Source of the DNA: Azotosporobacter soli
GTDB lineage: Bacteria; Bacillota; Negativicutes; SG130
DNA length: 64,000 nt
Reading direction: 5' to 3'
Assembly (NCBI RefSeq): GCF_030542965.1
Contig: NZ_JAUAOA010000001.1
Span: forward strand, 248,001 to 312,000
Positions 1 to 64,000 of this stretch are shown one piece after another; the stretch's first letter is position 1; each line of letters starts with the position of its first letter. The notes beneath the pieces are model-generated. The model was not told the origin of the DNA and did not search any database. It saw nothing but the letters and a program-made list of their open reading frames with translations. Both the position numbers and the translations under genes were made by a program.

Positions 1-915
1 CAGTGCGATGTCTTTGGGGCGCGCGATATGCTGCAAAGAGCGTATCACATGCTCAGCCACGGGACGCAAAGCAAACTCCGTTCTCAGAATTTCCAGCGCA
101 CCGGAATCCGCACGGGCCAGCGTAAGCAGGTCGCCGACCAAACGACTCATGCGACGGACTTCATCTTTGGCATCCGCTAGGATTTGCTGGGACAGGCCGG
201 AAATACGGCTGCCCTCCTCCTGCTCCAACACGTCCAGAGAGGCCTGGATGACGCTGAGCGGCGTGCGCAATTCGTGCGATGCGTCAGCAACGAACTGCCG
301 CTGCGCAGCGAAGGATTTGCGGATTGGTATTAACGCCCGCCCGGCGGCGACATGGCCTGCCAGAGCGGCAACCAGCAAGAAAACCAGCGACGCCGCGCTC
401 AAACTCTGCAGCAACAGACGCTGAAAGTGCGCATAAGCAGACAAATCTTTGGCCATAATAAGCTGCCCGGAAACACGCTCTTCACTATTGACCGGCACGC
501 TGGCCAACATCAGCGAAAGTTCCCGCCCATCCTCCAGGGAAAATTTCACGCTCTCGGCGCGGCCAGGCAGTTGGCTGGCCGCTCGCGCCAAAATGTCGGC
601 GCGCAGGGATGGAACGGGTTCGTTGCCGCCCAGCAATTGACCGTCCTTCGTTAGAAGATAATAAAAATTGTCGCCGCTCACGGTAACAAGCGGGGAACGT
701 TTGCCCTTAGCCTCCGAACGCGAATGCTCGGCCTTTTCCAACAACTCGTGATAGACAAGCAATTGACGTTTGGCGAGTTCGATAGTAGCCTGCTCCTCTT
801 CGCGTAACAGCAGCGAGGATAATCCGAAATAGAACAACAGCGCGAAGCCCAGCAATGAACAGGCGGTAAGCAGAGTATACAGCAAGGTCAGCTGGTTGCG
901 AATGCGGCTAAACAT
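1..915 (-). CDS. Sensor histidine kinase, C-terminus cut by window edge
   Basis: This is the N-terminal 305 residues of a membrane histidine kinase. I see a membrane helix at about residues 10-37, an extracytoplasmic sensor region of about 130 residues, a second helix at about 168-192, and the H-box SHELRTPL with phospho-acceptor His214. There is little room for a HAMP domain between the second helix and the H-box. The ATPase domain lies beyond base 1. The start overlaps the regulator's stop by one base (taATG), so the two are translationally coupled. It is expected to phosphorylate the adjacent OmpR-type regulator; the signal is unknown, but the operon suggests redox or metal state. Family certain, ligand not. 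Confidence 0.93.
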   Translation of the reverse strand, partial: MFSRIRNQLTLLYTLLTACSLLGFALLFYFGLSSLLLREEEQATIELAKRQLLVYHELLEKAEHSRSEAKGKRSPLVTVSGDNFYYLLTKDGQLLGGNEPVPSLRADILARAASQLPGRAESVKFSLEDGRELSLMLASVPVNSEERVSGQLIMAKDLSAYAHFQRLLLQSLSAASLVFLLVAALAGHVAAGRALIPIRKSFAAQRQFVADASHELRTPLSVIQASLDVLEQEEGSRISGLSQQILADAKDEVRRMSRLVGDLLTLARADSGALEILRTEFALRPVAEHVIRSLQHIARPKDIAL

Positions 916-1589
916 TATATCTCCACCTTGTAGCCGATGCCGCGAACGGTCTGAATCAAAGTTGCACCGCCCGGCTCATCGATTTTTTTTCGCAACAGAC
1001 GAATATAGGCATCCAGATTATTGTCGGAGACCTCGCTGCCCAGTCCCCAGATCCGGTCGAGAATCACTTCGCGCGGCAGTACCTGCCCGGAGTTTTGCAC
1101 CAGAAAATCGAGAAGTTGGAATTCGCGAGCCGTAAGCTGTACTTGCCGTCCGTTGCATTCGACAGTCCGTGCGCTCCGGTTCAAGGTCAACGGCCCCCGA
1201 CTGACGATTTCCTCCTGAAGCGGCGTTTCGCCGCGCCGGGTCAACGCCCTGATGCGAGCGAACAATTCGCTGAACTCGAAAGGCTTTACCAGATAGTCGT
1301 CTGCGCCAGCATCCAAGCCGGATACGCGGTCAGCAACGGCGTCTTTGGCCGTCAGCATCAGAATCGGTTTTTGATAACGTTGTTCGCGCAGCTGTCGGCA
1401 GAGCGCCGCCCCTTCCAGTACAGGTATCATCCAGTCCAGAATGATAACGTCATAGACAAAGTCTGAGGCCAGAGCAAGCGCCTCATCGCCCCGTATCGCC
1501 CACTTGACGCGATAGCCTTCGTGTTCCAGCATATGTTTGACCAGTTTTCCCAGCCGTTGATCATCTTCCACGAGCAGTATCTGCATCAT
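915..1589 (-). CDS. OmpR/PhoB-family response regulator
   Basis: A 224-residue two-component regulator. The receiver domain (1-120) has acidic D9/D10, phospho-acceptor D52 in ILDWMIP, T80 and K102 in YLVKPFEF. The C-terminal part (about 128-222) is a winged helix ending in the usual RGIGYKVE motif. It lies between the ferric-reductase-like gene, whose 3' end it overlaps by about 29 bases, and the histidine kinase, so regulator and redox genes form one transcript. Autoregulation of the operon is likely but not shown by any visible site. No odd residues were seen. Confidence 0.95.
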   Translation of the reverse strand: MMQILLVEDDQRLGKLVKHMLEHEGYRVKWAIRGDEALALASDFVYDVIILDWMIPVLEGAALCRQLREQRYQKPILMLTAKDAVADRVSGLDAGADDYLVKPFEFSELFARIRALTRRGETPLQEEIVSRGPLTLNRSARTVECNGRQVQLTAREFQLLDFLVQNSGQVLPREVILDRIWGLGSEVSDNNLDAYIRLLRKKIDEPGGATLIQTVRGIGYKVEI

Positions 1590-2151
1590 AATAGCCCCTC
1601 TTTTTCAAAGAGTATCCGATTCGGAGTAAAGTCAGGCAAGCGGTCAGACCGCCGGTAACCGCATAGAGAGCCAAAACAAATTTGTTGCCGCTGTCCGAAC
1701 CCAGCGTAAAGCCGTGATACAGGGCCAGCCAATAAGCGGGGAAAGCCAGATAGTGAGCATACCGCCACAGTTTTGCCCCGGATAGTTTTATTATAGCCGG
1801 AACAGTGGTGATTGCGATAGTCAGCAGGGCATAAAAAGCCAGAATGCCCAGCGCCAGCGGCCAGGAATAGGCATCTGACCAATACGGAATAAGAACGTCC
1901 GCCAGAGAAAAAGACACGTGTTTGTCAAACAAGAGAATCAAAGCGTGCAACAAAGTAAACAGCAGCAATGAATACAGTGATTTTTGGTGAAGTCTGGCCA
2001 AACGGGGGCGATGCTTTGCGTCGATGAGGCGCAGGCTCTGCAAAAGACCGCTGGCAGTAACCGTAAACAGCAGCAAATATGCAGTCAGTCCAGCTGCCCG
2101 GGCAATGTGCCAGGTGGAAAAGGCAGCCGCAACGTCAGATAACGTTAGCAT
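1561..2151 (-). CDS. Ferric-reductase-like transmembrane protein
   Basis: A 196-residue integral membrane protein with about six hydrophobic helices. Paired histidines in helices (LLHALILL, the YAHYLAFPAYWLALYHG region) are placed as expected for haem ligands of the ferric reductase-like/MsrQ/NOX transmembrane family. It overlaps the 3' end of apbE upstream and the response-regulator start downstream. Next to a flavin transferase, the natural reading is a cytochrome-b-type electron conduit across the inner membrane, handing electrons to a flavinylated or extracytoplasmic acceptor. No FAD/NAD-binding domain is attached, so the electron donor must be another protein. Family call is fairly firm; substrate is inference. 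Confidence 0.8.
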   Translation of the reverse strand: MLTLSDVAAAFSTWHIARAAGLTAYLLLFTVTASGLLQSLRLIDAKHRPRLARLHQKSLYSLLLFTLLHALILLFDKHVSFSLADVLIPYWSDAYSWPLALGILAFYALLTIAITTVPAIIKLSGAKLWRYAHYLAFPAYWLALYHGFTLGSDSGNKFVLALYAVTGGLTACLTLLRIGYSLKKRGYYDADTARGR

Positions 2152-3100
2152 TCGATTGCACCTCCCATTCCGAACAATACCAGTGTAAGTTATCGCTGCT
2201 GATTACGCGCCCGTCGCTGCGAACCGCGATAAAAGCGAGCGTAGGCTTTTTTCGCTGCAACCAGGCGAAACCCGTTTGCGATCCCAGAATCAGCAAACAC
2301 TTGGCATACTGTTCCGCGCTGATAAGATCGCGGGCTAAAACCGTCACCTGCAGCAAATCCGAATCTGCCGGGCCCTGGCTGCGCGGATCGATGATATGAT
2401 GTTGGTCTTTGTTTGTCCGCGTTCGCCAACGTCGCTTGACGATGCTGCTGGTGGCGATCGCGGTCGTTCCCTCGCACCACAATGCAGCAATATCGCTGCC
2501 GGAGCTGCCGGGCGAGGCCACGCCGACTCCCCAAAGTGTATGCTGCGGATGTCGCCCCCATAAAACGACGTCACCTCCGGCGTCGATCAAGCCGCTGCTT
2601 ACCCCTTCCAGTTGAAGTCGGTCACAATTCTGCTGGGCAATCCAGCCTTTGGCGATGCCGCCAAGATCGAGGGAAACGCCCGGCGTTAAACGAACCTGCG
2701 AGTTTTTTTCCTCCAGTTCCAGATAGACGGACAACGGGCAGTCGGCAGTCGGCGCTACGGCAACGCGTGCGCTGCGAAACGTCCCCCAGTCCGGCGGCGC
2801 GTTCAAATGCTCAAAACTTCGATCATAACCAATTTGCTGCATCATCTCGCCCAGAAACGGATGAAACAAGCCGTCCGTTTCCTCATACGCATCGATGGCA
2901 GCCTGCAACAATTGAAATGTCAATTCAGAAACCGTAAGCCACTGGCCACTGTGCCGGTTAATGCGCGAAATTTCACTCTCTGCTTCAAAACGGCTGAACC
3001 TATGCTGCGCCTCTTGAATGGATATTTGAACAGCCGCTGCTTTTGTCTGCGTCAGACCGGCCAGCAGAAAATCGGTGTTCATGGCATGAAAGGTATTCAT
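2135..3100 (-). CDS. apbE: FAD:protein FMN transferase (ApbE family)
   Basis: A 321-residue ApbE-family enzyme that transfers FMN from FAD to a Thr/Ser of extracytoplasmic target proteins. Visible family blocks are an N-terminal FxAMNTDF-like start, FSRFEAESEISRIN, the SLDLGGIAKGW loop, GLIDAGGDV, and the C-terminal HHIIDPRS metal/FAD motif. No clear lipobox is present, so its membrane attachment is uncertain. It overlaps the ferric-reductase-like gene by 17 bases and follows the Pro/Thr-rich secreted protein by 15 bases. No classical FMN-binding target with a DxxTSAT-type motif is encoded nearby, so its client is elsewhere or atypical. Confidence 0.92.
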   Translation of the reverse strand: MNTFHAMNTDFLLAGLTQTKAAAVQISIQEAQHRFSRFEAESEISRINRHSGQWLTVSELTFQLLQAAIDAYEETDGLFHPFLGEMMQQIGYDRSFEHLNAPPDWGTFRSARVAVAPTADCPLSVYLELEEKNSQVRLTPGVSLDLGGIAKGWIAQQNCDRLQLEGVSSGLIDAGGDVVLWGRHPQHTLWGVGVASPGSSGSDIAALWCEGTTAIATSSIVKRRWRTRTNKDQHHIIDPRSQGPADSDLLQVTVLARDLISAEQYAKCLLILGSQTGFAWLQRKKPTLAFIAVRSDGRVISSDNLHWYCSEWEVQSNANVI

Positions 3101-3115
3101 CCTTCTTCCCTCCGC

Positions 3116-3580
3116 TTATGACGCTCTTGTCTTGGTGGTCTTAGATTTTGCAGTGACCGCAGGCGCTGTCGGCGCGGCCGGGGTGGGGTTGGGCGCGACC
3201 GGCATCAACACCGCGGCGCTGTTTGACGCTGCCGGCTGCGGTGTCGGCTGCGGTGTCGGCTGCGGTGTCGGCTGCGGTGTCGGCTCCGGCGTCGGCTGCA
3301 CTGCCGCTTGCGTCGGAGCCGCAGTCGCGGCCGCTGTTTCCGTCGGCTTCGTCGGCGGGAGAACGGCAGCCGGCATATCGCTCGCCGGAGGCGTCGCTGG
3401 CAGCCCCGGGAGTTGCTTCGCTGCCGCAGCATCAGACGTAGCCGGTATTTCCGGTTGCGGGAGTTGTGCTTTGGGGGCGGGCTTTTTATTTTGCTCCGCC
3501 TGCGTGATTCCGGCGATGCACCCGGTAAAGAAAGTGACGCTCGCCAGACCAATGACGATTGCTTTTCGCTTATTGGACAT
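3116..3580 (-). CDS. Pro/Ala/Thr-rich secreted or lipid-anchored protein
   Basis: A 154-residue protein of unknown function. It has an N-terminal signal (MSNKRKAIVIGLASVTFFTGC) with Cys21 after FFTG, a poor match to a lipobox, then an extended low-complexity region of Pro, Ala, Gln and Thr. A PTPQ four-residue unit is repeated several times at about residues 97-116, encoded by perfect 12-bp tandem repeats. The composition suggests a flexible spacer or cell-wall-crossing linker rather than an enzyme. It is the first gene of the apbE/ferric-reductase operon, so it may be a scaffold or a target of the flavin-transfer system. A GC-rich opposite-strand frame over the same repeat lacks these features. 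Confidence 0.7.
   Translation of the reverse strand: MSNKRKAIVIGLASVTFFTGCIAGITQAEQNKKPAPKAQLPQPEIPATSDAAAAKQLPGLPATPPASDMPAAVLPPTKPTETAAATAAPTQAAVQPTPEPTPQPTPQPTPQPTPQPAASNSAAVLMPVAPNPTPAAPTAPAVTAKSKTTKTRAS
3249..3296. repeat. 12-bp tandem repeat coding for PTPQ units
   Basis: About four copies of a 12-bp unit (plus strand tgcggtgtcggc and its shifts) in phase with the reading frame, giving PTPQ repeats in the minus-strand protein. Copy number is a likely site of slippage. Confidence 0.85.
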
Positions 3581-3736
3581 TTAAAATCATCCTTTCATTC
3601 TTGATTTGGTTATAATATAACGAAGCAAACTGAAAAAAAGATGAAAATAAAAAGCTAAAGCGTCCCTTTAGATTCGATCGTTATAACACGCCAAAGGCTG
3701 ACAAACGCAGCCGCCGAAGAGCGCAACAAACTGATA

Positions 3737-3775
3737 AACCGCCCCCGGCCAAAGCCGGAGGCGGTTCTTTTGTTT
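3737..3775. terminator. GC-rich intrinsic terminator hairpin
   Basis: Perfect or near-perfect stem aaccgcccccggc / gccggaggcggtt with a 3-4 base loop, followed on the plus side by cttttgttt. It lies between the MORN gene (minus) and the redox operon (minus), so it should separate those units; the U-tract is better on the plus side. Confidence 0.7.
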
Positions 3776-3794
3776 AATCAAGCAAGGCAAGCCC

Positions 3795-3915
3795 TTACTC
3801 TTGTATCTTATACTCACTGACGACTTCCCACACACCATCCTGATAGCTAATTAAGCCAGCAAATCGCAATTGATCCAAATCCTCTCTTAGGCCCGACAAT
3901 TTACTGCAGGCTAGT
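3795..3915 (-). pseudogene. Orphan C-terminal gene fragment
   Basis: About 40 codons open on the minus strand and ending at a TAA at 3797-3795, reading ...LSGLREDLDQLRFAGLISY... and ...WEVVSEYKIQE. The translation has protein-like composition and predicted helix/turn character, but there is no ATG or ribosome site, and an in-frame TAA closes it just downstream of the MORN gene's stop. It looks like the 3' remnant of a degraded or displaced gene. Family not recognised. Confidence 0.4.
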
Positions 3916-3928
3916 GCAACTTACCTTA

Positions 3929-4900
3929 TCATGGCATGCGGCGCAGGTGTCTGTAATAAACAACTTTCCCCGTGCCATCTTCGAGCGACATCAGCATATC
4001 CCCTGGCAAATGATCCACACCGGCAGCCTGAAACTTCTTTTCGATAATATTTACGCCCCATTTTTCCTGATAACCTGGAATCTGCGCATTCCTGATAAGC
4101 ATGATTCCCTCTTTGTATTCATAGGACATCGCGCCGCGCAGAACCTTATTCGATTCATCAAGGTCACTGCGCGTCGTTTTCCGTTCTAACGTTGACATGA
4201 TCGAAGCCGCTTTTCCGTCGGCATAGAAGACAAAATACTGATACGGCGTCGCAGGCCACGGATCGACCTTGTTGATCCGCTTTAACGCTTCCGGCCATTG
4301 TACCAGCTCCCAATAACCGACGATTTCCTCCGGCTTGGCAAAGTGTCCGATATCGCTTTTCTGTGTGCCGTACTCCCATTGTCCCGTCCAGATCACATCC
4401 CCATTGGCCGCAGACAGCGTCCCCTGTCCATGCCGCTTGCCGTTTAGAAAATCGCCGCGGTACGTTCTGCCGTCAACGTATCGCAACGTCCCTTGCCCTT
4501 CCAATTTTCCATTTACAAAATCGCCTTCGTATGATGCACCGTTGGCCCATTGATAGCGGCCCCGCCCGTTCGGAAACGCATCACGGAATTCGCCTTCGTA
4601 CACATCCTTGTTCCCGTAGAACAGTTTTCCTTTTCCATGAGTTTTCCCTTTCAGCAACTCGCCTTCATAACGCTCTGCCACACTACCGTTCTCCTGCCAC
4701 TGAAGAACGCCCAGCCCCGTTCCGAAGCCTTCCGCGTCACGTCCGCCGGACCAGAATACCTTCGCATTTTGCTGCGGCGAATGATCCCAGATCTTCGCTC
4801 CTTCTTCACTGACCTTCCACGCACCGCAAAACGCGACGCCGGACGACATAAGCATGACGATACAAAGCAAAACCAGCAGCCTTACCTTTTTCATTGCCAT
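3929..4900 (-). CDS. Secreted MORN-repeat protein
   Basis: About 323 residues. I chose the ATG at 4900 because GGAAGGG precedes it at good distance; in-frame alternatives lie 12 bases upstream and 6 downstream. An N-terminal signal peptide (MKKVRLLVLLCIVMLMSSGVAF) is followed by about five MORN repeats of roughly 23 residues (YEGELLKGKTHGKGKLFYG, YEGEFRDAFPNGRGRYQWA, YEGDFVNGKLEGQGTLRY, and so on). The C-terminal 130 residues form an unrecognised globular domain. MORN repeats form beta-hairpin sheets used for binding or envelope architecture. It stands alone between a TetR-controlled unit and a terminator. Function unknown; export is a confident inference. Confidence 0.82.
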   Translation of the reverse strand: MAMKKVRLLVLLCIVMLMSSGVAFCGAWKVSEEGAKIWDHSPQQNAKVFWSGGRDAEGFGTGLGVLQWQENGSVAERYEGELLKGKTHGKGKLFYGNKDVYEGEFRDAFPNGRGRYQWANGASYEGDFVNGKLEGQGTLRYVDGRTYRGDFLNGKRHGQGTLSAANGDVIWTGQWEYGTQKSDIGHFAKPEEIVGYWELVQWPEALKRINKVDPWPATPYQYFVFYADGKAASIMSTLERKTTRSDLDESNKVLRGAMSYEYKEGIMLIRNAQIPGYQEKWGVNIIEKKFQAAGVDHLPGDMLMSLEDGTGKVVYYRHLRRMP

Positions 4901-5067
4901 CTTCCCTTCCATATAAATATAACTCCGCCTTCGCCATCTTCCCAAAAGCCGGAACATCCGAAGACACTGCTCCTTTCATTATATGGCACCCGCTTCTTCT
5001 TCCGATCTTTTTTTAAGTTTCTTAATGCTTCTGCCACTTATTGATCGCGCTTCATATGCAAAGCTTA

Positions 5068-5116
5068 TTGACAAGTAAACGATCGTTGACTAAAATAAGA
5101 GTGAACGACCGTTTAC
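5068..5116 (+). promoter_or_regulatory. TetR-type promoter with two palindromic operators
   Basis: TTGACA at 5068-5073 and TAAAAT at 5091-5096 with a 17-base spacer. The spacer itself is the imperfect palindrome gtaaacgatcgttgac (5075-5090). A second copy, gtgaacgaccgtttac (5101-5116), follows the -10 box, and the two copies are also inverted relative to each other. This is a typical autorepression layout for the TetR gene that starts at 5134. Confidence 0.85.
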
Positions 5117-5133
5117 TGAAGAGGAGACTTTTG

Positions 5134-5766
5134 ATGGCGGACACAAAAGAAAATATTTTGCATACCGCGCTTCGCTTGTTTGCGCGCGATGGGTACGAAG
5201 CAGTCTCGGTCAGCGCGATCGCCGGAGAACTGGGGATGACCAAAGGGGCTCTATACAAACACTATAAAAATAAGAGGGATATCTTTGACCACATTGTGGC
5301 GCGCATCTATCAGATTGACAGCGAACGAGCGAAAGAGTATGAAGTGCCGGAAGAAACCTTCGATCAGTCACCCGCGGCCTATCGCCATACGGCAGTGGAT
5401 AAAATCAGGCTTTTCATCGAAGCGCAGTTTCATTTTTTGACTGAAGACGAATTCGCGATTGATTTTCGCAAAATGTTGACGCTGGAACAATACAGAAATC
5501 CGGAGATCATGGCGCTGCATCAAAAATGCCTGGTCAGCGGGCCGCTCAGCTATATGGAGGATTTGTTCCGTGAAATGATGCAGCAAGGCCTTTGGAGCGA
5601 AAGCGATTCGAAACAGCTTGCACTTGAGTTTTATGCGCCGTTTTATTTTTTGCTGCTCCTCTCCGATACGATGCCTGACAAGAAAGAGGCCGCCAAACTG
5701 TTGGCGTCGCACATCGAACGCTTTATCGAAAAGAACTCCGCCCATGAAAAACAAGAAAACGCTTAG
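5134..5766 (+). CDS. TetR-family transcriptional regulator
   Basis: A 210-residue regulator. I chose ATG 5134 because GAGGAGA precedes it and because the N-terminal helix-turn-helix then starts correctly (ILHTALRLFARDGYEAVSVSAIAGELG, then MTKGALYKHYKNKRDIF). Longer in-frame starts would put the operators inside the coding sequence. The C-terminal ligand domain (about 60-210) is divergent, as usual. Two operator palindromes lie immediately upstream, so it almost certainly represses itself and the methyltransferase that follows 19 bases later. The inducer is not deducible. Confidence 0.92.
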   Translation: MADTKENILHTALRLFARDGYEAVSVSAIAGELGMTKGALYKHYKNKRDIFDHIVARIYQIDSERAKEYEVPEETFDQSPAAYRHTAVDKIRLFIEAQFHFLTEDEFAIDFRKMLTLEQYRNPEIMALHQKCLVSGPLSYMEDLFREMMQQGLWSESDSKQLALEFYAPFYFLLLLSDTMPDKKEAAKLLASHIERFIEKNSAHEKQENA

Positions 5767-5785
5767 ACGCTAAGGAGGATGAACC

Positions 5786-6553
5786 ATGGAAGAAATGCAA
5801 AGCAACGGATTTGATTTCACACTGATCAATGAATTCTTCGCCGAACTTGAACGGCAGGGGCCCGGCAGCGCCGAAGAAACCATCCGGGCCTTACGTTTTG
5901 TCGGTACGCTTGCAAGCGACGCAAAGATTGCCGACCTCGGCTGCGGCACCGGCTTTCAGACGATGGTGCTGGCGCAAAATACCGCCGCCAGCATCACCGC
6001 GCTCGACCTTTACGCAGGCTCGATTGATAAACTCAATGCAACAGCCGCAACACGCGGTCTGCAGGACCGAGTGAAAGGCATCGTCGGCTCTATGGATGCT
6101 TTGCCGTTTCAAAAAGAAGAGTTCGATCTTATCTGGTCTGAGGGCGCGATCGGCAGTATCGGTTTTGCAAAAGGTTTGCAGCACTGGCACGGCTTTCTCA
6201 AGAAAAACGGCTATATCGCAGTAACCTATGAATCCTGGTTTACCAATGAACGCCCCGCCGAAATCGAGCAGTGGTGGCTGGACGCCGTTCCTGAAATCGC
6301 CACGATCGCAGATAATATCGCGATCCTGCAAAAGACCGGCTATGTCCCGGTCGCCGCCTTCACGCTGCCGGAAAGTTGTTGGCTCGACAATTACTTCCTG
6401 CCGCAAAAAGCAAGACACGCAGACTTCCTGCAAACCCATGCCGGGAATAAGGCCGCCGAAGATCTGGTCGCCTTCATGCGACGCGAAGCAGAGCTATACT
6501 TACAATATAAGCAGTATTACGGCTATGTGTTCTATATCGGGAAGAAAATCTGA
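5786..6553 (+). CDS. Class I SAM-dependent methyltransferase
   Basis: A 255-residue soluble methyltransferase. Motif I is IADLGCGTGF (about 48-57), followed by the acidic strand-2 end (ALDLYAGS) and motif II-like FDLIWSEGAIGSIGF. The C-terminal half is specific and rich in aromatic residues. AAGGAGGA precedes the start. It sits directly after the TetR gene in the same operon, as seen for regulators paired with detoxification or small-molecule methyltransferases. The substrate cannot be named; the UbiE/Methyltransf_11-type fold suggests a small molecule. Confidence 0.85.
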   Translation: MEEMQSNGFDFTLINEFFAELERQGPGSAEETIRALRFVGTLASDAKIADLGCGTGFQTMVLAQNTAASITALDLYAGSIDKLNATAATRGLQDRVKGIVGSMDALPFQKEEFDLIWSEGAIGSIGFAKGLQHWHGFLKKNGYIAVTYESWFTNERPAEIEQWWLDAVPEIATIADNIAILQKTGYVPVAAFTLPESCWLDNYFLPQKARHADFLQTHAGNKAAEDLVAFMRREAELYLQYKQYYGYVFYIGKKI

Positions 6554-6604
6554 TTTTTTCTTTCGCCGCTGCATTGGGAACTTTCTTTGCTTCACAAATA
6601 ATAC

Positions 6605-6702
6605 AAAATGAGGTAAACGGATTCACATTCGCTTACCTCATTTTTATTATTTGCTGCCTTTCCTTTTCATAGACCAAAGCGGAGAGAACTGTCCCCGCGC
6701 TT
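6605..6702. repeat. Dispersed ~100-bp intergenic repeat, copy 1 (contains terminator)
   Basis: Nearly identical to 19332-19433. It starts with the hairpin aatgaggtaa / ttacctcatt followed by tttttatt, which would terminate the methyltransferase transcript, and ends in a conserved gagaactgtccccgcgcttc block. The two copies differ by scattered substitutions only. Confidence 0.85.
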
Positions 6703-6851
6703 CTTCTTAACAAGTCAATTTTCAAAACAACTCAAAGCCTTACGTATTTAAAATCATCAGCAATGCGAAAAACAACAAACCTGGAAGGGTTTTCCATTAT
6801 TTCACAGAAGTAGATGAATAAAGATCATAATATAAGGGAGGTATATACCAA

Positions 6852-7280
6852 ATGAGAATTCACTTATTCAAAGGAACCCTACCCATCTTATTGGCGACAT
6901 TGTTCATTGGGGCCCTGATCATTTACCCCGCGCCAGTTTACGCCGCATCCCAGACAGTGCAATCTACCAATTGTCCAATGATGGATAAGGACAAAATGAT
7001 GTCTATGATGAAAGATATGATGCAGTCACCCGAAATGAAACCTATGATGATGTCCATGATGAAGGATATGATGCAGTCACCTGAAATGAAACCTATGATG
7101 ATGTCCATGATGAAAGATATGATGCAGTCACCTGAAATGAAAAACATGATGATGTCTATGATGAAAGATATGATGGACAAACAACATCCGACTGATTCAT
7201 CCCAACAACCGGTCGACCATAGTAAACATCAGCAACAGCAACAAGAACAACAAGCGGTCGATCATAGCAAACATCAATAG
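6852..7280 (+). CDS. Secreted methionine-rich copper-binding-type protein
   Basis: A 142-residue exported protein with a Sec signal peptide (cleavage probably after PVYAA, about residue 32). The mature part is dominated by four MMSMMKDMM units, three of them inside near-perfect 17-residue (51-bp) tandem repeats with QSPEMK linkers, then a His/Gln tail with two VDHSKHQ units. Met-rich MxxM arrays and His motifs bind Cu(I)/Cu(II). It converges on the multicopper oxidase across a shared terminator, supporting a periplasmic copper-buffering role. A good GGGAGG site precedes the ATG. Exact family unknown; the metal specificity is inference. Confidence 0.8.
   Translation: MRIHLFKGTLPILLATLFIGALIIYPAPVYAASQTVQSTNCPMMDKDKMMSMMKDMMQSPEMKPMMMSMMKDMMQSPEMKPMMMSMMKDMMQSPEMKNMMMSMMKDMMDKQHPTDSSQQPVDHSKHQQQQQEQQAVDHSKHQ
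7003..7173 (+). repeat. 51-bp coding tandem repeats (Met-rich units)
   Basis: About three and a third copies of a 51-bp unit encoding SMMKDMMQSPEMKPMMM, 90% or more identical at the DNA level. In-frame expansion or contraction is possible. Confidence 0.85.
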
Positions 7281-7296
7281 AATGTGTCCGATATAG

Positions 7297-7335
7297 CAGC
7301 AGAACCTTCTTGCATTAGAAGGTTCTGCTGTTTAT
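7297..7335. terminator. Bidirectional terminator between copper genes
   Basis: Perfect 14-bp stem cagcagaaccttct / agaaggttctgctg with a 6-base loop and T-rich flank (tttatttcc). It lies between the convergent Met-rich and multicopper oxidase genes. Confidence 0.88.
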
Positions 7336-7392
7336 TTCCCTATAGTCAATCTAACTTGCGGCTTTTTGTTTGTTAAGTAAAGCAAGTATGGC

Positions 7393-8781
7393 TTACTTAT
7401 CAGGTCGCGCAATAATCAATGTCATCATTCCGCCATCCTCATGATCCAAGATGTGACAATGAAGCATCCATTCTCCCTTTTCCTCCATTACAAAAGCTAC
7501 ATCCACGTACTGACCCGCCGGCACGTTTATCGTATCTTTCCACATCTCACGCTCAGGCTTTTGCCCATTTTGAGAAACCACTTGGAATTTCGCACCATGA
7601 ACATGGATCGGGTGATCCATCGGATGCATTCCTCGTGTGTCTTTATTCCAGAAACGCACCTTCACGACTTCCCCTACCTGTACTTTTAACGGCTCCGTGT
7701 CAGGAAATGTCTTGCCGTTGATCGTCCACTGCATATCCCCCATTTCGCCGCCTGGCTGCATGTCGTGGCCTTGGTGTTGCACGCCCGGCATGGCGTTTTT
7801 CGTCACTTCATTCATTTTCCCGCTTGAATTCAGTTCTAGCAGAAAATCCGGCGATTTATTGTCTATACCTGGAAATTCCCGTGATGAAGGAGCTACGAAT
7901 GGCGATGAAATCGGCGGTACAACTGCCTCACCTTCATATTTAAAGAGCACTGTCATGCCCAATTCAGGACGCTCATTAGATAATCGATAAGTTTGTCCAA
8001 CTTCTCCTGTAGCGGCAATTTCTGCATCGATACGTTCACCCGGAACCAAACTGACTGATTCCGTTATATACGGTTTGGACAAAGCATGTCCGTCTGTATG
8101 CGTTACCCGAAATCGATGACCGTCCAACCGAAGTGTGTGATACGCTGCCGTTGAGGCATTAATCAGCCGTAACTTGTGCAATTCACCCGGCCGAACAATA
8201 ATTGGCGGAATTCCGTCGGCAGTTTTTCCATTCACTGTTTCAATGTTGCCATACCTCTCCATATCTCCTCGCGCCGTTCCTGGCAATCGTTTTCCCGTCG
8301 AATCTAAATACCAATCATCTAAAATCAGCGTATGATCGCCACTATATTTCTCATCACCTGGCGCTTTTACGATAAAAGGAGCATACAACCCCATATCAAC
8401 CTGTGTTAGCACAGGTCGGTAATGCGAATGGTACCAATAAGTGCCCGCTTCTTTTACTATAAAATCATAACGAAAGGGCGCTCCTGCTGCAATCGTGCGA
8501 CTTGGGCCATCCTGATCATTCGGCAATATTAATCCGTGCCAATGAATATTCGTTGCGACTGGTAAATGGTTGATTCCTTCGATGATTACCCGTTCGCCGA
8601 CAGTTACGATGATTGGAGTTCCCGGAACACTACCGTTATAACTCCAAACGCGAGTCGAAAAACCATTCTTTAATTCCCAATCGATTTCCTTCAGCTCCAA
8701 TTTAATATCGGCGGCTAAAACAACCGGGTTAATCAATAAAAATAGCATTGCCGCTACCAATGACGTCTTTATCCCATTCAC
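7393..8781 (-). CDS. Multicopper oxidase (CueO/laccase type)
   Basis: A 462-residue exported multicopper oxidase. A Sec-type signal peptide (1-24) lacks twin arginines. All copper ligand motifs are intact: HWHG (H80, H82), YWYHSH (H118, H120), HPIHVHG (H390, H393, H395) and HCHILDHEDGGMM (about 441-453) with the axial Met. A Met/His-rich stretch at about 325-345 (GVQHQGHDM, GGEMGDM) resembles the copper-sensing insert of CueO. It likely oxidises Cu(I) to the less toxic Cu(II) in the periplasm, working with the convergent Met-rich protein. A GGAGGTG site precedes the start. Family certain; cuprous-oxidase role inferred. Confidence 0.94.
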   Translation of the reverse strand: MNGIKTSLVAAMLFLLINPVVLAADIKLELKEIDWELKNGFSTRVWSYNGSVPGTPIIVTVGERVIIEGINHLPVATNIHWHGLILPNDQDGPSRTIAAGAPFRYDFIVKEAGTYWYHSHYRPVLTQVDMGLYAPFIVKAPGDEKYSGDHTLILDDWYLDSTGKRLPGTARGDMERYGNIETVNGKTADGIPPIIVRPGELHKLRLINASTAAYHTLRLDGHRFRVTHTDGHALSKPYITESVSLVPGERIDAEIAATGEVGQTYRLSNERPELGMTVLFKYEGEAVVPPISSPFVAPSSREFPGIDNKSPDFLLELNSSGKMNEVTKNAMPGVQHQGHDMQPGGEMGDMQWTINGKTFPDTEPLKVQVGEVVKVRFWNKDTRGMHPMDHPIHVHGAKFQVVSQNGQKPEREMWKDTINVPAGQYVDVAFVMEEKGEWMLHCHILDHEDGGMMTLIIARPDK

Positions 8782-9101
8782 AAAAACACCTCCGTTTATT
8801 ATATTTTTCTTTCATTATATCAAAAATGTATTTTTTATATTCGCAATTTTTCATACAACGTTCCATAAGCCTTTTTTCGTTTGCTTCGGCTGTTTTAATT
8901 CTCCTGATTACGTTTTGTTATGCCACGCGGGATTTTATGCCGATACAGCAAATTGTATTTTTGAGGCCTTTTTCGCTGCGCTTTTTCATAACTAAGACAA
9001 CGAAGGTTTCGTGTTCTGAAAAGGAATTTTTGGGGTCAGGCATGCATTATTCAATAATATGCTTTATTTCGTCCCTCACGTCCTCCCGTCACCCCCAAGC
9101 C
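8782..9101. other. AT-rich intergenic stretch
   Basis: Upstream region of the multicopper oxidase, presumably containing its promoter. I see no gene and no convincing operator. Confidence 0.5.
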
Positions 9102-9304
9102 CCGCGTCAGTGGTTTTTCCGGAACGCTTAGGACGAGGAGAGTCAGACAGGGTTTCACAGACAAAACCTCTGAAACGCGAAGCAGGACGCTTCGCGCAGA
9201 CGCTAAGCCATGGATGGCGCATGCGTCTGGAATTTCTGAGGTTGCAGGCTGTGAAGCCCATGTCTGGCCGACGAGTCTATGTTCAGGTAAAACCACTGAT
9301 GCGG
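9102..9304. repeat. 203-bp imperfect palindrome (MITE-like or structured RNA)
   Basis: The ends are inverted repeats: ccgcgtcagtggtttttcc (9102-9120) and ggtaaaaccactgatgcgg (9286-9304), 17 of 19 paired. Further arms pair inward: gtcagacagggtttcacag with ctgtgaagcccatgtctgg, aacctctgaaa with tttctgaggtt, and cagacgct/agccat with atggcgca/gcgtctg, plus a small hairpin gcgaagc/gcttcgc. The whole element can fold into one long stem. No transposase or ribosome site is inside. Confidence 0.75.
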
Positions 9305-9561
9305 AAAGAGCTAAAGGCAGTGATTCATCTCACCATTAACAAGTTGAATTTGCAAAAGCAATGAATGAACTGAAATTCAAAAACTGTCATATAGCTGGAA
9401 TGCTCAGCGCGCAGCTGCCTATCCTTCCAGAAGCACTTCTGAAATCTACGCTTCAAGCAAAGCTGCCGACTGCCATAAAATCACTATTTCCCTCTTCTTA
9501 CACTCACAAGAAAGCGTCGTTACATACAAACGGCATACAAATCACTAAAAAAACACACAAA
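9305..9561. other. Intergenic stretch without supported gene
   Basis: An 82-codon open frame starts at 9361 but lacks a ribosome site and has no recognisable protein character. I see nothing else. Confidence 0.4.
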
Positions 9562-9597
9562 AACGGCAAGGTTGGAACTTTCCAAAGCCTTGCCGTT
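9562..9597. terminator. Hairpin related to two other terminators in the window
   Basis: Stem aacggcaagg-ttgga / tccaa-agccttgccgtt. The core gcaagg/ccttgc resembles the hairpins at 16741 and 22741. It lies 3' (minus strand) of the tRNA remnant and VOC gene, as 22741 lies 3' of an intact tRNA. Confidence 0.7.
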
Positions 9598-9610
9598 ACT
9601 AGTTTTTAAG

Positions 9611-9640
9611 TGGTGCGCCTGGAAGGAATCGAATCCCCGC
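9611..9640 (-). pseudogene. Truncated tRNA: T-arm, acceptor 3' strand and CCA only
   Basis: On the minus strand the sequence ends in a T-loop ttcgatt, then ccttccaggcgcacca, matching the 3' third of tRNA-Arg at 22789-22864 (ending gccgggcgcacca). The anticodon and D-arms are missing and the T-stem is imperfect, so it is a remnant. The VOC gene's stop lies 13 bases upstream of it. Confidence 0.7.
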
Positions 9641-9652
9641 ATTAACGCTCGT

Positions 9653-10036
9653 TTATTCTTTAGAGATTGTCAGGATGAAACCGTTGCAGTCCTGGATCGA
9701 GAATTCGTTCGTACCGTAAAACGTCTTATGCAGCTCGGCTACAATCTTGACCTTTCCGTTTAGGCGTTCATACCAGCTTTCCACGTCATTTACCTTGATA
9801 TACAGCGTCAAAGCGCCGCCCGATTGTTGTTCTTTTAGCATCGGATATTCGGCGATCAGGTTTTTCCGTTCCTGAAACATCAGCTCCACTTTGCCGCATT
9901 GCACCATCGCCCAGTTGAACGTGCCCGTCTCCGGCACCGACATCAAGAGCGTAAAGCCTAGCGTATCGCGGTAAAACGCCACCGTTTCATTCACATTGGC
10001 AACCATCAGATTCGGCGTCAAACTTTCCATCTTCAC
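9653..10036 (-). CDS. VOC/glyoxalase-fold protein (paralogue of 22952-23335)
   Basis: A 127-residue vicinal-oxygen-chelate protein with the usual bab-bb fold signals: LTPNLMVANVNETVAFYRDTLG at the N-terminus and a CNGFILTIS C-terminal strand. Roughly half its residues match the VOC protein at 22952-23335. Family roles are bleomycin-type antibiotic binding or metal-dependent isomerisation/dioxygenation; the full set of metal ligands is not obvious, so substrate is unknown. Alone on the minus strand, it is followed by a tRNA remnant and a hairpin, the same order as its paralogue. A GGGTGAAG site precedes the ATG. Confidence 0.85.
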   Translation of the reverse strand: MKMESLTPNLMVANVNETVAFYRDTLGFTLLMSVPETGTFNWAMVQCGKVELMFQERKNLIAEYPMLKEQQSGGALTLYIKVNDVESWYERLNGKVKIVAELHKTFYGTNEFSIQDCNGFILTISKE

Positions 10037-10115
10037 TTCACCCTTTCACATTTCCTTACTTGCATTGTAAAGCAAGCAAGCGCGCTTGTATTGCAAAAAT
10101 CGGACATCGTGCAGC

Positions 10116-10898
10116 CTAAAGAAACTGTGTCGGCGTGCTGCCGGTGAACGTTTTGAATTCATTGATGAAATGCGACTGGTCATGATAGCCGCTCTCCAGC
10201 GCCAGCGCCGCCCAGTCCAACGCTTCGCCGCTCTGCATTTGCCGCACCGCAGCCTGAAAACGGATGATCCTCGCAAATTCCTTCGGCGACACGCCGACCC
10301 GTTCACGAAAGAGGCGGTTCAGCTGGCGCTCGCTTACGCATTGTTCCCGCGCGGTCGCGCTGACCGTCGCCAAACCGCGCGCCCCGACGACGCTGTCCAG
10401 CGCATTGAGCAGCACCGCGTTTGACGTGCTTTTAGCTAAGCGCCGCAAAAGCAAACGGTCGAGCGCCCGGCAGGTTTCGCTTATGCAGCGCGGTACGTGG
10501 AAAGTCGAAAGCAATTCCTTTTCCAGCGCCTTGTCGACAAGCGCCAGTCCCAGCACTTGATTGCTGAAAGGCCGCAGCGATTGCCGGAGCAGCGGATAAA
10601 GCCCTGCCGGGAGGAAGCGAATCGCGTATATCTGTTTCGTAAAATCCGGCACGGTTCGGATCGCCTGCGACATCGTGCCGACAACGAAGCAATGCTGCTC
10701 TTTCGTCTCCCTGTCAATTTCGCAAATGATATCCATGCAGCCGTCGGGAATGATGACTTCCTCGCGCGTCGCAGCAACGCGCAGGTCGGTATCCCAGCCG
10801 AGTGCGGGCGAGAGCCAGTAACTTTGCACCGCCTGCGCCAATTCTGGACACGGACGGTACTCCGCATATAGCCTCGCATCCTTAACAAACGTCGCCAT
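10116..10898 (-). CDS. AraC-family transcriptional regulator
   Basis: About 260 residues. The ATG at 10898 (MATFVKDARLY) is my preferred start; the open frame runs 13 codons further. The N-terminal domain (1-150, YRPCPELAQAVQSYW and IPDGCMDIICEI) matches the DUF6597/AraC-ligand type. The C-terminal double helix-turn-helix (about 165-258) includes SERQLNRLFRERVGVSPKEFARIIR and YHDQSHFINEFKTFTGSTPTQF. This arrangement is common for regulators of VOC or methyltransferase-type detoxification genes; the VOC gene lies 80 bases downstream on the same strand and may be its target. Confidence 0.9.
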   Translation of the reverse strand: MATFVKDARLYAEYRPCPELAQAVQSYWLSPALGWDTDLRVAATREEVIIPDGCMDIICEIDRETKEQHCFVVGTMSQAIRTVPDFTKQIYAIRFLPAGLYPLLRQSLRPFSNQVLGLALVDKALEKELLSTFHVPRCISETCRALDRLLLRRLAKSTSNAVLLNALDSVVGARGLATVSATAREQCVSERQLNRLFRERVGVSPKEFARIIRFQAAVRQMQSGEALDWAALALESGYHDQSHFINEFKTFTGSTPTQFL

Positions 10899-10937
10899 GC
10901 TCACCGGCCTAAACGCCCCAACTACGCCTTTTCCCAT

Positions 10938-11445
10938 CTGCCGCTCATTTCCTTCCCCGCCTGCCGCTCGCGTAAAATGCCTCTTCCTATTTTACTTCGT
11001 GATCAAGCAACAAACTCCTATCCCAACACTCGGCGAATCGATTTGATGCGGCTTATGACTCTTTGAAAGTTAGCTTTTCAGTAGCTGCCGCCTCCCCAAG
11101 AACAAATTCAATTAAAATACCGCCCCCGATCAACGCCGACAGCGGTTACTTTTTATTCTCTCTTTTTGCAAATCAAGCTTTCTTACTTACGTTAAATTTC
11201 CGAACCACTTAGCCACACTTTTTAAAGCCGCTTGACACCAGCTCGCCCTGGCATCATTCTATAGGTAAACAACAGCAAGCACAGGGGCTGCCCTGTGAAG
11301 GTTATAATGCTTTTATTGCGGCAACGATTGTCTATCCGCTTCATTGGCAGGAACGGCTTGCAAGGAAAGAACCGACGCTCAGAAGACGAACCGCGTCTCT
11401 TTGCTTGCCGCTGTCCGCCTAGCTGTCTGATGGAGGTGAGAGAAA
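10938..11445. other. Intergenic stretch upstream of lplT
   Basis: Contains TTGACA at 11232, then attctataggtaaaca (11256-11271), a 16-mer repeated exactly at the start of the TPP leader (44787-44802). A short hairpin acagg/ccctgt follows near 11281-11296. No known riboswitch core was found and no gene is supported. Confidence 0.45.
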
Positions 11446-12606
11446 ATGCCTAAAGCGTCCGCGTTCAACGCGTTGCTCAGCGCCCAATTCCTGTCTGCCT
11501 TCGTCGACAACATGATCCTGTTCATCGTCCTTGCGATTATTCGTCGTGACAGCTATCCCGACTTTTATCTGCCCTTCGTCCAGAGCACGTTCCTCGCCGC
11601 CTATATCATCTGGTCGCCGTGGGTCGGCCGCTTTGCCGATAAGCATCCCAAGGCTTCCGTCTTGATGATCGGCAACGCCATCAAAGGCTTCGGCGTCATT
11701 CTGCTGCTGCTTCACAGCAATCCCGCCGTCAGTTACGGCGTCATCGGCCTGGGCGCAGCTGTCTACAGCCCTGCCAAATACGGCATCCTTCCGCTGCTGA
11801 CGAACAGCGAGGCCGAACTGCTGCGCGCCAATTCGAAACTGGAAAGCTTCACAATTTTGGCGATCCTGTTGGGCTCGGTCGGCGGCGGTTTTCTCTCAAG
11901 CCTCTCCGTCACGCTGTCGCTGACGCTCGGCGTCCTTCTGTACGGCATATCTTTTGCGCTCAACGCGCTGATTCCGAAAGACGCCGGCAATCCGGCGATC
12001 CGCTATCAAAATGCGGTCGGCCAGTTCTTCGGCGACACCGCCCACCTGCTCAGACAAAGCCCGAGCCACTATTCTTTGATCGGCACCGGCTCCTTTTGGC
12101 TGGCGTCCGCAGTGCTGCGCATGATCATCTTCGCCTGGCTGCCGCTGACGCTCGGCATCACCAGCAGCGCCTCGATCAGCCTGATCATTGCCGTCACCGG
12201 CATTGGCATCACAATCGGCGCGGCCGTTACGCCCTTATTAATCAGCCTGCAGCACTATCAACGCACGCTCTGGTTCGGTCTCGGCATGGGCATCGCCATC
12301 CTCGGCTTGCTCGCAGTGGATACGTTGCCGCCAACCCTGCTGCTGCTGCTTTTCATCGGCGCCTTGGGCGGCATCTATATCGTGCCGATGAACGCGGTGC
12401 TGCAGCAAGTCGGCCATCACAGCATCGGCGCCGGCAAGACGATCGCGGTGCAAAATTTCATCGAAAACACCTTCATGTTTGCCGGCGTCTTTGCCTACAC
12501 CTGGGCCAGCAAGTCCCAAATCGCGACCAACACCTGCCTCGCCGCCTCCGGCATCGCCTTTTTGCTGCTGGTGCTCTATCTGTTCCTCTACGCCCGGCGG
12601 AAATAA
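11446..12606 (+). CDS. lplT: Lysophospholipid transporter LplT
   Basis: A 386-residue MFS protein with about 12 membrane helices. It has the LplT hallmarks AQFLSAFVDNMILF at the N-terminus, VGRFADKHPKASVLM in the first loop, GAAVYSPAKYGILPLL and SKLESFTILAILLGSVGGG. LplT flips 2-acyl-lysophospholipids inward across the cytoplasmic membrane for re-acylation by Aas. The partner aas lies 2 kb away on the opposite strand with a serine hydrolase gene between. GGAGGTG precedes the ATG. The presence of the pair fits a diderm organism. Confidence 0.92.
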   Translation: MPKASAFNALLSAQFLSAFVDNMILFIVLAIIRRDSYPDFYLPFVQSTFLAAYIIWSPWVGRFADKHPKASVLMIGNAIKGFGVILLLLHSNPAVSYGVIGLGAAVYSPAKYGILPLLTNSEAELLRANSKLESFTILAILLGSVGGGFLSSLSVTLSLTLGVLLYGISFALNALIPKDAGNPAIRYQNAVGQFFGDTAHLLRQSPSHYSLIGTGSFWLASAVLRMIIFAWLPLTLGITSSASISLIIAVTGIGITIGAAVTPLLISLQHYQRTLWFGLGMGIAILGLLAVDTLPPTLLLLLFIGALGGIYIVPMNAVLQQVGHHSIGAGKTIAVQNFIENTFMFAGVFAYTWASKSQIATNTCLAASGIAFLLLVLYLFLYARRK

Positions 12607-12631
12607 AGGCCAAAAGGAAACTATGGCCGCG

Positions 12632-14500
12632 TTATTTTTGCTGCTTCTTAAAGCTAACGCCGGAAAAAATCAGTTTCTCGCCGTCCTTCTCCTGCCGAAT
12701 CCAAATCGTTTCCATCATCCGCCGTCCTAAAGCATAAATCACTGCCTCCTGATCGGAAACGGGATACAGCACCAGTTCACCCAATTGAGCGGCTTTCGTA
12801 TCGGTGGTCAGGTTCATCAGCAAAATCCCCTGCTTGTTCACCTTCAATTCCAAAGAGTCGATTCCCAGCAACTGATTTTCCACATCGTTAGTATGATAGA
12901 CGCCCTGCCGGTTGCGCCAGGCCTGCGGCAAATTGTAATTGACAATCCGTTTGCCGACTGCGGCTATTTCTTTCCCCATCCGGATAAATACAACGTCTTC
13001 TCCGTTTACAGTCCGAAATGCGATACGCATATCTTGCAGCTTCGGATGCGACAACGGCAAAATTCCGAACAGCCGGTACTGCGGGCGCAGCCAGTTCTCT
13101 TTATCCGGCAACAGTTCCACCTTGTTGCCTTGCAACTTGGCCGTATACGCTCCTTTATGCGTCTCCTGCACCTCCAGCAGTCCGATAACCGTTCCGTAGC
13201 TGCCGGCATAACTTGCCGCTTGCGGCAAATCGGGCAGCAAGGCGGCCACGTTGTTCCCCGGTTTTGTCGTCGGCGGCAGCAGACCGGCATTAACCGCAAT
13301 CGCGCCTTTGAGCAATTGCTCGGCAATGAGCTTCACCCTTTCCGCCGCCCCGGCCGAATTAGCCAAAACCACCACCGCAACTTTTTCCTTCTTCACGCCC
13401 ATGACCTGCCCATGAAATAAATACATATGGCCGCCATGACTAAAATCGTCGCCCACATACGAAAACGCCGGATTTTGCAGGAAAAACTCATAGCCGATCT
13501 TGAAATTGCCGTCTAACGGCACCGCGTTATTTTGCGCCGTAAGCATTTCGCTAACCAGCGTTGCCGGCAAGAGTTGCTCGCCCTTATAGACGCCGTCATT
13601 TAACAGCAGCATCATCATATTGCTAAGATCATTCACACTGGTATACAGATTTCCGGCCGGTATATCCCGCATCGAAACTTCCTGATCCGGCTGCCCCTTC
13701 TTGTTATAACCCTTAGACAGCTTTGGCTCCATATGCGAGCGAAGATAATAAGACGAATTTTCCATCCCTAAGGGCTGCAATACCGTTTCCTGCATGACGG
13801 CGTCATATTCCGCTCCGCTGACGCGTTCCAGCATAACCCCCAGCAAGCCCGCGCCAAGATTGCAATAAGAATGAATCGTTCCCGGCGGATATGCGATATA
13901 TTCATCCTTCAGCAACGAAACGACGCTCTGAAACGGCGCGGGCTGCTCTCCCCACATCCCTTTCACGATATCGCTCGGCAAGCCCGAGTGATGCGTCATA
14001 AGCTGACGCGGCGTAAATGGCGGCGCAGCCGCAAAGCGCGATTTCACAACCAGCTCCGGAATATAACGCTTAACCGGTTCGTCAAGATCCACTTTGCCGT
14101 CCGCGTTAAATTTCAAAACGGCGATCGCATTCGGTATCTTCGAAATGGAACCGACGCGATAAACCGTATCCGGCGTTGCAGGCTGCTTTGCTTCCCGATC
14201 CGCATAACCAAAGCCTTTGGCCCAGACAATGCGGTCGCCTGCTATGATCGCGGCGCTGAGACCGACAATAGTATTGCGGCTCATCTCGTCCATTATTAAT
14301 TCGGAGGCATATTGCTCCAAGACACGCTGCTCGCCTTTAGCGAGCGGTGGAAGCGGCAACGGTTCCGCCAGCTGCGACGGCGCAGACAACAGGCCCCAGA
14401 TTAACCCCGTCGTTAAAAGCAGAAAAGCAACGAGTCCGCCCCCGTCCAATAAGCGTTGCGTGCGGAAAATCCCTCTGCCGGATGCTTGCTTCAGTCCCAT
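12632..14500 (-). CDS. Beta-lactamase-fold serine hydrolase, membrane-anchored
   Basis: About 622 residues. ATG 14500 is preferred because AAGGAGGGG precedes it. A single N-terminal anchor helix (about 20-40) leads to a class-C beta-lactamase/PBP-like domain (about 60-400) with the SISK nucleophile motif near residue 118 and a Tyr-x-Asn motif in HSYCNLGAG. The C-terminal 200 residues form beta-rich accessory domains seen in Pab87-like and esterase members. Substrate could be a D-amino-acid peptide or an ester. It starts just upstream of aas's 3' end and converges with lplT, so it may serve envelope or lipid turnover; this is context only. Confidence 0.85.
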   Translation of the reverse strand: MGLKQASGRGIFRTQRLLDGGGLVAFLLLTTGLIWGLLSAPSQLAEPLPLPPLAKGEQRVLEQYASELIMDEMSRNTIVGLSAAIIAGDRIVWAKGFGYADREAKQPATPDTVYRVGSISKIPNAIAVLKFNADGKVDLDEPVKRYIPELVVKSRFAAAPPFTPRQLMTHHSGLPSDIVKGMWGEQPAPFQSVVSLLKDEYIAYPPGTIHSYCNLGAGLLGVMLERVSGAEYDAVMQETVLQPLGMENSSYYLRSHMEPKLSKGYNKKGQPDQEVSMRDIPAGNLYTSVNDLSNMMMLLLNDGVYKGEQLLPATLVSEMLTAQNNAVPLDGNFKIGYEFFLQNPAFSYVGDDFSHGGHMYLFHGQVMGVKKEKVAVVVLANSAGAAERVKLIAEQLLKGAIAVNAGLLPPTTKPGNNVAALLPDLPQAASYAGSYGTVIGLLEVQETHKGAYTAKLQGNKVELLPDKENWLRPQYRLFGILPLSHPKLQDMRIAFRTVNGEDVVFIRMGKEIAAVGKRIVNYNLPQAWRNRQGVYHTNDVENQLLGIDSLELKVNKQGILLMNLTTDTKAAQLGELVLYPVSDQEAVIYALGRRMMETIWIRQEKDGEKLIFSGVSFKKQQK

Positions 14501-14552
14501 AACCACCCCTCCTTAGCGTTAAAAACGAGCTCTGCTATCCCCCGCGGATCGT

Positions 14553-16664
14553 CTAAGCCTCGTCAATCCCCTCCGCCTCGGCTATAGCCTTCAGCCTGAC
14601 GTAATCGATTTTGCCGCTGCCGAGAAGAGGCAGCTTGTCGATAACGATAATTTGTGCAGGCAGAGCCAGCATCGTTTGCCCAGTCTGCTGCATCCATTGC
14701 CGCAGTTCCTGTTTGCGGGCGTTCTTCGCGACGGTATACAGGAGAATTTTTTCCCCTTTGCGCGACTCCGGCAGATTAACCGCCGCATTTTGATCCGTGC
14801 CAAAACATTGGGCAGCGCATCTTTCCACTGCGTCAAGGCTGATCATTTCGCCGGACACTTTGGCGAAACGCTTGAGACGGGATTTAATATGGATGAATTG
14901 CTCCGCATCCACTTCAACCACATCGCCGCTATCGTACCATTCTCCTGCCGGGCTGAAGCCTTTGCCGTGCAGCAGATACCCCGCCATGACATTAGGCCCT
15001 TTAACCAACAGCGTTCCGCCCGACTCAATGCCGGGAACCGGCTCCAGACGCCACTCGATACCAGGCAAAAAACGTCCGACGCTTCCGCTTTTATTGAACA
15101 ACGGAGTGTTGAAGCTGAGCACCGGTCCGGTTTCGGTCGTACCATAGCCTTCAAAAATGCGAATGCCGAATTTTTCATACCAGAGAAATCGCGTTTCATC
15201 CTGCAGCTTTTCGCCGCCGGCCAACACATAGCGCAGACTGTAAAAATCGTAGGGATGAGCGCAGCGCCCATAGCCGTGAAGAAACGTAGGCGTGCCCAAT
15301 AAAATCGTGATATCGCAGTCATAAGCAATTTCGGGAATCAGCGTGTAATGCAGCGGCGACGGATAGAGAAAGACTTGAATGCCGCTCAGCACAGGCAGCA
15401 GCGTGCCGCCTGTCAGTCCGAAGGAATGGAACATCGGCAGCGCATTGAGCAGTTTATCCCTGTGCGTGAAATCGAGCGTGCAGGAGATTTGGCTCAGATT
15501 GGCCAGCAGATTGCTGTGATGCAGCACGACGCCCTTGGGCTTGCTTTCGCTGCCGCTGGTGAACAGAATCAGATCGCAGGCACCGGCAGCTTTCACGTTC
15601 AGCCAGTAGCGAAGCAAACCGCTCAGCTTATCGCTCCAACGGACGGACGCTTTAACGTCTTCCAGATACAACAGCGGCAATGTTTTGTTGAGTCTCTGGG
15701 CCAACGGTTCCAGTCCGGCCTTTTCCAGGAACAGGCGGGAAGTCAGTATGTGCGTGACCCCGGCGGTTTCGCAGCAGTCATGGCAGCTTTCCGCACCGGC
15801 AGTGAAATTGAGAATCGCGGTTGTCTTGCCGAGATAGGCCAACGCAAACAGCGTGACCAAATGTCCGTTGGAATTGGGCAGCAACAATGCCGGACGGGCC
15901 GTTGGCGCAAGCAGCGCGTCCAACTTGCCGCCCAAAACATAGCTGGCGATCAGCGCCTGCCGATAACTAATCGTACCGTTGATGTCTTCAGACATTCGCT
16001 TATTGTATCCATGAACCGCACCGGCTTCGCGCAGCTTGTCGAACAGATTGGAGCAGCGTTCAGCCGCTTGGCGGGCAGCGAACAACGTCTGCTGCAGCAG
16101 CGTCAGAATTTGATCACTGAGTTTCTTTTTTTGTCGGCGGAACATATCGTCGCCGGGCAATTGCAGGCGGATTGGCTGGCCGACATAAATCAGCACCGAC
16201 GGGAACCATACGGCGCGAAACTTGTCCCTGGCCCTGGCATAGCGCGAACGCTCGGGGCCGTAAAAGGCAACGGGACAGATGGTCGCGTCGGTACGCAAGG
16301 CGATTAGACCGATTCCGTTGTACACCTTCATCAGACTGCCGGTGCTCGTGATGCGGCCTTCAGGAAACAGCACCACCGTACAGCCCTGTTTCACAACGCC
16401 GATAATCTGCTTCAGCGAATACGGGTTCAGGGGATCGATTACGATGTGATTGACCCAGCGCAGGAAAAAGCGAATGCGACCGGCAATGCGCCGATTCACC
16501 ACATAGCAAACGGAGTTGGGCAAATAGGCGTACAGCAGCAACGCATCGAGAAAAGAAACATGGTTCGGCATGATGATGGTCGGGCCAGAGACATTGAGTC
16601 TTTCCCGGCCAATAATGACCGCGCCAAACAGCCGCTGCAGCAAAAAGCGAAGCAAAACTTTCAT
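14553..16664 (-). CDS. aas: Bifunctional 2-acyl-GPE acyltransferase / acyl-ACP synthetase Aas
   Basis: A 703-residue two-domain enzyme. Residues 1-190 are a PlsC acyltransferase with H35-x4-D40 (NHVSFLD) and FPEGRITSTG. Residues about 220-700 are an AMP-forming acyl ligase with LFTSGSESKPKGVVL, the YGTTETGPVLSF motif and YDSGDVVEVD. It activates fatty acids onto ACP and re-acylates lysophosphatidylethanolamine imported by LplT. Full length for the family (E. coli Aas about 719). No membrane-spanning insertion beyond the usual amphipathic segments. Confidence is high from domain order plus lplT nearby. Confidence 0.94.
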   Translation of the reverse strand: MKVLLRFLLQRLFGAVIIGRERLNVSGPTIIMPNHVSFLDALLLYAYLPNSVCYVVNRRIAGRIRFFLRWVNHIVIDPLNPYSLKQIIGVVKQGCTVVLFPEGRITSTGSLMKVYNGIGLIALRTDATICPVAFYGPERSRYARARDKFRAVWFPSVLIYVGQPIRLQLPGDDMFRRQKKKLSDQILTLLQQTLFAARQAAERCSNLFDKLREAGAVHGYNKRMSEDINGTISYRQALIASYVLGGKLDALLAPTARPALLLPNSNGHLVTLFALAYLGKTTAILNFTAGAESCHDCCETAGVTHILTSRLFLEKAGLEPLAQRLNKTLPLLYLEDVKASVRWSDKLSGLLRYWLNVKAAGACDLILFTSGSESKPKGVVLHHSNLLANLSQISCTLDFTHRDKLLNALPMFHSFGLTGGTLLPVLSGIQVFLYPSPLHYTLIPEIAYDCDITILLGTPTFLHGYGRCAHPYDFYSLRYVLAGGEKLQDETRFLWYEKFGIRIFEGYGTTETGPVLSFNTPLFNKSGSVGRFLPGIEWRLEPVPGIESGGTLLVKGPNVMAGYLLHGKGFSPAGEWYDSGDVVEVDAEQFIHIKSRLKRFAKVSGEMISLDAVERCAAQCFGTDQNAAVNLPESRKGEKILLYTVAKNARKQELRQWMQQTGQTMLALPAQIIVIDKLPLLGSGKIDYVRLKAIAEAEGIDEA

Positions 16665-16740
16665 CGCACACCTCCGTCTGGATAATATTGGTTATTTATA
16701 GAATGAGGCAAGGACGGCAGCATGTCAATAAACAAAAAAA

Positions 16741-16784
16741 AAGACAGCAAGGCTTCCATTTTCTGAAGCCTTGCTGTCTTTTTT
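16741..16784. terminator. Bidirectional terminator
   Basis: Perfect 16-bp stem aagacagcaaggcttc / gaagccttgctgtctt with A-run before and tttttt after. It lies between aas and the WYL regulator. Its arms are almost identical to the hairpin at 22741. Confidence 0.92.
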
Positions 16785-16795
16785 CTGACTTACCT

Positions 16796-17755
16796 TTATT
16801 TATTGCGTTCGCCACGACTATTTATCAAATGATTTTTCATCTCATCCAGTCGCCCGATAATAAGCTCTTTCAAGCCTTCCGGCTGGATAGACCGGATCGT
16901 TTCACCGTAAGCAATAAAGTAATTGGCAATAAACGTCTCTTCGCCTTTATTATAAAAGCCCTTTATATACCAAACGCCGTTTTCCTGCAACAGCTCCATT
17001 GATGGATAGTTCTCTTTTTGAAATTTATCCACCCCTTGCTCGGAAACTGCAACCACAAAATCAACGGCCGTTTCATCACGAAACAATTCGGCGCTCGGCA
17101 GCAAAAACTCCGCAAGCGCCTTTGCCTTATATTTATTGGACAGTTCCACCGAATGCACTTTATCGCAGCGAAACACCTGCGGTTTACCCGTTTCAAAATT
17201 ATACGCCGTTGCATACCACTGCCCATATGCAGACGTAATCTTGAAAAATTGCACATAATACCGCTGCAAAACTTCCTGCTTTCGATAGCAGATTTCACAG
17301 ACGCTTTCATCGCTCGCCATTTGTAAAATTTCGCCCAACAGGCGGCAATCACTTTTATTCTGATACTTCCGCAAACTAAAAATCAATTCCATTTTTCGCA
17401 GCCGTTGTATGCGTTCTTTCGAGATACAGCTTTCAAATTTTCGTTTCAGTTCGCCGACGCTCAAATGAAACGGCGTCGACTGATAGTCATTCAAGGTCTG
17501 CATCGAAAAATACAACGCCTTTACCTCATCCATAGTAAAGACAATCGGCGACAATAAACGGTTTGCCAAAATTTCATAATGTCCATTTCGCCCTGAATGC
17601 GAATAAATCGGCATGCCGATTTCATCCAAGGCCTGAATATCCCTAATCGCAGTACTTTTCGAAATGGAATACCGCTTCATAATGTCTTTTAATTGGAAGG
17701 ACTTCTTATCATTCAAATAAATCAGCATATCGTTCAGTCGTTTCGTTTTCTCCAA
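16796..17755 (-). CDS. HTH/WYL-domain transcriptional regulator
   Basis: A 319-residue DeoR/YafY-type regulator with an N-terminal winged helix (RLNDMLIYLNDKKSF, YSISKSTAIRDIQALDEIGM) and a C-terminal WYL ligand domain (about 140-230; GQWYATAYNFETGKPQVFR). The start appears to be TTG at 17755, with AAGGAAG about 10 bases upstream; the nearby ATG is in another frame. It is divergent from the peptidase E gene 92 bases away, which it probably controls. WYL domains bind small effectors or nucleic acid; the effector is unknown. Confidence 0.88.
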   Translation of the reverse strand: MEKTKRLNDMLIYLNDKKSFQLKDIMKRYSISKSTAIRDIQALDEIGMPIYSHSGRNGHYEILANRLLSPIVFTMDEVKALYFSMQTLNDYQSTPFHLSVGELKRKFESCISKERIQRLRKMELIFSLRKYQNKSDCRLLGEILQMASDESVCEICYRKQEVLQRYYVQFFKITSAYGQWYATAYNFETGKPQVFRCDKVHSVELSNKYKAKALAEFLLPSAELFRDETAVDFVVAVSEQGVDKFQKENYPSMELLQENGVWYIKGFYNKGEETFIANYFIAYGETIRSIQPEGLKELIIGRLDEMKNHLINSRGERNK

Positions 17756-17847
17756 GACGCCATCGCTTCCTTTTTAATGGTTTCATTGTTTGACACCATT
17801 ATATATTACAATTTACTCAAACGATAACTAAGGAGGCAATAACCATT

Positions 17848-18462
17848 ATGAAAAAACTGTTTCTCGCTTCATATTTTAAAGAAACTGTGAAACGCTTCGC
17901 CGCTTTTGAACCGAACACATCCGGCAAAACGATAACATTTATCCCCACCGCGAGCAATGTTGAAGACATTGTTTTCTACGTAGCCGAAGCGCGACAAGAA
18001 TTTAAAAAACTAGGCTTAGTGGTAGACGAACTGGATCTGTCGACTGCGACAACGGCTGAAATAAGCGCTAAGCTCCGGCACAATGATTTCATTTATGTAA
18101 GCGGCGGAAACACATTCTATTTGTTGCAGGAACTGAAACGAACCGGAGCTGACCAACTGATTGTGGATCAAGTCAACTCCGGCAAACTCTATATCGGTGA
18201 ATCGGCCGGAGCAATCGTTGCATCTCCCTCTGTAGCATACGCCCAAGAAATGGACAGCCGAGAAAACTCTCCTGCTTTAAATGATTTGACCGGCCTTGGG
18301 TTAGTCAATTTTTACACCGTTCCACATCATACAAATCCCCCCTTCACAGAAGCTGCGCAAAAAATCATCGACGCTTTTTCGTCGACATTGCCGTTAATTC
18401 CCCTCAGTAACAGTGACGCGATCTTAATAACCAACGACGAAGTTAGCATCGAACGCAGCTAA
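17848..18462 (+). CDS. Peptidase E-like protein (family S51)
   Basis: A 204-residue cytosolic Ser peptidase of the class-I glutamine-amidotransferase-like fold. The nucleophile elbow is GESAGA (Ser119), the preceding strand is FIYVSGGNTFYLL, and HH in VPHHTNPP is positioned for the catalytic His. Family enzymes such as PepE hydrolyse alpha-aspartyl dipeptides. AAGGAGG precedes the ATG. Divergent from a WYL regulator. It is slightly shorter than E. coli PepE (229 residues) but has the core motifs. Confidence 0.88.
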   Translation: MKKLFLASYFKETVKRFAAFEPNTSGKTITFIPTASNVEDIVFYVAEARQEFKKLGLVVDELDLSTATTAEISAKLRHNDFIYVSGGNTFYLLQELKRTGADQLIVDQVNSGKLYIGESAGAIVASPSVAYAQEMDSRENSPALNDLTGLGLVNFYTVPHHTNPPFTEAAQKIIDAFSSTLPLIPLSNSDAILITNDEVSIERS

Positions 18463-18481
18463 ACTTTCGCCGCCATAAAAA

Positions 18482-18515
18482 ACACCCGCCTTCGGTCAAC
18501 GCCAAAGGCGGGTGT
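18482..18515. terminator. Terminator after peptidase E gene
   Basis: Stem acacccgcctt / aaggcgggtgt with a 12-base loop, between the peptidase E gene and the convergent small gene at 18539. Confidence 0.8.
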
Positions 18516-18538
18516 ACTCTATGCCCTGCTTTTGCAAA

Positions 18539-18868
18539 TCAAACTTGATCATGCTGCTGCTTTTCAACAGCTAAGCCCCTTTCGTCGCTGCAGCTGAGCA
18601 TCCGACTGAGGGCAAAGCCGTCACGCAGGCCTTGGAGATAGATTACGTCAAAGACGATCCCTTCGGCATTCGCCTGCTCCGTTGCGATCCGATCCCAAAT
18701 CTCCCACGCATCCTTGCCCCGCTCGCCCACCAGTTGCAACCCAAGGCGATCCACTTCCCGCACATGCCGCGCATATTCCGCCCGCCGCTCAAAGCGATCC
18801 AGACACTTCTCCGTCCGATCTATCGCAAACCCCTGAAATGCTTTCCAAAATTCACCTTGGAGTTTCAT
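18539..18868 (-). CDS. Small hypothetical protein, divergent from XRE regulator
   Basis: A 109-residue, charged, mainly helical protein of unknown family (starts MKLQGEFWKAFQGFAIDRTE). A strong AAGGAGG lies 7 bases before the ATG, so expression is credible. No membrane segment, signal or catalytic motif was seen. It is divergent from an XRE repressor across an intergenic region with an 11-bp-arm palindrome, a layout typical of repressor-controlled accessory or prophage-derived cassettes. Function not inferred. Confidence 0.65.
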   Translation of the reverse strand: MKLQGEFWKAFQGFAIDRTEKCLDRFERRAEYARHVREVDRLGLQLVGERGKDAWEIWDRIATEQANAEGIVFDVIYLQGLRDGFALSRMLSCSDERGLAVEKQQHDQV

Positions 18869-18942
18869 GCCTGTTACCTCCTTCTTCTTTTCATATGACT
18901 ATCTACTTTCAGTTTATAACTTTCAAAATATGTTTTCAACAT

Positions 18943-18968
18943 TATTTTTACGTCAAAACGTAAAAATA
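18943..18968. promoter_or_regulatory. Palindromic operator for the XRE regulator
   Basis: Perfect inverted repeat tatttttacgt / acgtaaaaata with a 4-base centre (caaa), between divergent genes at 18868 and 19006. Probably the binding site of the adjacent XRE protein. Confidence 0.8.
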
Positions 18969-19005
18969 AATTCGTTCGTCATATAATTTAAGATAAGGAG
19001 TTGAT

Positions 19006-19338
19006 ATGATGCCAACTTTTAAAGAACGCTTTGACGAACTATTTCAAGAATCTGATAAAACACAAGAAGAATTTGGTTGCCTGTTCAATGCAAATAAAAA
19101 CCAAGTCTATAACTGGCGCAGCGGTCTCGGCGAACCTGACACCGCCATGCTCGTCTTAATTGCCCAAGCCTGTCACGTCTCCGTCGACTGGCTTACCGGC
19201 AACACCAACCTCCGCACGCCGGTCAATACACTCATCCAGCAGCGCATCCACTCCGACCTAACCACTCTCCCGCCCAAAGCATTAGAGGAAATCGAAGAAT
19301 TTGAGAAGTTTCTTCAATTCAAATATAATAAAAAATGA
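19006..19338 (+). CDS. XRE-family HTH regulator
   Basis: A 110-residue Cro/C1-type repressor. The helix-turn-helix is at about 8-62 (TQEEFGCLFNANKNQVYNWRSG, then VSVDWLTGNTN, the usual end of phage-type repressors). The C-terminal helix (LPPKALEEIEEFEKFLQFKY) is probably for dimerisation. AAGGAG precedes MMPTF; the second ATG is equally possible. Its stop codon lies inside copy 2 of the dispersed repeat. It likely represses itself and the divergent gene through the palindrome at 18943-18968. Confidence 0.88.
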   Translation: MMPTFKERFDELFQESDKTQEEFGCLFNANKNQVYNWRSGLGEPDTAMLVLIAQACHVSVDWLTGNTNLRTPVNTLIQQRIHSDLTTLPPKALEEIEEFEKFLQFKYNKK

Positions 19339-19433
19339 GGTAAACGGATTAACATTCGCTTACCTCATTTTTATTATTTGTTACCTATAGTTTTCATAAG
19401 ACCGAAGCTGAAAGAACCGTCCCCGCGCTTCGC
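19332..19433. repeat. Dispersed ~100-bp intergenic repeat, copy 2 (contains terminator)
   Basis: Matches 6605-6702 over its length: hairpin aatgaggtaa / ttacctcatt plus tttttatt, and the closing gaaccgtccccgcgcttc block. It overlaps the last codons of the XRE gene. The following 19434-19640 is AT-rich and holds no gene I can support. Confidence 0.85.
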
Positions 19434-19643
19434 TCAAGCATTTCTATGGACTCCATATTTGATTTCTGGCAATATTTAAACCCGTTAGCTAGCCATTTAA
19501 CTTAGCCACATAAATATTTTGACCAGAACTCAATTTGGGAGACCCTTTTATAATGCAAGAAGCATATTGAGAAATTTTTCGGGATATTTCAACCAAAATA
19601 ATTAGATATAAACTTCTCTTATTACTTAATATTTTAATTTATA

Positions 19644-19657
19644 GGACATAACTGTCC
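19644..19657. promoter_or_regulatory. Palindromic operator upstream of second XRE gene
   Basis: ggaca-taac-tgtcc, 60 bases before the start codon; TATAAT-like sequence lies just downstream near 19680. Probable autoregulatory site. Confidence 0.6.
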
Positions 19658-19716
19658 GTTTTTTTACAAAAATATCTATATTATAATTGTAACAAAAGAA
19701 CTAGGAGAACTAATTT

Positions 19717-20298
19717 ATGAAAACAACAGGAATAATGATTAAAAATTTGAGAACATCGCTCAATTTAAGTCAAGAAAAGCTAGCGGAGGAATTGGGTATT
19801 AACATCAAATCAATTCAGCGATATGAAACCGATAAACACAAACCCGATGTCTACACACTTGTAAAACTCGCAACATATTTTGACGTTTCCACTGACTATC
19901 TTCTTGGATTACTACCTGTTGAAGAATCTTGCAAAGAAGAATCCAGTAAAGTTTTCAACAATGGATCTTATAATATATTTTACAAGCGCTATCTTGACTG
20001 CAAACAGAATCACAATGTTGATGAAACAACTGAATATTACTGGATTTACGAGAAAAACGGCATAATGGGCGGACAGACGGAATGGATCGGTTATACAGAT
20101 GAAACGCAAACTCTGGAAACAAGAAAATTGCGACCAATCATCGCAACGAGAGCAATTGAATCTTGTACATTGATGTATGGTACGCCAATAATAATTAATG
20201 AGGAAGAGGATGTCCTTGTATTCCGTTTATTTGGCGGACATGCGATTGTAAAAAAAGAAATCTGCGAACGCTACTTACCTGAATTTCTAATTTTATAA
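19717..20298 (+). CDS. XRE-family regulator with C-terminal effector-like domain
   Basis: A 193-residue protein. Residues 8-65 are a clear HTH_3 (LRTSLNLSQEKLAEELGI, NIKSIQRYETDKHKPDVYTL, FDVSTDYLLGL). The C-terminal 120 residues are an unrecognised domain rich in Tyr, Trp and acidic residues (YYWIYEKNGIMGGQTEW, VLVFRLFGGHAIVKKE). No Ser/Lys peptidase dyad of LexA/CI type is visible. AGGAGAA precedes the ATG. AT-rich codon use distinguishes it from surrounding core genes, consistent with transfer. A membrane-protein gene follows 60 bases later and may be its target. Confidence 0.85.
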   Translation: MKTTGIMIKNLRTSLNLSQEKLAEELGINIKSIQRYETDKHKPDVYTLVKLATYFDVSTDYLLGLLPVEESCKEESSKVFNNGSYNIFYKRYLDCKQNHNVDETTEYYWIYEKNGIMGGQTEWIGYTDETQTLETRKLRPIIATRAIESCTLMYGTPIIINEEEDVLVFRLFGGHAIVKKEICERYLPEFLIL

Positions 20299-20358
20299 GC
20301 GATACTGAAATTTCCCTCAATAATCAGATGTGAATTTTTATTAAGGCGGCTGATGTTA

Positions 20359-21018
20359 ATGTTGAAAACATACTCAATAAACAACTATATAAAAAGTTTA
20401 TTCCTCAATATGGCCTTGGTGACATTTTCTTTTACGATGTCATATTATAAGCCATCAAACGACTCCATACTATTCTATTTTTGGTTTTTCGCAGCAGCAG
20501 CAACCTATGTTATTTGGTTAAAAATAGAGAATACGATACTAAATAAGCTTCTTTTCCTTATTTTAGCACCACTATGTGTTTTTATTAATTTTGTAGGTAC
20601 CAAAACGACAACAACACTTAATGAAGGCATTCACCAGTATGTTCTTCTGAATTTTATTGTCATATCTTCTTGGTTATTATTGGCTCTTTGGGGCGATATA
20701 AAAAAAGTAAAACCAGCAATGCTAATTATTGAAGCAGTATTAAAATCAGTAGCTGCTGTTTTAGGAATAATGTTTTTTCTTAATAAAATCAACACTGATA
20801 CAAATTGGCCCCAACTAAAAACAGCTATAGACATTTTAATATTGCCGTTAATTTTAGCAGCAATTTGGGGAAGATTGTTTTTAGAAATAAGAACATCGAT
20901 TCATAAGCTAATTCATTGCTTCCTATTTGAGCTTTTGTCTAGATATTTTGGAGTCACTTATGCCATTATAAGCATGAGAAAAACACGAAAGTTTTTGAAA
21001 ATACATTTCGTTGATTGA
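20359..21018 (+). CDS. Unknown integral membrane protein
   Basis: About 219 residues with six to seven hydrophobic helices and a short basic C-terminal tail (SMRKTRKFLKIHF). No family was recognised. The second ATG (20359) has AAGGCGG about 10 bases upstream and is preferred over the ATG two codons earlier. It follows the XRE gene closely and shares its AT-rich composition, so regulator and membrane protein probably form a small accessory cassette. Candidate roles (immunity, signalling, transport) cannot be separated from sequence alone. Confidence 0.7.
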   Translation: MLKTYSINNYIKSLFLNMALVTFSFTMSYYKPSNDSILFYFWFFAAAATYVIWLKIENTILNKLLFLILAPLCVFINFVGTKTTTTLNEGIHQYVLLNFIVISSWLLLALWGDIKKVKPAMLIIEAVLKSVAAVLGIMFFLNKINTDTNWPQLKTAIDILILPLILAAIWGRLFLEIRTSIHKLIHCFLFELLSRYFGVTYAIISMRKTRKFLKIHFVD

Positions 21019-21265
21019 ACTTCAAATACTACATCCGCTTTAACATCGATCATGACTTCAGCTTTTACTTTATTAATGTTTCAGACTATACAAACCACTT
21101 TACCTAAATATAAGCTTGGCCAAAGCGCGATTTCGAATACTTTGCAGAAAATGACCGGATTTGATACTGAGTAGCCGTAATATCTTCTTTGATTTCTCGG
21201 AAATTCACCTCTATATGGTATAATATCCCTGAAATGTACTTTGAATGAAAGGAGGATTGATTCCA

Positions 21266-21430
21266 ATGGCTAAGAATACAGGTGAAGGATATCGGCAAGG
21301 ACAAGTTACAAATCGCAGTCAAACGCATGCCCCAAATGGAAACGCCATAAAACGCGACACAAATACCGGTAGATTTATTGATCAAAAAACAACACCTGGA
21401 GACTACAAAGGTGTTCGTCACGAAAAATAA
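21266..21430 (+). CDS. Small basic conserved-type protein
   Basis: A 54-residue hydrophilic protein starting MAKNTGEGYRQGQVTNRSQ, with RDTNTGRFIDQK and ending GVRHEK. AAGGAGG lies 9 bases before this ATG, so I prefer it to the upstream one. I recall similar short proteins of this pattern in many bacteria, often as lone genes in accessory regions, without assigned function. Followed by a strong terminator. Confidence 0.72.
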   Translation: MAKNTGEGYRQGQVTNRSQTHAPNGNAIKRDTNTGRFIDQKTTPGDYKGVRHEK

Positions 21431-21455
21431 GTCCCTGATTTGCTGCATCAATAAA

Positions 21456-21489
21456 AAGTCGCCTAGTACAATTTAGTGCTAGGCGACTT
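21456..21489 (+). terminator. Intrinsic terminator
   Basis: Perfect 11-bp stem aagtcgcctag / ctaggcgactt with a 12-base loop, after the small protein gene. Confidence 0.85.
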
Positions 21490-21705
21490 CTCTTAAAACG
21501 GGATATATCTTCCGTGTTTGGTCTCCGGTGAGTTTTTCGCCTATGTTTTTAACTACTTGCCATAATATGAATTCGAATTCAGTGTCGACGATACGACAAG
21601 GTGAATCTTCATTCACCTAAATCCGGTAAAATCACAAAACTATTTATAGACCCATTTTATTCCGGGATGTCTTTTTTATATAGTTTTGCAACTATTCCTT
21701 CACTT

Positions 21706-22434
21706 CTAAATTTTCGCCAACCACCTGAAAACCTCACTGTGCAACTGCATATAATCATTAAGTTCATCACTTATTCCTTTTTCACCATAAAAACGCGCAC
21801 TATCAATCCCATATGCCACCGTAAGATTTAATCTTTTTCTAAGCTCTGCTACATACTCGCGATCATATTCCTCAAGTCCACTTCTGCCTTTTTTCTTAAG
21901 TTTTTGTACGATTTGACCTTCTCTTGTTATATCAACATAACTTTTGTTTTCTTCAACATCATATTCAAATCTCTTCAATATATCCCGCAACTCAATAAGT
22001 GACAATAGCTTCTCACCTTTTATAATTCGCCTTGAGTTTTTCTCAAACCATCCCACTATTGTTGAAATCTCATCTTCTCGCTTATCACAAATCTCATGCG
22101 CTGCAGTTTGTCTTGTAAATTCAAACATTTCTGCATTTTCGCATTTATCTAGCCAAAAATTGTTTTCCCCCAAAAAATACAGCGTTGACAAAAGTGCAGT
22201 TCGCTTATTTCCATTGTGAAAACAATGATTCGATATAATTCCATGAAATAACGCAGCCGCCTTCTCAAACTCGCTTGCAAACAATTCTTTCCTGCCAGCT
22301 GTAGAGTATGGTCTTGCACAAGCAGACTCTAAAGCACCTCTATTTTTGATTCCCGGAGGAGAAATTGGATCTTCTGATTCATTGAAATATTTCACCAAAA
22401 ACTGATGTATTTCATCGACTAACTCGACCTTCAT
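21706..22434 (-). CDS. Fic/Doc-type protein with C-terminal extension
   Basis: A 242-residue protein. The N-terminal 125 residues are a Doc-like (death-on-curing) Fic fold with catalytic motif H70-CFHNGNKRTA-80, intact His, Asn, Lys and Arg. Doc itself is about 126 residues; here about 115 extra residues (LLSLIELRDILKRFEYDVEENKSYVDIT, KLKKKGRSGLEEYDREYVAELRKRLNL) follow. A canonical Phd antitoxin gene is not seen upstream. A TxxxE-type inhibitory helix could be internal but I cannot place one. AT-rich codon use suggests transfer. AMP-transferase or kinase activity on a host protein is the family expectation. Confidence 0.85.
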   Translation of the reverse strand: MKVELVDEIHQFLVKYFNESEDPISPPGIKNRGALESACARPYSTAGRKELFASEFEKAAALFHGIISNHCFHNGNKRTALLSTLYFLGENNFWLDKCENAEMFEFTRQTAAHEICDKREDEISTIVGWFEKNSRRIIKGEKLLSLIELRDILKRFEYDVEENKSYVDITREGQIVQKLKKKGRSGLEEYDREYVAELRKRLNLTVAYGIDSARFYGEKGISDELNDYMQLHSEVFRWLAKI

Positions 22435-22740
22435 GACTAATACCTCCCTTTAGTTGTATCTATATCATTGATGGCAAACGTCAGAATACTTCGTCGTTTG
22501 CATTAAGTATCCTGAAATATATTTTCAAGAAACTACTCTCAAACTCCTCCTTATTTTACACAGTTTAGGAGACAGAGCAATCTGCTTCCGTCTAACCGCC
22601 CTCAAGCTCCGAGCTATGGTTATTTCCCCGTCGCTTTTTGACCTCCACTCCATACAATACCATGAACCTTACCATTCCACAGTCTACATTATTTATGAAG
22701 CAAAATTTCGGCAGCATACAAATCTTCAAAAGCATAAAAA
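22435..22740. other. Intergenic stretch upstream of the Fic/Doc gene
   Basis: About 300 bases with no antitoxin-like frame and no clear promoter palindrome. I see nothing supportable. Confidence 0.4.
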
Positions 22741-22774
22741 ACAGCAAGGCTTCTTTTCACGGAAGCCTTGCTGT
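22741..22774 (-). terminator. Terminator hairpin after tRNA-Arg(CCU)
   Basis: Stem acagcaaggcttc / gaagccttgctgt with 8-base loop and an A-run at its left (U-run on the minus transcript). Arms match those of 16741-16784. Confidence 0.85.
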
Positions 22775-22788
22775 CATTATGTTTGAAA

Positions 22789-22864
22789 TGGTGCGCCCGG
22801 CAAGAATCGAACTTGCGACCTGCGGTTTAGGAAACCGTCGCTCTATCCCCTGAGCTACGGGCGC
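22789..22864 (-). tRNA. tRNA-Arg (anticodon CCU), CCA encoded
   Basis: On the minus strand: acceptor gcgcccg / cgggcgc, D-stem gctc/gagc, anticodon loop ttCCTaa, T-arm gcaag-ttcgatt-cttgc, discriminator A and encoded CCA. The outer anticodon pair is a mismatch (A-C), otherwise canonical. Confidence 0.95.
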
Positions 22865-22951
22865 ATACGGGGTTCAACCAGGATTTAGTTTAGCATTTCG
22901 GCTGGGATATGTCAATTTTAACGCATAAGTCGGATGAATCAGTCCTTCTCT

Positions 22952-23335
22952 TTACATCGCGTCGGCGGCGAAGGTGAGGATGAAGCCGTTGCAGTCTTCG
23001 AGCGCGAATTCGTCGGCGTCGTAGAAGGTACGGTGCAGCGGGCGCAGGATCGTGGCGCGGTCTTTGACGCGCGCGTAGAGTCCGGCAACGTCGTCGACCT
23101 TGATGTAAAACGTCAGTGCGCCGCCCAGCGCAAGGGAATCGAGCTTCGGGTATTCGGCGACGATGCTGGCGCGTTCCTGGAACATCAACTGCACCTCGCC
23201 GCAGGCGACCATTGCCCAGACCGGCGTCCCCTCGTCCGGCACCGTCATCAGCGGTGAAAAGCCGAGCACCTCGCGATAAAAACGCAGCGTTTCTTTCACA
23301 TCGTCCACCATCAGATTTGGCGTCAACTGTTTCAT
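22952..23335 (-). CDS. VOC/glyoxalase-fold protein
   Basis: A 127-residue vicinal-oxygen-chelate protein (MKQLTPNLMVDDVKETLRFYREVLG, TFYIKVDDVAGLYARV, CNGFILTF). It is clearly paralogous to the protein at 9653-10036 along its whole length. It lies between two tRNA-Arg genes on the same strand. Substrate unknown; small-molecule binding or antibiotic sequestration is typical for this subgroup. Codon use is GC-rich, unlike its AT-richer paralogue. GAAAGGATC precedes the ATG. Confidence 0.85.
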   Translation of the reverse strand: MKQLTPNLMVDDVKETLRFYREVLGFSPLMTVPDEGTPVWAMVACGEVQLMFQERASIVAEYPKLDSLALGGALTFYIKVDDVAGLYARVKDRATILRPLHRTFYDADEFALEDCNGFILTFAADAM

Positions 23336-23450
23336 GTTCTCAGATCCTTTCTATAGCGCGCACGGATATAAGAAAGACTCGGCTTGCACCGAGTCTTCAC
23401 GGTTCTTACGAACCTGTCTTGCTATATGTGAGTTTGCGAATTGAAAAAAA

Positions 23451-23526
23451 TGGTGACCCCGGCAGGAGTCGAACCTGCGACCTCTTGATTCGTAGTCAAA
23501 CGCTCTATCCAGCTGAGCTACGGAGC
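23451..23526 (-). tRNA. tRNA-Arg (anticodon ACG), CCA encoded
   Basis: On the minus strand: acceptor ggctccg / cggggtc (two G-U pairs), D-stem gctc/gagc, anticodon stem tttga/tcaag with loop ctACGaa, T-arm gcagg-ttcgact-cctgc, discriminator A and CCA. The A34 is expected to be edited to inosine. Confidence 0.96.
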
Positions 23527-23606
23527 CATTTTTCTGTCGTGCTTGCCGACAAAAACTAGTTTATCATAATCGTGAATTTCAGTCAATCTTTTTTCTGCAT
23601 TTTTTC

Positions 23607-23750
23607 GCGATGTGGATAACTTTTTTATTATCCACATCGCGTTATCCACATTTCAAGCGAGTGTTTTTCTGCCGAAACGGGACTTTTCACAGGACTTATC
23701 CACATTTAAAGCTGTTTTGTGGATAGTTTTGGGGATAAGTGTGAATAAAT
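23607..23750. promoter_or_regulatory. Cluster of DnaA boxes (possible origin-like or DnaA-titration site)
   Basis: Four perfect TTATCCACA 9-mers: 23611-23619 (minus), 23628-23636, 23642-23650 and 23696-23704 (plus). Three 8/9 matches lie at 23719-23727, 23730-23738 and 23740-23748 (minus). The first two are arms of a 13-bp inverted repeat (gcgatgtggataa / ttatccacatcgc). A T-rich stretch follows at 23755-23850. No dnaA, dnaN or rpmH gene is in the window. Confidence 0.8.
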
Positions 23751-23853
23751 TTGCTGTTTTCAGACCATTTAGGTCAATTTACATCGTTTTGCATTTTTTT
23801 TAGTTTTTCCGTCTTTTTTGCTACGTAGTTTCAAATAATCTTTGGCTTTCTCT

Positions 23854-24138
23854 TCAATTTATGCGTCGGCTCCACTGGATCGCCACTTCGGTACGTTCCC
23901 ACAAGCGACTCAAGGCGCAGTAAAAGTCGTCCAGACTTTCGTGCGCGACGACCAACCGACTAACAAACGGCGCTTTGCAATCTGCGCCGGGAACAAGAAG
24001 CGTGTGCGCCTGTTTCAAATAGTCTTCGACCTCACGACGTTTTGCTTCGTCCGGCAGGAATACTTCGATCGTCTTGGCAACCTCGTCATAGTTGATGTAC
24101 CCGTCCATATTGTTGTAGTCAACCGCCACTTTCATCAT
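23854..24138 (-). CDS. Small conserved-type hypothetical protein downstream of ppk
   Basis: A 94-residue soluble protein starting MMKVAVDYNNMDGYINYDE, with an acidic/basic helical middle (FLPDEAKRREVEDYLKQA) and no recognised domain. AAAAGGAG precedes the ATG at 24138. It follows ppk by 15 bases, so it is the last gene of the ppx-ppk transcript and may modulate polyphosphate metabolism. That is context, not evidence of function. Confidence 0.7.
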   Translation of the reverse strand: MMKVAVDYNNMDGYINYDEVAKTIEVFLPDEAKRREVEDYLKQAHTLLVPGADCKAPFVSRLVVAHESLDDFYCALSRLWERTEVAIQWSRRIN

Positions 24139-24153
24139 TCCCACTCCTTTTCT

Positions 24154-26256
24154 TCATATGTCTTTGCGGTAGAGCGGCTGCACGCGGTCGCGCAGCGGCA
24201 GCGGCGCGCTTTTGGCCGCGGCCTTCGCCTGCCGGTAAAACTCTTCCTGGCTGTTCAGCGGCGGCGCGCTTCTCTTTTCGGGCCGCCGGTAGTGTCCGTC
24301 GCTTTTCATATGATGCGACTTGCAGTTGTCTCTGAGCATCACATCGAGCATTTCCGTCACACGCAGCGCGGCATGCTCGTCTTCGAGCGGAAAGAGCAGC
24401 TCGACCCGCTCGTTCAGATTGCGGTGCATCCAGTCGGCGCTGGAGAGGAAGACTTTCGGATCGCCGCCGTTATTCAGATACAAAATGCGGTGATGTTCGA
24501 GAAAGCGTCCGACGATGCTGTGAATGCTGATGTTTTTGCCGACGCCCTCGATGCCCGGCCGGATGCCGCAGATGCCGCGCACGATGAGGTCGATCTTCAC
24601 GCCGCGGCTGGCCGCTTCGTACAATTTGAGCATGATGCCTTTGTCGATCAGGGAATTGAGTTTGGCAATGATCCGTCCCTCTTGCCCCTGTTCGGCAAAT
24701 TCGCTTTCGCGTTCGATCAGTTCTTCGAGTTTTTCGCGCAGGTCGAACGGCGCGACGACGAGCTTGTTCCAGACCGGCGGATCGGAGTAGCCGGAAAGCA
24801 TGTTGAAAAAGGCGGACGCGTCCGCGCCGAATTGATCGTTGGCGGTAAAGAGGCTGAGGTCGGCGTATATTTTGGCCGTAGTATCGTTGTAATTGCCGGT
24901 GCCCATGTGCACATAGCGCTGGATGCCGGAGCCTTCCTGGCGCACGACGAGCGCCATCTTGGCGTGCGTCTTGAGGCCGACCAGACCGTAGATGACATGG
25001 CAACCGGCTTCTTCGAGCCGTCTCGCCCATTGAATGTTGTTTTCTTCGTCAAAGCGAGCCTTGAGTTCGACGACGACCGTGACCTGCTTGCCGTTTTCGG
25101 CGGCCTGCGCCAGCGCGCGGACAATCGGCGAGTTGCCGCTGACGCGGTAGAGCGTCTGCTTGATTGCCAGAACGCTCGGGTCTTGCGCCGCCTGGCGGAT
25201 AAAATCGACGACCGGTTCAAACGATTCGTACGGATGGTGCAACAGCATGTCGCGCTCTTTGATCAGCGCATAGAAATCCTCACACTCTTTCAGCGCCGCC
25301 GGAATTTGCGGCGTCAACGGTTCGTAGCGCAGATGATCGTAGCCGGAAAGCGCGGTGAACTTAAAAAAGCAGCTGGCGTCAATCGGTCCGTTGATTTCAT
25401 AGATGTCGCCGTCTTCGAGCTCGCAGCCATCCATGAGGAATTGCTTCACCATTTTTCCCGCCTGTCGCGCGATTTCGAGGCGCACCGCGTCGCCGCGCTT
25501 GCGTTGGCGCAACGATTTTTCGACTTCCGCCATCAGGTCCTCGGCGTCATCTTCGTCGATCGTCAAGTCGGCATTGCGCGTAATGCGAAACGGCGTGATC
25601 TCTTTGATCTTGTAGCCTTTGAACAAAGCCTGGCAATGCGTCTGGATGATGTCTTCCAGAAAGAGAAACGTTCTTTTTTTGCCCTGGTTCGGCACTTCGA
25701 CCAAACGGGGCAGTACCGCCGGAACCTGAATCACCGCCAGTTGCTCTTCGTCCTTGCCTCTCAGAAGCAGAACCGCCAAATTCAGACTGCGACTGGCGAG
25801 AAACGGAAACGGATGGCTGGCGTCGACCGCCAGCGGCGTAATGACAGGATAGACGGTCTGGCGAAAATATTGTTCGACCCAGTGACGCGCTTTTTCCGGC
25901 AAATTCTTTTCTTCGCTAATGATGATCTCATGCTGCGTCAGTTCGGCAAGCAAAGCGCGCAGCACCTTGTACTGTTCTTTCACCAATTCGTGCGCCGCTT
26001 CGCCGATGCCGTCCACCTGCTGGCGCACGGTTAGTCCGGCCGCATCGAATTTGTTAACGCCGGCTTCGAGCTGGCTTTTCAAGCCGGCAACCCGGATCAT
26101 GAAGAATTCGTCGAGATTCGAGCTGGTGATCGCGATGAATTTCAAACGTTCTAAGACGGGCTTGTCGAGCTGCTTGGCTTCGTCCATGACGCGGCTGTTG
26201 AATTTGAGCCAGCTTAGTTCGCGATTGATAAAATGTTCTGGTCGGTCAAGTTCCAT
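24154..26256 (-). CDS. ppk: Polyphosphate kinase PPK1
   Basis: A 700-residue enzyme that reversibly transfers ATP gamma-phosphate to polyphosphate. N-terminal FINRELSWLKFNSRV and SNLDEFFMIRVAGL, the head domain, and the two PLD-like catalytic domains with HMGTGNYNDTTAKIYAD (the region of the autophosphorylated His) and ADWMHRNLNERVE are all present. Family-typical length. The start overlaps the Ppx/GppA-like gene's 3' end by 11 bases, so the two are co-translated. Polyphosphate genes here are split over two divergent transcripts. Confidence 0.96.
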   Translation of the reverse strand: MELDRPEHFINRELSWLKFNSRVMDEAKQLDKPVLERLKFIAITSSNLDEFFMIRVAGLKSQLEAGVNKFDAAGLTVRQQVDGIGEAAHELVKEQYKVLRALLAELTQHEIIISEEKNLPEKARHWVEQYFRQTVYPVITPLAVDASHPFPFLASRSLNLAVLLLRGKDEEQLAVIQVPAVLPRLVEVPNQGKKRTFLFLEDIIQTHCQALFKGYKIKEITPFRITRNADLTIDEDDAEDLMAEVEKSLRQRKRGDAVRLEIARQAGKMVKQFLMDGCELEDGDIYEINGPIDASCFFKFTALSGYDHLRYEPLTPQIPAALKECEDFYALIKERDMLLHHPYESFEPVVDFIRQAAQDPSVLAIKQTLYRVSGNSPIVRALAQAAENGKQVTVVVELKARFDEENNIQWARRLEEAGCHVIYGLVGLKTHAKMALVVRQEGSGIQRYVHMGTGNYNDTTAKIYADLSLFTANDQFGADASAFFNMLSGYSDPPVWNKLVVAPFDLREKLEELIERESEFAEQGQEGRIIAKLNSLIDKGIMLKLYEAASRGVKIDLIVRGICGIRPGIEGVGKNISIHSIVGRFLEHHRILYLNNGGDPKVFLSSADWMHRNLNERVELLFPLEDEHAALRVTEMLDVMLRDNCKSHHMKSDGHYRRPEKRSAPPLNSQEEFYRQAKAAAKSAPLPLRDRVQPLYRKDI

Positions 26257-27790
26257 GGTTGCCTCCGATCGTCCCGACGACGCGGGCTTTTAAGCCGAAT
26301 ACGCTCTCAAAGAATTCCGCCTTTTCAGCAAACGTCCATTCTTCCAGCGACAGATCTTCGCGCGCCTTTACGTTCACGAGCATCTCGTCCCCTTTGATCT
26401 GCACGCTGCAATCGGTGATTTTTTGCCGGTGACTGCGATCGAGCGCATCGGCCAGACGAATGATCGCCGACAGTTTAGCCACAGTCAGCTTTGCCTTGTT
26501 CGAAAGGCGGGTGAAGTTCTCATCGGCATTGTTCGGCGTTCCTTTGGAGTGATAATAGGAAACATTGGCAATGATTCTTTTTTCGCTGCGGGAGATGCCC
26601 AAGATATCGGCCGATTCGATCAGCCGGTAGGAGTAGAAGTAGTGGCGACGCAGGTTGACGAACTTTCCGATGTCATGCAGATGCGCCGCGGCGCGCAGCA
26701 TCAGTCGTTCTCTGCGCCCCAGGCCGTGGTAGCGGTTCAGTTTGTCGAATAAAAGCAGTGAAAACTCCTCAACGACCGAAGCGTGGGCTTTGTCGTAATG
26801 AAACTTGTCTTCAAGCGCTTTGACGACGCTGAAAGTATGTTCTTCCATCACATCGAGCCAGCGACTGTCGGTTTTTTCCGCCACATGCAAGAGCGTCATC
26901 CCGTCAATGAAGCGCAGCGTCGGTACGAGGACATGATCGACCGCCGCGACTTCCATCATCTTGCAGTATAAGCCGAGCGCCGGTATGACCAGCGCGGCAT
27001 CGGCCTCGTTCAGGTCGAAGCGCGTCATCAGTTCCGGCAGGTTGAGCCGGCGAACCTTGCGGTACAGATCTTTCAGTTCTTTCGGGCTGAGAACCGCCAG
27101 GCCCTCGCTGTGTCCCAGCAGCTGCAAGAGCAGTCGCGTCTCATTGCCGGTCAGCACCAGGTACGGGCTGCGCTGTCCCATCAGCGCCACGGCGATCGGG
27201 TCGATCGCGCTTTCGATATATTCGTCCAACACCTGTTGGAAGCAGACGTCATCGCGCTGGTTTTGCGCAAAGCTTTCTTTGATGCGCATCGCGCCGATGT
27301 TGATGTTTTGCTGATAGCGGATCGCACCCTGGCGGTAGAGAGTAATCCCCGTGCCGCCGGAGGAGATGTCGACGAACAGCAGTCCGTCTTCGGTATTCGC
27401 CAGCCCGGACGTCTGCAGATGTTTGAACAAGGCCATATATTTATAGAAGATTTCCTGCGGCATGTCGACGATCTCGACTTCCAAACCGGTCTTGATGCGG
27501 ATCTGATCGATGATATATTGCTGATTTTCGGCTTCGCGCAGCGCGGTCGTCGCCATGACGCGGCAGTCCCGTACGCCGTATTCGCTGCACAAACGGCGAA
27601 AGCCTTTCAGCAGTTCGCAAATTTCGCTGACGGAAGCAAAGCTGATCTGACCGCTCTTGAACGCTTCTTCGCCCAAATCCATTTGACGTCTGGCCCGATC
27701 CAGCACCCGGATGTCGTCGACGTCCTTATATTCGACAATTTGCAAGCTGACGGTTTCCGATCCGATATGTATCGCGGCAAAACTCGGCAT
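26246..27790 (-). CDS. Ppx/GppA-like protein with HD domain, altered active-site motifs
   Basis: A 514-residue protein with an ASKHA Ppx/GppA fold (1-310) and a C-terminal HD domain (AHLHDIGKFV, about residue 365). Against the canonical motif (I-D-x-G-S-N-S), this protein has IHIGSETVSL, and the phosphate-2 loop DLGGGSTE is replaced by DISSGGTG. The key Asp and one Gly are therefore changed, and exopolyphosphatase or pppGpp hydrolase activity may be weak or lost. The HD motif is intact. It is the first gene of the ppk operon. Possible roles are a regulatory partner of PPK, a nucleotide sensor, or a divergent hydrolase. Confidence 0.88.
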   Translation of the reverse strand: MPSFAAIHIGSETVSLQIVEYKDVDDIRVLDRARRQMDLGEEAFKSGQISFASVSEICELLKGFRRLCSEYGVRDCRVMATTALREAENQQYIIDQIRIKTGLEVEIVDMPQEIFYKYMALFKHLQTSGLANTEDGLLFVDISSGGTGITLYRQGAIRYQQNINIGAMRIKESFAQNQRDDVCFQQVLDEYIESAIDPIAVALMGQRSPYLVLTGNETRLLLQLLGHSEGLAVLSPKELKDLYRKVRRLNLPELMTRFDLNEADAALVIPALGLYCKMMEVAAVDHVLVPTLRFIDGMTLLHVAEKTDSRWLDVMEEHTFSVVKALEDKFHYDKAHASVVEEFSLLLFDKLNRYHGLGRRERLMLRAAAHLHDIGKFVNLRRHYFYSYRLIESADILGISRSEKRIIANVSYYHSKGTPNNADENFTRLSNKAKLTVAKLSAIIRLADALDRSHRQKITDCSVQIKGDEMLVNVKAREDLSLEEWTFAEKAEFFESVFGLKARVVGTIGGNHGT

Positions 27791-27942
27791 CCTCTCACCT
27801 CAATCCGATTCTTAACTACTGTAATTCGATGGAAAACGGGTAAAACTCCTGCTGTCTATTATAGCAATCGGATGTTAAAATTATGTTATGCTGTCCAAAC
27901 TATGTTATACTTTTCAAATCGAATGCAAAGGGGTGATCTGCC

Positions 27943-29457
27943 ATGAGTGAACGCGTCGCGGTCATCGACCTCGGGTCGAACTCGGCCCGCCTGATCATCA
28001 TGCAAATTTATAAAAACGGCGCTTACAATCTGATTTATCATCAAAAAGAGGCGGTCCGGCTCAGTGAAGGGATCGCCCAGGACAATAAGTTGCAAAGCGC
28101 GGCGATGGAGCGCGCGCTCCGCTCGCTGCAGACCTTTTCGCACATGTGCCGCCTCTTTAACGTCGACAAGACGCTGGCGGTCGGCACCGCTGCCGTTCGC
28201 AACACCAAAAACGGCGGCGCTTTCGTTGAACGGGTACGCAAGGAGACCGGCATCCCGCTGCGCGCGGTCAGCGGCGAGACAGAAGCAAAACTCGGTTATC
28301 TCGGCGCGATCAACACGCTCGATGTAGAAAACGCGCTGCTCTTCGACCTCGGCGGCGGCAGCACCGAGCTGACGCTGATCAGGAACCGCAAGGCGGAACA
28401 CATGATCAGCCTGCCGTTCGGCGCGGTCAATATGACCGAACGATTCCGCCTGAACAACCGCGCCTCCGAAGGACAGCTGGACGAACTGCAGGCATTCTTT
28501 CGCAAGCAGCTGAATCAGCTGCCCTGGCTGAAGAACCTCAATGTGCCGCTGCTCGGCGTCGGCGGCACCGCCCGGACGATCGCGAAGATGGATCAGCGGC
28601 GCAAGAATTATCCGTTTCCCAAACTGCACAATTATCGTATGGGTTCGATGTCGTTTCGCGCCTTATGGCAGGACGTCTCGAAGCTCAGCTTCGCGCAGCG
28701 CCGCAAAGTGCCGGGCCTCGGCGGCGAACGCGCCGACATCATCCTGGCCGGCATCGGCATCGTCAAAGCGCTGCAGGAAAAAGCGCACGCGCAGCAACTC
28801 ATCGTCAGCGGCTGCGGCGTCCGCGAAGGCCTGTTCCTCCAATATCTTCTCTCGCGCAGCGGACAGAGCGAAGTCGTGGCGAATCCGCTCGAACACAGCA
28901 CGAAAAACACTTTGCTTCTATATAATGGCAACATCTCGCATGCCGAGCATGTCACCAAACTGGCCGATCAGCTTTTTTGCGGCTGCCGCGATTTTTTCGC
29001 GCTCGACGATCGCAGCCGCCTGATGCTGCGCACGGCCGCCTTGCTGCATGACACCGGCATCAGCATCAATTATTACGACCACTATCGCCACAGCACCTAT
29101 CTGGTGGAAAACGCGCGCCTTTTCGGTCTGTCGCACCGCGAACAGATGCTGGCCGCGGTCATCACCGGCTGGCATCACGGCCCGGCGTTCCGTTTCGACC
29201 ACAACCGCCTCTACCATCAGTTCCTCGATGAGGCCGACTGGCAGACCGCACGCAAACTGGCTTTGCTGCTGAGCATCGCCGAAAGTCTCGATACGACGCA
29301 AATGACGCTGGTCAAGAACGTCAACGCGCAAATTGAAGCGGGACGTCTCAGCCTACAGCTCGACGCCAGCGCCCCGACGCCGCTCGAACAGGATGCCGCA
29401 CTGCGCTTTTCCAAATGGCTACGCCGCGACTTTCAGCTTGAGCTGGCGTTGAAATAG
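27943..29457 (+). CDS. ppx: Exopolyphosphatase / pppGpp phosphatase (Ppx/GppA) with HD domain
   Basis: A 504-residue canonical Ppx/GppA enzyme: VIDLGSNSARL at the N-terminus, AVGTAAVRNTKNG, LFDLGGGSTELTLI, and GVGGTARTIA, then an HD domain with LLHDTGISI and WHHGPAF. It hydrolyses terminal phosphates of polyphosphate or converts pppGpp to ppGpp. GGGGTG precedes the ATG. It is transcribed divergently from the degenerate paralogue and ppk, with about 150 bases between. Followed by a strong terminator. Confidence 0.93.
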   Translation: MSERVAVIDLGSNSARLIIMQIYKNGAYNLIYHQKEAVRLSEGIAQDNKLQSAAMERALRSLQTFSHMCRLFNVDKTLAVGTAAVRNTKNGGAFVERVRKETGIPLRAVSGETEAKLGYLGAINTLDVENALLFDLGGGSTELTLIRNRKAEHMISLPFGAVNMTERFRLNNRASEGQLDELQAFFRKQLNQLPWLKNLNVPLLGVGGTARTIAKMDQRRKNYPFPKLHNYRMGSMSFRALWQDVSKLSFAQRRKVPGLGGERADIILAGIGIVKALQEKAHAQQLIVSGCGVREGLFLQYLLSRSGQSEVVANPLEHSTKNTLLLYNGNISHAEHVTKLADQLFCGCRDFFALDDRSRLMLRTAALLHDTGISINYYDHYRHSTYLVENARLFGLSHREQMLAAVITGWHHGPAFRFDHNRLYHQFLDEADWQTARKLALLLSIAESLDTTQMTLVKNVNAQIEAGRLSLQLDASAPTPLEQDAALRFSKWLRRDFQLELALK

Positions 29458-29470
29458 AAAGAAAAATCTG

Positions 29471-29513
29471 AATAGGACTTGAGGCTATAAACTCGGCCTT
29501 AAGTCCTATTTTT
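29471..29513 (+). terminator. Terminator after ppx
   Basis: Stem aataggacttgagg / ccttaagtcctatt with 12-base loop and following ttttt. Confidence 0.88.
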
Positions 29514-29516
29514 CGC

Positions 29517-29544
29517 TTGACATTTCTTTCATTTCTGTTAAACT
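29517..29544 (+). promoter_or_regulatory. Candidate promoter of the pel operon
   Basis: TTGACA at 29517-29522 and TAAACT at 29539-29544 with a 16-base spacer, about 110 bases upstream of the c-di-GMP riboswitch core. Confidence 0.6.
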
Positions 29545-29644
29545 CTAAACAAGATACACTATTTTTTACAAATATGCCTCCGAAAGTACCGAAGTTTTTC
29601 AGGCCTGGATGTCGGATTTTATCCGTCCAATGCGCCGCCTCATC

Positions 29645-29740
29645 TTCGCAGTGTTTATTCGGGAGGGCAAACTTGGCGAAAGCCAAGGGCGCAAAGCCAT
29701 GGGTCTACCGACAAATGTCTACGACTGCCAGGTTGCAACA
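29645..29740 (+). ncRNA. c-di-GMP-I (GEMM-I) riboswitch aptamer
   Basis: Conserved core blocks in order: agGGCAAAC, ttgg-cGAAAg-ccaa (P2 with GNRA tetraloop), GGgCGCAAAGCC, atGGGTCTA, a variable P3 arm, then actGCCAGGTTGC, the tetraloop-receptor side and P1 strand. This pattern closely matches clostridial GEMM-I aptamers. It lies about 80 bases before the first pel gene. The overlapping terminator at 29721 suggests that ligand binding prevents termination, i.e. c-di-GMP turns the operon on. Confidence 0.93.
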
Positions 29741-29775
29741 GTAATCGCTGTTGCCATACCGGCAGTCGTTTTTTA
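29721..29775 (+). terminator. Riboswitch-controlled terminator
   Basis: Outer stem acgactgcc (29721-29729) / ggcagtcgt (29761-29769), inner stem ggttgcaacag / ctgttgccatacc, then tttttt. The 5' arm reuses the conserved aptamer block actgccaggttgc, so aptamer and terminator are mutually exclusive. Confidence 0.88.
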
Positions 29776-29819
29776 ATTTATTTAACGCTGGTTACCATAA
29801 TTTGAAACGAGGTGATTCC

Positions 29820-30806
29820 ATGTTTTTTCGCAGCGCCTGTTGCACGCTTCTTTTCTTGCTTTGCATCGCTGCCTTGCCTTCGCTGGCGCGCGCGCAGCAA
29901 ACGCCGCCCGATTATCCGCTCGAAATGGCGCGCCTGCTCGGACAACTGCGCAGCTATAGTCAGGAACGCAACGCAACGTTTCAGCTTTTGGGCAACGGCA
30001 GTCTCGATTTATTCGCGCCGGAGACGCTGACGCCGTCCGCACGGACGCTAGTCAATACCAGTCTCGACGGCATCCTGATGGAAAGCTATTTTTACGGCTG
30101 GGAGATGAAGGACGACGAGGCGACGCCGCCGGAGGCGCGTCTCGCCTGGTCGTCCGCTTTGACGGCCGCGCAGCAACTGAATCAACCGCTCTTCAACATC
30201 GATTACTGCCGTTCGACTGCGGCAGTCGCAGATTCCTACCAGAAAAACCGACAAGCCGGTTTCGTCTCACTGGCCGCCCCCAACCGCCAGTTAACGAAGC
30301 TGCCGCAAAAAACGCAGCGCAGCAATCGCAGCGACGTCAGCCGTCTCGCCCAGGCGAAGAACTTTCTCGTGCTGTTGAATCCGGAAGAATTCGCCAGCCG
30401 CAGTCTTTATCTCGCCGCTTTGCGCGCCTGTGCATTCGACCTTCTGATCATCGATCCGACCTTCAACAGCTCGCCGCTGACGCCGGATGAAGTCCGTTCG
30501 CTCAAACGCAAGCCGCAGGGCGGCCAGCGTCTGGTTCTCGCTTATCTGAGCATTGCGGAAGCGGAAGATTACCGTCCCTATTGGCAGAAAGACTGGAAAC
30601 AGTCGCCGCCCGCCTGGCTGGTGGCAGCCAATCCCGATTGGGTTGGTAACTTCAAGGTCCGCTACTGGCAAAGCGGCTGGCAGCAGTTGCTCTTCGGCAG
30701 CCGCAATGCGCAGCTCGACAGGATTCTCTCCACCGATTTTGACGGCGCGATGCTCGACGTCGTGGACGGCTATCAGTATTTCCTCGACAACCCCGACGTG
30801 CAATGA
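29820..30806 (+). CDS. Secreted GH114-like hydrolase (PelA hydrolase-domain counterpart)
   Basis: A 328-residue exported protein with a signal peptide (cleavage after ARAQ, about 26). The body resembles the endo-alpha-1,4-polygalactosaminidase/TM1410 barrel (GH114), the fold of the PelA hydrolase domain: DGILMESYFYGWE, FDLLIIDPTFNSS, VLAYLSIAEAEDYRPYWQ, DFDGAMLDVVDGYQYF with a late acidic DxxD pair. In proteobacteria this domain is fused to the deacetylase in PelA; here it is separate. It would trim or release GalNAc-rich Pel polymer. ATG 29820 follows AACGAGGTG. First gene of the riboswitch-controlled operon. Confidence 0.85.
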   Translation: MFFRSACCTLLFLLCIAALPSLARAQQTPPDYPLEMARLLGQLRSYSQERNATFQLLGNGSLDLFAPETLTPSARTLVNTSLDGILMESYFYGWEMKDDEATPPEARLAWSSALTAAQQLNQPLFNIDYCRSTAAVADSYQKNRQAGFVSLAAPNRQLTKLPQKTQRSNRSDVSRLAQAKNFLVLLNPEEFASRSLYLAALRACAFDLLIIDPTFNSSPLTPDEVRSLKRKPQGGQRLVLAYLSIAEAEDYRPYWQKDWKQSPPAWLVAANPDWVGNFKVRYWQSGWQQLLFGSRNAQLDRILSTDFDGAMLDVVDGYQYFLDNPDVQ

Positions 30807-30839
30807 AAATAATCTCTATGTAATAGGAGCGTTCCACAC

Positions 30840-33002
30840 ATGAAAATACTTGTCACCGGCGGCTACGGCTTTATCGGCTCGCAGCTGTGCGAAAAACTGA
30901 TTCAGGAAAAGCACGACGTCTTCGTGATCGACGATTTATCGAGCGGTCTGGCGCGCAACCTCACCTTGCCGCATGTCTTTTACCGGCGCAACATCGCCGA
31001 TCAGGAATGTGAAGCGATCTTTCAGAACAACAACCTCGACATCGTGATCCATCTGGCCGCCAAGGTCGACGTCGCAGAATCGGCCAAAGCGCCGTACGAA
31101 GATTGCCAATCCAACATCTTAGGCTTGGTCAATATGCTGCGTCTCTCACACCAGTATAAGGTAAAAAAGTTTCTCTTCATTTCTTCGACTGCCGTATACG
31201 GCGATTCGGCCGAACTCACGCTTTCGGAAGCCAGCCCGCTCAAGCCGCTCTCGCTCTACAGCATCAACAAGGCCAACGGCGAAGCCTACTGCCGCATCTG
31301 GCAGGAGCAATACGGTCTGGAGACCGTCATCCTCCGTCTCTCTAACGTATACGGCCCCCGCCAGGGCAGCTTCGGCGAGGCAGGCGTCATCTCGAGTTTC
31401 TTAAAACAAATCGCAGCCGGACAGAAGCTCGTCATTCACGGCGACGGTCAGCAATGCCGCGATTATCTCTATGTGGACGACGCGGTCATGGCCATCTACT
31501 GGGCGGCGGTAAAAATCGTCCGCCAGCCTGTCATCAACATCGTCAGCCGCCAATCGCACAACCTGCTCGAAGTCGTGAAGCTGCTCGGAAAGCATTACGA
31601 CCTGCCTGGCCTGACGCACGAAAAGTATCGCACGTTCGACATCTGCCGCGCTTCGTTCGACAACAGTGCGGCCAAAGAGCAGCTCGGCTGGACGCCGCGC
31701 TACACGCTGGAAGAGGGCCTTGAAAAAACCTGCCTCTGGCAGGCGGAACAGGCACTTCTTGCGCCGGAAAAAGCGCCGTCCCCGCCTTCATTCCTCTCCG
31801 TTTACCGGCCTTATCTGGAAAACGCGACGCTCTTCGCGCTGATGGCCTGCCTCTCCTTCTTCAATCTGCACGGCGGCCTGCTCGATTTTCGTCTGGGCAT
31901 GGACTACAACTACATCTATATCGCGGTGATGGGTCTGCTCTACGGCAAACAGCAATCGATGCCCGCAACGGCGCTCTCCGTACTGCTCTTTTGCTACAGC
32001 ATGACGGCCAAAGGCGCCGATCTCGTCACGCTCTTGTATCAGGTGCAATACCTGACGCATCTGGCAGTATACCTGGCGCTCGGCGTGATTACTGGCTACG
32101 TCACCGACCGCCGCCGCCACATCCTGGCCGATAAGGAAAACGAACTGGAACGCATCGCCGACAAGCATCGTTTTCTGGAAAAGATGCATTTGGAATGCGT
32201 CCAGGTCAAAGACGTCCTTTATAACCAGATCGTCAATTCCGACGACAGCATCGGCAAGATCTACAGCATCATCAAGGATCTCGACAGCTTGGCGCCGGAA
32301 GACATCTACACGTCCTCGATCGACGTTCTGCAGCGCATCATGCGCTGCGGCAGCGTTGATATCTATACTGTGAACGCCGATTCGTCTTTCTGGCGGATCA
32401 AGGTGCGCGCCAAAGACGATGCGCCGTATCTGGAAAATTCGATTCGTGTCGCCGATTCGCCGTATGCGCAAAAAGTCATGCAGACGAAAGGCGTTTTCGT
32501 GAACCGGCATTTCGCCGGCCCGTCGATGGCCGCGGCAATCCGCTATCAGAACAAGACGATCGCCATCGTGCAGCTTTATAACCTCCCGTTTGAAAGCATG
32601 ACGCTGCATCAGAGCAACCTGCTGCGCGTCACCGCGCTCTTGATCGCGGACGCATTGGGCAAAGCGCACAGCTACGAATTGAGCAGCAGCGAAAAGCAAC
32701 AGGTCAGCGGCACGCAGCTTTTGCTGCCGGACGCGTTTGCCAAGCTGCAACAGGAAATGACCAAACGCAGCCTGAAGCACAACCAACCCTGCACACTGCT
32801 GCGCCTGCGCGATAAGCGCGAGGATCTGGTCGCCCTCTACCACTCGCTGGCCAACGTCATCCGCGCCGAAGATTACGCCGGGCTCGATCCGTCCGGTCAC
32901 GTCCTGCTGCTGCTGCAGAACGTCACACGCGAAATGCTCCCCGTCGTCCAGGAACGCCTGGCGCAAAAAGGATTCCACACCATAGAGATGGCAGGTGCTT
33001 AA
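30840..33002 (+). CDS. pelD: Fusion of UDP-sugar epimerase and PelD-like c-di-GMP receptor
   Basis: A 720-residue fusion. Residues 1-310 are an extended-SDR sugar epimerase (GGYGFIG at 7-13, Y140-x3-K144), likely UDP-GlcNAc/GalNAc C4-epimerase. About 320-425 hold four membrane helices, then a coiled-coil linker, a GAF domain (about 460-605) and a degenerate GGDEF domain (about 625-720). There the catalytic motif is replaced (PSGHV) but an upstream RxxD I-site, RAED at 675-678, is kept at the correct spacing. PelD binds c-di-GMP with this site and activates PelF/PelG synthesis. Fusion of precursor supply to the receptor in one chain is unusual. Confidence 0.9.
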   Translation: MKILVTGGYGFIGSQLCEKLIQEKHDVFVIDDLSSGLARNLTLPHVFYRRNIADQECEAIFQNNNLDIVIHLAAKVDVAESAKAPYEDCQSNILGLVNMLRLSHQYKVKKFLFISSTAVYGDSAELTLSEASPLKPLSLYSINKANGEAYCRIWQEQYGLETVILRLSNVYGPRQGSFGEAGVISSFLKQIAAGQKLVIHGDGQQCRDYLYVDDAVMAIYWAAVKIVRQPVINIVSRQSHNLLEVVKLLGKHYDLPGLTHEKYRTFDICRASFDNSAAKEQLGWTPRYTLEEGLEKTCLWQAEQALLAPEKAPSPPSFLSVYRPYLENATLFALMACLSFFNLHGGLLDFRLGMDYNYIYIAVMGLLYGKQQSMPATALSVLLFCYSMTAKGADLVTLLYQVQYLTHLAVYLALGVITGYVTDRRRHILADKENELERIADKHRFLEKMHLECVQVKDVLYNQIVNSDDSIGKIYSIIKDLDSLAPEDIYTSSIDVLQRIMRCGSVDIYTVNADSSFWRIKVRAKDDAPYLENSIRVADSPYAQKVMQTKGVFVNRHFAGPSMAAAIRYQNKTIAIVQLYNLPFESMTLHQSNLLRVTALLIADALGKAHSYELSSSEKQQVSGTQLLLPDAFAKLQQEMTKRSLKHNQPCTLLRLRDKREDLVALYHSLANVIRAEDYAGLDPSGHVLLLLQNVTREMLPVVQERLAQKGFHTIEMAGA

Positions 33003-33003
33003 T

Positions 33004-33906
33004 ATGATTACTGCATTGTTTCTCCTTCATCTTTTCCTCATCGCAGCCTATGCGGCTTACAGCCGCCTCTTCCAGCGCGACCACACGAGCCGTTTCCTGG
33101 CGGAACTGGCGCTGCTCAGTCTGCTGCCGTTTTTCGGCTTTTTGCTTCTGCTTTTACTGCGCATCAGCCACAAGAGCAACGCGCAGCAAAAAGAAGATCT
33201 CTCCGCACTGTATGGCGAGTTCAAGAAGACGCGCAGCGTCGCGAAACTGGGTCGCCTGCAAAGCGCCGACATCATTCCGGTCCAGGATCTGCTGCTCTTT
33301 GAAGATCCGTTGACCCGGCGCAATGCGCTGACGCGCGTCATCAAGCAGGACCAGCTCGACAACCCCTCCATCCTGCTCGATGCGGTACGCGACAAGGACA
33401 CCGAAATCGCGCATTACGCGGTCTCGATCATGACGCACCGCATCGCGAAACTGGAACTCAAGTTGAATCGCCTGCGCAAGAAAGTAGGCAAGACGTCCGA
33501 TGATCTTTTGCTGCTGAAAAAGTATGCCGCACTGTTGAAACACTATCTGAAAGACACGATCCTCGACGCAAACAGTCGCAACAAATGGCGCGCGGAATAT
33601 GAAGCCGCGCTCGACGCGATCCTGCGCAAGGAAAAAAACGAAAAACTTTACTGGGTGGAACGCATCGAACTGGCGCTGAGCATAAAGGATTACCACAGCG
33701 CGCGCAAGTACGGCCTGGCTTTCTTCAAACGTTTTTCCGATCAGGAAGAGGCGTATCTTCTTTATATGCGCTACTGCCACCTGACCGGGCGTTACACGAT
33801 GCTGCACCGTACCCTGCAAAGACTCAAATCGTCCCGTATCCCTTTCAGCCCAACCGCGCTCGAGACCGTCCGTTTTTGGGATCAAGGAGGTCAACATGCC
33901 TCATAG
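33004..33906 (+). CDS. pelE: PelE-like membrane/TPR protein
   Basis: A 300-residue protein with two N-terminal membrane helices (about 1-20 and 32-55) followed by a long cytoplasmic helical region with TPR-like repeats (YWVERIELALSIKDYHSARKYG, EEAYLLYMRYCHLTGRY). PelE has this two-helix plus TPR design and bridges PelD to the PelF/PelG synthase. The ATG is one base after the pelD stop, and its 3' end overlaps the next gene by 11 bases. Sequence similarity in this family is low, so the call rests on architecture and position. Confidence 0.8.
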   Translation: MITALFLLHLFLIAAYAAYSRLFQRDHTSRFLAELALLSLLPFFGFLLLLLLRISHKSNAQQKEDLSALYGEFKKTRSVAKLGRLQSADIIPVQDLLLFEDPLTRRNALTRVIKQDQLDNPSILLDAVRDKDTEIAHYAVSIMTHRIAKLELKLNRLRKKVGKTSDDLLLLKKYAALLKHYLKDTILDANSRNKWRAEYEAALDAILRKEKNEKLYWVERIELALSIKDYHSARKYGLAFFKRFSDQEEAYLLYMRYCHLTGRYTMLHRTLQRLKSSRIPFSPTALETVRFWDQGGQHAS

Positions 33907-35707
33907 GAATATGTTTCTTGTTCTCTTGCTGGTCTTTTCGCTCGGTCTCTTCTTCCAATACAATCGCAGCGACGGATTTCTCCGTCTCTTCAGCAATCAG
34001 AACACGCAGCTCTTGAGCGGCCAGGCCAAAGAAGAACCGCCGCTCGCGTCCTCTTTGCCGCGCGAGCGCTATCTGATTGTGTACGACCCTGCCGACCCGG
34101 ACAGCCTCCGCTTGGGCGCCAATGTGGAGCAAACCTTGAAAAGTCTAAAAAAAGACTACCTCATCCAATCCGCACGCCAGTCTTTGCCGGAACCCTTTCC
34201 CGCGGTCAACGGCATCATTCTTGTCAGCGGCGATTTGGAAGCGACCGTTGACTTCGATCGCTTTCGCGCGCAGGTTGATTCCGGTCTGACGCTGTATCTT
34301 CTGACGACGCCGGTCTTAAACGACAAGCTCCTTGCCGTACAGACGGAGCTCGGCATCGCTGCCGTCTCCCCCGCGGCCAACGCACCGGGCGGCAGACTGC
34401 TCGACAATCTTCTGCTCGGCGGCAAAGATTTCTCTTTGCCGGGCGGCGTCTTCGACAACAGCTCGCTCGGCGTTCAGTTGACGCCGGAAGCGACCGCGCA
34501 CATGCTTGCGCTTGACAATACGCCGCTCGTTTGGGAGCGCGCTGCCGGTCGCGGCCATTATGTCGTCTTTAACGGCAGCACACTCTCCGGCAAACAGCAG
34601 CGCGGTCTGCTGACCGGCCTGCTCTCGCTCGGCCAGCCGCTTTTCGCCTATCCGGTCGTCGCAAGCAAGACCATGTGCATCGATGACTTTCCCGCGCCGA
34701 TTCCGGAAGGAAAGCACGCCAAGATCTATGACGAGTACCGTCTTTCGACGCCCGAGTTCTTCCGTCAGATCTGGTGGCCCGACATGCTGAGTCTCGCGGC
34801 GAAATATGATATCCGTTACACCGGTCTGATCATCGAGACTTACAACACGCAGCAGAGCGCGCCGTTCGCACCGGAGCAGGACGGCCAGCTGATGCGCAAC
34901 AACCTGATCCTCTACGGGCGCGAGCTCTTGAAAAGCGGCGGCGAACTCGGCGTGCACGGTTACAACCACCAGCCGCTGATCACAGACTTCAACCCGCAGT
35001 ATTCTGACTACACGCCGTGGCCCGACAAAGCGTCGATGGCGGCAAGCCTGAGCGAAGTCCGGCGCTACGTGAAAGAAGCGTATCCTGAATACCAGCTCAA
35101 GACCTACGTACCGCCCTCGAATATGCTGAGTCCCGAGGGACGCCAAGCACTGACCGAAGCGCTGCCCGACCTTGCGATCATCGCTTCGGTCTCGATCGGC
35201 GATCCGGGTCTGCGCAACACCTATTACCAGGATTATAAGCGCGCGGCCGACGGCATCCTCGAGATGCCGCGCCTCAGCTCCGACTACAACCGCCATCCGG
35301 ACGAGGATTGGGCAATTCTGAACGGCATCACGTATATGGGCGTCTTCTCACATTTCGTCCATCCCGACAATATCTTCTATCCCGAAAATGAACAGCGCAG
35401 CTGGCGCGATATGTACGAAGGCCTCGATTCGCTGCTAAAGATGGTACAGAAGAAATACGCCTGGCTGCGCAGCTGCACGCTGTCGCAAAGCGGCGAATAC
35501 TTCAGCGACTATCTCGCGCTCGACTATCGCCTCGTCCCGAGCGATGACGGCCTCGACATCTATTGCTGGGGCTTTCGCCAGGATGCCTGCTTTGTCTTGC
35601 GCAGCGCGAAGAAAATCCGCAGCGCCAGCGGCTGTTCTTATCAACGGATCGATGAGCAAAGTTATCTGATTACTTTGCAAGCCACGCAAGCCCATCTCGC
35701 GTTTTAA
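33896..35707 (+). CDS. pelA: PelA-type polysaccharide deacetylase (DUF2194-like)
   Basis: A 603-residue membrane-anchored exported protein: an N-terminal helix (5-21), a flavodoxin/GATase-like region (about 55-250), then a deacetylase barrel with metal and catalytic motifs CIDDFPAP (D263, D264) and GVHGYNH (H354, H358). This matches the partial de-N-acetylase part of PelA, which generates cationic Pel. The N-terminal hydrolase domain of proteobacterial PelA is absent here and is found as the operon's first gene. The 3' end has a beta-rich domain. Overlaps pelE by 11 bases. Confidence 0.87.
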   Translation: MPHRNMFLVLLLVFSLGLFFQYNRSDGFLRLFSNQNTQLLSGQAKEEPPLASSLPRERYLIVYDPADPDSLRLGANVEQTLKSLKKDYLIQSARQSLPEPFPAVNGIILVSGDLEATVDFDRFRAQVDSGLTLYLLTTPVLNDKLLAVQTELGIAAVSPAANAPGGRLLDNLLLGGKDFSLPGGVFDNSSLGVQLTPEATAHMLALDNTPLVWERAAGRGHYVVFNGSTLSGKQQRGLLTGLLSLGQPLFAYPVVASKTMCIDDFPAPIPEGKHAKIYDEYRLSTPEFFRQIWWPDMLSLAAKYDIRYTGLIIETYNTQQSAPFAPEQDGQLMRNNLILYGRELLKSGGELGVHGYNHQPLITDFNPQYSDYTPWPDKASMAASLSEVRRYVKEAYPEYQLKTYVPPSNMLSPEGRQALTEALPDLAIIASVSIGDPGLRNTYYQDYKRAADGILEMPRLSSDYNRHPDEDWAILNGITYMGVFSHFVHPDNIFYPENEQRSWRDMYEGLDSLLKMVQKKYAWLRSCTLSQSGEYFSDYLALDYRLVPSDDGLDIYCWGFRQDACFVLRSAKKIRSASGCSYQRIDEQSYLITLQATQAHLAF

Positions 35708-35720
35708 GGAGTGTCACCGC

Positions 35721-37145
35721 ATGAAAATTTGTCTGATTGTCGAAGGCAGTTACCCGTACGTGACCGGCGGCGTAGCCTCCTGGATTCAAATGCTGATCCA
35801 GGGCATGCCGGAACACGAATTCGTCATTTATTCGATCGCGGCGGAAGCAAAGGAGCGCGGGCGCTTTCAATATAAGCTGCCCGCCAATTTGACAGAAGTC
35901 CGCGAACTGTTCTTAGACAGCATTCTCAAACTGAAGACGCCGCAGTTGAACGCCTGCTCGCTGAGCCGCCAGGAGATCGACTGTTTATCGGCGCTGATTC
36001 GCAGCGACGGCGTCTTGGATCTGGCAAAGCTGCTGCCAATTTTTCGTTCCGCACGCACGCGTTCGGCGCTCGATATCTTTATGAGTTTCGATTTTTTTGA
36101 CGCGATCAAAGAAGCGTACGAGGAAAAATACAGCGATTTGCCGTTCACCGATTTTTTCTGGACGATCCGCTCGATGCTGCTGCCGCTCTTTTACTTGTTG
36201 CAGCAGGACGTTCCCGAAGCCGATCTCTATCACAGCGTCGCAACCGGCTACGCCGGCGCAGTCGGCAGTCTCGCCTCCGTCTTATACGAAAAACCGTTCA
36301 TCCTCACCGAACACGGCATTTATTCGCGTGAGCGCGAAGAGGAATTGTTGAAAGCGACCTGGGTAAAAGAAGACTTTAAAGACTTATGGATTTCCTATTT
36401 TTACAGCCTCTCGCGTTTGACCTATGAGCGGGCAACAGCGGTTTACACGCTGTTTGAAAAAAATGCGGAAATCGAACGCTATTTAGGCTGCGCGCCGGAA
36501 AAGATCCGAGTCATCCCCAACGGAATCGATGTGGAAAAATACGCGGCACTGGCAAAAAAAGAATCCGGCGGACCGCTGACGATCGGCACGATCGCGCGCG
36601 TCGTGCCGATCAAGGACCTCCTGACGATGCTGCGCAGTTTCGCGCTGGTACAAGAGCAGCTTCCGGATGCCCGCTTCCTGATCGTCGGCCCTACCGATGC
36701 CGACCCCGAATATTATCAAAACTGTCTGGAACTGGTCGAGAACCTAAACCTTTCGAACATCGAATTCACCGGCCGCCAGGACGTAGCGCCGTATCTGCAG
36801 GAAATCGACATTCTCGTGCTGAGCAGCATCAGTGAGGGGCAGCCGCTGGTAATCCTCGAAGCGTTCGCCTGCGCGACGCCCTGCATCGCGACCAATGTCG
36901 GCGCTTGCAGCGAACTTATTTATGGCGCTGGGGACGATTTGGGCAAAGCCGGTTATATCGTACCGCTGCTTGACTATGAGACGATGGCCAACGCCATCCT
37001 CCGCTTGGCCTCGGACCAGGAACTGCGCAGGCAAATGGGGCAAAACGGCTTTGCGCGCGCAGCCAGCCTCTACACCAAGGATCTGCTGATTCAACGTTAT
37101 AAAAAAGTTTATGAAGAAAATGGGATGGTACTATGGCAGGAATAG
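35721..37145 (+). CDS. pelF: Pel polysaccharide glycosyltransferase PelF (GT4)
   Basis: A 474-residue cytosolic GT-B glycosyltransferase. The N-terminus CLIVEGSYPYVTGGVASWI is diagnostic for PelF; VIPNGIDVEKY and the EX7E-type SEGQPLVILEAFACATP are GT4 donor-site motifs. It polymerises GalNAc-type residues from UDP-sugars. GGAG precedes the ATG. The gene overlaps pelG by 13 bases, consistent with a tight PelF-PelG complex. Confidence 0.96.
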   Translation: MKICLIVEGSYPYVTGGVASWIQMLIQGMPEHEFVIYSIAAEAKERGRFQYKLPANLTEVRELFLDSILKLKTPQLNACSLSRQEIDCLSALIRSDGVLDLAKLLPIFRSARTRSALDIFMSFDFFDAIKEAYEEKYSDLPFTDFFWTIRSMLLPLFYLLQQDVPEADLYHSVATGYAGAVGSLASVLYEKPFILTEHGIYSREREEELLKATWVKEDFKDLWISYFYSLSRLTYERATAVYTLFEKNAEIERYLGCAPEKIRVIPNGIDVEKYAALAKKESGGPLTIGTIARVVPIKDLLTMLRSFALVQEQLPDARFLIVGPTDADPEYYQNCLELVENLNLSNIEFTGRQDVAPYLQEIDILVLSSISEGQPLVILEAFACATPCIATNVGACSELIYGAGDDLGKAGYIVPLLDYETMANAILRLASDQELRRQMGQNGFARAASLYTKDLLIQRYKKVYEENGMVLWQE

Positions 37146-38596
37146 GCTTTGAATTAAAGAAACTCTTTAACAAGACCAGTACCGTTGGCTATCTGATGGC
37201 CAGCTTTTACACGGCGATCGTCACGCTAGGGCCGTTCATGCTGGCCACGCTGATGATCCTGGCGATCCAGCAACTGATGACGCTGATGGATGCCTCTTAC
37301 TACAGCAGACAACTCTATCTCGGTTCCATCGTCTATCCGTTCATCTTCTCGCAGATCGTCTCGAGCGGCTTTTCGATGCTGATCACCCGTTATGTCGCCG
37401 ACCGTCTCTTCAATGAACAGTATGAAGAGATCATCCCCTCGCTCTTCGGCATCCTCGCTCTTGCCCTCGCGCTCGGCGCTGTGCCGGCTCTGCTTTTTCT
37501 TTGGAATTCGCCGCTGCCGTTGCTGCTCAAAGTCCTTACCTATCTTTTATATATGGAACTGATCATCGTCTGGATTCAGGGCGTCTATCTATCGGCCTTA
37601 AAGGATTATCTCAAGATCATCTTTTCCTATGCCGCCGGTACCGCAACCGCCGTTTTCCTTGCCTTCGCCGCCTTATACCTGCTGCCGGATCAGGACAGCA
37701 TGCTGCTCGGCATACTGTTTGCCGTCTGCAGCGGCGTTTTTGTCATTCTCGCGCTGCTGCTCTTTTACATCTTGCAGTTTTTTCCGTTACGCGGCGGCCA
37801 TTATTTTGCCTTCCTGCATTATTTTGACGATCACACCCGTCTTTTCGTGACGAATTTCTGCTACACGCTCGGCATTTACACCGCCAACTTTTTCTTGTGG
37901 CGAAGCGACGCGGCGCAAATCGTCGCGGGTACGTATCGTTTTTCGCCGACCTATGACGTGGCGACATTCTACGCCTTTCTTTCGATCATGCCGACGATGG
38001 CGGCCTTTGTCGTCTCCGCCGAACTTGTCTTTTACGATAAATACAGGGTGTATTTCAGCGCCATCACCGGCAAAGGAAATTATCAGGAAATCGAGACAGC
38101 CCGCCAGGATATGCTGCAGACGATGTGGTCGGAAATCCGCAACCTGTTTGAATTTCAGTTGGTCTTCTCGCTTCTCTTTCTGGCGCTGGGCGATTTTTTG
38201 TTACCCGGCATCGGCATCACGCACGAGTCGATCGACATTTATAATATCCTCATCCTTGGTTCCTTTGCGATCGGCATGGCGCAAATCATCCAGATCATCC
38301 TGCTTTATTTTGATGCGCGTCGCGAGGCCTTGCTCATTTCTCTTTTGTTTTTCACCAGTAACTTCGCACTCAATCTGATCGGCCTTCATCTGCCAACGAA
38401 TCTGCAAGGTTTTCCCTTTTTCCTCTCCAGCATGCTGACCGTGTCCGTTTCGATCTATCTGCTTCATTCCTATGCCAAACGCCTCGATTATTTCGTCTTC
38501 AGTTCGCAGCCGATGTTCACACAGACCCTGCCCGGACTACTGCAGCGCGTTTGTCGCGCTCTCGGCGCAAATTTATCCGGCAACTCGAATCGATAA
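37133..38596 (+). CDS. pelG: Pel transport membrane protein PelG
   Basis: A 487-residue, roughly 12-helix membrane protein of the MATE/Wzx-like superfamily. The N-terminus MAGIGFELKKLFNK is the characteristic PelG start. It forms the inner-membrane path for the polymer made by PelF and regulated by PelD/E. Start overlaps pelF by 13 bases. No truncation or missing segment was noticed. Confidence 0.95.
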   Translation: MAGIGFELKKLFNKTSTVGYLMASFYTAIVTLGPFMLATLMILAIQQLMTLMDASYYSRQLYLGSIVYPFIFSQIVSSGFSMLITRYVADRLFNEQYEEIIPSLFGILALALALGAVPALLFLWNSPLPLLLKVLTYLLYMELIIVWIQGVYLSALKDYLKIIFSYAAGTATAVFLAFAALYLLPDQDSMLLGILFAVCSGVFVILALLLFYILQFFPLRGGHYFAFLHYFDDHTRLFVTNFCYTLGIYTANFFLWRSDAAQIVAGTYRFSPTYDVATFYAFLSIMPTMAAFVVSAELVFYDKYRVYFSAITGKGNYQEIETARQDMLQTMWSEIRNLFEFQLVFSLLFLALGDFLLPGIGITHESIDIYNILILGSFAIGMAQIIQIILLYFDARREALLISLLFFTSNFALNLIGLHLPTNLQGFPFFLSSMLTVSVSIYLLHSYAKRLDYFVFSSQPMFTQTLPGLLQRVCRALGANLSGNSNR

Positions 38597-38611
38597 AAGG
38601 AGCCTCTATTT

Positions 38612-40492
38612 ATGCGTGTAAAGAAATTTGTTCCTCTGCTTTGCCCCTTGCTCTTGCTTAGCGCTTCGCCTCAAGTATTCGCCGCGGATGCCGTCGGCAT
38701 CGTTGAAGAAGCGCGCGGCGACGCCGCCGCGCTGCGTCAGGCGCGAACCGCGCTCGAAGATGAGGCGCAGCGCCAGGCCGATATCCGCTCCGCCAGAGCG
38801 GCGCTGCAGCAGGCGGAAGTTCAGCTGCGCGCCGCGCTCGACGCCGAGGCGAAAGCGCTCGAAACGCTGCGCCTGTCTGAAGAAGCCGTCCGCAAAGCGG
38901 AGCAGGGCCTGCTCGAAGCGACAAGCAATGTCGAGGCGGCCAAGCTCGCATTGCAATCGGCGCAAAGCGCCGAAAAAGAGGCGCTCGCCGAACTTTCCGC
39001 TGCGCAAAACGCAGCGACGGCGGCCGAAAACGAAGCCCGGCGCGCCGACGCACAGGTGAAGCGCATCGAATCCGAGAATGCGCCCGCATCCCTGACCACC
39101 TTTGAAGGCGCCAATCTCGACGCTCTTTTGGCGCAGGCCGAAGAAACGCGTCGCCGCGTCGAGCTTGCCAGCGCTCACGCCGCAGGCAAATGGCAGACGG
39201 CCGATCGCTTATCCGCCGCCGTTGAGCGGGTCGAAGTTCGGGCGGATGCGCTGACGCAAAAACGCGAAGCCGCCGACGAGGCGCTGCAGGAAGCGCAGGA
39301 TCGCCTTCTGAGCGCCGCCGATTTGCTGCGCGATGCCAAGAATGATAAAACGGATGCTGCCCTTGCGCTGCCCGAAGCACAAAAAGATACGCTCGCTGCC
39401 CGCACGGCACTCGCGGAAGTAAAAAGCAATCTGGCTTTGCTCGAAAACCCGCCGCCGGATAAAAACGTCTATTATTCCGTTAGCAGCAAATATTACTATG
39501 CCAAGCGAAGCGACGGTCAGGATTTTTATCAGTGGCTGCAGGGTTATGATTTTTCTTATTCGAGTCATGGCGTCGACTACGGTCTGACGAGCAATTACGT
39601 CATCTCCAACAGCAGCCTCGGTTCGCGCGTCGCAACGTTTTCCGACACGCAGCTTTCCATCGGCCACACCAATAAAAACAAAGACTATCCCGTCCGTTAC
39701 ACGCTCGACGTCACGTTGCCGACCGGCAAGGCAGCACTGAGCGCACGCGAGACAAACACTCTTATCGAAGAAGATCTTGCGCCGCTGAACAACTTCGGCG
39801 AAGGCTGGCAAGTGACGCCGGGCATCAGCATCAGCCGCCCGATCGGCAAGGAAGATAATTGGACCTTCGGCACTCGTTTCAATATCGCCTGGCAATATCA
39901 GCCGCTCAAAGACGATCCTACCTCCGTCACGTTGCCCGGCCGCCAGTTGGAAACCTTTATCCGTTGGCAGCATCTCGGCGCAAAGCAGCAGACGCTGGCG
40001 GAACTTCTGCATAGCTCTTCGTCAATGACGCAGCAAAACAAACTTGATTATTACCGGGAAGGCTCTGAGTGGGATTTCAAGCTGGTGCATAATCGCAGCC
40101 TCTCAAAACGCGACAATCTGATGCTCTATGGACGCGCCACCTACCACCAGGCAGATGCTTATGCTCCCGGCATCGTGCAAAGCGATGCCAATACCGGTTT
40201 GCACAGTTACGCGACCGGCGCGGGTTGGAGTCGCGCGCTTTCGCCGACGCGCACGCTGCGTCTGAACCTCGACTATCTGAAACGCAACGGCAGCATCGTC
40301 ACCTTGAATCTGCCGACCGCGATCGGCAATCGCAGCAAATTCAGCTACGGCATCGGCTTCGACTGGTCGCTGCCGCATGAACGCAGCCTGTCACTGGACT
40401 TGCAAAAATTCTGGCTGCATACCTCGAGTGTGAGCGACGCACCGAACTATGACGGCATCGCCATGCAGTTCAAATTCTCTTCCGCCTTTTAA
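38612..40492 (+). CDS. Outer-membrane beta-barrel with long periplasmic coiled coil (candidate Pel exporter)
   Basis: A 626-residue protein: signal peptide (1-24), about 260 residues of Ala/Glu/Arg-rich heptad coiled coil (26-285), a proline hinge (ENPPPDKNVYY), then about 330 residues of alternating beta-strands typical of a barrel, ending MQFKFSSAF with the terminal Phe of an outer-membrane insertion signal. Proteobacterial Pel systems use PelB (TPR repeats plus barrel) and PelC here; neither is present. Position at the end of the pel operon and the combination of periplasmic arm plus barrel suggest a functional replacement. An OmpM-like tether is the main alternative, but no SLH domain is seen. 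Confidence 0.8.
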   Translation: MRVKKFVPLLCPLLLLSASPQVFAADAVGIVEEARGDAAALRQARTALEDEAQRQADIRSARAALQQAEVQLRAALDAEAKALETLRLSEEAVRKAEQGLLEATSNVEAAKLALQSAQSAEKEALAELSAAQNAATAAENEARRADAQVKRIESENAPASLTTFEGANLDALLAQAEETRRRVELASAHAAGKWQTADRLSAAVERVEVRADALTQKREAADEALQEAQDRLLSAADLLRDAKNDKTDAALALPEAQKDTLAARTALAEVKSNLALLENPPPDKNVYYSVSSKYYYAKRSDGQDFYQWLQGYDFSYSSHGVDYGLTSNYVISNSSLGSRVATFSDTQLSIGHTNKNKDYPVRYTLDVTLPTGKAALSARETNTLIEEDLAPLNNFGEGWQVTPGISISRPIGKEDNWTFGTRFNIAWQYQPLKDDPTSVTLPGRQLETFIRWQHLGAKQQTLAELLHSSSSMTQQNKLDYYREGSEWDFKLVHNRSLSKRDNLMLYGRATYHQADAYAPGIVQSDANTGLHSYATGAGWSRALSPTRTLRLNLDYLKRNGSIVTLNLPTAIGNRSKFSYGIGFDWSLPHERSLSLDLQKFWLHTSSVSDAPNYDGIAMQFKFSSAF

Positions 40493-40523
40493 GCAAAGGA
40501 GGAAGACCTTCCTTTCTTCCCGC

Positions 40524-40544
40524 CGGGCCGATACGAGCGGCCCG
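40524..40544 (+). terminator. Terminator after the pel operon
   Basis: Stem cgggccg / cggcccg with small loop, followed by a pyrimidine tract (cttcccttcttcgtgtt). A second hairpin, aagaagctc / gagcttctt at 40596-40633, lies downstream. Confidence 0.6.
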
Positions 40545-40715
40545 CTTCCCTTCTTCGTGTTATCGCATTCTATTTTTCAATTGTCTCTCCTCTGTAAGAA
40601 GCTCTGGGCTGCACGCTGCGCTCGGAGCTTCTTCGCTTTTGATCGCGTCATCCGTATGCCCGGCGGAAGACTTTTATGCAAATTTTCTTGCGAAACACCC
40701 CTTCTTCTTCTTTTA

Positions 40716-40756
40716 TTGACAAGCCTATTTTTTCGCGCTATACTAACGACCGTTAG
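40716..40756 (+). promoter_or_regulatory. TetR promoter and operator
   Basis: TTGACA at 40716-40721, 17-base spacer, TATACT at 40739-40744; palindrome ctaacg-ac-cgttag at 40743-40756 overlaps the -10 box. Probable autorepression site of the following TetR gene. Confidence 0.85.
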
Positions 40757-40789
40757 GTAGTTTTATAATAGAAAGAAATCAGGTGTATC

Positions 40790-41398
40790 ATGAACGCAAC
40801 CACGCTGAAAGAAATCGCACTTGCTCATTTTGCCGAAAAAGGCTATGACGGTACCTCACTCTCGGCGATCGCAGCCGACGCCGGCATCAAGAAACCTTCA
40901 ATCTATGCCCATTTTCCCAGTAAGCTGGATCTTTTTTTGGCGATCGCACGCGACTTCAAAGCCGATTACGTCACGTGTTGGCGTGAGGCGCTAGAAAGCA
41001 GCGCAAACCTGCCGCCCGACCGGCGTCTCGGTTCCTGTTTTCAGGCTCTCAGCCGCCACTATATGCAGGACCGGATAAAAATGGCTTTTTGGATCCGTCT
41101 TTGGATGTTCCCGCCGACGGAGATCGACGCTGAAATTCGCCATGAACTGCAAAGCGTCAACGGCGACTACGTCAAAGAAGTGGAACGAATATTTCGCCAA
41201 GGCCGCGCCCAGGAGATTTTTCGCGCCGGAGCGGCGACGGCTTTTTCCCACGCCTACTTCTGCCTCCTGGACGGCTATCTGATGCGGGCGGTCTGCTTCG
41301 CGGACTTCAATTACGCGCATGCAGGCGCTCAGATCTGGAACTCCTTTCTCGAAGGCGTGCTTGAGCAGCCTAAAAACAACAACGAGGTGAAAAGATAA
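40790..41398 (+). CDS. TetR-family regulator of the efflux-type operon
   Basis: A 202-residue regulator with a typical N-terminal HTH (LAHFAEKGYDGTSLSAIAADAGIKKPSIYAHFPSKLDLF) and a variable effector domain with a C-terminal conserved Tyr/Phe helix region. Its own promoter and operator lie immediately upstream. The stop overlaps the HlyD start by one base, so it controls and is co-transcribed with the adaptor and permeases. Inducer unknown. Confidence 0.92.
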   Translation: MNATTLKEIALAHFAEKGYDGTSLSAIAADAGIKKPSIYAHFPSKLDLFLAIARDFKADYVTCWREALESSANLPPDRRLGSCFQALSRHYMQDRIKMAFWIRLWMFPPTEIDAEIRHELQSVNGDYVKEVERIFRQGRAQEIFRAGAATAFSHAYFCLLDGYLMRAVCFADFNYAHAGAQIWNSFLEGVLEQPKNNNEVKR

Positions 41399-42405
41399 TG
41401 AACCATTCGATACGCCGTTCCTTCAGCCTTCTGCTCTGCCTGCTCTTCTTCGCCTCCAGCCTCTTCGGCTGCGGCAATTCTTCGACGGCACAGGAAGTTT
41501 GGGGCCGCGGCGACGCGAAAGAAATCGACATCACATCCAAGATTCCCGGCCGCGTCGTCACGCTGCTGGTCAAAGAAGGCGACCGGGTCGAGCAAGGTCA
41601 ACTCTTGGCCCGCATCGACAACCGCGATATCGCAGCCAAAGCCGGCCAGGCGCAAGCGGGCATCCAGGCCCTCGAAGCGCAGCTTTCCCAAGCAGCCACG
41701 GTCACCAATCTGCAGGACCAGACGCTAAACAGCAGCGTACAGAGCGCGCAGGCCATGCTGGGCAAAGCAGATGCAGATCTGTCCCTGGCGACAAAAGACT
41801 ATGAACGTTTCAGCAAACTGGCGCTCGACGGCGCAATCTCACAACAAGCACTCGATAAATACCAAGCCCAACTTCAAGTAGCCCAGGCAGCCCGCAATCA
41901 AGCTGCCGCTTCGCTGAACGCAGCAGAAGCAACTTTGCTCCAGGGCCGCGCGAACCGTGAAAACGAAGCCGCGCTCAAGGGCAAGGTCAGCCAGGCGCAA
42001 GCCAGCCTGCAGGAAGTGAACGTCAATCTCGATGAAACCGAAATCCGCGCACCGTTCAGCGGCATCGTCACCGCAAAATACGTCGAACAGGGCGCGATCG
42101 TTTCCACCGGCATGCCGCTCGTCGCGTTGCAGGATCCGCTCGACAACTGGGTCAACCTCAAGGTCAAGGAAACCGAACTCGGAGGTTACCAGCTCGGCCA
42201 GACGCTGCAGCTGGAAGGACGCGATCCCGGACTCAAGCTGGAAGGCAAGATCATCGATGTCAGCAAAAAGGCCGAGTTCGCCACCTATCGCGCCACGAAC
42301 GAACGAGGGGACAGCGACATCATCACCTTCAACGTAAAAATCCAGATCAATTCGGAAAAATTGCGCCCCGGCATGCGCTTCCGCATCGTAGGGTCGCATG
42401 TCTAG
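41398..42405 (+). CDS. HlyD-family membrane-fusion/adaptor lipoprotein
   Basis: A 335-residue periplasmic adaptor. The signal peptide ends in SLFGC (Cys25), a good lipobox. Biotinyl-lipoyl half-motifs (SKIPGRVVTLLVKEGDRVEQGQLLARID and TEIRAPFSGIVTAKYVEQGAIVSTG) flank a coiled-coil hairpin (about 75-210). It resembles YbhG/EmrA-type adaptors that pair with ABC-2 exporters. Acidic/lipid anchored form fits a diderm envelope. Followed, with an 8-base overlap, by two ABC-2 permeases. Confidence 0.93.
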   Translation: MNHSIRRSFSLLLCLLFFASSLFGCGNSSTAQEVWGRGDAKEIDITSKIPGRVVTLLVKEGDRVEQGQLLARIDNRDIAAKAGQAQAGIQALEAQLSQAATVTNLQDQTLNSSVQSAQAMLGKADADLSLATKDYERFSKLALDGAISQQALDKYQAQLQVAQAARNQAAASLNAAEATLLQGRANRENEAALKGKVSQAQASLQEVNVNLDETEIRAPFSGIVTAKYVEQGAIVSTGMPLVALQDPLDNWVNLKVKETELGGYQLGQTLQLEGRDPGLKLEGKIIDVSKKAEFATYRATNERGDSDIITFNVKIQINSEKLRPGMRFRIVGSHV

Positions 42406-43528
42406 ATCAGGTTGGTTCGGCGGTTTCAAGGACGAACTGCGCCATATCTTTCGCCGTCAACCGAAGCTGGCGCTGCTGCTGTTCGGCGTCCCTCTCTTCT
42501 GCAGCCTGGCCTTCGGTTCCGTCTACGGCGGCAACGTCATCAAGAACATTCCGACCGTTGTCTATGACCAGGATCAGACCAAGGTCAGCCGCGCCTTGGT
42601 GCAGGCCTTTGCCGATTCGGAGCGCTATGACATCGTTCTTCAGGTAGACAGCCAGGAAGAGCTCGAAAACGCGCTGCAGGAAAACGCCGCTTTGGCCGCG
42701 CTCAGCATCCCGCCTGCTTTCTCCCTCGACATCAAGAGCAATCGGGCCTCGCAGCTCCTGGTGACGAGCAGCAGCGACAACCTCTTGTACGCGAATGCGA
42801 TAGCCAGCACGAGCCAGGAGATCATCCAGACTTTTGCAGCCGGCGCTGCCGCCAAACTGCTCGAAGTCATCGACGAGCAGCCGGATCAGGCGCTTCGCAA
42901 CGCCGCTCCGCTGCGTCTCGGCATCCGCCTTTTGAACAACCCGACCTCCGCCTATAACTATTTCATGCTGCCCAGTCTCGGCGCTCATACGCTGCAGCTC
43001 GGCATCATGCTCGCGACCTGCGGCGTGATGCTGCGCCAGCGCCAACGCCGTGAAGGCGCGGTTTCTCTGGCGGGTCGTCTCTGCGCGTATTGGCTCTGTT
43101 CCTTCATCGCCTATCTGTCTTATCTGACTATGATCCACTTCGTCTTTGCCATTCCGATCCGCGGCAGCCTATGGCAAATCGGTCTTTTGGGCTTTACCTT
43201 CACCGGAGCGTTGGTCAGCGTCGGCAGTTTCTTCTCTTCCGCAGCCAAGGACGAATTGGACGCGGTACGAAAACCGATGCTCTATATCATGCCGGCCTCG
43301 CTTTTCAGCGGCTTTAGCTGGCCGTTCATGGCGATGAATGATTTTTCCTATATCTTCTCCGCTTTGATGCCGCTGAGTTACTGCGCCGACCCGCTGCGCG
43401 ACCTGCTGCTGGCCGGTTATACTCCGGTATTCTGGCAAAGCATCGCCAGCCTGCTCGCGTTCGCCGTCTTCTTCCTCTCGACGGCCTGTCTCTTGCTGAA
43501 ACGTAATTCGAAGGAGGTGGCGTCATGA
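42398..43528 (+). CDS. ABC-2 type permease (first of pair)
   Basis: A 376-residue permease of the ABC2_membrane_3/YhhJ class: one N-terminal helix (LALLLFGVPLFCSLAFGSVYGG), a large periplasmic domain with YDQDQTKVSRALVQAFADSE, and five C-terminal helices. The protein is about 370 residues as expected for one half-transporter. It is a paralogue of the next gene; the two probably heterodimerise. In YbhGFSR-type systems an ATPase gene accompanies adaptor and permeases; none is encoded here. Confidence 0.92.
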   Translation: MSRSGWFGGFKDELRHIFRRQPKLALLLFGVPLFCSLAFGSVYGGNVIKNIPTVVYDQDQTKVSRALVQAFADSERYDIVLQVDSQEELENALQENAALAALSIPPAFSLDIKSNRASQLLVTSSSDNLLYANAIASTSQEIIQTFAAGAAAKLLEVIDEQPDQALRNAAPLRLGIRLLNNPTSAYNYFMLPSLGAHTLQLGIMLATCGVMLRQRQRREGAVSLAGRLCAYWLCSFIAYLSYLTMIHFVFAIPIRGSLWQIGLLGFTFTGALVSVGSFFSSAAKDELDAVRKPMLYIMPASLFSGFSWPFMAMNDFSYIFSALMPLSYCADPLRDLLLAGYTPVFWQSIASLLAFAVFFLSTACLLLKRNSKEVAS

Positions 43529-44694
43529 CGTTGCGTCAACTGTTTTGGCGAGAACTGAAACAGATCTTCCTCGTAGACCGACAACGAGCCGTCTTCCTTT
43601 TCGGCGCTTCGATCATCTATGCTTTGCTCTTCGGTACGCTCTACCACAGTCATGTCATCAACGACATCCCTCTGTTGGTCTACGATCAGGATCAGTCCAA
43701 ACTCAGCCGTCAACTGATTCGCGCGTTCAGCGATTCGGAAAAATTCCGCCTGGTCGCAGAAGTCAGCTCGCAGGAGGAAATGGAGGAGGCGCTCAGAAAC
43801 AAGACCGCCGTTGCCGCATTGGCGATTCCGGCCGATTTTTCGCGCGACATCAAGAGCGGCCGTTCCGCAAACGTGTTGCTTGATGCGAACGGTGCGAACA
43901 TCACGCTTGCCAACCCGATGATCTCCGCCACACAGGAGATCGCGCTCGGTTTTTCCAGTCAGATCGGCGTCTCTTTGCTCGAAAGCATCGGACAGCTGCC
44001 CGGTTCGGCGCAGAGCAAAGCGCTGCCGCTTTCCTACCGCCTGCGCATCCTTGACAATCCGACGCTCAGCTATTCGAATTTTTTCCTGCTCGGTCTGGCG
44101 ATGACCGCCTTGCAGCAGGGCCTCTTTCTTTCAAGCGGCGCCGGAATCCTTTATGAGTTATCCGACCGCCGTCTCTTGAAGCGCATTTCTCCCGGACGTC
44201 TGCTCTTCGGCAAGCTTATCCCCTATTGGCTTTGCGGCCTATTCGCCTACGCGCTGACGCTGTCGCTGATCGTCTTCGTCTTCCATCTTCCCTGGCGGAT
44301 CGGTTTTGGGCCGCTCTTCGCATTCGGCGGCGCTTTCATCTTTGCGGTGCTGATGCTGGCCGCGCTGTCAGCCAACCTGTTTCAGGACGAAGTGAGCTTC
44401 ACGCAATTTTCGCTCGTTTATTCCATAAGCTCCTTCATCTTTTCCGGCTATGTCTGGCCGCAAGTCGCGATGATCAACGGCGCACAATATCTTCACTACC
44501 TCTTTCCGCTCAGCTATTTCGCCGCACCGCTGCGCAACATGGCGTTAAGCGGGCATGCGCCGCAGCTGGGACAGCACATCCTCACGCTTTTCTTGCTGGG
44601 CGCGTTATTCGGCGCCTCTGCTTATCTTCTGCTGCGTCGCGCCGCGGCCAGTCAGACCGTGGCCGTTGTCAGCGAAGAGCGACTTGCCGCTTAG
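43525..44694 (+). CDS. ABC-2 type permease (second of pair)
   Basis: A 389-residue paralogue of the preceding permease (VYDQDQSKLSRQLIRAFSDSE matches its periplasmic block), with one N-terminal and five C-terminal helices. It overlaps the preceding gene by 4 bases (ATGA). With the HlyD adaptor it should form an export path for a drug or amphipathic compound, powered by an ATPase encoded elsewhere. No terminator is obvious before the thi leader. Confidence 0.92.
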   Translation: MTLRQLFWRELKQIFLVDRQRAVFLFGASIIYALLFGTLYHSHVINDIPLLVYDQDQSKLSRQLIRAFSDSEKFRLVAEVSSQEEMEEALRNKTAVAALAIPADFSRDIKSGRSANVLLDANGANITLANPMISATQEIALGFSSQIGVSLLESIGQLPGSAQSKALPLSYRLRILDNPTLSYSNFFLLGLAMTALQQGLFLSSGAGILYELSDRRLLKRISPGRLLFGKLIPYWLCGLFAYALTLSLIVFVFHLPWRIGFGPLFAFGGAFIFAVLMLAALSANLFQDEVSFTQFSLVYSISSFIFSGYVWPQVAMINGAQYLHYLFPLSYFAAPLRNMALSGHAPQLGQHILTLFLLGALFGASAYLLLRRAAASQTVAVVSEERLAA

Positions 44695-44745
44695 CAAAAA
44701 TTAGTCATTGCTGATTTTATTTTTTCCGCCTTCTGCCGAAAACTC

Positions 44746-44775
44746 TTTACATGACTTCTTGTTTCAGACTATAAT
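44746..44775 (+). promoter_or_regulatory. Promoter of the thiamine operon
   Basis: TTTACA at 44746-44751, 18-base spacer, TATAAT at 44770-44775, about 27 bases before the TPP aptamer. Confidence 0.75.
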
Positions 44776-44801
44776 CGAATCAAACAATTCTATAGGTAAA
44801 C

Positions 44802-44888
44802 ACAGCTGGGGGAGCCGCAAGGCTGAGAGAAAACGAATGTTTTCGACCCTTTGAACCTGATGTGGTTAGGACCACCGTAGGGAAGCTG
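44802..44888 (+). ncRNA. TPP riboswitch (THI element)
   Basis: Core blocks gctgggGGAGCC, ggCTGAGAg, a P3 hairpin (aaaacg/cgtttt-like), gACCCtttgAACCTGAt, then tggttaggaccaccGTAGGGAagctg. It is followed by a terminator at 44926, so high TPP should stop transcription of the thi operon. Confidence 0.96.
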
Positions 44889-44925
44889 CCAGCGCGCCTG
44901 GGTCAGGGAATCACGAAACGCTGTC

Positions 44926-44954
44926 AAGCTTGTCTGCAAAGACAGGCTTTTTTT
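44926..44954 (+). terminator. TPP-riboswitch terminator
   Basis: Stem aagcttgtct / agacaggctt (one G-U) with gcaa loop and eight T's, 32 bases before thiS. Confidence 0.9.
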
Positions 44955-44986
44955 ATTTGCCGATTATTCTGCAAGGAGGTAGCTTT

Positions 44987-45187
44987 ATGAACATTACATT
45001 GAACGGCCAGTCCGAAGTATTGACAGCACCCTGCTCGCTCTATGATTTCTTGCGCGCAAGAAATCTGGAGCCCGCAAAAGTAATCGTCGAACATAACGGC
45101 AATATTATTCCGCAATCCGACTGGAGCACATTGCTCTTAAAGGAAGAAGATCATTTAGAAGTATTACGTTTCGTAGGAGGAGGCTAA
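44987..45187 (+). CDS. thiS: Sulfur carrier protein ThiS
   Basis: A 66-residue beta-grasp protein ending in the required Gly-Gly (LRFVGGG). The C-terminal Gly is adenylated by ThiF and thiocarboxylated to donate sulfur to the thiazole. MNITLNGQ start is typical. AAGGAGG precedes the ATG. First gene after the TPP riboswitch; followed by thiG after 2 bases. Confidence 0.94.
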
Positions 45188-45189
45188 GC

Positions 45190-45966
45190 ATGATGGAACC
45201 TTTACTGCTTGGCGGACGCGAATTAACGAGCCGCCTTTTTATCGGCAGCGGCAAATATGCCGATGACGCACTGATCCCCGATATTGTCGCCCGCTCCGGT
45301 TCTCAGGTCATTACCGTCGCATTGCGGCGCGTCGACCTTTCGAATCCTGATCGCAACATCCTGGCGCATATTCCCGCCGATGTTCAATTGCTGCCGAACA
45401 CATCCGGCGCGCGCAACGCCGAAGAAGCGGTGCGCTTGGCACGTTTGGCCAAAGCGGCCGGCTGCGGCGACTGGATCAAGATCGAAGTGATTTCCGATCA
45501 AAAGTATCTGCTGCCGGATGGCTTTGAAACGGTAAAGGCCACGGAAATTTTAGCGGCAGAAGGCTTTGTCGTTTTACCCTATGTCAGCCCCGATCTGATG
45601 GTTGCCAAGGCTCTTGTTAAAGCTGGCGCCGCCGCGGTCATGCCGCTTGGCGCTCCGATCGGCAGCAACCGCGGGCTGCAGACAAAAGAACTGATCCGTA
45701 TTTTAATCGAAGAAATACCGCTGCCGATCATTGTCGACGCCGGAATCGGCAAACCGTCGCAGGCCTGTGAAGCAATGGAAATGGGGGCTGCCGCCTGTCT
45801 CTTGAACACGGCGATCGCGAGCGCTTCCGATCCGCTTTTGATGGCCGAAGCGTTTGCACATAGCGTAATCTCCGGTCGCCAGGCTTATCTGGCGGGCGCC
45901 GGCAGCATCCGGCAATATGCGAGCGCCTCTTCGCCATTGACCGGCTTTCTGGAAGCATCATGCTGA
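45190..45966 (+). CDS. thiG: Thiazole synthase ThiG
   Basis: A 258-residue TIM-barrel enzyme. [32 protein letters not shown] with the Schiff-base Lys region, [17 protein letters not shown] and [12 protein letters not shown] are diagnostic. It builds the thiazole from DXP, dehydroglycine and ThiS-thiocarboxylate. GGAGGAGG precedes two consecutive ATGs. Overlaps thiH by 7 bases. Confidence 0.97.
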
Positions 45967-47054
45967 CGGGCTTCGCGCAGGAGTATCGGCGCTATCAAAG
46001 CATTTCCTTTCAGGCGACAAAAGAGCAGGTCGAGCAGGCATTGCATAAGTCTCAGTTAACGCCGGATGATTTTGCCGCCTTGCTCTCGCCTGCTGCAGAA
46101 GCCTATCTTGAAGCGCTGGCGCAAAAAGCGCATCAACTGACCGTGCAGCATTTCGGCCGCACCATCTTGCTCTACACGCCGCTTTATCTTTCCGATTATT
46201 GCAGCAACCGCTGCCTGTATTGCGGTTTCTCCAGCCAGCAATTGATCCCGCGCCACCATTTGCAGCTCGACCAAGTCGAGGCGGAAGGAAAAGCGATTGC
46301 CGCCAGCGGCCTGCGCCACATTTTGCTGCTGACCGGCGATGCGCCCAAGTTAGCCAGTCTTGACTATTTAGCAGACTGCCTGAGAATCCTTCGGCCCCAC
46401 TTTGCCTCGCTGGCGCTCGAGATCTATGCGCTGGATACAGAAGGCTACCGCCGTTTGGCATTAGCCGGAGCCGACCAAATGACGATGTACCAGGAAACCT
46501 ATAACCCGGTTCGCTATGCCGAAGTCCATCCGTCCGGTCCAAAGCGGGATTACCACTTCCGTCTTGCAGCGCCCGAAGCGGCTTGCCAGGCCGGTATGCG
46601 CGGCGTGAATCTCGGCGCTTTGCTCGGCCTTTCTGCCGACTGGCGAAGCGATGCGTTTTTCACCGCACTGCACGCCCATTATCTGGTGCAGCGCTACCCG
46701 GAAGTGGACATCAGTCTTTCTTTTCCGCGGCTGCGCCCGCATGGCGGTACATTTCAAGCGGCAGTCGACGTAAGCGACCGCAATCTGGTTCAGTTTATCC
46801 TGGCCAGTCGCCTCTTTTTGCCCCGCTCCGGGCTGACGCTGTCGACGCGCGAATCGGCAAATTTACGCAACCACTTGCTGCCGCTCGGCATCACGAAAAT
46901 GTCGGCCGGTGTATCGACCGCGGTCGGCGGCCATACCGGTGAAGGCGAAAGCGGCCAGTTTGAAATCGCCGACCGGCGCAGCGTAGCTGAAATGTGCAGT
47001 TCGCTGCGCGAACATGGCTACCAGCCGGTCATGAAAGATTGGGAACCGTTATGA
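45960..47054 (+). CDS. thiH: 2-iminoacetate synthase ThiH (radical SAM)
   Basis: A 364-residue radical-SAM enzyme with the C-x3-C-x2-C cluster motif CSNRCLYC (about 81-88), a C-terminal biotin/thiamine-synthesis-associated region and [21 protein letters not shown]. It cleaves tyrosine to give dehydroglycine for ThiG; this oxygen-sensitive route suits an anaerobe. Start overlaps thiG; stop overlaps the thiF start (ATGA). Confidence 0.96.
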
Positions 47055-47677
47055 ATGAGTTTGAAGAGGGACTAGCCCATTTTTTCACGGCGCATCAATT
47101 GTCCGCGATCCGTCAGACGCGCATCGCGATAGCCGGTGCGGGCGGCCTTGGTTCCAACGTCGCAACGCATCTGGTACGCAGCGGTTTTCGCCGGCTGCTT
47201 TTGATCGACTTTGATGTGGTATCCGCCAGCAATCTGAACCGACAATTTTATTTCAGCGCACAAATCGGCAAAAGTAAAGTACAAGCATTGGCCGACAATC
47301 TTCTGGCAATCAACCCTGATCTTGAGTTGACGCTTCATAATAAAACCGTCACTAACGACAATATTGCTGCTTTATTTGCTGAGTATGAAATTATCGTCGA
47401 AGCGTTTGACCGCGCTGAAAGCAAGAAAATGCTCAGCGAGTTTTGCCTCAAGCATACTCGTTTGCTGGTTGCCGCATCGGGTCTTGGCGGCTGGGGCAAT
47501 ACAACGTCAATCAAACCGCATCGCTTGCGCGATAATTTTTACGTTGTCGGCGATTTAACGAGCGAAGTTGGCGTGACCTGTCCGCCGCTCTCGCCGCGTG
47601 TTGCGATTGCCGCTGCGACGCAGGCCGATCTGGTGCTCAGTTTCGTATTGGAAAATCACGTCGCACGGGAGGAATGA
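47051..47677 (+). CDS. thiF: ThiS adenylyltransferase ThiF, short form
   Basis: A 208-residue E1-like enzyme. IAIAGAGGLGSNVATHL is the ATP-binding loop, IDFDVVSASNLNRQFYF the second motif. It is the short anaerobe form, lacking the zinc CxxC pairs of MoeB-like long forms. It adenylates ThiS. Overlaps thiH and the next gene by four bases each (ATGA), indicating strong coupling. Confidence 0.93.
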   Translation: MNEFEEGLAHFFTAHQLSAIRQTRIAIAGAGGLGSNVATHLVRSGFRRLLLIDFDVVSASNLNRQFYFSAQIGKSKVQALADNLLAINPDLELTLHNKTVTNDNIAALFAEYEIIVEAFDRAESKKMLSEFCLKHTRLLVAASGLGGWGNTTSIKPHRLRDNFYVVGDLTSEVGVTCPPLSPRVAIAAATQADLVLSFVLENHVAREE

Positions 47678-48732
47678 AGATGTCCGATTCAGCCATTTAC
47701 CGTATTCTCGATGCCAATCTTAATCGTGCGGCGGAAGGTTGCCGCACGCTGGAAGACATGGCCCGCTTCCATTTGGAGGCCAAAGAGCTTACGCAGCGTT
47801 TGAAAACATTTCGTCACCAAATTCGCAATCAGGCCGCCGCACTGGAACAGCAATTGCTGACCGGACGAAATGCAAGCGGCGATATCGGACTCCCGCTCTC
47901 ACAGCAAATTTGCTCCGACAAACGGGATAATCCCTTTCAGGTTTCCGCCGGAGCCAATAAACGTATCCAGGAGGCGCTGCGCGTAATTGAAGAAAACCTG
48001 AAACTTGTCGGCTGCTATCCGCTGGCTAAGGTTTATGAAAGCCTGCGTTATCAGTCCTATAGCCTGGAGCAGGATTTCTCGGCGGCGCTGCAAGGTAAAC
48101 TGCGGCGAAGAAAGCTGCCGTCCGGCTTATACGGCATCACGGCGCAGGAACTATCGAACGGACGCGATAATCTGAGCGTGGCGCACGCAATGCTGGAAGG
48201 AGGCTTGCGCATCCTTCAATACCGGGAAAAGGATAAAGCGAAAAAAGAGCAATATGAGGAATGTCTGCAGCTTCGCCGACTGACGCGCGACTATGACGCC
48301 GTCTTTATCGTTAACGATCACGCCGACATTGCCTTGGCGGTCGAGGCTGACGGCATACACATCGGCCAAGGCGACATGCCGCTCGAGGCAGTGCGTCGTT
48401 TGGTCGGCGAACAAATGCTGCTCGGCCTGTCCACCCACTCTCCAGAGCAGGCGCAAGACGCGGTGCAACGCGGCGCAGACTATATCGGCGTCGGCCCGCT
48501 CTTTGCCACCAAAACGAAGAAAGACGTTTGCGCACCGGTCGGTTTCGACTATCTTGACTACGTCGTCGCCAACATTTCCATTCCGTTCGTCGCGATCGGC
48601 GGCATCAAAGAAAGTACGTTGCCGCAAGTCATCGAACGCGGCGCCTACTGCGCCTGTCTGGTCAGCGACATCGTCGGCGCTGACGACATTAAAGGAAAAG
48701 TCCAAGCGCTGCAAAAGCTCTGGCAGGAATAA
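47674..48732 (+). CDS. thiE: ThiD2-ThiE fusion: thiamine-phosphate synthase with N-terminal kinase-type domain
   Basis: A 352-residue two-domain protein. Residues 1-140 (RILDANLNRAAEGCRTLEDMARF) match the ThiD2-type domain often fused to ThiE and thought to phosphorylate HMP-P. Residues about 148-352 are ThiE: GLYGITAQE, ILQYREKDKAKK, VNDHADIALAVEADGIHIGQGDMP, GVGPLFATKTKKD and VAIGGI. It couples HMP-PP and thiazole phosphate to thiamine phosphate. No stand-alone thiD is in the operon, consistent with the fusion supplying that step. Confidence 0.93.
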   Translation: MKMSDSAIYRILDANLNRAAEGCRTLEDMARFHLEAKELTQRLKTFRHQIRNQAAALEQQLLTGRNASGDIGLPLSQQICSDKRDNPFQVSAGANKRIQEALRVIEENLKLVGCYPLAKVYESLRYQSYSLEQDFSAALQGKLRRRKLPSGLYGITAQELSNGRDNLSVAHAMLEGGLRILQYREKDKAKKEQYEECLQLRRLTRDYDAVFIVNDHADIALAVEADGIHIGQGDMPLEAVRRLVGEQMLLGLSTHSPEQAQDAVQRGADYIGVGPLFATKTKKDVCAPVGFDYLDYVVANISIPFVAIGGIKESTLPQVIERGAYCACLVSDIVGADDIKGKVQALQKLWQE

Positions 48733-48758
48733 GAATGCCTACGGCAACAGCGAGTTTT

Positions 48759-48817
48759 AACACGAAGAGGGGAAGAAGTGCAAAGACACGAAGATTTTTT
48801 CTTCCGCCCTTCGTGTT
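48759..48817 (+). promoter_or_regulatory. Hairpin between thiE and thiC
   Basis: Inverted repeat aacacgaag (48759-48767) / cttcgtgtt (48809-48817) in the 140-base thiE-thiC gap, with a gaag-tttttt-cttc inner arm. No downstream T-run, so it may be an RNA-processing or attenuation hairpin. Confidence 0.45.
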
Positions 48818-48873
48818 GGTCGTTCCCAAGCTTCGCCATAAAAGATATTTTTATAAAGCAGAGGAGAAATGAC

Positions 48874-50175
48874 ATGATGTATACTACGCAAATGGATGCC
48901 GCCCGCAAAGGAATTATTACCCGGGAAATGACGCGTGTGGCGGAACGGGAGCAAATGCCGGCGGAAACGCTGCGCCAATTGGTCGCCGAAGGTAAGATCG
49001 CGATTCCGGCCAACAAAAACCACGTCAATCTCGATCCGTCCGGCGTCGGCCAGGGACTCAAGACCAAGGTCAACGTCAATCTCGGCGTATCCAAGGACTG
49101 CTGCAACCAGGAGATTGAACTGGACAAGGTTCGCGCCGCGATCGATCTGAAAGCCGATGCGATCATGGATCTGAGCTGCTTCGGCAAGACCAGCGATTTC
49201 CGCCGCCGTCTGGTGGAAATGTCTCCAGTCATGCTCGGCACCGTACCGATGTACGACGCGGTCGGCATGTTGGACAAAGATTTAAAGGACATCAGCGTCG
49301 ATGAGTTTTTCCAGGTCGTCGAAGCGCACGCCGCTGACGGCATTGATTTCATGACGATTCATTGCGGCCTTAACCGCGCCACCGCCGAGCGTTTCAAAAA
49401 GAATCCCCGCCTGACCAACATCGTCTCGCGCGGCGGCTCGATTCTCTTCGCCTGGATGGAAATGAACCAGGCCGAAAATCCGTTCTACGAGCATTATGAC
49501 CGCTTGCTCGACATCTGCGCAAAATATGACGTGACGATTAGCCTCGGCGACGCCTGCCGTCCCGGTTCGATTCACGACGCCACTGACGCGTCGCAGATCG
49601 AGGAACTGATCGCCTTAGGCGAGCTGACAAAACGCGCCTGGGCCAAGAATGTCCAGGTCATGATTGAAGGCCCCGGTCATATGGCGCTGAATGAAATCGC
49701 CGCCAACATGACGCTGCAAAAGCGCCTCTGCCACGGTGCGCCGTTTTATGTCCTCGGCCCGCTCGTCACCGATATCGCGCCCGGCTATGACCACATCACC
49801 AGTGCGATTGGCGGCGCGATTGCAGCCGCCAACGGCGCGGACTTTCTCTGTTACGTCACGCCGGCCGAACATTTGCGTCTGCCCGATCTTGACGACATGA
49901 AAGAAGGCATCATCGCCTCACGTATCGCGGCGCATGCCGCCGATATCGCCAAAGGCATTCCCGGCGCACGCGACTGGGACAATGCGATGAGCGCCGCGCG
50001 CGCCGCGATCGATTTCCCGCGCATGCTTGATCTGGCGATCGATCCTGTCAAACCGCGCCGCTACCGCGAAGAGTCGAAACCGGAAAGCGAAGACACTTGC
50101 ACGATGTGCGGCAAGATGTGCGCGATGAAGACAATGAACACCATCCTCGACGGCGAAGACGTGAAGCTGCGTTAA
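48874..50175 (+). CDS. thiC: Phosphomethylpyrimidine synthase ThiC
   Basis: A 433-residue radical-SAM enzyme converting AIR to [51 protein letters not shown] and [13 protein letters not shown] are all diagnostic. The C-terminal cluster motif is C-TM-C-GKM-C (CX2CX3C), one residue shorter than the CX2CX4C of E. coli/B. subtilis; it is the short ThiC form seen in anaerobes and archaea. GAGGAG precedes the start. Terminated at 50204. Confidence 0.96.
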
Positions 50176-50203
50176 ACACAAACGCGGCGTACGAATAAAA
50201 ACA

Positions 50204-50252
50204 GAGGCTGTCTCTTTGCAGGCGTTTACTCCGCCTGGCAAGAGACAGCCTC
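50204..50252. terminator. Bidirectional terminator, thiC / racemase
   Basis: About 21-bp near-perfect stem gaggctgtctctttgcaggcg / cgcctggcaagagacagcct with short loop; it overlaps the last codons of the convergent racemase gene. Confidence 0.9.
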
Positions 50253-50975
50253 TCTTCGTTTATCATTCGAGCCCAACGGCTCGATCCGCCCGCTGCGCGC
50301 CGCCTCCACGGCAGCTTTCGCCAACAATAGTGTCGGGTCGATCGCCTGCAGCCGCTTCGTCAGGTAAGGAAAGAGCAACGGTATTTCCGTACAGCCGCCT
50401 ATATATCCCTCCGCGCCGTTGTCCGCTTGCCGTTCCAAGAGTCTGTTCAAATCGGCAAGGCAAGCATTGTCCGCCACATGTCCGGCCTTGACGCCTTCGA
50501 TCGCCCGCGACACGAGCGCCTGCTCTGCTGCGTCCGGCAAGATAAGCTGCGCTTCATTTTTCGCAAACGCCTTTTGATACAATCCCGTATTCACGGTTGC
50601 CGCAGTAGCCAGCAGCAGCAGTCTGGCGTTTTGTTCTTTGGCGGCAGCCTGCGCCGTCAGCTCTATCATGTGCAAAAGCGGTACTGTAATCTTCTTCTTC
50701 AATGATTGATACCAATAATGCGCCGTATTGCAGGGCATGATTAAAAAGTCGGCGCCCGCTTTTTCTAAACAGCGCGCCGAGCGAACCATTTCTTTTAGCG
50801 GATCTGTCCCATCTGACAACAACGCTTCGATGCGCGATGGAATTTGCGAATTGTTATATACTAAAACCGGCACATGCTCCTGATCACAGCCGGCCGGCGT
50901 AACGCCGACAATTTTCATCATTAAATCTGCCGTCGCAAGCGGCCCCATGCCGCCGAGAACTCCAATCGTAAGCAT
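50226..50975 (-). CDS. Aspartate/glutamate racemase family protein
   Basis: A 249-residue cofactor-independent racemase: MLTIGVLGGMGPLATADL, first catalytic Cys in MPCNTAHYWY and second in GGCTEIPLL. GGGGGAAAG precedes ATG 50975, so I reject the longer open frame. It is likely an Asp/Glu or broad-specificity racemase providing D-amino acids for envelope or signalling. The LysR gene lies 100 bases upstream on the same strand and may regulate it. Substrate cannot be read from sequence. Confidence 0.9.
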   Translation of the reverse strand: MLTIGVLGGMGPLATADLMMKIVGVTPAGCDQEHVPVLVYNNSQIPSRIEALLSDGTDPLKEMVRSARCLEKAGADFLIMPCNTAHYWYQSLKKKITVPLLHMIELTAQAAAKEQNARLLLLATAATVNTGLYQKAFAKNEAQLILPDAAEQALVSRAIEGVKAGHVADNACLADLNRLLERQADNGAEGYIGGCTEIPLLFPYLTKRLQAIDPTLLLAKAAVEAARSGRIEPLGSNDKRREAVSCQAE

Positions 50976-51077
50976 ATGCTTTCCCCCCGTCTTTTCGCCT
51001 GTCTTCAGCTTATCAAGAATCGGCAGATAAGTGAAATCGAGAGATTGCATATGCTTATTTAAAAAACTGATAAAGCA

Positions 51078-51968
51078 TTAGAGCAGCGCTTTCAGACTTT
51101 CCGGCGCGTCGACCGCAGCGGCCAATTCCAGGAGCAGCGCATAGATTGCGACGCTGAATTCTTTTTTTCGCAGATGCACGAGCGAAATTTCCAGTTCCAA
51201 CGCTGGCCCCTGCACCAGCTCGACTAAGCGTCCTGCTTCAATGTCATCCTCAACCAGTGTCCAGGGCAGGTACGAAACGCCAAGCCCCGCCAAAACGGCT
51301 TGCCGCAACGCCTCGGAATCACTGTATTCGATATGCGCCTGCCACTCTTCTTCTACGGCCTGTTGCAACAACGAGCGGAAGACCGAGTTTTCCGTGTAGT
51401 TGATTAACGGATATGCGCTGATCACTTGGTTGGCATCCTGATTTTCCAGCCACTGCGCGGCGGCCACCCAAACGACCCTTTCACGCCAAATGCGATGCTG
51501 CTGTAACTGCGCTAATTTGTTGTTGCCGTGTATAAAGCCCAAATCATAACGCTGTTCCAATACACCGGTCAATACGTCCGCCGTGTTCATGCATACTTCC
51601 ACCGATAAATATAATTCCGGCAGCTGGCTTTGGATCTTACGCAGCACCGGCGGCAGATAATAATTGATCATTTGCGTCGATACGCCGAGGCGCAAACTGT
51701 CGCCGCCATGCCCGAAGACCGTCATCGCATTTTGCGTTTCTTCCCACAGACTCACGATGCGTTCGGCGTAGCCGACCAAGTTTCGTCCCGCCTCCGTCAA
51801 CGCAAGGCGCTTGCCCCGCCGTTCAAACAAAGCCACCTTGAACACGTCTTCCAGATTGCTGATTTGCGCCGTGATTGCAGGCTGCGAAAAACTGAGCTGT
51901 TCGGCTGCTCTGGTAATGTTGAGCAGTCTGGCTACCAATAAAAACGTCTTTAAAAGACGGATATCCAC
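51078..51968 (-). CDS. LysR-family transcriptional regulator
   Basis: A 296-residue regulator. N-terminal winged HTH (LLKTFLLVARLLNITRAAEQLSFSQPAITAQISNLE) and a periplasmic-binding-fold effector domain (about 90-290). Co-oriented with the downstream racemase gene and divergent from uspA 160 bases away, so either could be its target. No unusual residues. Confidence 0.93.
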   Translation of the reverse strand: MDIRLLKTFLLVARLLNITRAAEQLSFSQPAITAQISNLEDVFKVALFERRGKRLALTEAGRNLVGYAERIVSLWEETQNAMTVFGHGGDSLRLGVSTQMINYYLPPVLRKIQSQLPELYLSVEVCMNTADVLTGVLEQRYDLGFIHGNNKLAQLQQHRIWRERVVWVAAAQWLENQDANQVISAYPLINYTENSVFRSLLQQAVEEEWQAHIEYSDSEALRQAVLAGLGVSYLPWTLVEDDIEAGRLVELVQGPALELEISLVHLRKKEFSVAIYALLLELAAAVDAPESLKALL

Positions 51969-52128
51969 TTTCCTTCACCTCCGCTTCCTCTTTTCTGCAC
52001 GCGCGCTTCGCTTCCCTGCCGCAGCGTTTCTTTTTACATTCACTTCTTTATCTTCCATATTATTGAAGGAACTTTTTCTTCTTCGTCGAAGTCTTATTAT
52101 AATAGGAGAAAAAAGGGGGTTCAGTGCT

Positions 52129-52554
52129 ATGTCGTTAAAAAAAATCATCCTTGCCTATGATGCCTCACCCAACAGTAAAAAGGCTCTCGATTGGGCGATC
52201 AATCTCGCGAAAACCACTGCCGCCTCGATTCATGTCATGGTTGTATACGACCGCAGTTTTCAACAGATGGATATGATTAATATGACCATGGAACTGGAAA
52301 AGACCTTTATCAACAGTTTTGAGGAAGAAGCAGCTTCCGCCGTCACTTACTGCAAGGAAAAAGGCGTCGCTGCAACAAGTGAAATCGGTGAAGGCAATGT
52401 CGCCGACGCAATCATGAAAAAAGCGACCAGCCTGAACGCCGATCTGATTGTCTGCGGTACGCGCGGCCACGGCGGCTTTGCCAGCCTAATGCTCGGCAGC
52501 GTCGCTCATGCTTTGGTCACTTACGCAAAAATCCCGGTCGTGGTCGTAAAATAA
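52129..52554 (+). CDS. Universal stress protein UspA family
   Basis: A 141-residue alpha/beta nucleotide-binding protein. KIILAYDASPNSKKALDWA at the N-terminus and the ATP-type motif GTRGHGGFASLMLGSVAHALV (G-2x-G-9x-G-S) are intact. AAGGGGG precedes the ATG at 52129; the longer open frame to the left is not coding. Probably a stress or redox-linked ATP-binding protein. A 42-bp tandem repeat follows the gene. Confidence 0.92.
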   Translation: MSLKKIILAYDASPNSKKALDWAINLAKTTAASIHVMVVYDRSFQQMDMINMTMELEKTFINSFEEEAASAVTYCKEKGVAATSEIGEGNVADAIMKKATSLNADLIVCGTRGHGGFASLMLGSVAHALVTYAKIPVVVVK

Positions 52555-52572
52555 GTTTTCTTAATTTCTCCC

Positions 52573-52664
52573 GCGCAAACGTTCTTAGTGCGGGCAACAC
52601 CATTTTAAAATGCAGCGCAAACGTTCTTAGTGCGGGCAACACCATTTTAAAATGCAGCGCAAAG
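52573..52664. repeat. 42-bp perfect tandem duplication
   Basis: Two exact 42-bp copies starting gcgcaaacgttcttag at 52573 and 52615, with a few bases of a third copy before the terminator. Each contains cattttaaaatg, an AT-rich palindrome. Confidence 0.9.
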
Positions 52665-52704
52665 GGCTGTCTCAAGAGGGAATTCCTCTTGAGACAGCCC
52701 TTTC
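52664..52704. terminator. Bidirectional terminator, uspA / metY
   Basis: 16-17-bp stem gggctgtctcaagagg / cctcttgagacagccc with short loop and following tttctcc. Confidence 0.9.
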
Positions 52705-52712
52705 TCCATTTC

Positions 52713-53996
52713 TTAAACCGTCGCCAACGCCGCTCTCAGATCAGCCAGCAAGTCTTCGATCTCTTCAATGCCCACCGAAAGACGGATCATGTCGTCCGGC
52801 GCGCCGGCCGCCGCCCGCTGTTCGGACGTCAACTGCGAATGCGTCGTGCTGGCCGGGTGGATAACAAGCGATTTGGCGTCGCCTACATTCGCCTCCAGTC
52901 CGAACAAACGCAAGGCGTCAATGAATGTTTTGCCCGCCTGCAGACCGCCTTTGATGCCGAATGTCAGCATCGCTCCGGCGCCTTTGGCGAGATATTTCTG
53001 CGCCAGGCCGTGATACGGGCTGTCCGCCAAGCCCGGGTAGCTGACCCACGCCACCTTCGGATGCGCTGCGAGGAATTCCGCAACCTGTTGTGCGTTGGCC
53101 GCGTGCTTGGCAACGCGCAGCGACAGCGTCTCGAGCCCCAAAAGAAGTAAAAAGCTATTGAACGGACTGAGGCACGCGCCGAGATCACGCAGGACCTGCA
53201 CGCGCAGACGCCCCAGGAAGGCTGCCGCGCCAAAGGCCTCGGTCGGTTTCAGCCCGTGGTAGCTGGGATCGGGTTCGCTCAGGCTGGGGAACTTGCCGTT
53301 ATTCCAGTCGAATTTTCCGCCGTCGATCACGACGCCGCCCATGGCCACGCCATGACCGCCGATGAATTTTGTCGCCGAATGGATCACGATATCCGCGCCG
53401 AAATCAATCGGCCGGCAAAGGTACGGCGTGACGAACGTCGCATCGACGATCAGCGGTATTCCGTTGCGGTGTGCAATCTCCGCCAATGCTTCTATATCGA
53501 GCACGTCAATTTTCGGATTGCCGATAATTTCGGCAAAGATCAATTTTGTTTCGGGTTTGATCGCCGCCTCGAAACCGGCCAGATCGTCCGGAGAAATAAA
53601 ATCGACCTTCACGCCCTGACGCGGCAGCGTATATTTGAACAGATTGTAGGTGCCGCCATAAAGGGCGGAGGAACTGACGACATGATCACCGCTCGCGGTG
53701 ATGTTGCTGATCGCGCCGTAAATTGCTGCATGGCCGGATGCAAACGCCAACGCCCCGACGCCGCCTTCCAGCAAAGCAAGACGCTGTTCCAATACATCGG
53801 TCGTCGGATTCATGATGCGCGAATAGATATTGCCGCTTTCCTGCAGCGAAAATAAGCGCGCCGCATGATCGCTGTCTTCAAAGCGATAGGCGACCGATTG
53901 ATAGATCGGTACCGCCTGTGCCTTCGTCGTCTTGTCATAGTCATATGCGCCATGCAGCGCCTGAGTGGAAAAGCCTTGTTGTCTTTCGTTACTCAT
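52713..53996 (-). CDS. metY: O-acetylhomoserine sulfhydrylase (MetY)
   Basis: A 427-residue PLP enzyme of the Cys/Met metabolism family. GFSTQALHGAYDYD and PIYQSVAYRFED at the N-terminus, FASGHAAIYGAISN, and the PLP-Lys block VIHSATKFIGGHG are typical of MetY, and the length matches. It forms homocysteine from O-acetylhomoserine and sulfide. GGAGCG precedes ATG 53996. A SAM-I riboswitch and terminator lie directly upstream, confirming a methionine role. Confidence 0.95.
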   Translation of the reverse strand: MSNERQQGFSTQALHGAYDYDKTTKAQAVPIYQSVAYRFEDSDHAARLFSLQESGNIYSRIMNPTTDVLEQRLALLEGGVGALAFASGHAAIYGAISNITASGDHVVSSSALYGGTYNLFKYTLPRQGVKVDFISPDDLAGFEAAIKPETKLIFAEIIGNPKIDVLDIEALAEIAHRNGIPLIVDATFVTPYLCRPIDFGADIVIHSATKFIGGHGVAMGGVVIDGGKFDWNNGKFPSLSEPDPSYHGLKPTEAFGAAAFLGRLRVQVLRDLGACLSPFNSFLLLLGLETLSLRVAKHAANAQQVAEFLAAHPKVAWVSYPGLADSPYHGLAQKYLAKGAGAMLTFGIKGGLQAGKTFIDALRLFGLEANVGDAKSLVIHPASTTHSQLTSEQRAAAGAPDDMIRLSVGIEEIEDLLADLRAALATV

Positions 53997-54023
53997 CTTG
54001 AATCGCTCCTTCACTATTTTGTA

Positions 54024-54054
54024 AAATAGAAAAACCCCTTCCTGAGGAAGGGGT
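54024..54054 (-). terminator. SAM-riboswitch terminator
   Basis: On the minus strand, accccttcc / ggaaggggt with short loop followed by tttttctatttt, between aptamer and metY. Confidence 0.92.
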
Positions 54055-54093
54055 GACAAGGCCTGCCGAACAGCAAACTGCGCCGTATTTCCC

Positions 54094-54210
54094 TCCTCTC
54101 ATCTCCCAGGATTTCTCCTGCTGGAATTGGCACCACTGCAAAAAAAGTTTTTTTCTTTTGCCGGTTGCCGGGCGTCATCGGGCCAGTCCCTCGACCTCTC
54201 TGGATAAGAG
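54094..54210 (-). ncRNA. SAM-I (S-box) riboswitch
   Basis: Read on the minus strand: cttatccaGAGAGGtcGAGGGActGGCCCgATGAcgCCCGGCAACCggc, an A/T-rich P3 hairpin, then ggTGcCAATTCCagcag and aGAtGAGAgg closing P1. All S-box landmarks are present. SAM binding should favour the downstream terminator and shut off metY. Confidence 0.96.
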
Positions 54211-54308
54211 TCCATGAAGCTATAAAATTTTCTTGTCCTTTATGGTAAGGCATCAACTGTTCATTGTCAATCGTTTTTTTATTTTATCCCTCTTCCCCTG
54301 TAACTCAA

Positions 54309-54337
54309 TTGACATTCTTTGTCATTCGCCTTATAAT
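54309..54337 (+). promoter_or_regulatory. Perfect consensus promoter before glycine riboswitch 1
   Basis: TTGACA (54309-54314), 17-base spacer, TATAAT (54332-54337). Confidence 0.92.
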
Positions 54338-54355
54338 AAAAGCAATCGCATATTC

Positions 54356-54511
54356 GAGATGACGTCGTTGGGAGAGACCCCGCGGGGCACCGAAGGAGTA
54401 AGCAAAAACTCTCAGGTAAAAGGACCGGCGACAGATCGAGCTCTGGAGAATACACCGCTTGGTGTTACCGAAGGAGAGGCCGTTTGGTCTAAATCTCTCA
54501 GGTAAAAGGAC
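54356..54511 (+). ncRNA. Tandem glycine riboswitch, copy 1 (two aptamers)
   Basis: Aptamer I: ggGAGAGAcc ... cACCGAAGGAGtaAGCAAAAaCTCTCAGGtaAAAGGACcg. Aptamer II: ctctGGAGAAtac ... tACCGAAGGAGag ... TCTCTCAGGTAAAAGGACagagg. The pair is followed directly by a terminator and then no gene for about 170 bases. Confidence 0.95.
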
Positions 54512-54554
54512 AGAGGCAATTCAAACTTTTTATAGTTTGGATTGCCTCTTTTTT
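54512..54554 (+). terminator. Terminator of glycine riboswitch 1
   Basis: 15-bp stem agaggcaattcaaac / gtttggattgcctct with one G-U and six T's. A second hairpin aaaaacact / agtgttttt lies at 54614-54643. No ribosome site or open frame is seen between here and the next promoter. Confidence 0.92.
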
Positions 54555-54725
54555 ATTCTTCAAACAGGCACATTTGTTTTCAAAAGAACACTCGTTTTAT
54601 TTTTGTCCTTCTCAAAAACACTTAGACCGCGCTTAGTGTTTTTAAAGAGGACTGTTACGCTTTACGTTTTGTTACATTTATATCGTTTTTTATTTATTTT
54701 TTAATTATTTTTTGTAACATTTCTC

Positions 54726-54754
54726 TTGACTCTTATTTTTATAGGCTTTATAAT
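54726..54754 (+). promoter_or_regulatory. Promoter before glycine riboswitch 2
   Basis: TTGACT (54726-54731), 17-base spacer, TATAAT (54749-54754). Confidence 0.9.
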
Positions 54755-54795
54755 AAAGACAGAAAAAGCCAATCGGTTTACAATTTCATATATGC

Positions 54796-54962
54796 AGGAT
54801 GAAGTCACCGGGAGAGATCCTGACAAGGACGCCGAAGGAGCAGCAAACACTCTCAGGCAAAAGGACCGTTGACCGACTGCACTCTGGAGAAGGCATCATG
54901 CATCGATGCTACCGACGGGGAAAGCTTCCACGCGAAGCAAATCTCTCAGGTAAAAGGACAGA
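54796..54962 (+). ncRNA. Tandem glycine riboswitch, copy 2 (two aptamers)
   Basis: Aptamer I: cgGGAGAGAtcc ... gCCGAAGGAGcAGCAAAcaCTCTCAGGcAAAAGGACcg. Aptamer II: actcTGGAGAAgg ... tACCGACGGGGAAAG ... CTCTCAGGTAAAAGGACagagg. It precedes a terminator and three micro-genes, which it should switch on with glycine. Confidence 0.95.
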
Positions 54963-54999
54963 GGCAACCCGGCACCATTTGGTCCAGGTTGTCTTTTAA
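54963..54999 (+). terminator. Terminator of glycine riboswitch 2
   Basis: Stem ggcaacccgg / ccaggttgtc (wobbles) followed by ttttaattt, 34 bases before the first micro-gene. Confidence 0.8.
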
Positions 55000-55032
55000 T
55001 TTGGCCAAAAATAAGAAAAGGAGGCGATTTCC

Positions 55033-55116
55033 ATGACCGCAGCTCGCAAAAACACTTTGAGCATCGGCGCATTTGCCGCTTGCTACGCCGCACTGATTCT
55101 CGTCGTTGCTCTGTAA
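55033..55116 (+). CDS. Micro-gene 1: 27-residue single-helix membrane peptide
   Basis: ATG-TAA of 28 codons with AAAGGAGG 9 bases upstream. The peptide starts MTAARKNTLSIG, then a hydrophobic run to the C-terminus (FAACYAALILVVAL), giving a basic N-terminus (R5, K6), one membrane helix and conserved Cys17-Tyr18. It is first of three tandem paralogues under glycine riboswitch 2. Not a recognised family. Below usual gene-calling length, but the conserved repeats with substitutions concentrated at third positions and a strong ribosome site for each argue for translation. Confidence 0.82.
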   Translation: MTAARKNTLSIGAFAACYAALILVVAL

Positions 55117-55158
55117 TCAATCTCCACCCTAAAAACAGAAGTAAAGGAGGTAATTCTC

Positions 55159-55242
55159 ATGACCGCAGTTCGCAAAGATTCTCTGAGCATCCTGGCTTTC
55201 GCCGCTTGCTACGCCGTACTGATTCTCGTCGTCGCTCTGTAA
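55159..55242 (+). CDS. Micro-gene 2: 27-residue single-helix membrane peptide
   Basis: 28 codons including stop, AAAGGAGG 8 bases before ATG. The peptide starts MTAVRKDSLSILAF and continues ACYAVLILVVAL; 22 of 27 residues match micro-gene 1. The 42-base spacer to gene 1 diverges except for the ribosome site, so selection acts on the coding part. Predicted N-in one-span peptide. Possible roles are a transporter small subunit, a membrane-enzyme regulator, or a type-I-toxin-like peptide. Confidence 0.83.
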   Translation: MTAVRKDSLSILAFAACYAVLILVVAL

Positions 55243-55287
55243 TTAATCAGACCCGTCTAAAAAGTAATATTAAAGGAGGTCATCTCC

Positions 55288-55371
55288 ATGACCACAGCAC
55301 GCAAAGATTCCTTGAGCATTCTGGCTTTTGCCGCTTGCTATGCCGTATTAGTTTTGATCGTGGCTTTATGA
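55288..55371 (+). CDS. Micro-gene 3: 27-residue single-helix membrane peptide
   Basis: 28 codons including stop (TGA), AAAGGAGG 8 bases before ATG. The peptide starts MTTARKDSLSILAF and continues ACYAVLVLIVAL. Relative to micro-gene 2 most nucleotide differences are synonymous or conservative (I/V, V/I). Followed by a strong terminator, so the transcript of the second riboswitch carries only these three genes. Confidence 0.83.
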   Translation: MTTARKDSLSILAFAACYAVLVLIVAL

Positions 55372-55396
55372 TCCAGTTTCTGACGCTACGGATAAA

Positions 55397-55444
55397 AAAG
55401 ACGCCCCTACCGAAAGAATAATCGGTTTAGGAGCGTCTTTTTAT
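55397..55444 (+). terminator. Terminator after the micro-gene operon
   Basis: Stem aaagacgcccctaccga / tcggtttaggagcgtcttt (one bulge) followed by ttta; it also faces the convergent peptidase gene. Confidence 0.88.
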
Positions 55445-55487
55445 TTACGATGCCGTTATTGAACCACAGCCGCCTTAGAAATTTTCG

Positions 55488-56615
55488 CTACTTTTTCGCC
55501 GCCTGCAGGATGATCGCCAGCGACAGTTCACCGGTATTATAGAGATCGACTTCTTTGATGAATTCGTCCGTAGTGTGAACCTTGGACATGCCGACGCCGA
55601 GTACCGCGGTCGGAATGCCATAGCTGTTAAAGAAGTTGGCATCGCTGCCGCCGCCGGTTCCGACGCAGGCGGCTTTCATGCCGAGCGATTCGACCGCTTT
55701 GACCGCAGTCGTCACGACATGCGCGCTTTCTTCCAACACGTACGGGTTATACGCCCGCTTGACGACGACCGTCGCCTTGCCGCCGCTTCTCGCACAAACG
55801 GTTTCAAACGTTTCTTTCATATGCGCGGTTTGCGCGGCGAGTTTGTCCATGTTGCGGCTACGCGCTTCGCATTTCAGTTCGACTTGGTCCGGTACGATGT
55901 TGGTCGCAACGCCGCCACTAATGAGGCCGACATTGGCTGTGGTTTCAAAATCGATGCGGCCCTGTTTTAATTCGGCCAGTGCTTTGCCGGCCACTACGAT
56001 CGCATTGACGCCTTCTTCCGGCGCAACGCCGGCATGCGCTTTTTTGCCATGTACCGTTACCAGAATGCTCTCCTGGCCAGGGGCCATGACGATGACTTCA
56101 CCCGGCGCACCGCTCGAATCGAGTGCATAGCCGAAATCGGCTTTCAGCAGCGACTGGTCGATGTTCTTCGAACCGTTCAAGCCGCCTTCTTCCGCTACGG
56201 TGAACACGATTTGCACATCGCCGTGCGGCAGCTGTTTTTCTTCCAAGAGACGCAGTGCTTCCAAAATGCCGGTCACGCCTGCTTTGTCGTCGCCGCCGAG
56301 AATCGTATCGCCCGCCGAGGTGATGATGCCGTCTTTCAAGACCGGCTCGATCCCAGTACAAGGTTCCACGCAATCCATATGCGCGGACAGCATGACGACC
56401 GGAGCGCCTGCCACATTGCCTTTTTTGTAAGCGATCAGGTTGCCGCAATCGCCGCCGATTTTACTGCCGGTATCGTCTTCCTTCACTTCGAGCCCGAGCG
56501 CCTTCAGCTTTGCAAGCAAAACATCCGCCACTTGCCGTTCTTTACGGGTCGACGCGGGGATTTTCACCAGTTCAAAAAATTCATCCAGCATTCGTTGCTT
56601 GTTTACCATGTTCAT
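55488..56615 (-). CDS. M20 family aminotripeptidase-like metallopeptidase (PepT-like)
   Basis: A 375-residue zinc peptidase: metal ligands in SAHMDCVEP, GDDKAGVTG and VAEEGGLNGSK, dimerisation lid in the middle (GKKAHAGVAPEEGVNAI), and late GGGSDANFF and late His. It matches the PepT-like peptidase T group common in Firmicutes. It likely releases N-terminal residues from tripeptides in the cytosol; amino-acid release would link loosely to the nearby glycine-sensing locus. AGGAGGAAAC precedes the ATG. Convergent with the micro-gene operon. Confidence 0.92.
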   Translation of the reverse strand: MNMVNKQRMLDEFFELVKIPASTRKERQVADVLLAKLKALGLEVKEDDTGSKIGGDCGNLIAYKKGNVAGAPVVMLSAHMDCVEPCTGIEPVLKDGIITSAGDTILGGDDKAGVTGILEALRLLEEKQLPHGDVQIVFTVAEEGGLNGSKNIDQSLLKADFGYALDSSGAPGEVIVMAPGQESILVTVHGKKAHAGVAPEEGVNAIVVAGKALAELKQGRIDFETTANVGLISGGVATNIVPDQVELKCEARSRNMDKLAAQTAHMKETFETVCARSGGKATVVVKRAYNPYVLEESAHVVTTAVKAVESLGMKAACVGTGGGSDANFFNSYGIPTAVLGVGMSKVHTTDEFIKEVDLYNTGELSLAIILQAAKK

Positions 56616-56745
56616 CTCTGTTTCCTCCTACATGCTTGCTGTCAGTAATGATTCCTACACCTTATTATTGTACACCGATTTTTTGCTTTCTTCCAGAACA
56701 CAAAAAATATTTATGTATTTATTTTTCAGTATATTGAAACAAGTC

Positions 56746-57915
56746 TCACGTATCCTTTTTCTCTACCTTGCAAAGCGGCGCTTTGGTGAGAATATCGCGT
56801 CCGAACTTGTCGCGCAGCCGGTCGACCGCTTCATACATCCGCTGTCGCTTGTCATCAGTCGGCGCAAAGAGCGACAGCTGGCCGCCGTCGGAGGTTTGCA
56901 GATTGCCGACCGTCACGCCGAGCAGGCGCACCCCCTCCTGTAGCGTCAGCTTGTCAAGCATCGCCTTGACGGTCTGATAGATTTCCTCATCATAACAGGT
57001 CGGTTCCGGCAAGGTCTGGCTGCGCGTCAGCGTCTTGAAGGAGGCGTAGCGCAGTTTCAGCGTCACCGTCCGGCCCGAAAGATTCAACTGCCGCAGCCGC
57101 CAAGCGACTTTTTCCGTCAACGCGAGCAATTGGTTCAGGATTTCCTCGCGTCCCAAGAGATCCTTGGCAAACGTCTCTTCATTGCCGACGGATTTCGGCG
57201 CGTAATCCGATTCGACCGGGCGATCGTCAATCCCTTTTGCCAGGCGCTGCATATCGGCAGCCGCCTGTCCGAGCTGTCGCACCAGCCGCAACGGATCGAG
57301 CGCCGCGAGTTGCCCGATCGTCTTGATGCCCATTTCGAGCAGCACTTTAGCGGTAGCCGGTCCGACACCCCACATCCGCTTGATCGGCATTTCCTCTAAA
57401 AACGCCTGTTCTTCACCCGGCTGCACGACAACGAGACCCGCCGGTTTTTTAAGATCGGAAGCCAATTTGGCGAGAAATTTGTTCGGCGCCAATCCGGCTG
57501 AGGCCGTCAGATTGAGCTCTTTGGCAATCCGCTCTTTGATCGCCAGCGCAATTGACACCGGATCAGGGTATAGTCTGTCCATGCCGCTGATATCGAGAAA
57601 TGCCTCATCCAACGAGAGCGGCTCGACGAGCGGCGAAAAATCAGCCATGATCGCGCGGATTTTTTTTGATTCCTGTGTATATTTGCGATGATCGCAAGGC
57701 AAAAAGATGCCGTCCGGGCAGCGCCTTCTCGCTTCGGCCATCGGCATCGCCGAGTGCACGCCAAAACGACGCGCTTCATAAGAGGCGGTCGCTACCACGC
57801 CGCGACTGCCGATGCCGCCGACAATCACCGGTTTTCCCTGATATTCGGGATGGTCGCGTTGTTCCACCGAGGCGAAAAACGCATCCATGTCCACATGCAA
57901 GATCCAGCGTTGCAA
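56746..57915 (-). CDS. dinB: DNA polymerase IV (DinB, Y family)
   Basis: A 389-residue translesion polymerase. ILHVDMDAFFASVEQ (catalytic Asp) and PLSLDEAFLDISG (catalytic Asp-Glu) are intact, helix-hairpin-helix MWGVGPATAKVLLEMGI is present, and QLSLFAP near the C-terminus is a beta-clamp-binding motif. It bypasses damaged bases. Length slightly longer than E. coli (351). No LexA-type operator was identified by eye upstream. Confidence 0.96.
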   Translation of the reverse strand: MQRWILHVDMDAFFASVEQRDHPEYQGKPVIVGGIGSRGVVATASYEARRFGVHSAMPMAEARRRCPDGIFLPCDHRKYTQESKKIRAIMADFSPLVEPLSLDEAFLDISGMDRLYPDPVSIALAIKERIAKELNLTASAGLAPNKFLAKLASDLKKPAGLVVVQPGEEQAFLEEMPIKRMWGVGPATAKVLLEMGIKTIGQLAALDPLRLVRQLGQAAADMQRLAKGIDDRPVESDYAPKSVGNEETFAKDLLGREEILNQLLALTEKVAWRLRQLNLSGRTVTLKLRYASFKTLTRSQTLPEPTCYDEEIYQTVKAMLDKLTLQEGVRLLGVTVGNLQTSDGGQLSLFAPTDDKRQRMYEAVDRLRDKFGRDILTKAPLCKVEKKDT

Positions 57916-57963
57916 AAAGCATCGTCCTTTCTTTTCCCTTTGAACTAATTGGCCGTCCCAGGC

Positions 57964-58653
57964 TCAGCTTTCAAAGAGTTCCAATTCTTTGCCGCCGCTC
58001 TCGCTGCGGCGACGGCTGCATTTTTCACACAGCGCCACATATTTGTCGACGCTGCCGACGTCGACCGTACTTTCCCGGTTCGCCGCGCCATTGTCGATTT
58101 TATAAGAAATGTACGCTTCCCGCCCGCAGTCCACACAAACCGCGTGCAGTTTGTCCACGTATTTCGCCTTGCAGGCCAAAACCGGCACGATGCCGAACGG
58201 TTCGCCCGATGAATACATGTCGAGTCCGGCCATGACGACTCTCTTTCCTTTGGCAACCAGATGTTCGACCACCTTAAGCAAGCCGTCGTCAAAAAACTGC
58301 ACTTCGTCGATGCCGATCACATTCGCCTTCCAATCGACCTGCGCCAACAGTTCCGCCGAATTTTGCACGACCACCGCCTGCATCGAGCCCGACAATTGGC
58401 GCGTAAGTTCCGCCACCAGCTCTGTCGGCTCTTCGCCATTGTTCAAATGGACTTCGACGATCGTCTCCACTTTGCGGCGCACTTCGCCATATTCATGCGT
58501 CGAAACCTGGTTCTGATCATAACGGCTGTCTACAGCCGGCTTGAACAGTTGATACGTCTGCCCGGCAATACGCGCTCGCTTTAAACGCCGGATCAGCTCC
58601 TCACTTTTTCCGCAATACATCGAACCGAAAATCAATTCACTCCATCCGCACAT
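57964..58653 (-). CDS. tdk: Thymidine kinase
   Basis: A 229-residue type-II thymidine kinase. P-loop FGSMYCGKSEEL, lasso region, IGIDEVQFF, zinc ligands C-x2-C in AVCVDCGREA and a second pair near the C-terminus (CEKC). AAGGAG lies about 10 bases before ATG 58653, and only 1 base before an ATG three codons earlier, so I choose the later start. Salvages thymidine to dTMP. Confidence 0.95.
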   Translation of the reverse strand: MCGWSELIFGSMYCGKSEELIRRLKRARIAGQTYQLFKPAVDSRYDQNQVSTHEYGEVRRKVETIVEVHLNNGEEPTELVAELTRQLSGSMQAVVVQNSAELLAQVDWKANVIGIDEVQFFDDGLLKVVEHLVAKGKRVVMAGLDMYSSGEPFGIVPVLACKAKYVDKLHAVCVDCGREAYISYKIDNGAANRESTVDVGSVDKYVALCEKCSRRRSESGGKELELFES

Positions 58654-58770
58654 CGGGGTCATTCTCCTTATCTCATCCGGAAATTTTTCAAACGCTCACA
58701 TTCTATAGTATAACGCAAAACGGGAGGAGAGGCCATGTCCGCACAGCCGCTCCTCCCGTTTTTCATCCCG

Positions 58771-60168
58771 CTATTTTCCCGGCGTCCCCTGCAACCAAGA
58801 GGCGCTCTCCTTATTCATGTCGCGCGCCGCACGAACAAACGCCTCCAGCGGCGTAAACTCTTTCGTATTGCTGCCGTAAGCATACGCGCCGACAAACCTC
58901 TCATCGGCCACGCTGTACACTTCCTGTTGCAGCGTGATATAGTAACGGTTTTCCTGATCTTTGACCTTCCGCGCCAACACCTTCGGCACGATCAGCACCT
59001 GACAGCCCTGTTCTTTAGCCAGGCGGAACAATTCCAAGCGCGGCGCGTCTTCGCTCGCCATCACATAATCCGAAAAGACCCGCCAGTACTGATCTTTGAG
59101 GACCTGGTTCATATAGTAAAACTCGCTGTTCAATTCCGCCGGCAACTCGTTGGCCAGCGGCGCAACATATCCTTTGGCTTCGAGATATGGCTTATATACG
59201 CCTTTCCACTTAACCGGCTGATGTGTTTCTTCTTCTAAAATCCGCTGCTTATCATAATAATTTTTCATTGCATAATCCAGATAGACCGCCATGCTGTGCG
59301 GACGATCTTCCAGTTTTTTCGGCACTTCCCAATGTTCCTCCGGGCCGAATTGCTGATAACCGCCGACCAGCTGCGTCAACGCATAGGGCACGGGATCGCC
59401 TTTGTTGATAAAGCGCTGCAAGCGGATCACATTTTTCTCTTTTTCGGCAAAGGCCGCATTGCCGACTGCCGGAGCGCCGAACGTGATGACTTTCAGTTCT
59501 TCCGGCAAAACGCCCATGTCGAGCAACCGAGCCGCCAATAGCGTCGCCGCCGCGCCGCCCAGGCTATGGCCGACCAGAACCAGTTCCGTTCCGGGTTCAT
59601 TGCGCAACCGTTCCAAAAGTCTATGCTGTTCCGGTTTCAGATCCGCCCCTTCTTCCTCGAACACCAGCATCGATTGGACGTATTGGTGAAAGCCTTTGTG
59701 CACCAACGGACTATCGCCCGTCACCCCTTTGCGCTGGCTGTACGCCTCAAATTCCTGACGATCCGTCCCGCCGTAAGGCACCTTGCCCCAACGCAGATCC
59801 ACGGAAACATCTTTCTCACTCTCCGTTCCCGCGACCGCCAGCAGATAGTCCGGCAAGCCGTCACCGCCCATCGTCCGCATCAGGAAAAATTTAGCGTCAA
59901 CCGCAACGTCATTTTTTTGAAAGCCGCGCAGTTCCCACCCTTCCTGCTCCAGCGCCGCAAAGGTAAGATTGCCGAAACGATCCTGATACGCCGCCATGCA
60001 GGAAACCGCCGCCAAGTAAATCTGCCGTGCTTCTTTATAATCTTCGGCCGCCCCAGCCAAAGCCCGGCAAGGCTCCGTCAGGAGAAGCAAGGCAACAAGC
60101 AGCAGGCACGCCTTGTTCAGCTTCAATATTTCCGCCTCCTTTTCTAGCTCATCCTTCTTCTGTACCAA
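58771..60168 (-). CDS. Secreted class 3 lipase family protein
   Basis: A 465-residue exported alpha/beta hydrolase. Signal peptide at about 18-38 (KACLLLVALLLLTEPCRALAG). Nucleophile elbow VGHSLGGAAA; Asp in NKGDPVPY; His candidate in RPHSMAVYLDY, giving the lipase_3 triad order. The last 120 residues form an extra domain of unknown type. The ATG-first start leaves a long charged N-region; a later in-frame start near residue 16 (LKLNK) would give a more usual signal. Predicted periplasmic or secreted ester hydrolase; substrate unknown. Confidence 0.87.
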   Translation of the reverse strand: MVQKKDELEKEAEILKLNKACLLLVALLLLTEPCRALAGAAEDYKEARQIYLAAVSCMAAYQDRFGNLTFAALEQEGWELRGFQKNDVAVDAKFFLMRTMGGDGLPDYLLAVAGTESEKDVSVDLRWGKVPYGGTDRQEFEAYSQRKGVTGDSPLVHKGFHQYVQSMLVFEEEGADLKPEQHRLLERLRNEPGTELVLVGHSLGGAAATLLAARLLDMGVLPEELKVITFGAPAVGNAAFAEKEKNVIRLQRFINKGDPVPYALTQLVGGYQQFGPEEHWEVPKKLEDRPHSMAVYLDYAMKNYYDKQRILEEETHQPVKWKGVYKPYLEAKGYVAPLANELPAELNSEFYYMNQVLKDQYWRVFSDYVMASEDAPRLELFRLAKEQGCQVLIVPKVLARKVKDQENRYYITLQQEVYSVADERFVGAYAYGSNTKEFTPLEAFVRAARDMNKESASWLQGTPGK

Positions 60169-60194
60169 TACGCCTTTTTTCCCTTTACTCCTGC

Positions 60195-61358
60195 TTAATT
60201 CCGCACCCGCTGCGGTTCACGCACAAACATCGTCAAAATAAACCCGAGCAGCGGCAACACCGTCAGGATCTCAAAGACCAGCGGCAATCCCCAAACGTCC
60301 GCCAATTTCCCGAGCCCGGTAACGCCCATCGTGCCGAGACCGATGCTAAAACCGAGCGTCAGACCCGACGCCATGCCGATATTCTTCGGCATCATGCGCT
60401 GCGCGAAGACCATGCTGCTGGTCGCCGTCGCCGACAGCAAAATGCTGATCAGCGCCAATAAAAGAAAGAGCGACGCGCCCTGCGCCGTCATAAACAGATA
60501 GAGCAGCGCGGCGATCGGCAGCGTCGAATAGAGCATCACCTTTTTGCTGCCGTATTTGTCGCTCATCGTGCCGCCAATCAGTGTGCCGACGACGCCTGCA
60601 CCGAGGAAGATCGTCAGGAGCGAGCTGACGTATACGCTCTCGCCGCCCAGATACGCCATATAGTAAAGCGGCACGAACGTGCCAAGCCCCGAGCTGATCG
60701 TTGCCCGCGTCAGAATCATGCCGAGCAGCGCCATCAGCGGCCAGCTGACCGCCTCTTTCAGCGTTCCAAGCGTACTGGCGCCGCGCACCGTCATCTGCGG
60801 GAACTGATGCATCACCGACAGCAACGCAATAAAGATCAGGATACTGGGCAGCGCATACCAGAGCAAACGATAACTCTCGCCGCCGAGCAGCAACGAGCCG
60901 AGCAACAAGGAACCGAGCGCCACGCCCGCATAGCCGCCGACCGAAAACACGCTGATGCATTTTCCTTTCGCGACGCCGCTCAATTGATTGACCGTCTTCG
61001 CCGCTTCGGGATGAAAGGCCGCGTTGCCGAAACCGCTGATCGCCGTACAGAGCAGCACCAGATAATAATTCGGTGCAAAGAGCGACGCCGTCATAAACAG
61101 TCCGGTCAACAGACAGCCCATCGGCATCAGCCAGGGCCGGTGCTTCTTATCGCTGAAATAGCCGAACAGCGGCTGCGTGATCGACGCGGCAATATTCTGC
61201 ACCAGCACAATCGCACTGACCTCCGCATACGACAAGGCAAATTTCGCTTTCAAAAACGGCAGCGCCACATATAACGCGCCCGGCGATAAATCGGCCACAC
61301 AGTGCGCAAGACCGAGCAGCCAAACCGATTTCGGCACGGCTTTTAATAATTCGTTCAT
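60195..61358 (-). CDS. MFS exporter, fosmidomycin-resistance-like
   Basis: A 387-residue, 12-helix major facilitator. ATG 61358 is preceded by GGGGAG and starts MNELLKAVPKSVWLLGLAHC. The loop FGYFSDKKHRPWLMP and LCTAISGFGNAAFHPEAAK match the Fsr/YfnC subgroup of drug exporters. It is alone on its transcript. Substrate cannot be deduced; fosmidomycin resistance is only the name of the family founder. Confidence 0.88.
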   Translation of the reverse strand: MNELLKAVPKSVWLLGLAHCVADLSPGALYVALPFLKAKFALSYAEVSAIVLVQNIAASITQPLFGYFSDKKHRPWLMPMGCLLTGLFMTASLFAPNYYLVLLCTAISGFGNAAFHPEAAKTVNQLSGVAKGKCISVFSVGGYAGVALGSLLLGSLLLGGESYRLLWYALPSILIFIALLSVMHQFPQMTVRGASTLGTLKEAVSWPLMALLGMILTRATISSGLGTFVPLYYMAYLGGESVYVSSLLTIFLGAGVVGTLIGGTMSDKYGSKKVMLYSTLPIAALLYLFMTAQGASLFLLLALISILLSATATSSMVFAQRMMPKNIGMASGLTLGFSIGLGTMGVTGLGKLADVWGLPLVFEILTVLPLLGFILTMFVREPQRVRN

Positions 61359-61605
61359 TTCGACTCCCCTATCCAGTTCCCAAACAACTATTTTCTTTCT
61401 CGTTATATCATAAACTTTATTTCTTCGCTTCACCATAACGAAACCCTGCCAACGGCCTGCGAAAATCATTTTATCTTTTATCACGTTTCCGTCCCAAGCG
61501 CCAACTTTATCACCTTTTGCCAACAACAAGAAAGAGCCCTCTCAGATGAGACGACTCTCGCTTGTCCTTGCTATATGATTCCGTCCCTGGAAATACAGTC
61601 AGTTC

Positions 61606-61848
61606 TTAGTGGAATTCACCGCGCAAGCGGGCCAGCTCTACCTGGCTTTCAAAATAGTACCAGCGCGTCGATTTTCCCATCACGCAGCGCAGTGCATCAA
61701 TTTTCCCTGCCAGCGCCAGCGCTCTGATTGCATTGACATCGAAACCATTTGAGGAATAATAGTTTGCTGAAACAAAACCTTTGCGCTGCAATTCTCTGCG
61801 ATTCTTCGTAGCATCTCTGCTGTCGACTTCCATCTGCCATATTGCCAT
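61606..61848 (-). CDS. Small hypothetical protein
   Basis: An 80-residue soluble protein (MAIWQMEVDSRDATKNRREL start; RALALAGKIDALRCVMGKSTRWYYFES middle). AAGGG precedes ATG 61848, which I prefer to the longer open frame. The middle resembles a small helix-turn-helix-like helical pair with aromatic tail, but no family was recognised. Function unknown. Confidence 0.6.
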   Translation of the reverse strand: MAIWQMEVDSRDATKNRRELQRKGFVSANYYSSNGFDVNAIRALALAGKIDALRCVMGKSTRWYYFESQVELARLRGEFH

Positions 61849-62396
61849 CGTTCCCTTCAGCCCCTTTCTTATTCTCCGGCATCCGCGATTAGACACCTCT
61901 ATCTTACACCGTCTAACGCAACTCATTGTTATCCGGATGTAAACACTGCGTAAAAAGCGCAAAAGGGACCGCCTCCCTCAAGAGACAGTCCCTCCGTATA
62001 TCCACGTTGCAATCGCAGCAGGCAAACGACGCTTTGCCGCAAGAAGACGCCCACCGCTTCTACCAAGCAAAAGAAGCGTGGGATACTGCGTTGCCAATGC
62101 GCCTTTGACCGACTGCTGCCGTTCACTCATCCAGCCATTCATACCCCTCACTCCTTTGCACTATAATCTAATAAAACACATTTTACTCTTACCTATGTTA
62201 AATTATAGATTCCTGTACAGGATTCCTGCTTTTTTAACTATTTAAACATAGGAAAGTAATTTAGCAGCATCGTCCGCCTTTCTTTTTTCGCACAAATTCG
62301 GCATCTTACAAAAACGAGCAGGAGCTTTGCAGCGCAGCCAGAATACAGTCTATAAGAACATGGCTTGCATCTTGAACAAAAAGGAAGGCGCGCATT
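61849..62396. other. Intergenic stretch upstream of diguanylate cyclase
   Basis: AT-rich in its right half; no gene, riboswitch core or convincing promoter recognised by eye. It contains a weak inverted repeat gggac/gtccc near 61965-61995. Confidence 0.4.
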
Positions 62397-63902
62397 ATGG
62401 ATTATGCTGAAAAAAATCTTCTTCCCTCCTTCCCTGGCGCAAGCACGGACGAGCAGCTGCACTTTTTACAGACACTGATCAATTCCATCGCCAGTCCTGT
62501 TTTTTATAAAGATTGCACCGGAATATACCAGGGCTGCAACAAAGCTTTTGAAGAATATCTCGGCAAACGCAAAGAGGAAATCATCGGCAAGTCGGTCTAC
62601 GACTTAGCGCCGCCCGATCTTGCCGCCCAGTACGAAGAAATGGATCGCGCACTCTTCGAACAGGGCGGCCAACAAACCTACGAAGCCTCGGTCCTTTATG
62701 CCGACGGCAGCCGCCGCGACGTCGTTTTCAACAAATCGCTTTATTATACGAAAGACGGCGTCTTGGCCGGATTAGTCGGCATCATTTGGGATATCACCGA
62801 ACGCAAGCAGCTCGAGCAGGTCTATCTGGACACGCAAAACACGCTGCAGGAAAAAGTCGTGCAGCGCACCTTTGAACTGCAAAAAGCCAATGAAACATTG
62901 CACGAGAAAATACTCGAACTCGAACAGATGACCGCCGCCCTATCCAGTTCCGAAGAAAAATTTTCCAAAGCGTTTCACTACTGTTCCGACGCCATCGGCC
63001 TGTTTCGTCTGCACGACGAACGTTACATCGAGGTCAACGACGCTTTTATCGAGCTCTTCGGTTACAGCCGCGAAGAAATCATCGACCATAAGTCTACCGA
63101 ATTCGGCCTCTGGCTTTATCCCGAAGAACGCGCCAACGCCTTTAAACTCGCACGTGAGCAGGGCTCGTTTCGCGATCTTGAATCCGCCTGGCTCAATAAG
63201 AACGGCGATGTTCGCATCGGTCTTTGCTCCGCGGCGTCGGTCGAGATCGACGGCGAAACCTGCATCTTATTCATCGTGCATGATTTCACCGAACGCAAAC
63301 GCATCGAAAACGAGCTGCGCGCCACGCGCGACGACCTGGAACGGCAAGTCAAGCGGCGCACGCAGGAGTTATACGATCTGAACAGCGCTCTTTTGCAGCT
63401 CTCGTCCTCGGACGGCCTGACCGGCCTGGCCAACCGCCGCGCACTCGATGACTTTCTCGAACGGCAATGGCAGCAATGCAAACGCCGTCAGACGCCTCTA
63501 GCATTCATCATGATCGACGTCGACTTCTTCAAGGAATATAATGATCTCTACGGCCATCTCTCCGGCGACGAATGCCTGAAAAAAGTCGCTCGCACATTGC
63601 AAAACTCCTTAAAACGTTCCAGCGATTTTGCCGCCCGCTTCGGCGGCGAGGAATTCGCCGCCGTTTTGCCCGACACCGACCTGAGCGGCGCGACCTTGCT
63701 CGCCGAAGAGCTTCGCGCAGCAATCGAGGCGCTCGGCATCGCCCATCACGCTTCCGCAGTCAGCACGGTCCTGACGATCAGCTTGGGCGTGACCGCGCTC
63801 ATCCCCCAGAAGAGAGATGTACTCTCCTCGCTGCTCGCCGCAGCCGATCAGGCGCTCTACAAGGCCAAACGAGCCGGACGCAATCGGGTGGAACGCGCAT
63901 AA
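62397..63902 (+). CDS. PAS-PAS-GGDEF diguanylate cyclase
   Basis: A 501-residue cytosolic signalling protein without membrane helices. PAS1 at about 20-140 (SPVFYKDCTGIYQGCNKAFEEYLG), a coiled-coil, PAS2 at about 190-310 (IEVNDAFIELFGYSREEI), then GGDEF domain with active-site GGEEF (416-420) and an intact inhibitory I-site RSSD (407-410). It should make c-di-GMP from GTP with product feedback inhibition. No EAL domain. GGAAGG precedes the ATG. It could supply the ligand for the pel riboswitch and PelD I-site 30 kb away, though any cyclase could. Confidence 0.95.
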   Translation: MDYAEKNLLPSFPGASTDEQLHFLQTLINSIASPVFYKDCTGIYQGCNKAFEEYLGKRKEEIIGKSVYDLAPPDLAAQYEEMDRALFEQGGQQTYEASVLYADGSRRDVVFNKSLYYTKDGVLAGLVGIIWDITERKQLEQVYLDTQNTLQEKVVQRTFELQKANETLHEKILELEQMTAALSSSEEKFSKAFHYCSDAIGLFRLHDERYIEVNDAFIELFGYSREEIIDHKSTEFGLWLYPEERANAFKLAREQGSFRDLESAWLNKNGDVRIGLCSAASVEIDGETCILFIVHDFTERKRIENELRATRDDLERQVKRRTQELYDLNSALLQLSSSDGLTGLANRRALDDFLERQWQQCKRRQTPLAFIMIDVDFFKEYNDLYGHLSGDECLKKVARTLQNSLKRSSDFAARFGGEEFAAVLPDTDLSGATLLAEELRAAIEALGIAHHASAVSTVLTISLGVTALIPQKRDVLSSLLAAADQALYKAKRAGRNRVERA

Positions 63903-63967
63903 AACTTGTTTTTTAAAACGTGTGCCGCCAAAGCGAAATCAAGCGGGACGTTTTTTTACACAAAGAG

Positions 63968-64000
63968 CCGAAGCGGGTCGATACAATCGACCCGCTTCGG
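63968..64000 (+). terminator. Terminator hairpin at window end
   Basis: Perfect 14-bp stem ccgaagcgggtcga / tcgacccgcttcgg with 5-base loop; the T-run lies beyond the window. Confidence 0.75.

Follow-up and report, generated by a model that had tools for sequence, protein, structure and literature searches.

The control of Pel polysaccharide synthesis is known mainly from Pseudomonas, in which sensing is performed by proteins; a table in a review gives a KD of 7 uM for binding of c-di-GMP by FleQ (PMC12564702). A second type of pel operon has been described in Bacillus cereus ATCC 10987, where PelD residues R363, D366 and R395 are required for binding and biofilm formation, and a GalE-PelD fusion has been described for other Gram-positives (PMC7112168). 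At the RNA level, the riboswitch of Geobacter pilM, in which the aptamer and terminator are mutually exclusive, acts as an ON switch (PMC9262584).

In this study, a 64,000-nt window of the Azotosporobacter soli genome (Negativicutes) was analyzed, and all coordinates are positions in this window on the forward strand. The reading that we favour, with a probability of roughly 0.85, is that transcription of a Bacillus-type pel operon is gated by a c-di-GMP-I riboswitch in this Negativicutes bacterium, so that c-di-GMP would act twice. The aptamer identity, the mutually exclusive folds, the gene identities, the conserved I-site and the recurrence of the layout were computed here. The features are as follows.

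29470..29511 (+), terminator-like hairpin 3' of the upstream Ppx/GppA-type gene; one 17-pair stem, -25.6 kcal/mol
29517..29544 (+), proposed pel promoter, a promoter-like site, TTGACA-16-TAAACT with TG ahead of the second hexamer
29656..29740 (+), c-di-GMP-I (GEMM-I) aptamer, RF01051, 73.2 bits, E 1.9e-12 (Rfam cmscan, whole window)
29721..29769 (+), intrinsic terminator hairpin, -30.7 kcal/mol, with a T run at 29769-29774
29809..29816 (+), Shine-Dalgarno-like GAGGTGAT ahead of the ATG at 29820, read from the sequence
29820..30806 (+), secreted GH114/GH191-type hydrolase, PF03537, barrel circularly permuted
30840..33002 (+), PelD with an N-terminal GalE-like epimerase domain, PF01370 201.7 bits
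32995..33906 (+), PelE-like protein, so called from its place in the operon and its homologues in other pel loci
33896..35707 (+), PelA_DA-type deacetylase (DUF2194), PF09960 421 bits
35721..37145 (+), PelF glycosyltransferase, NF038011 387.6 bits, cut-off 100
37133..38596 (+), PelG inner-membrane exporter, PF16933 441.5 bits, cut-off 29
38612..40492 (+), coiled-coil and beta-barrel protein of about 16 strands, AlphaFold2 pLDDT 82.4

The first-pass annotation had placed a GEMM-I aptamer about 80 bases ahead of the first pel gene, with a strong terminator at 29721-29769 that reuses a block of the aptamer, and had proposed a covariance search with RF01051. Run on the whole window, this search gave a full-length match (model 1-87) well above the gathering score of 35, with no broken pairs and all pairs standard, and 79 bases separate the aptamer end from the first ATG. 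The terminator was found at the same coordinates; its 5' arm is formed by the last 20 nucleotides of the aptamer, which make 29721-29740 a strand common to both structures. The fold of the 151-nt leader lies 5.0 sd below dinucleotide shuffles (z -5.0), none of 200 of which was as stable. Further upstream, the promoter-like site matches the consensus at ten of 12 positions (one such site found, 0.5 expected), and the terminator-like hairpin that precedes it would set the Ppx/GppA-type gene apart from the pel unit.

The seven genes of the pel operon (29820-40492) lie on one strand, as they do in the Negativicutes genome G009; in both, adjacent genes overlap or stand no more than 33 bases apart. 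The identity of the operon, as annotated in the first pass, holds through the matches of PelF to NF038011, of PelG to PF16933 and of the DUF2194 product to B. cereus PelA_DA (PDB 9ZAU, E 2.7e-72), together with a GalE-PelD that carries an RxxD I-site. The PelE-like protein, which had no Pfam or NCBIfam match, has phmmer matches in the corresponding position of the loci L120, L059, L071, L118, L080, L074 and L121. In PelD, the I-site triad R675, D678 and R706 is invariant in all 26 aligned homologues, which bears out the earlier proposal of a PelD-like c-di-GMP receptor at the level of sequence, and it agrees in motif and spacing with the residues required in B. cereus PelD (PMC7112168). A search of the PDB with the GAF/GGDEF part alone returned no PelD, and a profile search with the whole protein returned only epimerase- and dehydratase-type enzymes among the best 60 matches. 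We infer that the operon is read as one transcript and that c-di-GMP probably activates Pel synthesis through the PelD encoded in it.

The gene at the head of the operon had been called the first pel gene; it does lead the operon, but it encodes a GH114/GH191-type hydrolase and not a core pel synthase component. The PF03537 (GH114) match (49.2 bits, cut-off 27) covers about half of the profile, and half-barrel matches in sequence and structure were found to the GH191/GH114 alpha-galactosaminidases TM1410 and 9ep5 and to the PelA hydrolase domain 5tcb; compared with these, the protein of the window has its two half-barrels in exchanged order, and TM1410 and 9ep5 were matched in swapped order. 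Since VIA-align of the structure model (pLDDT 89.9) also returned numerous barrels of no relation with comparable Z values, sequence and Foldseek are the basis for assigning the family. The protein appears to be a GH191/GH114 hydrolase whose barrel is circularly permuted, for which the role of the PelA hydrolase is proposed and galactosaminidase activity is putative.

The last gene, which follows pelG in relatives as well, encodes the barrel protein. Its model was matched by Foldseek to BcsC and PelBC (entry 9h80) and by VIA-align to the polysaccharide porin 4y25 (Z 19.3), and the protein is likely to be an outer-membrane Pel exporter. The phmmer matches in the PDB, to nanobodies and a phage connector, were spurious, and this search found nothing else.

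The survey of pel clusters for upstream GEMM elements, which had been suggested in the first pass, gave a divided answer: the layout recurs in two other loci, but within the class only two of 58 Negativicutes sources, the window included, have the riboswitch before pel, so that the arrangement is rare. The locus in a second Negativicutes family (L120, genome G009) repeats the gene order of the window and its design of promoter, aptamer and terminator, with a promoter that matches the consensus at 12 of 12 positions and a gap between folds of 2.8 kcal/mol at the aptamer end and 18.7 kcal/mol with the terminator. In L118 (Clostridia), two aptamers stand in tandem before pel, with an overlapping terminator 3' of the first; both terminators were missed by a simple terminator scan, and a hairpin script caught only the first, the T run of the second being broken. 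In Paenibacillus relatives, the aptamer precedes genes beside pel; the aptamer-led gene of L074 had no Pfam or PDB match. The remaining 56 Negativicutes sources have pel without the switch, among them G010, with the same gene order and eight GEMM-I elements elsewhere; many of the surveyed loci stop at contig ends, where an absent aptamer means little. GEMM-I elements that by coordinates seemed close to pel in the genomes of L065, L081, L072 and L085 belong to stretches without the pel loci and were not counted, and weak model matches were dropped in L044 (E 2.2), in L142, L141 and L151 (E 0.21 to 2.3) and in L216 (E 0.92).

The nature of the ligand and the direction of the switch are where other readings have to be weighed. 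Equivalents of the c-di-GMP contact positions G20, A47 and C92 are present in the pel aptamer as a G ahead of GCAAAC, within the CGCAAA block and as the C of GGUUGC at model position 83. In cGAMP-type GEMM-I the discriminating position is A; it is G here and in nine of the ten pel-linked aptamers examined (L217 and L218 not among them), A occurring only in L080. A binding-pocket nucleotide decides between the two ligands (PMC9481103). With G at the discriminating position and a c-di-GMP I-site in the PelD of the same operon, it is most improbable that the ligand of the aptamer is cGAMP or some other dinucleotide, in spite of the Geobacter GEMM-Ib upstream of polysaccharide genes that sense cGAMP (PMC6456294). 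We infer binding of c-di-GMP by the pel aptamer, and the switching direction from the anatomy of the leader. Constrained folding (-58.1 kcal/mol for the free fold, -40.8 with the aptamer imposed and -31.2 for the terminator by itself) and the shared 20-nt strand make aptamer and terminator mutually exclusive, an arrangement that by its anatomy is an ON switch. Up to base 29760 the aptamer is less stable than the optimal fold by only about 3 to 4 kcal/mol and can therefore form and bind first; the complete terminator is favoured over the aptamer fold by about 16-17 kcal/mol, more than nanomolar binding repays, so that ON switching must be kinetic. GEMM-I OFF switches exist, such as Cd1 of C. 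difficile (PMC9262584), and another GEMM-I of the same genome (C2:93838) overlaps a much weaker hairpin (-14.8 kcal/mol) that cannot be assigned to ON or OFF. Termination of the pel transcript promoted by the ligand is nevertheless very unlikely, because the terminator 5' arm belongs to the aptamer and both cannot coexist, and because no antiterminator strand for the ligand to displace was found in the pel leader. The ON direction proposed in the first pass is thus supported by the shared strand 29721-29740 and by the recurrence of the design in L120 and L118.

What the switch controls, and whether its position is meaningful, are related questions. The riboswitch might serve the hydrolase gene alone, the synthase genes having their own promoter, as could be suspected from the single genes beside pel that the aptamer precedes in Paenibacillus and a Clostridiaceae genome (L059, L074, L177 and L080); this is unlikely, as the genes in the window and in G009 are packed too closely to leave room for a separate promoter before pelD. 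That a functional GEMM-I merely happens to precede pel would fit the rarity of the linkage (two of 58 class sources), but is scarcely credible: five genomes of the class have PelG as well as GEMM-I, and GEMM-I leads pel in two of them, whereas about 0.002 would be expected for a same-strand element within 500 bases. With the window itself left out it is one of four genomes, against about 0.0014 expected by the same formula; stricter filters, by which weak matches are lost, lie behind the GEMM-I counts here and in G010. Across 40 genomes (156 GEMM-I, 199.6 Mb), six were seen against 0.64 genomes expected (P 3e-5), an estimate that is biased because 40 of 80 loci were taken, among them five already known to have the aptamer.

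In the riboswitch model that we prefer, RNA polymerase would start near 29550, and the aptamer would be the first element to emerge. When c-di-GMP is lacking, the downstream GGCAGUCGU would capture the 3' strand of helix P3 of the aptamer (ACGACUGCCAGGUUGC), and the terminator would arise ahead of the hydrolase gene; once c-di-GMP is bound, the P3 strand would be locked in the aptamer, the terminator would come too late to form and the seven genes would be transcribed. The messenger would then bind the I-site of PelD made from the same mRNA and activate the PelF synthase, acting on both amount and activity in a coherent feed-forward, AND-like control. The Vc2 riboswitch has an affinity of about 1 nM for c-di-GMP, and B. 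cereus PelD one of about 100 nM. A more tentative proposal, which we consider possible but less probable than its negation, combines two-threshold control, in which a nanomolar riboswitch would open transcription well before PelD activates synthesis, unlike the micromolar FleQ of Pseudomonas, with gain of the RNA arm more than once in Bacillota (in Negativicutes, in a Clostridia lineage in tandem form and in Paenibacillus at pel-side genes). If true, pel would be a riboswitch-wired biofilm regulon. A messenger read by an mRNA and then by the receptor that it encodes would be a natural setting in which to test coherent feed-forward control cleanly, and to ask whether bacteria order c-di-GMP thresholds through RNA versus protein sensors. 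The barrel protein hints at how diderm Firmicutes may move Pel across the outer membrane with a Gram-positive-type synthase.

Compared with known systems, the leader is like c-di-GMP-I of RF01051 in sequence, secondary structure and ligand-contact nucleotides and differs in its target operon, pel. With Geobacter pilM GEMM-Ib it shares the exclusive design, the terminator there capturing the C that pairs with the ligand, whereas the ligand there is cGAMP and the target genes are others (PMC9262584). The operon resembles B. cereus pelDEADAFG in the order PelD, PelE, PelA_DA, PelF and PelG and in the I-site, and differs in the riboswitch leader, the hydrolase as first gene and the added barrel protein (PMC7112168); the word 'riboswitch' has no occurrence in the B. 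cereus paper (PMC7112168). In Gram-negative pelABCDEFG, PelB combines TPR and barrel, in place of which the window has the coiled-coil and barrel protein. The parts are already known, namely a pilM-like ON switch and a Bacillus-type pelDEADAFG; no description of a riboswitch before pel was found in searches of the open-licence PMC literature. The suggestion of an RNA arm as a wiring distinct from FleQ agrees with the genome of the window, in which the FleQ domain PF06490 has no match and GGDEF has 35. As in P. aeruginosa pelABCDEFG, c-di-GMP is proposed to act on both transcription and PelD, but the transcriptional arm is the protein FleQ in P. aeruginosa (PMC12564702) and would be RNA in the window.

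A full-length c-di-GMP-I aptamer (GEMM-I, RF01051), proposed in the first-pass annotation to lie ahead of the first pel gene, was recovered in an Rfam scan of the whole window at 73.2 bits against a gathering score of 35. The terminator proposed to reuse aptamer bases was likewise found, as a hairpin of −30.7 kcal/mol that has 20 nt in common with the aptamer and is followed by a T run. The free fold of the leader (29640-29790) is −58.1 kcal/mol, which is 5.0 sd below 200 dinucleotide shuffles. The upstream Ppx/GppA-type gene ends at 29457 and is followed by a hairpin and a promoter-like site, an arrangement that suggests a separate transcription unit for the leader. The relevant features, together with the other riboswitches from the Rfam scan, are as follows.

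29470-29511: strong hairpin between the end of the Ppx/GppA-type gene and the promoter-like site
29517-29544: promoter-like site, downstream of that hairpin
29656-29740, + strand: c-di-GMP-I aptamer
29721-29769, + strand: terminator hairpin
29820, + strand: first ATG of the operon, preceded by GAGGTGAT
44798-44900, + strand: TPP riboswitch
54096-54210, − strand: divergent SAM riboswitch
54359-54437 and 54799-54878, + strand: pair of glycine riboswitch aptamers, separated by 361 bases

Elsewhere in this genome, two further tandem GEMM-I aptamers (contig C16:64993-65302) start 217 bases apart and have non-overlapping terminators.

Constrained folding with the aptamer pairs enforced gave −40.8 kcal/mol for the leader versus −58.1 kcal/mol unconstrained. 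The gap between the aptamer and the best fold is only ∼3 to 4 kcal/mol for transcripts ending at or before 29760 and widens to ∼16 kcal/mol once the terminator arm is complete, so that in the nascent RNA the aptamer could form and bind its ligand first, with the terminator then competing; an ON switch under kinetic control is thus predicted from the folds. The specificity position of the aptamer carries the conserved G, which argues for c-di-GMP as the probable ligand. In the Geobacter pilM switch, described as an ON switch, the terminator captures the ligand-pairing C and the aptamer and terminator are mutually exclusive (PMC9262584); the C at the corresponding place in the window is also paired within the terminator.

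The seven operon genes all lie on the + strand with intergenic gaps of at most 33 bases, in the order GH114-type hydrolase, GalE-PelD, PelE-like protein, PelA_DA (DUF2194), PelF, PelG and a 626-residue barrel protein. The DUF2194 protein matches PDB entry 9ZAU, the Bacillus cereus PelA_DA (PMC13254593). A PelD-like c-di-GMP receptor, as previously proposed, is predicted: R675, D678 and R706 of GalE-PelD are invariant in 26/26 aligned sequences (the window and 25 from 80 named pel loci). B. cereus PelD requires R363, D366 and R395 for c-di-GMP binding (KD 103 nM) and biofilm formation (PMC7112168); their spacing is nearly equal, and by motif and spacing the two sets probably correspond.

The first gene product (29820-30806) matched two GH191/GH114 alpha-galactosaminidases, TM1410 and 9ep5, with the barrel halves in swapped order (for TM1410, profile positions 244-328 to 61-141, and 32-159 to 148-271). 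With the halves swapped, a single continuous alignment to 9ep5 was obtained (35-287 with 50-282; 72.7 bits versus 62.1). Its AlphaFold2 model (pLDDT 89.9) covers only half of the GH191/GH114 barrels in Foldseek (154 columns) and VIA-align (Z 11.2, rmsd 1.9, 137 aligned), as a permutation would give. Matching ORFs number 19 across the 80 named loci. This hydrolase-type protein, whose barrel looks circularly permuted, is kept in Negativicutes pel loci, as the first gene in the window and the last in Selenomonadaceae. GH191 members are reported to be alpha-galactosaminidases (PMC12054363), an activity that would fit Pel.

The last gene (38612-40492) represents a coiled-coil and beta-barrel family found directly 3' of pelG in Negativicutes; 17 matching ORFs occur in the 80 named loci, typically directly after pelG. 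Its model comprises a 250-residue helical hairpin and ∼16 strands (pLDDT 82.4, pTM 0.64). The top Foldseek match is the cellulose exporter BcsC, with a PelBC entry fifth. Many barrels match in VIA-align, including the polysaccharide porin 4y25 (Z 19.3, rmsd 4.0, 264 aligned) and, ranked above it, CdiB, so the fold by itself names no function. From its position and fold, the protein is a candidate for exporting Pel across the outer membrane in diderm Firmicutes. In the Negativicutes genome G010, PelG and the barrel protein share one 1135-residue open frame (L193:171-3578), a fusion or frame error.

Among 380 genomes of the class, Negativicutes, PelG exceeded the cut-off in 59 and RF01051 matched in 77. 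A covariance model built from eight aptamers of the window's genome, including that of the window, gave strong matches in 2/58 loci (the window and 57 class pel loci), one in the window and the other in L120, from genome G009. L120 follows the window's gene order as far as pelG, with a perfect consensus promoter and a terminator of 16 pairs, 20 nt of which also belong to its aptamer; the barrel gene follows pelG in this genome (L192). PelG and GEMM-I co-occur in five class genomes (the window's own, G000, plus G009, G010, G038 and G161), and GEMM-I leads pel in two of them, where the expectation for a same-strand distance of up to 500 bases is ∼0.002. Because the analysis began from the window, 1/4 is the fairer figure. 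G010 has the operon order of the window, but without an aptamer before pel.

Outside the class, strong matches were found in five of the 80 named loci (L059, L071, L074, L080 and L118), searched with 10 kb flanks and many of them from Negativicutes; a sixth, L070, has its aptamer just past the flank. In L118, from an uncultured Clostridia genome, tandem aptamers head a co-directional run that starts with an ORF whose Pfam match is weak and below threshold, continues with an HD-domain protein that could be a c-di-GMP phosphodiesterase, and ends with PelD to PelG; its two aptamer-terminator units (207-440) are near-identical. In Paenibacillus relatives the aptamers precede genes adjoining pel: a GH114 gene in L059 (in tandem), a DUF4832 gene in L177, a gene giving no Pfam or PDB match in L074, and beta-helix-like surface proteins in three genomes (L071:506-3373, by Pfam; L217:12896-15778 and L218:2567-5368, by sequence). 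In L080 (Clostridiaceae), GEMM-I (16641-16723) also precedes a DUF4832 gene beside pel; at the position equivalent to G20 this aptamer carries an A, the base found in GEMM-Ib of the cGAMP type. Further Paenibacillaceae stretches carried the aptamer in 2/27 cases, four of the 27 being longer versions of known loci, and a phylum-wide sample gave 0 matches in six loci, two of them short. The layout recurs (L120 and L118), but only three pel operons, the window included, are directly led by the switch; across these counts the linkage of aptamer and pel is recurrent but uncommon.

In gene content this is a pel operon of the Gram-positive type to which parts have been added, and its switch is a new member of RF01051 of known ON design. 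No published c-di-GMP riboswitch ahead of pel was found in the open-licence literature searched, and the word 'riboswitch' is absent from the Gram-positive pel papers searched for it. The closest prior art is GEMM-Ib before Geobacter polysaccharide genes (PMC6456294), also a riboswitch before such genes but with cGAMP as its ligand, so that riboswitch control of surface polysaccharide is not new in kind. The proposed use of c-di-GMP twice on pel, through an RNA and a receptor, would be a new wiring. Values from other species (Vc2, 1 nM, and FleQ, 7 µM, PMC12564702; PelD, 103 nM) suggest that the RNA would respond first here, unlike the threshold order in Pseudomonas.

Follow-up and report, generated by a model that had tools for sequence, protein, structure and literature searches.

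In the Negativicutes, monoderm-like pel genes lie behind an outer membrane, which raises the question of how the Pel polysaccharide leaves these cells. Known synthase-dependent exporters consist of a TPR part and an outer-membrane barrel. No outer-membrane exit for Negativicutes Pel is named in the open literature searched, in which PelF and PelG have been noted in Selenomonas sputigena (PMC13339959). The window analysed here, a stretch of 64,000 nucleotides of Azotosporobacter soli DNA, contains a pel operon whose last gene was put forward in a preliminary description as a replacement for PelB and PelC. The encoded protein is probably the translocon by which Negativicutes Pel crosses the outer membrane, and the best explanation of the data is an outer-membrane Pel export channel from a family that is also used for other synthase-dependent polymers. 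Since related pel genes form a pelDEADAFG cluster in Bacillus cereus, a monoderm (PMC13254593), the candidate exporter gene would be a diderm-specific addition.

The pel operon and its last gene

The operon starts at about position 29751 on the plus strand and encodes, in this order, a GH114 protein, an SDR and PelD-like protein, a PelE-like protein, a DUF2194 deacetylase, PelF, PelG and the candidate exporter (Table 1). A pattern scan, which yields consensus matches only, placed a promoter-like site 5' of the operon; the following strong site lies 5' of a TetR gene beyond the candidate exporter, in agreement with the earlier view that this gene closes the operon. The pelG stop codon (38594-38596) is separated from the candidate's start by 15 bases. 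The candidate exporter is the sole recognised outer-membrane protein in the operon, and no OPX protein was recognised there. The position of the PelD-like gene is conserved across related pel loci, and homologues of the PelE-like protein occupy the same place in most of them. The fusion of an NAD-dependent sugar epimerase N-terminal to the PelD-like module in one gene (30840-33002) is likewise found in most related loci.

With regard to database matches, the candidate has none in Pfam and none in NCBIfam apart from coiled-coil noise, as which a match to SMC_prok_B (E 0.0012) was dismissed. A PDB sequence search with the single protein returned just weak nanobody and head-tail connector matches, none of them credible, and a search with the barrel profile returned no matches. 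In the genome contigs, no related locus was found with the single protein, while a five-row alignment found one, on a contig of a Massilibacillus MAG (G001).

Table 1. Features of the pel operon and of the candidate exporter (positions in the window)
Feature	Position	Strand	Basis or remark
Sigma-70-like promoter, TTGACA-16-TAAACT, TG before -10	29517..29544	+	5' of operon; consensus match only
GH114 endo-alpha-1,4-polygalactosaminidase-like protein, hydrolase half of PelA	29751..30806	+	PF03537 6.6e-13; TIGR01370 8.7e-35, under NCBI cut-off
SDR sugar epimerase fused to membrane and GAF module, PelD-like	30840..33002	+	PF01370 1.5e-59; weak GAF_3, DUF4118
PelE-like membrane protein	32995..33906	+	named by position; without Pfam match
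DUF2194 protein, deacetylase half of PelA (deacetylase fold; N-terminal hydrophobic segment)	33896..35707	+	PF09960 8.3e-126; weak PF01522
PelF glycosyltransferase	35721..37145	+	NF038011 1e-115
PelG inner-membrane transporter	37133..38596	+	PF16933 4.8e-132
Shine-Dalgarno AGGAG of candidate exporter gene	38598..38602	+	read from sequence
Candidate outer-membrane Pel exporter, 626 aa	38612..40492	+	ATG start
Signal peptide, residues 1-25 (1-24/25), ...QVFA/A	38612..38686	+	by inspection
Long helix 1, residues 26-155	38687..39076	+	AlphaFold2; 3.5-residue periodicity
Non-helical turn, residues 156-168, predicted hairpin tip	39077..39115	+	AlphaFold2
Long helix 2, residues 169-278	39116..39445	+	AlphaFold2; 3.5-residue periodicity
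Beta-barrel domain, residues 286-626 (341 residues), C-terminal Phe	39467..40489	+	alignment; strand model

The coiled-coil arm

The protein had been described as a signal peptide followed by about 260 residues of coiled coil and about 330 residues of beta-strands ending in Phe; all of these parts are present, with the two latter found to span about 250 and 341 residues. The hydrophobic period of the coil is exactly 3.5 in each half (residues 26-155 and 170-280), above the 99% level of shuffles, and the heptad phase breaks between the halves. AlphaFold2, run on a two-row alignment, modelled two long helices (pLDDT 88, pTM 0.60). The best matches in a fold search were SMC arms, with a TM-score of up to 0.71 and none at E<=0.001, which makes them a shape analogy only; other long helical hairpins were also returned. 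As SMC arms are antiparallel coiled coils, the coil is read as an antiparallel hairpin. The arm would most simply be an intramolecular hairpin of 110-130 residues and 16-19 nm, and the simplest reading of the model places the predicted tip far from the outer membrane. The earlier proposal of a coiled-coil arm substituting for TPRs is corrected in that the simplest form of the arm is an intramolecular hairpin, and not an OmpM-like trimeric stalk.

Within the coil, the tip region is one of the parts with better conservation and carries a (Y/W)xQNR motif in many Pel-linked homologues, which is absent from the window protein and its nearest relatives. In every full-length Pel-linked homologue the arm is acidic, with a net charge of -11 to -48 (mean about -30). 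Pel is a cationic polymer (PMC12141448), which an acidic arm suits, though acidic coils are common. In selenomonad homologues (examples are L075_4, L072_3, L062_1, L105_6 and L107_4), the basic motif (M/F)R(M/L)(S/T)RKRRRRL occurs one to four times before the signal-peptide core.

The barrel domain

The strands of the barrel were counted with a dynamic-programming model applied to the profile of 30 homologues. The model's cost per strand was calibrated on OmpF, OmpA, OmpG, FadL, PgaA, BcsC and the Azonexus PelB; at the cost used, 5-6 of these 7 control barrels were counted correctly. The best-supported number for the family profile is 16, and since counts on single sequences are noisier, the honest range is 14-18. 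At 16 strands the in/out alternation reaches z = 8.9 against column shuffles, which themselves favour 10-14 strands. In the predicted barrel, the turns on one side are short; the loops on the opposite side are long and contain indels. An AlphaFold2 model of this domain, from a two-row alignment with one homologue, was unusable (pLDDT 28).

In Pel-linked homologues the inward-facing residues comprise about 10 acidic and 11 basic ones, with no acidic excess. A higher acidity inside Pel-linked barrels, as compared with other barrels of the family, was considered and not borne out. Weak matches to Phenol_MetA_deg (PF13557) in 5 of the 30 homologues (best 2.9e-6; the window protein is unmatched) may point to the origin of the barrel. 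In three homologues (L062, L075 and L084, from G011, G267 and G190), one and the same loop of the predicted barrel is interrupted by helical-looking inserts of about 110-450 residues, near window residue 435.

Association with pelG in the Negativicutes

In a sample of 300 genomes of one class, identified as Negativicutes through the Massilibacillus MAG, and weighted to one family, PelG scored above the cut-off in 47 and a barrel homologue was found in 57, including all 47 of the PelG genomes. The barrel gene lies directly 3' of pelG and on the same strand in 43 of these 47. Elsewhere, a contig end cuts the candidate exporter gene just past the coil (G261), the gene lies further along the same pel cluster (G193), or the homologue is located away from the pel locus (G217 and G260). 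Fisher's exact test on the co-occurrence gives p 1.9e-45, with genomes that are not independent and belong mostly to one family; the association is seen in seven families of the class (f1, f4, f10, f11, f12, f16 and f35). Of the co-occurrence with pelFG in diderm Firmicutes that had been proposed as a check, the part on pelG is borne out in this class, and homologues do not lie mostly outside pel loci.

Two loci have unusual structures. In G148 (L071:13714-17545), a 476-aa transposase-like ORF splits the exporter gene into a coil part and a barrel part. In G010 (L055:13171-16578), pelG and the exporter gene run together in a single open frame (1135 aa) that has a signal-peptide-like stretch mid-way, and the junction, seen in one draft genome, has neither a stop nor a start with a well-placed Shine-Dalgarno; this could be a fusion or an assembly effect and is given little weight.

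Homologues in other polysaccharide loci

Out of the 13 homologue loci that are not beside pelG, 7 fall in other polysaccharide-synthase clusters. At L049 and L050, genes for a GT2 and a BcsB-family protein precede the homologue, and a DUF2334 deacetylase is encoded upstream; at L053 and L102 its neighbours are a cellulose-synthase-like gene that bears PilZ and a GH5 cellulase gene, accompanied at L053 by an MBOAT gene; and at L051, L101 and L104 it occurs with a GT2 and a deacetylase-type gene, L050 and L104 being assigned from gene order and similarity. The remaining 6 (L048, L052, L103, L105, L106 and L107) are orphan or near a contig end. G010 has two copies, one at a pel locus and one at a cellulose-type locus.

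Maximum-likelihood analysis places the copies of BcsB-type and cellulose-type loci together in a clade with good support, which groups with the window protein and two other Pel-linked copies (95/95), and this grouping nests in a larger clade that also holds Pel-linked copies. Copies from BcsB-type and cellulose-type loci hence nest among Pel-linked ones. The barrel family thus follows synthase loci and not a single polymer, and it has probably been swapped into other synthase-dependent polysaccharide loci. The proposed replacement for PelB and PelC in the Negativicutes therefore needs qualification: the pelG association, the lack of PF24604, the lack of an SLH domain and of any detectable relation to OmpM, and the 16-strand model speak for it, but the family is not Pel-specific.

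Comparison with known exporters

The PelB/PelC system of Pseudomonas aeruginosa resembles the candidate in its outer-membrane barrel, in the long helical part that this barrel carries in the periplasm and in being encoded together with pelF and pelG. The barrel of PelB has 16 strands and a negative interior and is accompanied by a ring of PelC (PMC12141448); the strand number is the one favoured by the model for the candidate, whereas the interior of the candidate's family is not acid-rich. The arms also differ, that of PelB being made of TPRs and that of the candidate being a predicted two-helix coil, in which the Pfam TPR models find no match. The PelB barrel model PF24604 does not match the candidate either, and it is absent from 29 pelG-positive genomes (that of the window and 28 others) and from the other tested genomes carrying barrel homologues. 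As a positive control, the same model finds the Azonexus PelB at 3.6e-56 and 1.7e-58. Profile comparison with the Azonexus PelB detected no relation to the candidate's family. An Azonexus PelC-like lipoprotein had no match in 8 Negativicutes genomes, in a query of low sensitivity, as small proteins diverge quickly; a search for a family model of this lipoprotein gave none.

BcsC and PgaA, the exporters of cellulose and PNAG, are similarly encoded in synthase-dependent loci and have a periplasmic arm followed by a C-terminal barrel. They combine TPRs with barrels of 16 strands, the number also favoured for the candidate, but hhalign shows no similarity of its family to either. Furthermore, PF05420 (BCSC_C) and PF21197 (PgaA_barrel) are absent from 8 genomes with homologues, with a positive E. 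coli control. No relation to OmpF was detected by profile comparison. Polysaccharide exporters come in several architectures, such as the composite OPX/beta-barrel EpsX/EpsY of Myxococcus (PMC9601211), which differs from the candidate in its 18 strands, its separate OPX protein and its use in Wzx/Wzy pathways.

Alternative readings

Among Negativicutes outer-membrane proteins, the OmpM of Veillonella is similar to the candidate in having periplasmic helices and a barrel, which in VpOmpM1 has 16 strands (PMC10628300). As OmpF and OmpM are also 16-stranded, the strand number cannot single out an exporter, and the shared layout of coil and barrel could suggest a periplasm-spanning tether or scaffold for the Pel machinery, with the barrel merely as a membrane anchor. 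Such a role is quite improbable. OmpM is a tether and nutrient porin equipped with an SLH domain and a three-chain stalk, whereas Pfam finds no SLH domain in the candidate, and AlphaFold2 predicts two helices per chain against the single helix of an OmpM-type stalk. Profile comparison detected no match of the candidate's family among solved structures or to the SLH-barrel protein encoded in the same genome, so that no relation to OmpM is detectable. Moreover, the genome encodes three separate SLH proteins (G000:C2:344547-348164), and the tether role therefore seems to be filled elsewhere.

The protein might instead act as a surface anchor or receiver of the polymer, with Pel leaving via another outer-membrane protein. 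Wzi of E. coli and Klebsiella is a precedent: this barrel protein of the outer membrane belongs to a polysaccharide pathway, in which it anchors instead of exporting (PMC9601211). The large loop insertions in three homologues would be compatible with such a role. This is nevertheless unlikely, given an operon without any other recognised outer-membrane protein, a 250-residue periplasmic arm that a surface anchor does not need and the recurrence of the family at the exporter position of other synthase loci. The weak resemblance of some members to Phenol_MetA_deg, a broad barrel family, and the few orphan homologues could also be taken to indicate a mere passenger of the pel genes, with the role of a general or uptake porin. 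The pelG association in 47 of 47 genomes, the presence at other synthase loci and the large dedicated arm all make a passenger porin very improbable.

A proposed export route

In the favoured reading, as an export channel, PelF would make Pel, which would cross the inner membrane through PelG/PelD/PelE. In the periplasm, the DUF2194 and GH114 proteins would deacetylate and trim the polymer, which would then exit through the 16-stranded barrel of the candidate. The hairpin arm would span the periplasm and serve cationic Pel as a guide between PelG and the deacetylase on one side and the pore on the other, its tip contacting the inner-membrane complex, and would thereby do the job of both the PelB TPR arm and the PelC lipoprotein ring. 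We infer the closed pore, its strand number, the passage of polymer and the contact of the tip with the inner-membrane complex. Since an acidic coil is nothing unusual and acidic residues are not enriched inside the barrel, export is a predicted function, the most economical reading of position and anatomy.

Fusobacterial parallel and significance

The pel operons of Fusobacteria seem to rely on a different barrel again. As in the Negativicutes, a predicted barrel gene (305-316 aa, one matching OMP_b-brl) comes right after pelG, DUF2194 and GH114 genes are present and PelB is lacking, with no match to PF24604 in the pel records of Cetobacterium (L111) or Fusobacterium (L113), both of which are diderms. 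The fusobacterial barrel, in contrast, has no coil, and in both genera it is PelG that bears a C-terminal, lipobox-bearing domain of YDxxGYNxxG repeats (L111:12001-15019 and L113:10001-13270). No profile match to the Negativicutes family was detectable. This suggests that pel synthases gained outer-membrane exits more than once.

The chances appear to be about even that the Negativicutes possess a single-chain architecture, unrelated to the TPR exporters, in which a hairpin bridges the synthase to a 16-stranded pore and which is exchangeable among Pel, cellulose-like and other synthase polymers, with the Fusobacteria representing a separate solution. If the candidate is indeed the exporter, it would reveal the way in which diderms equip a synthase system with an outer-membrane exit and would explain the export of Pel by gut and oral selenomonads.
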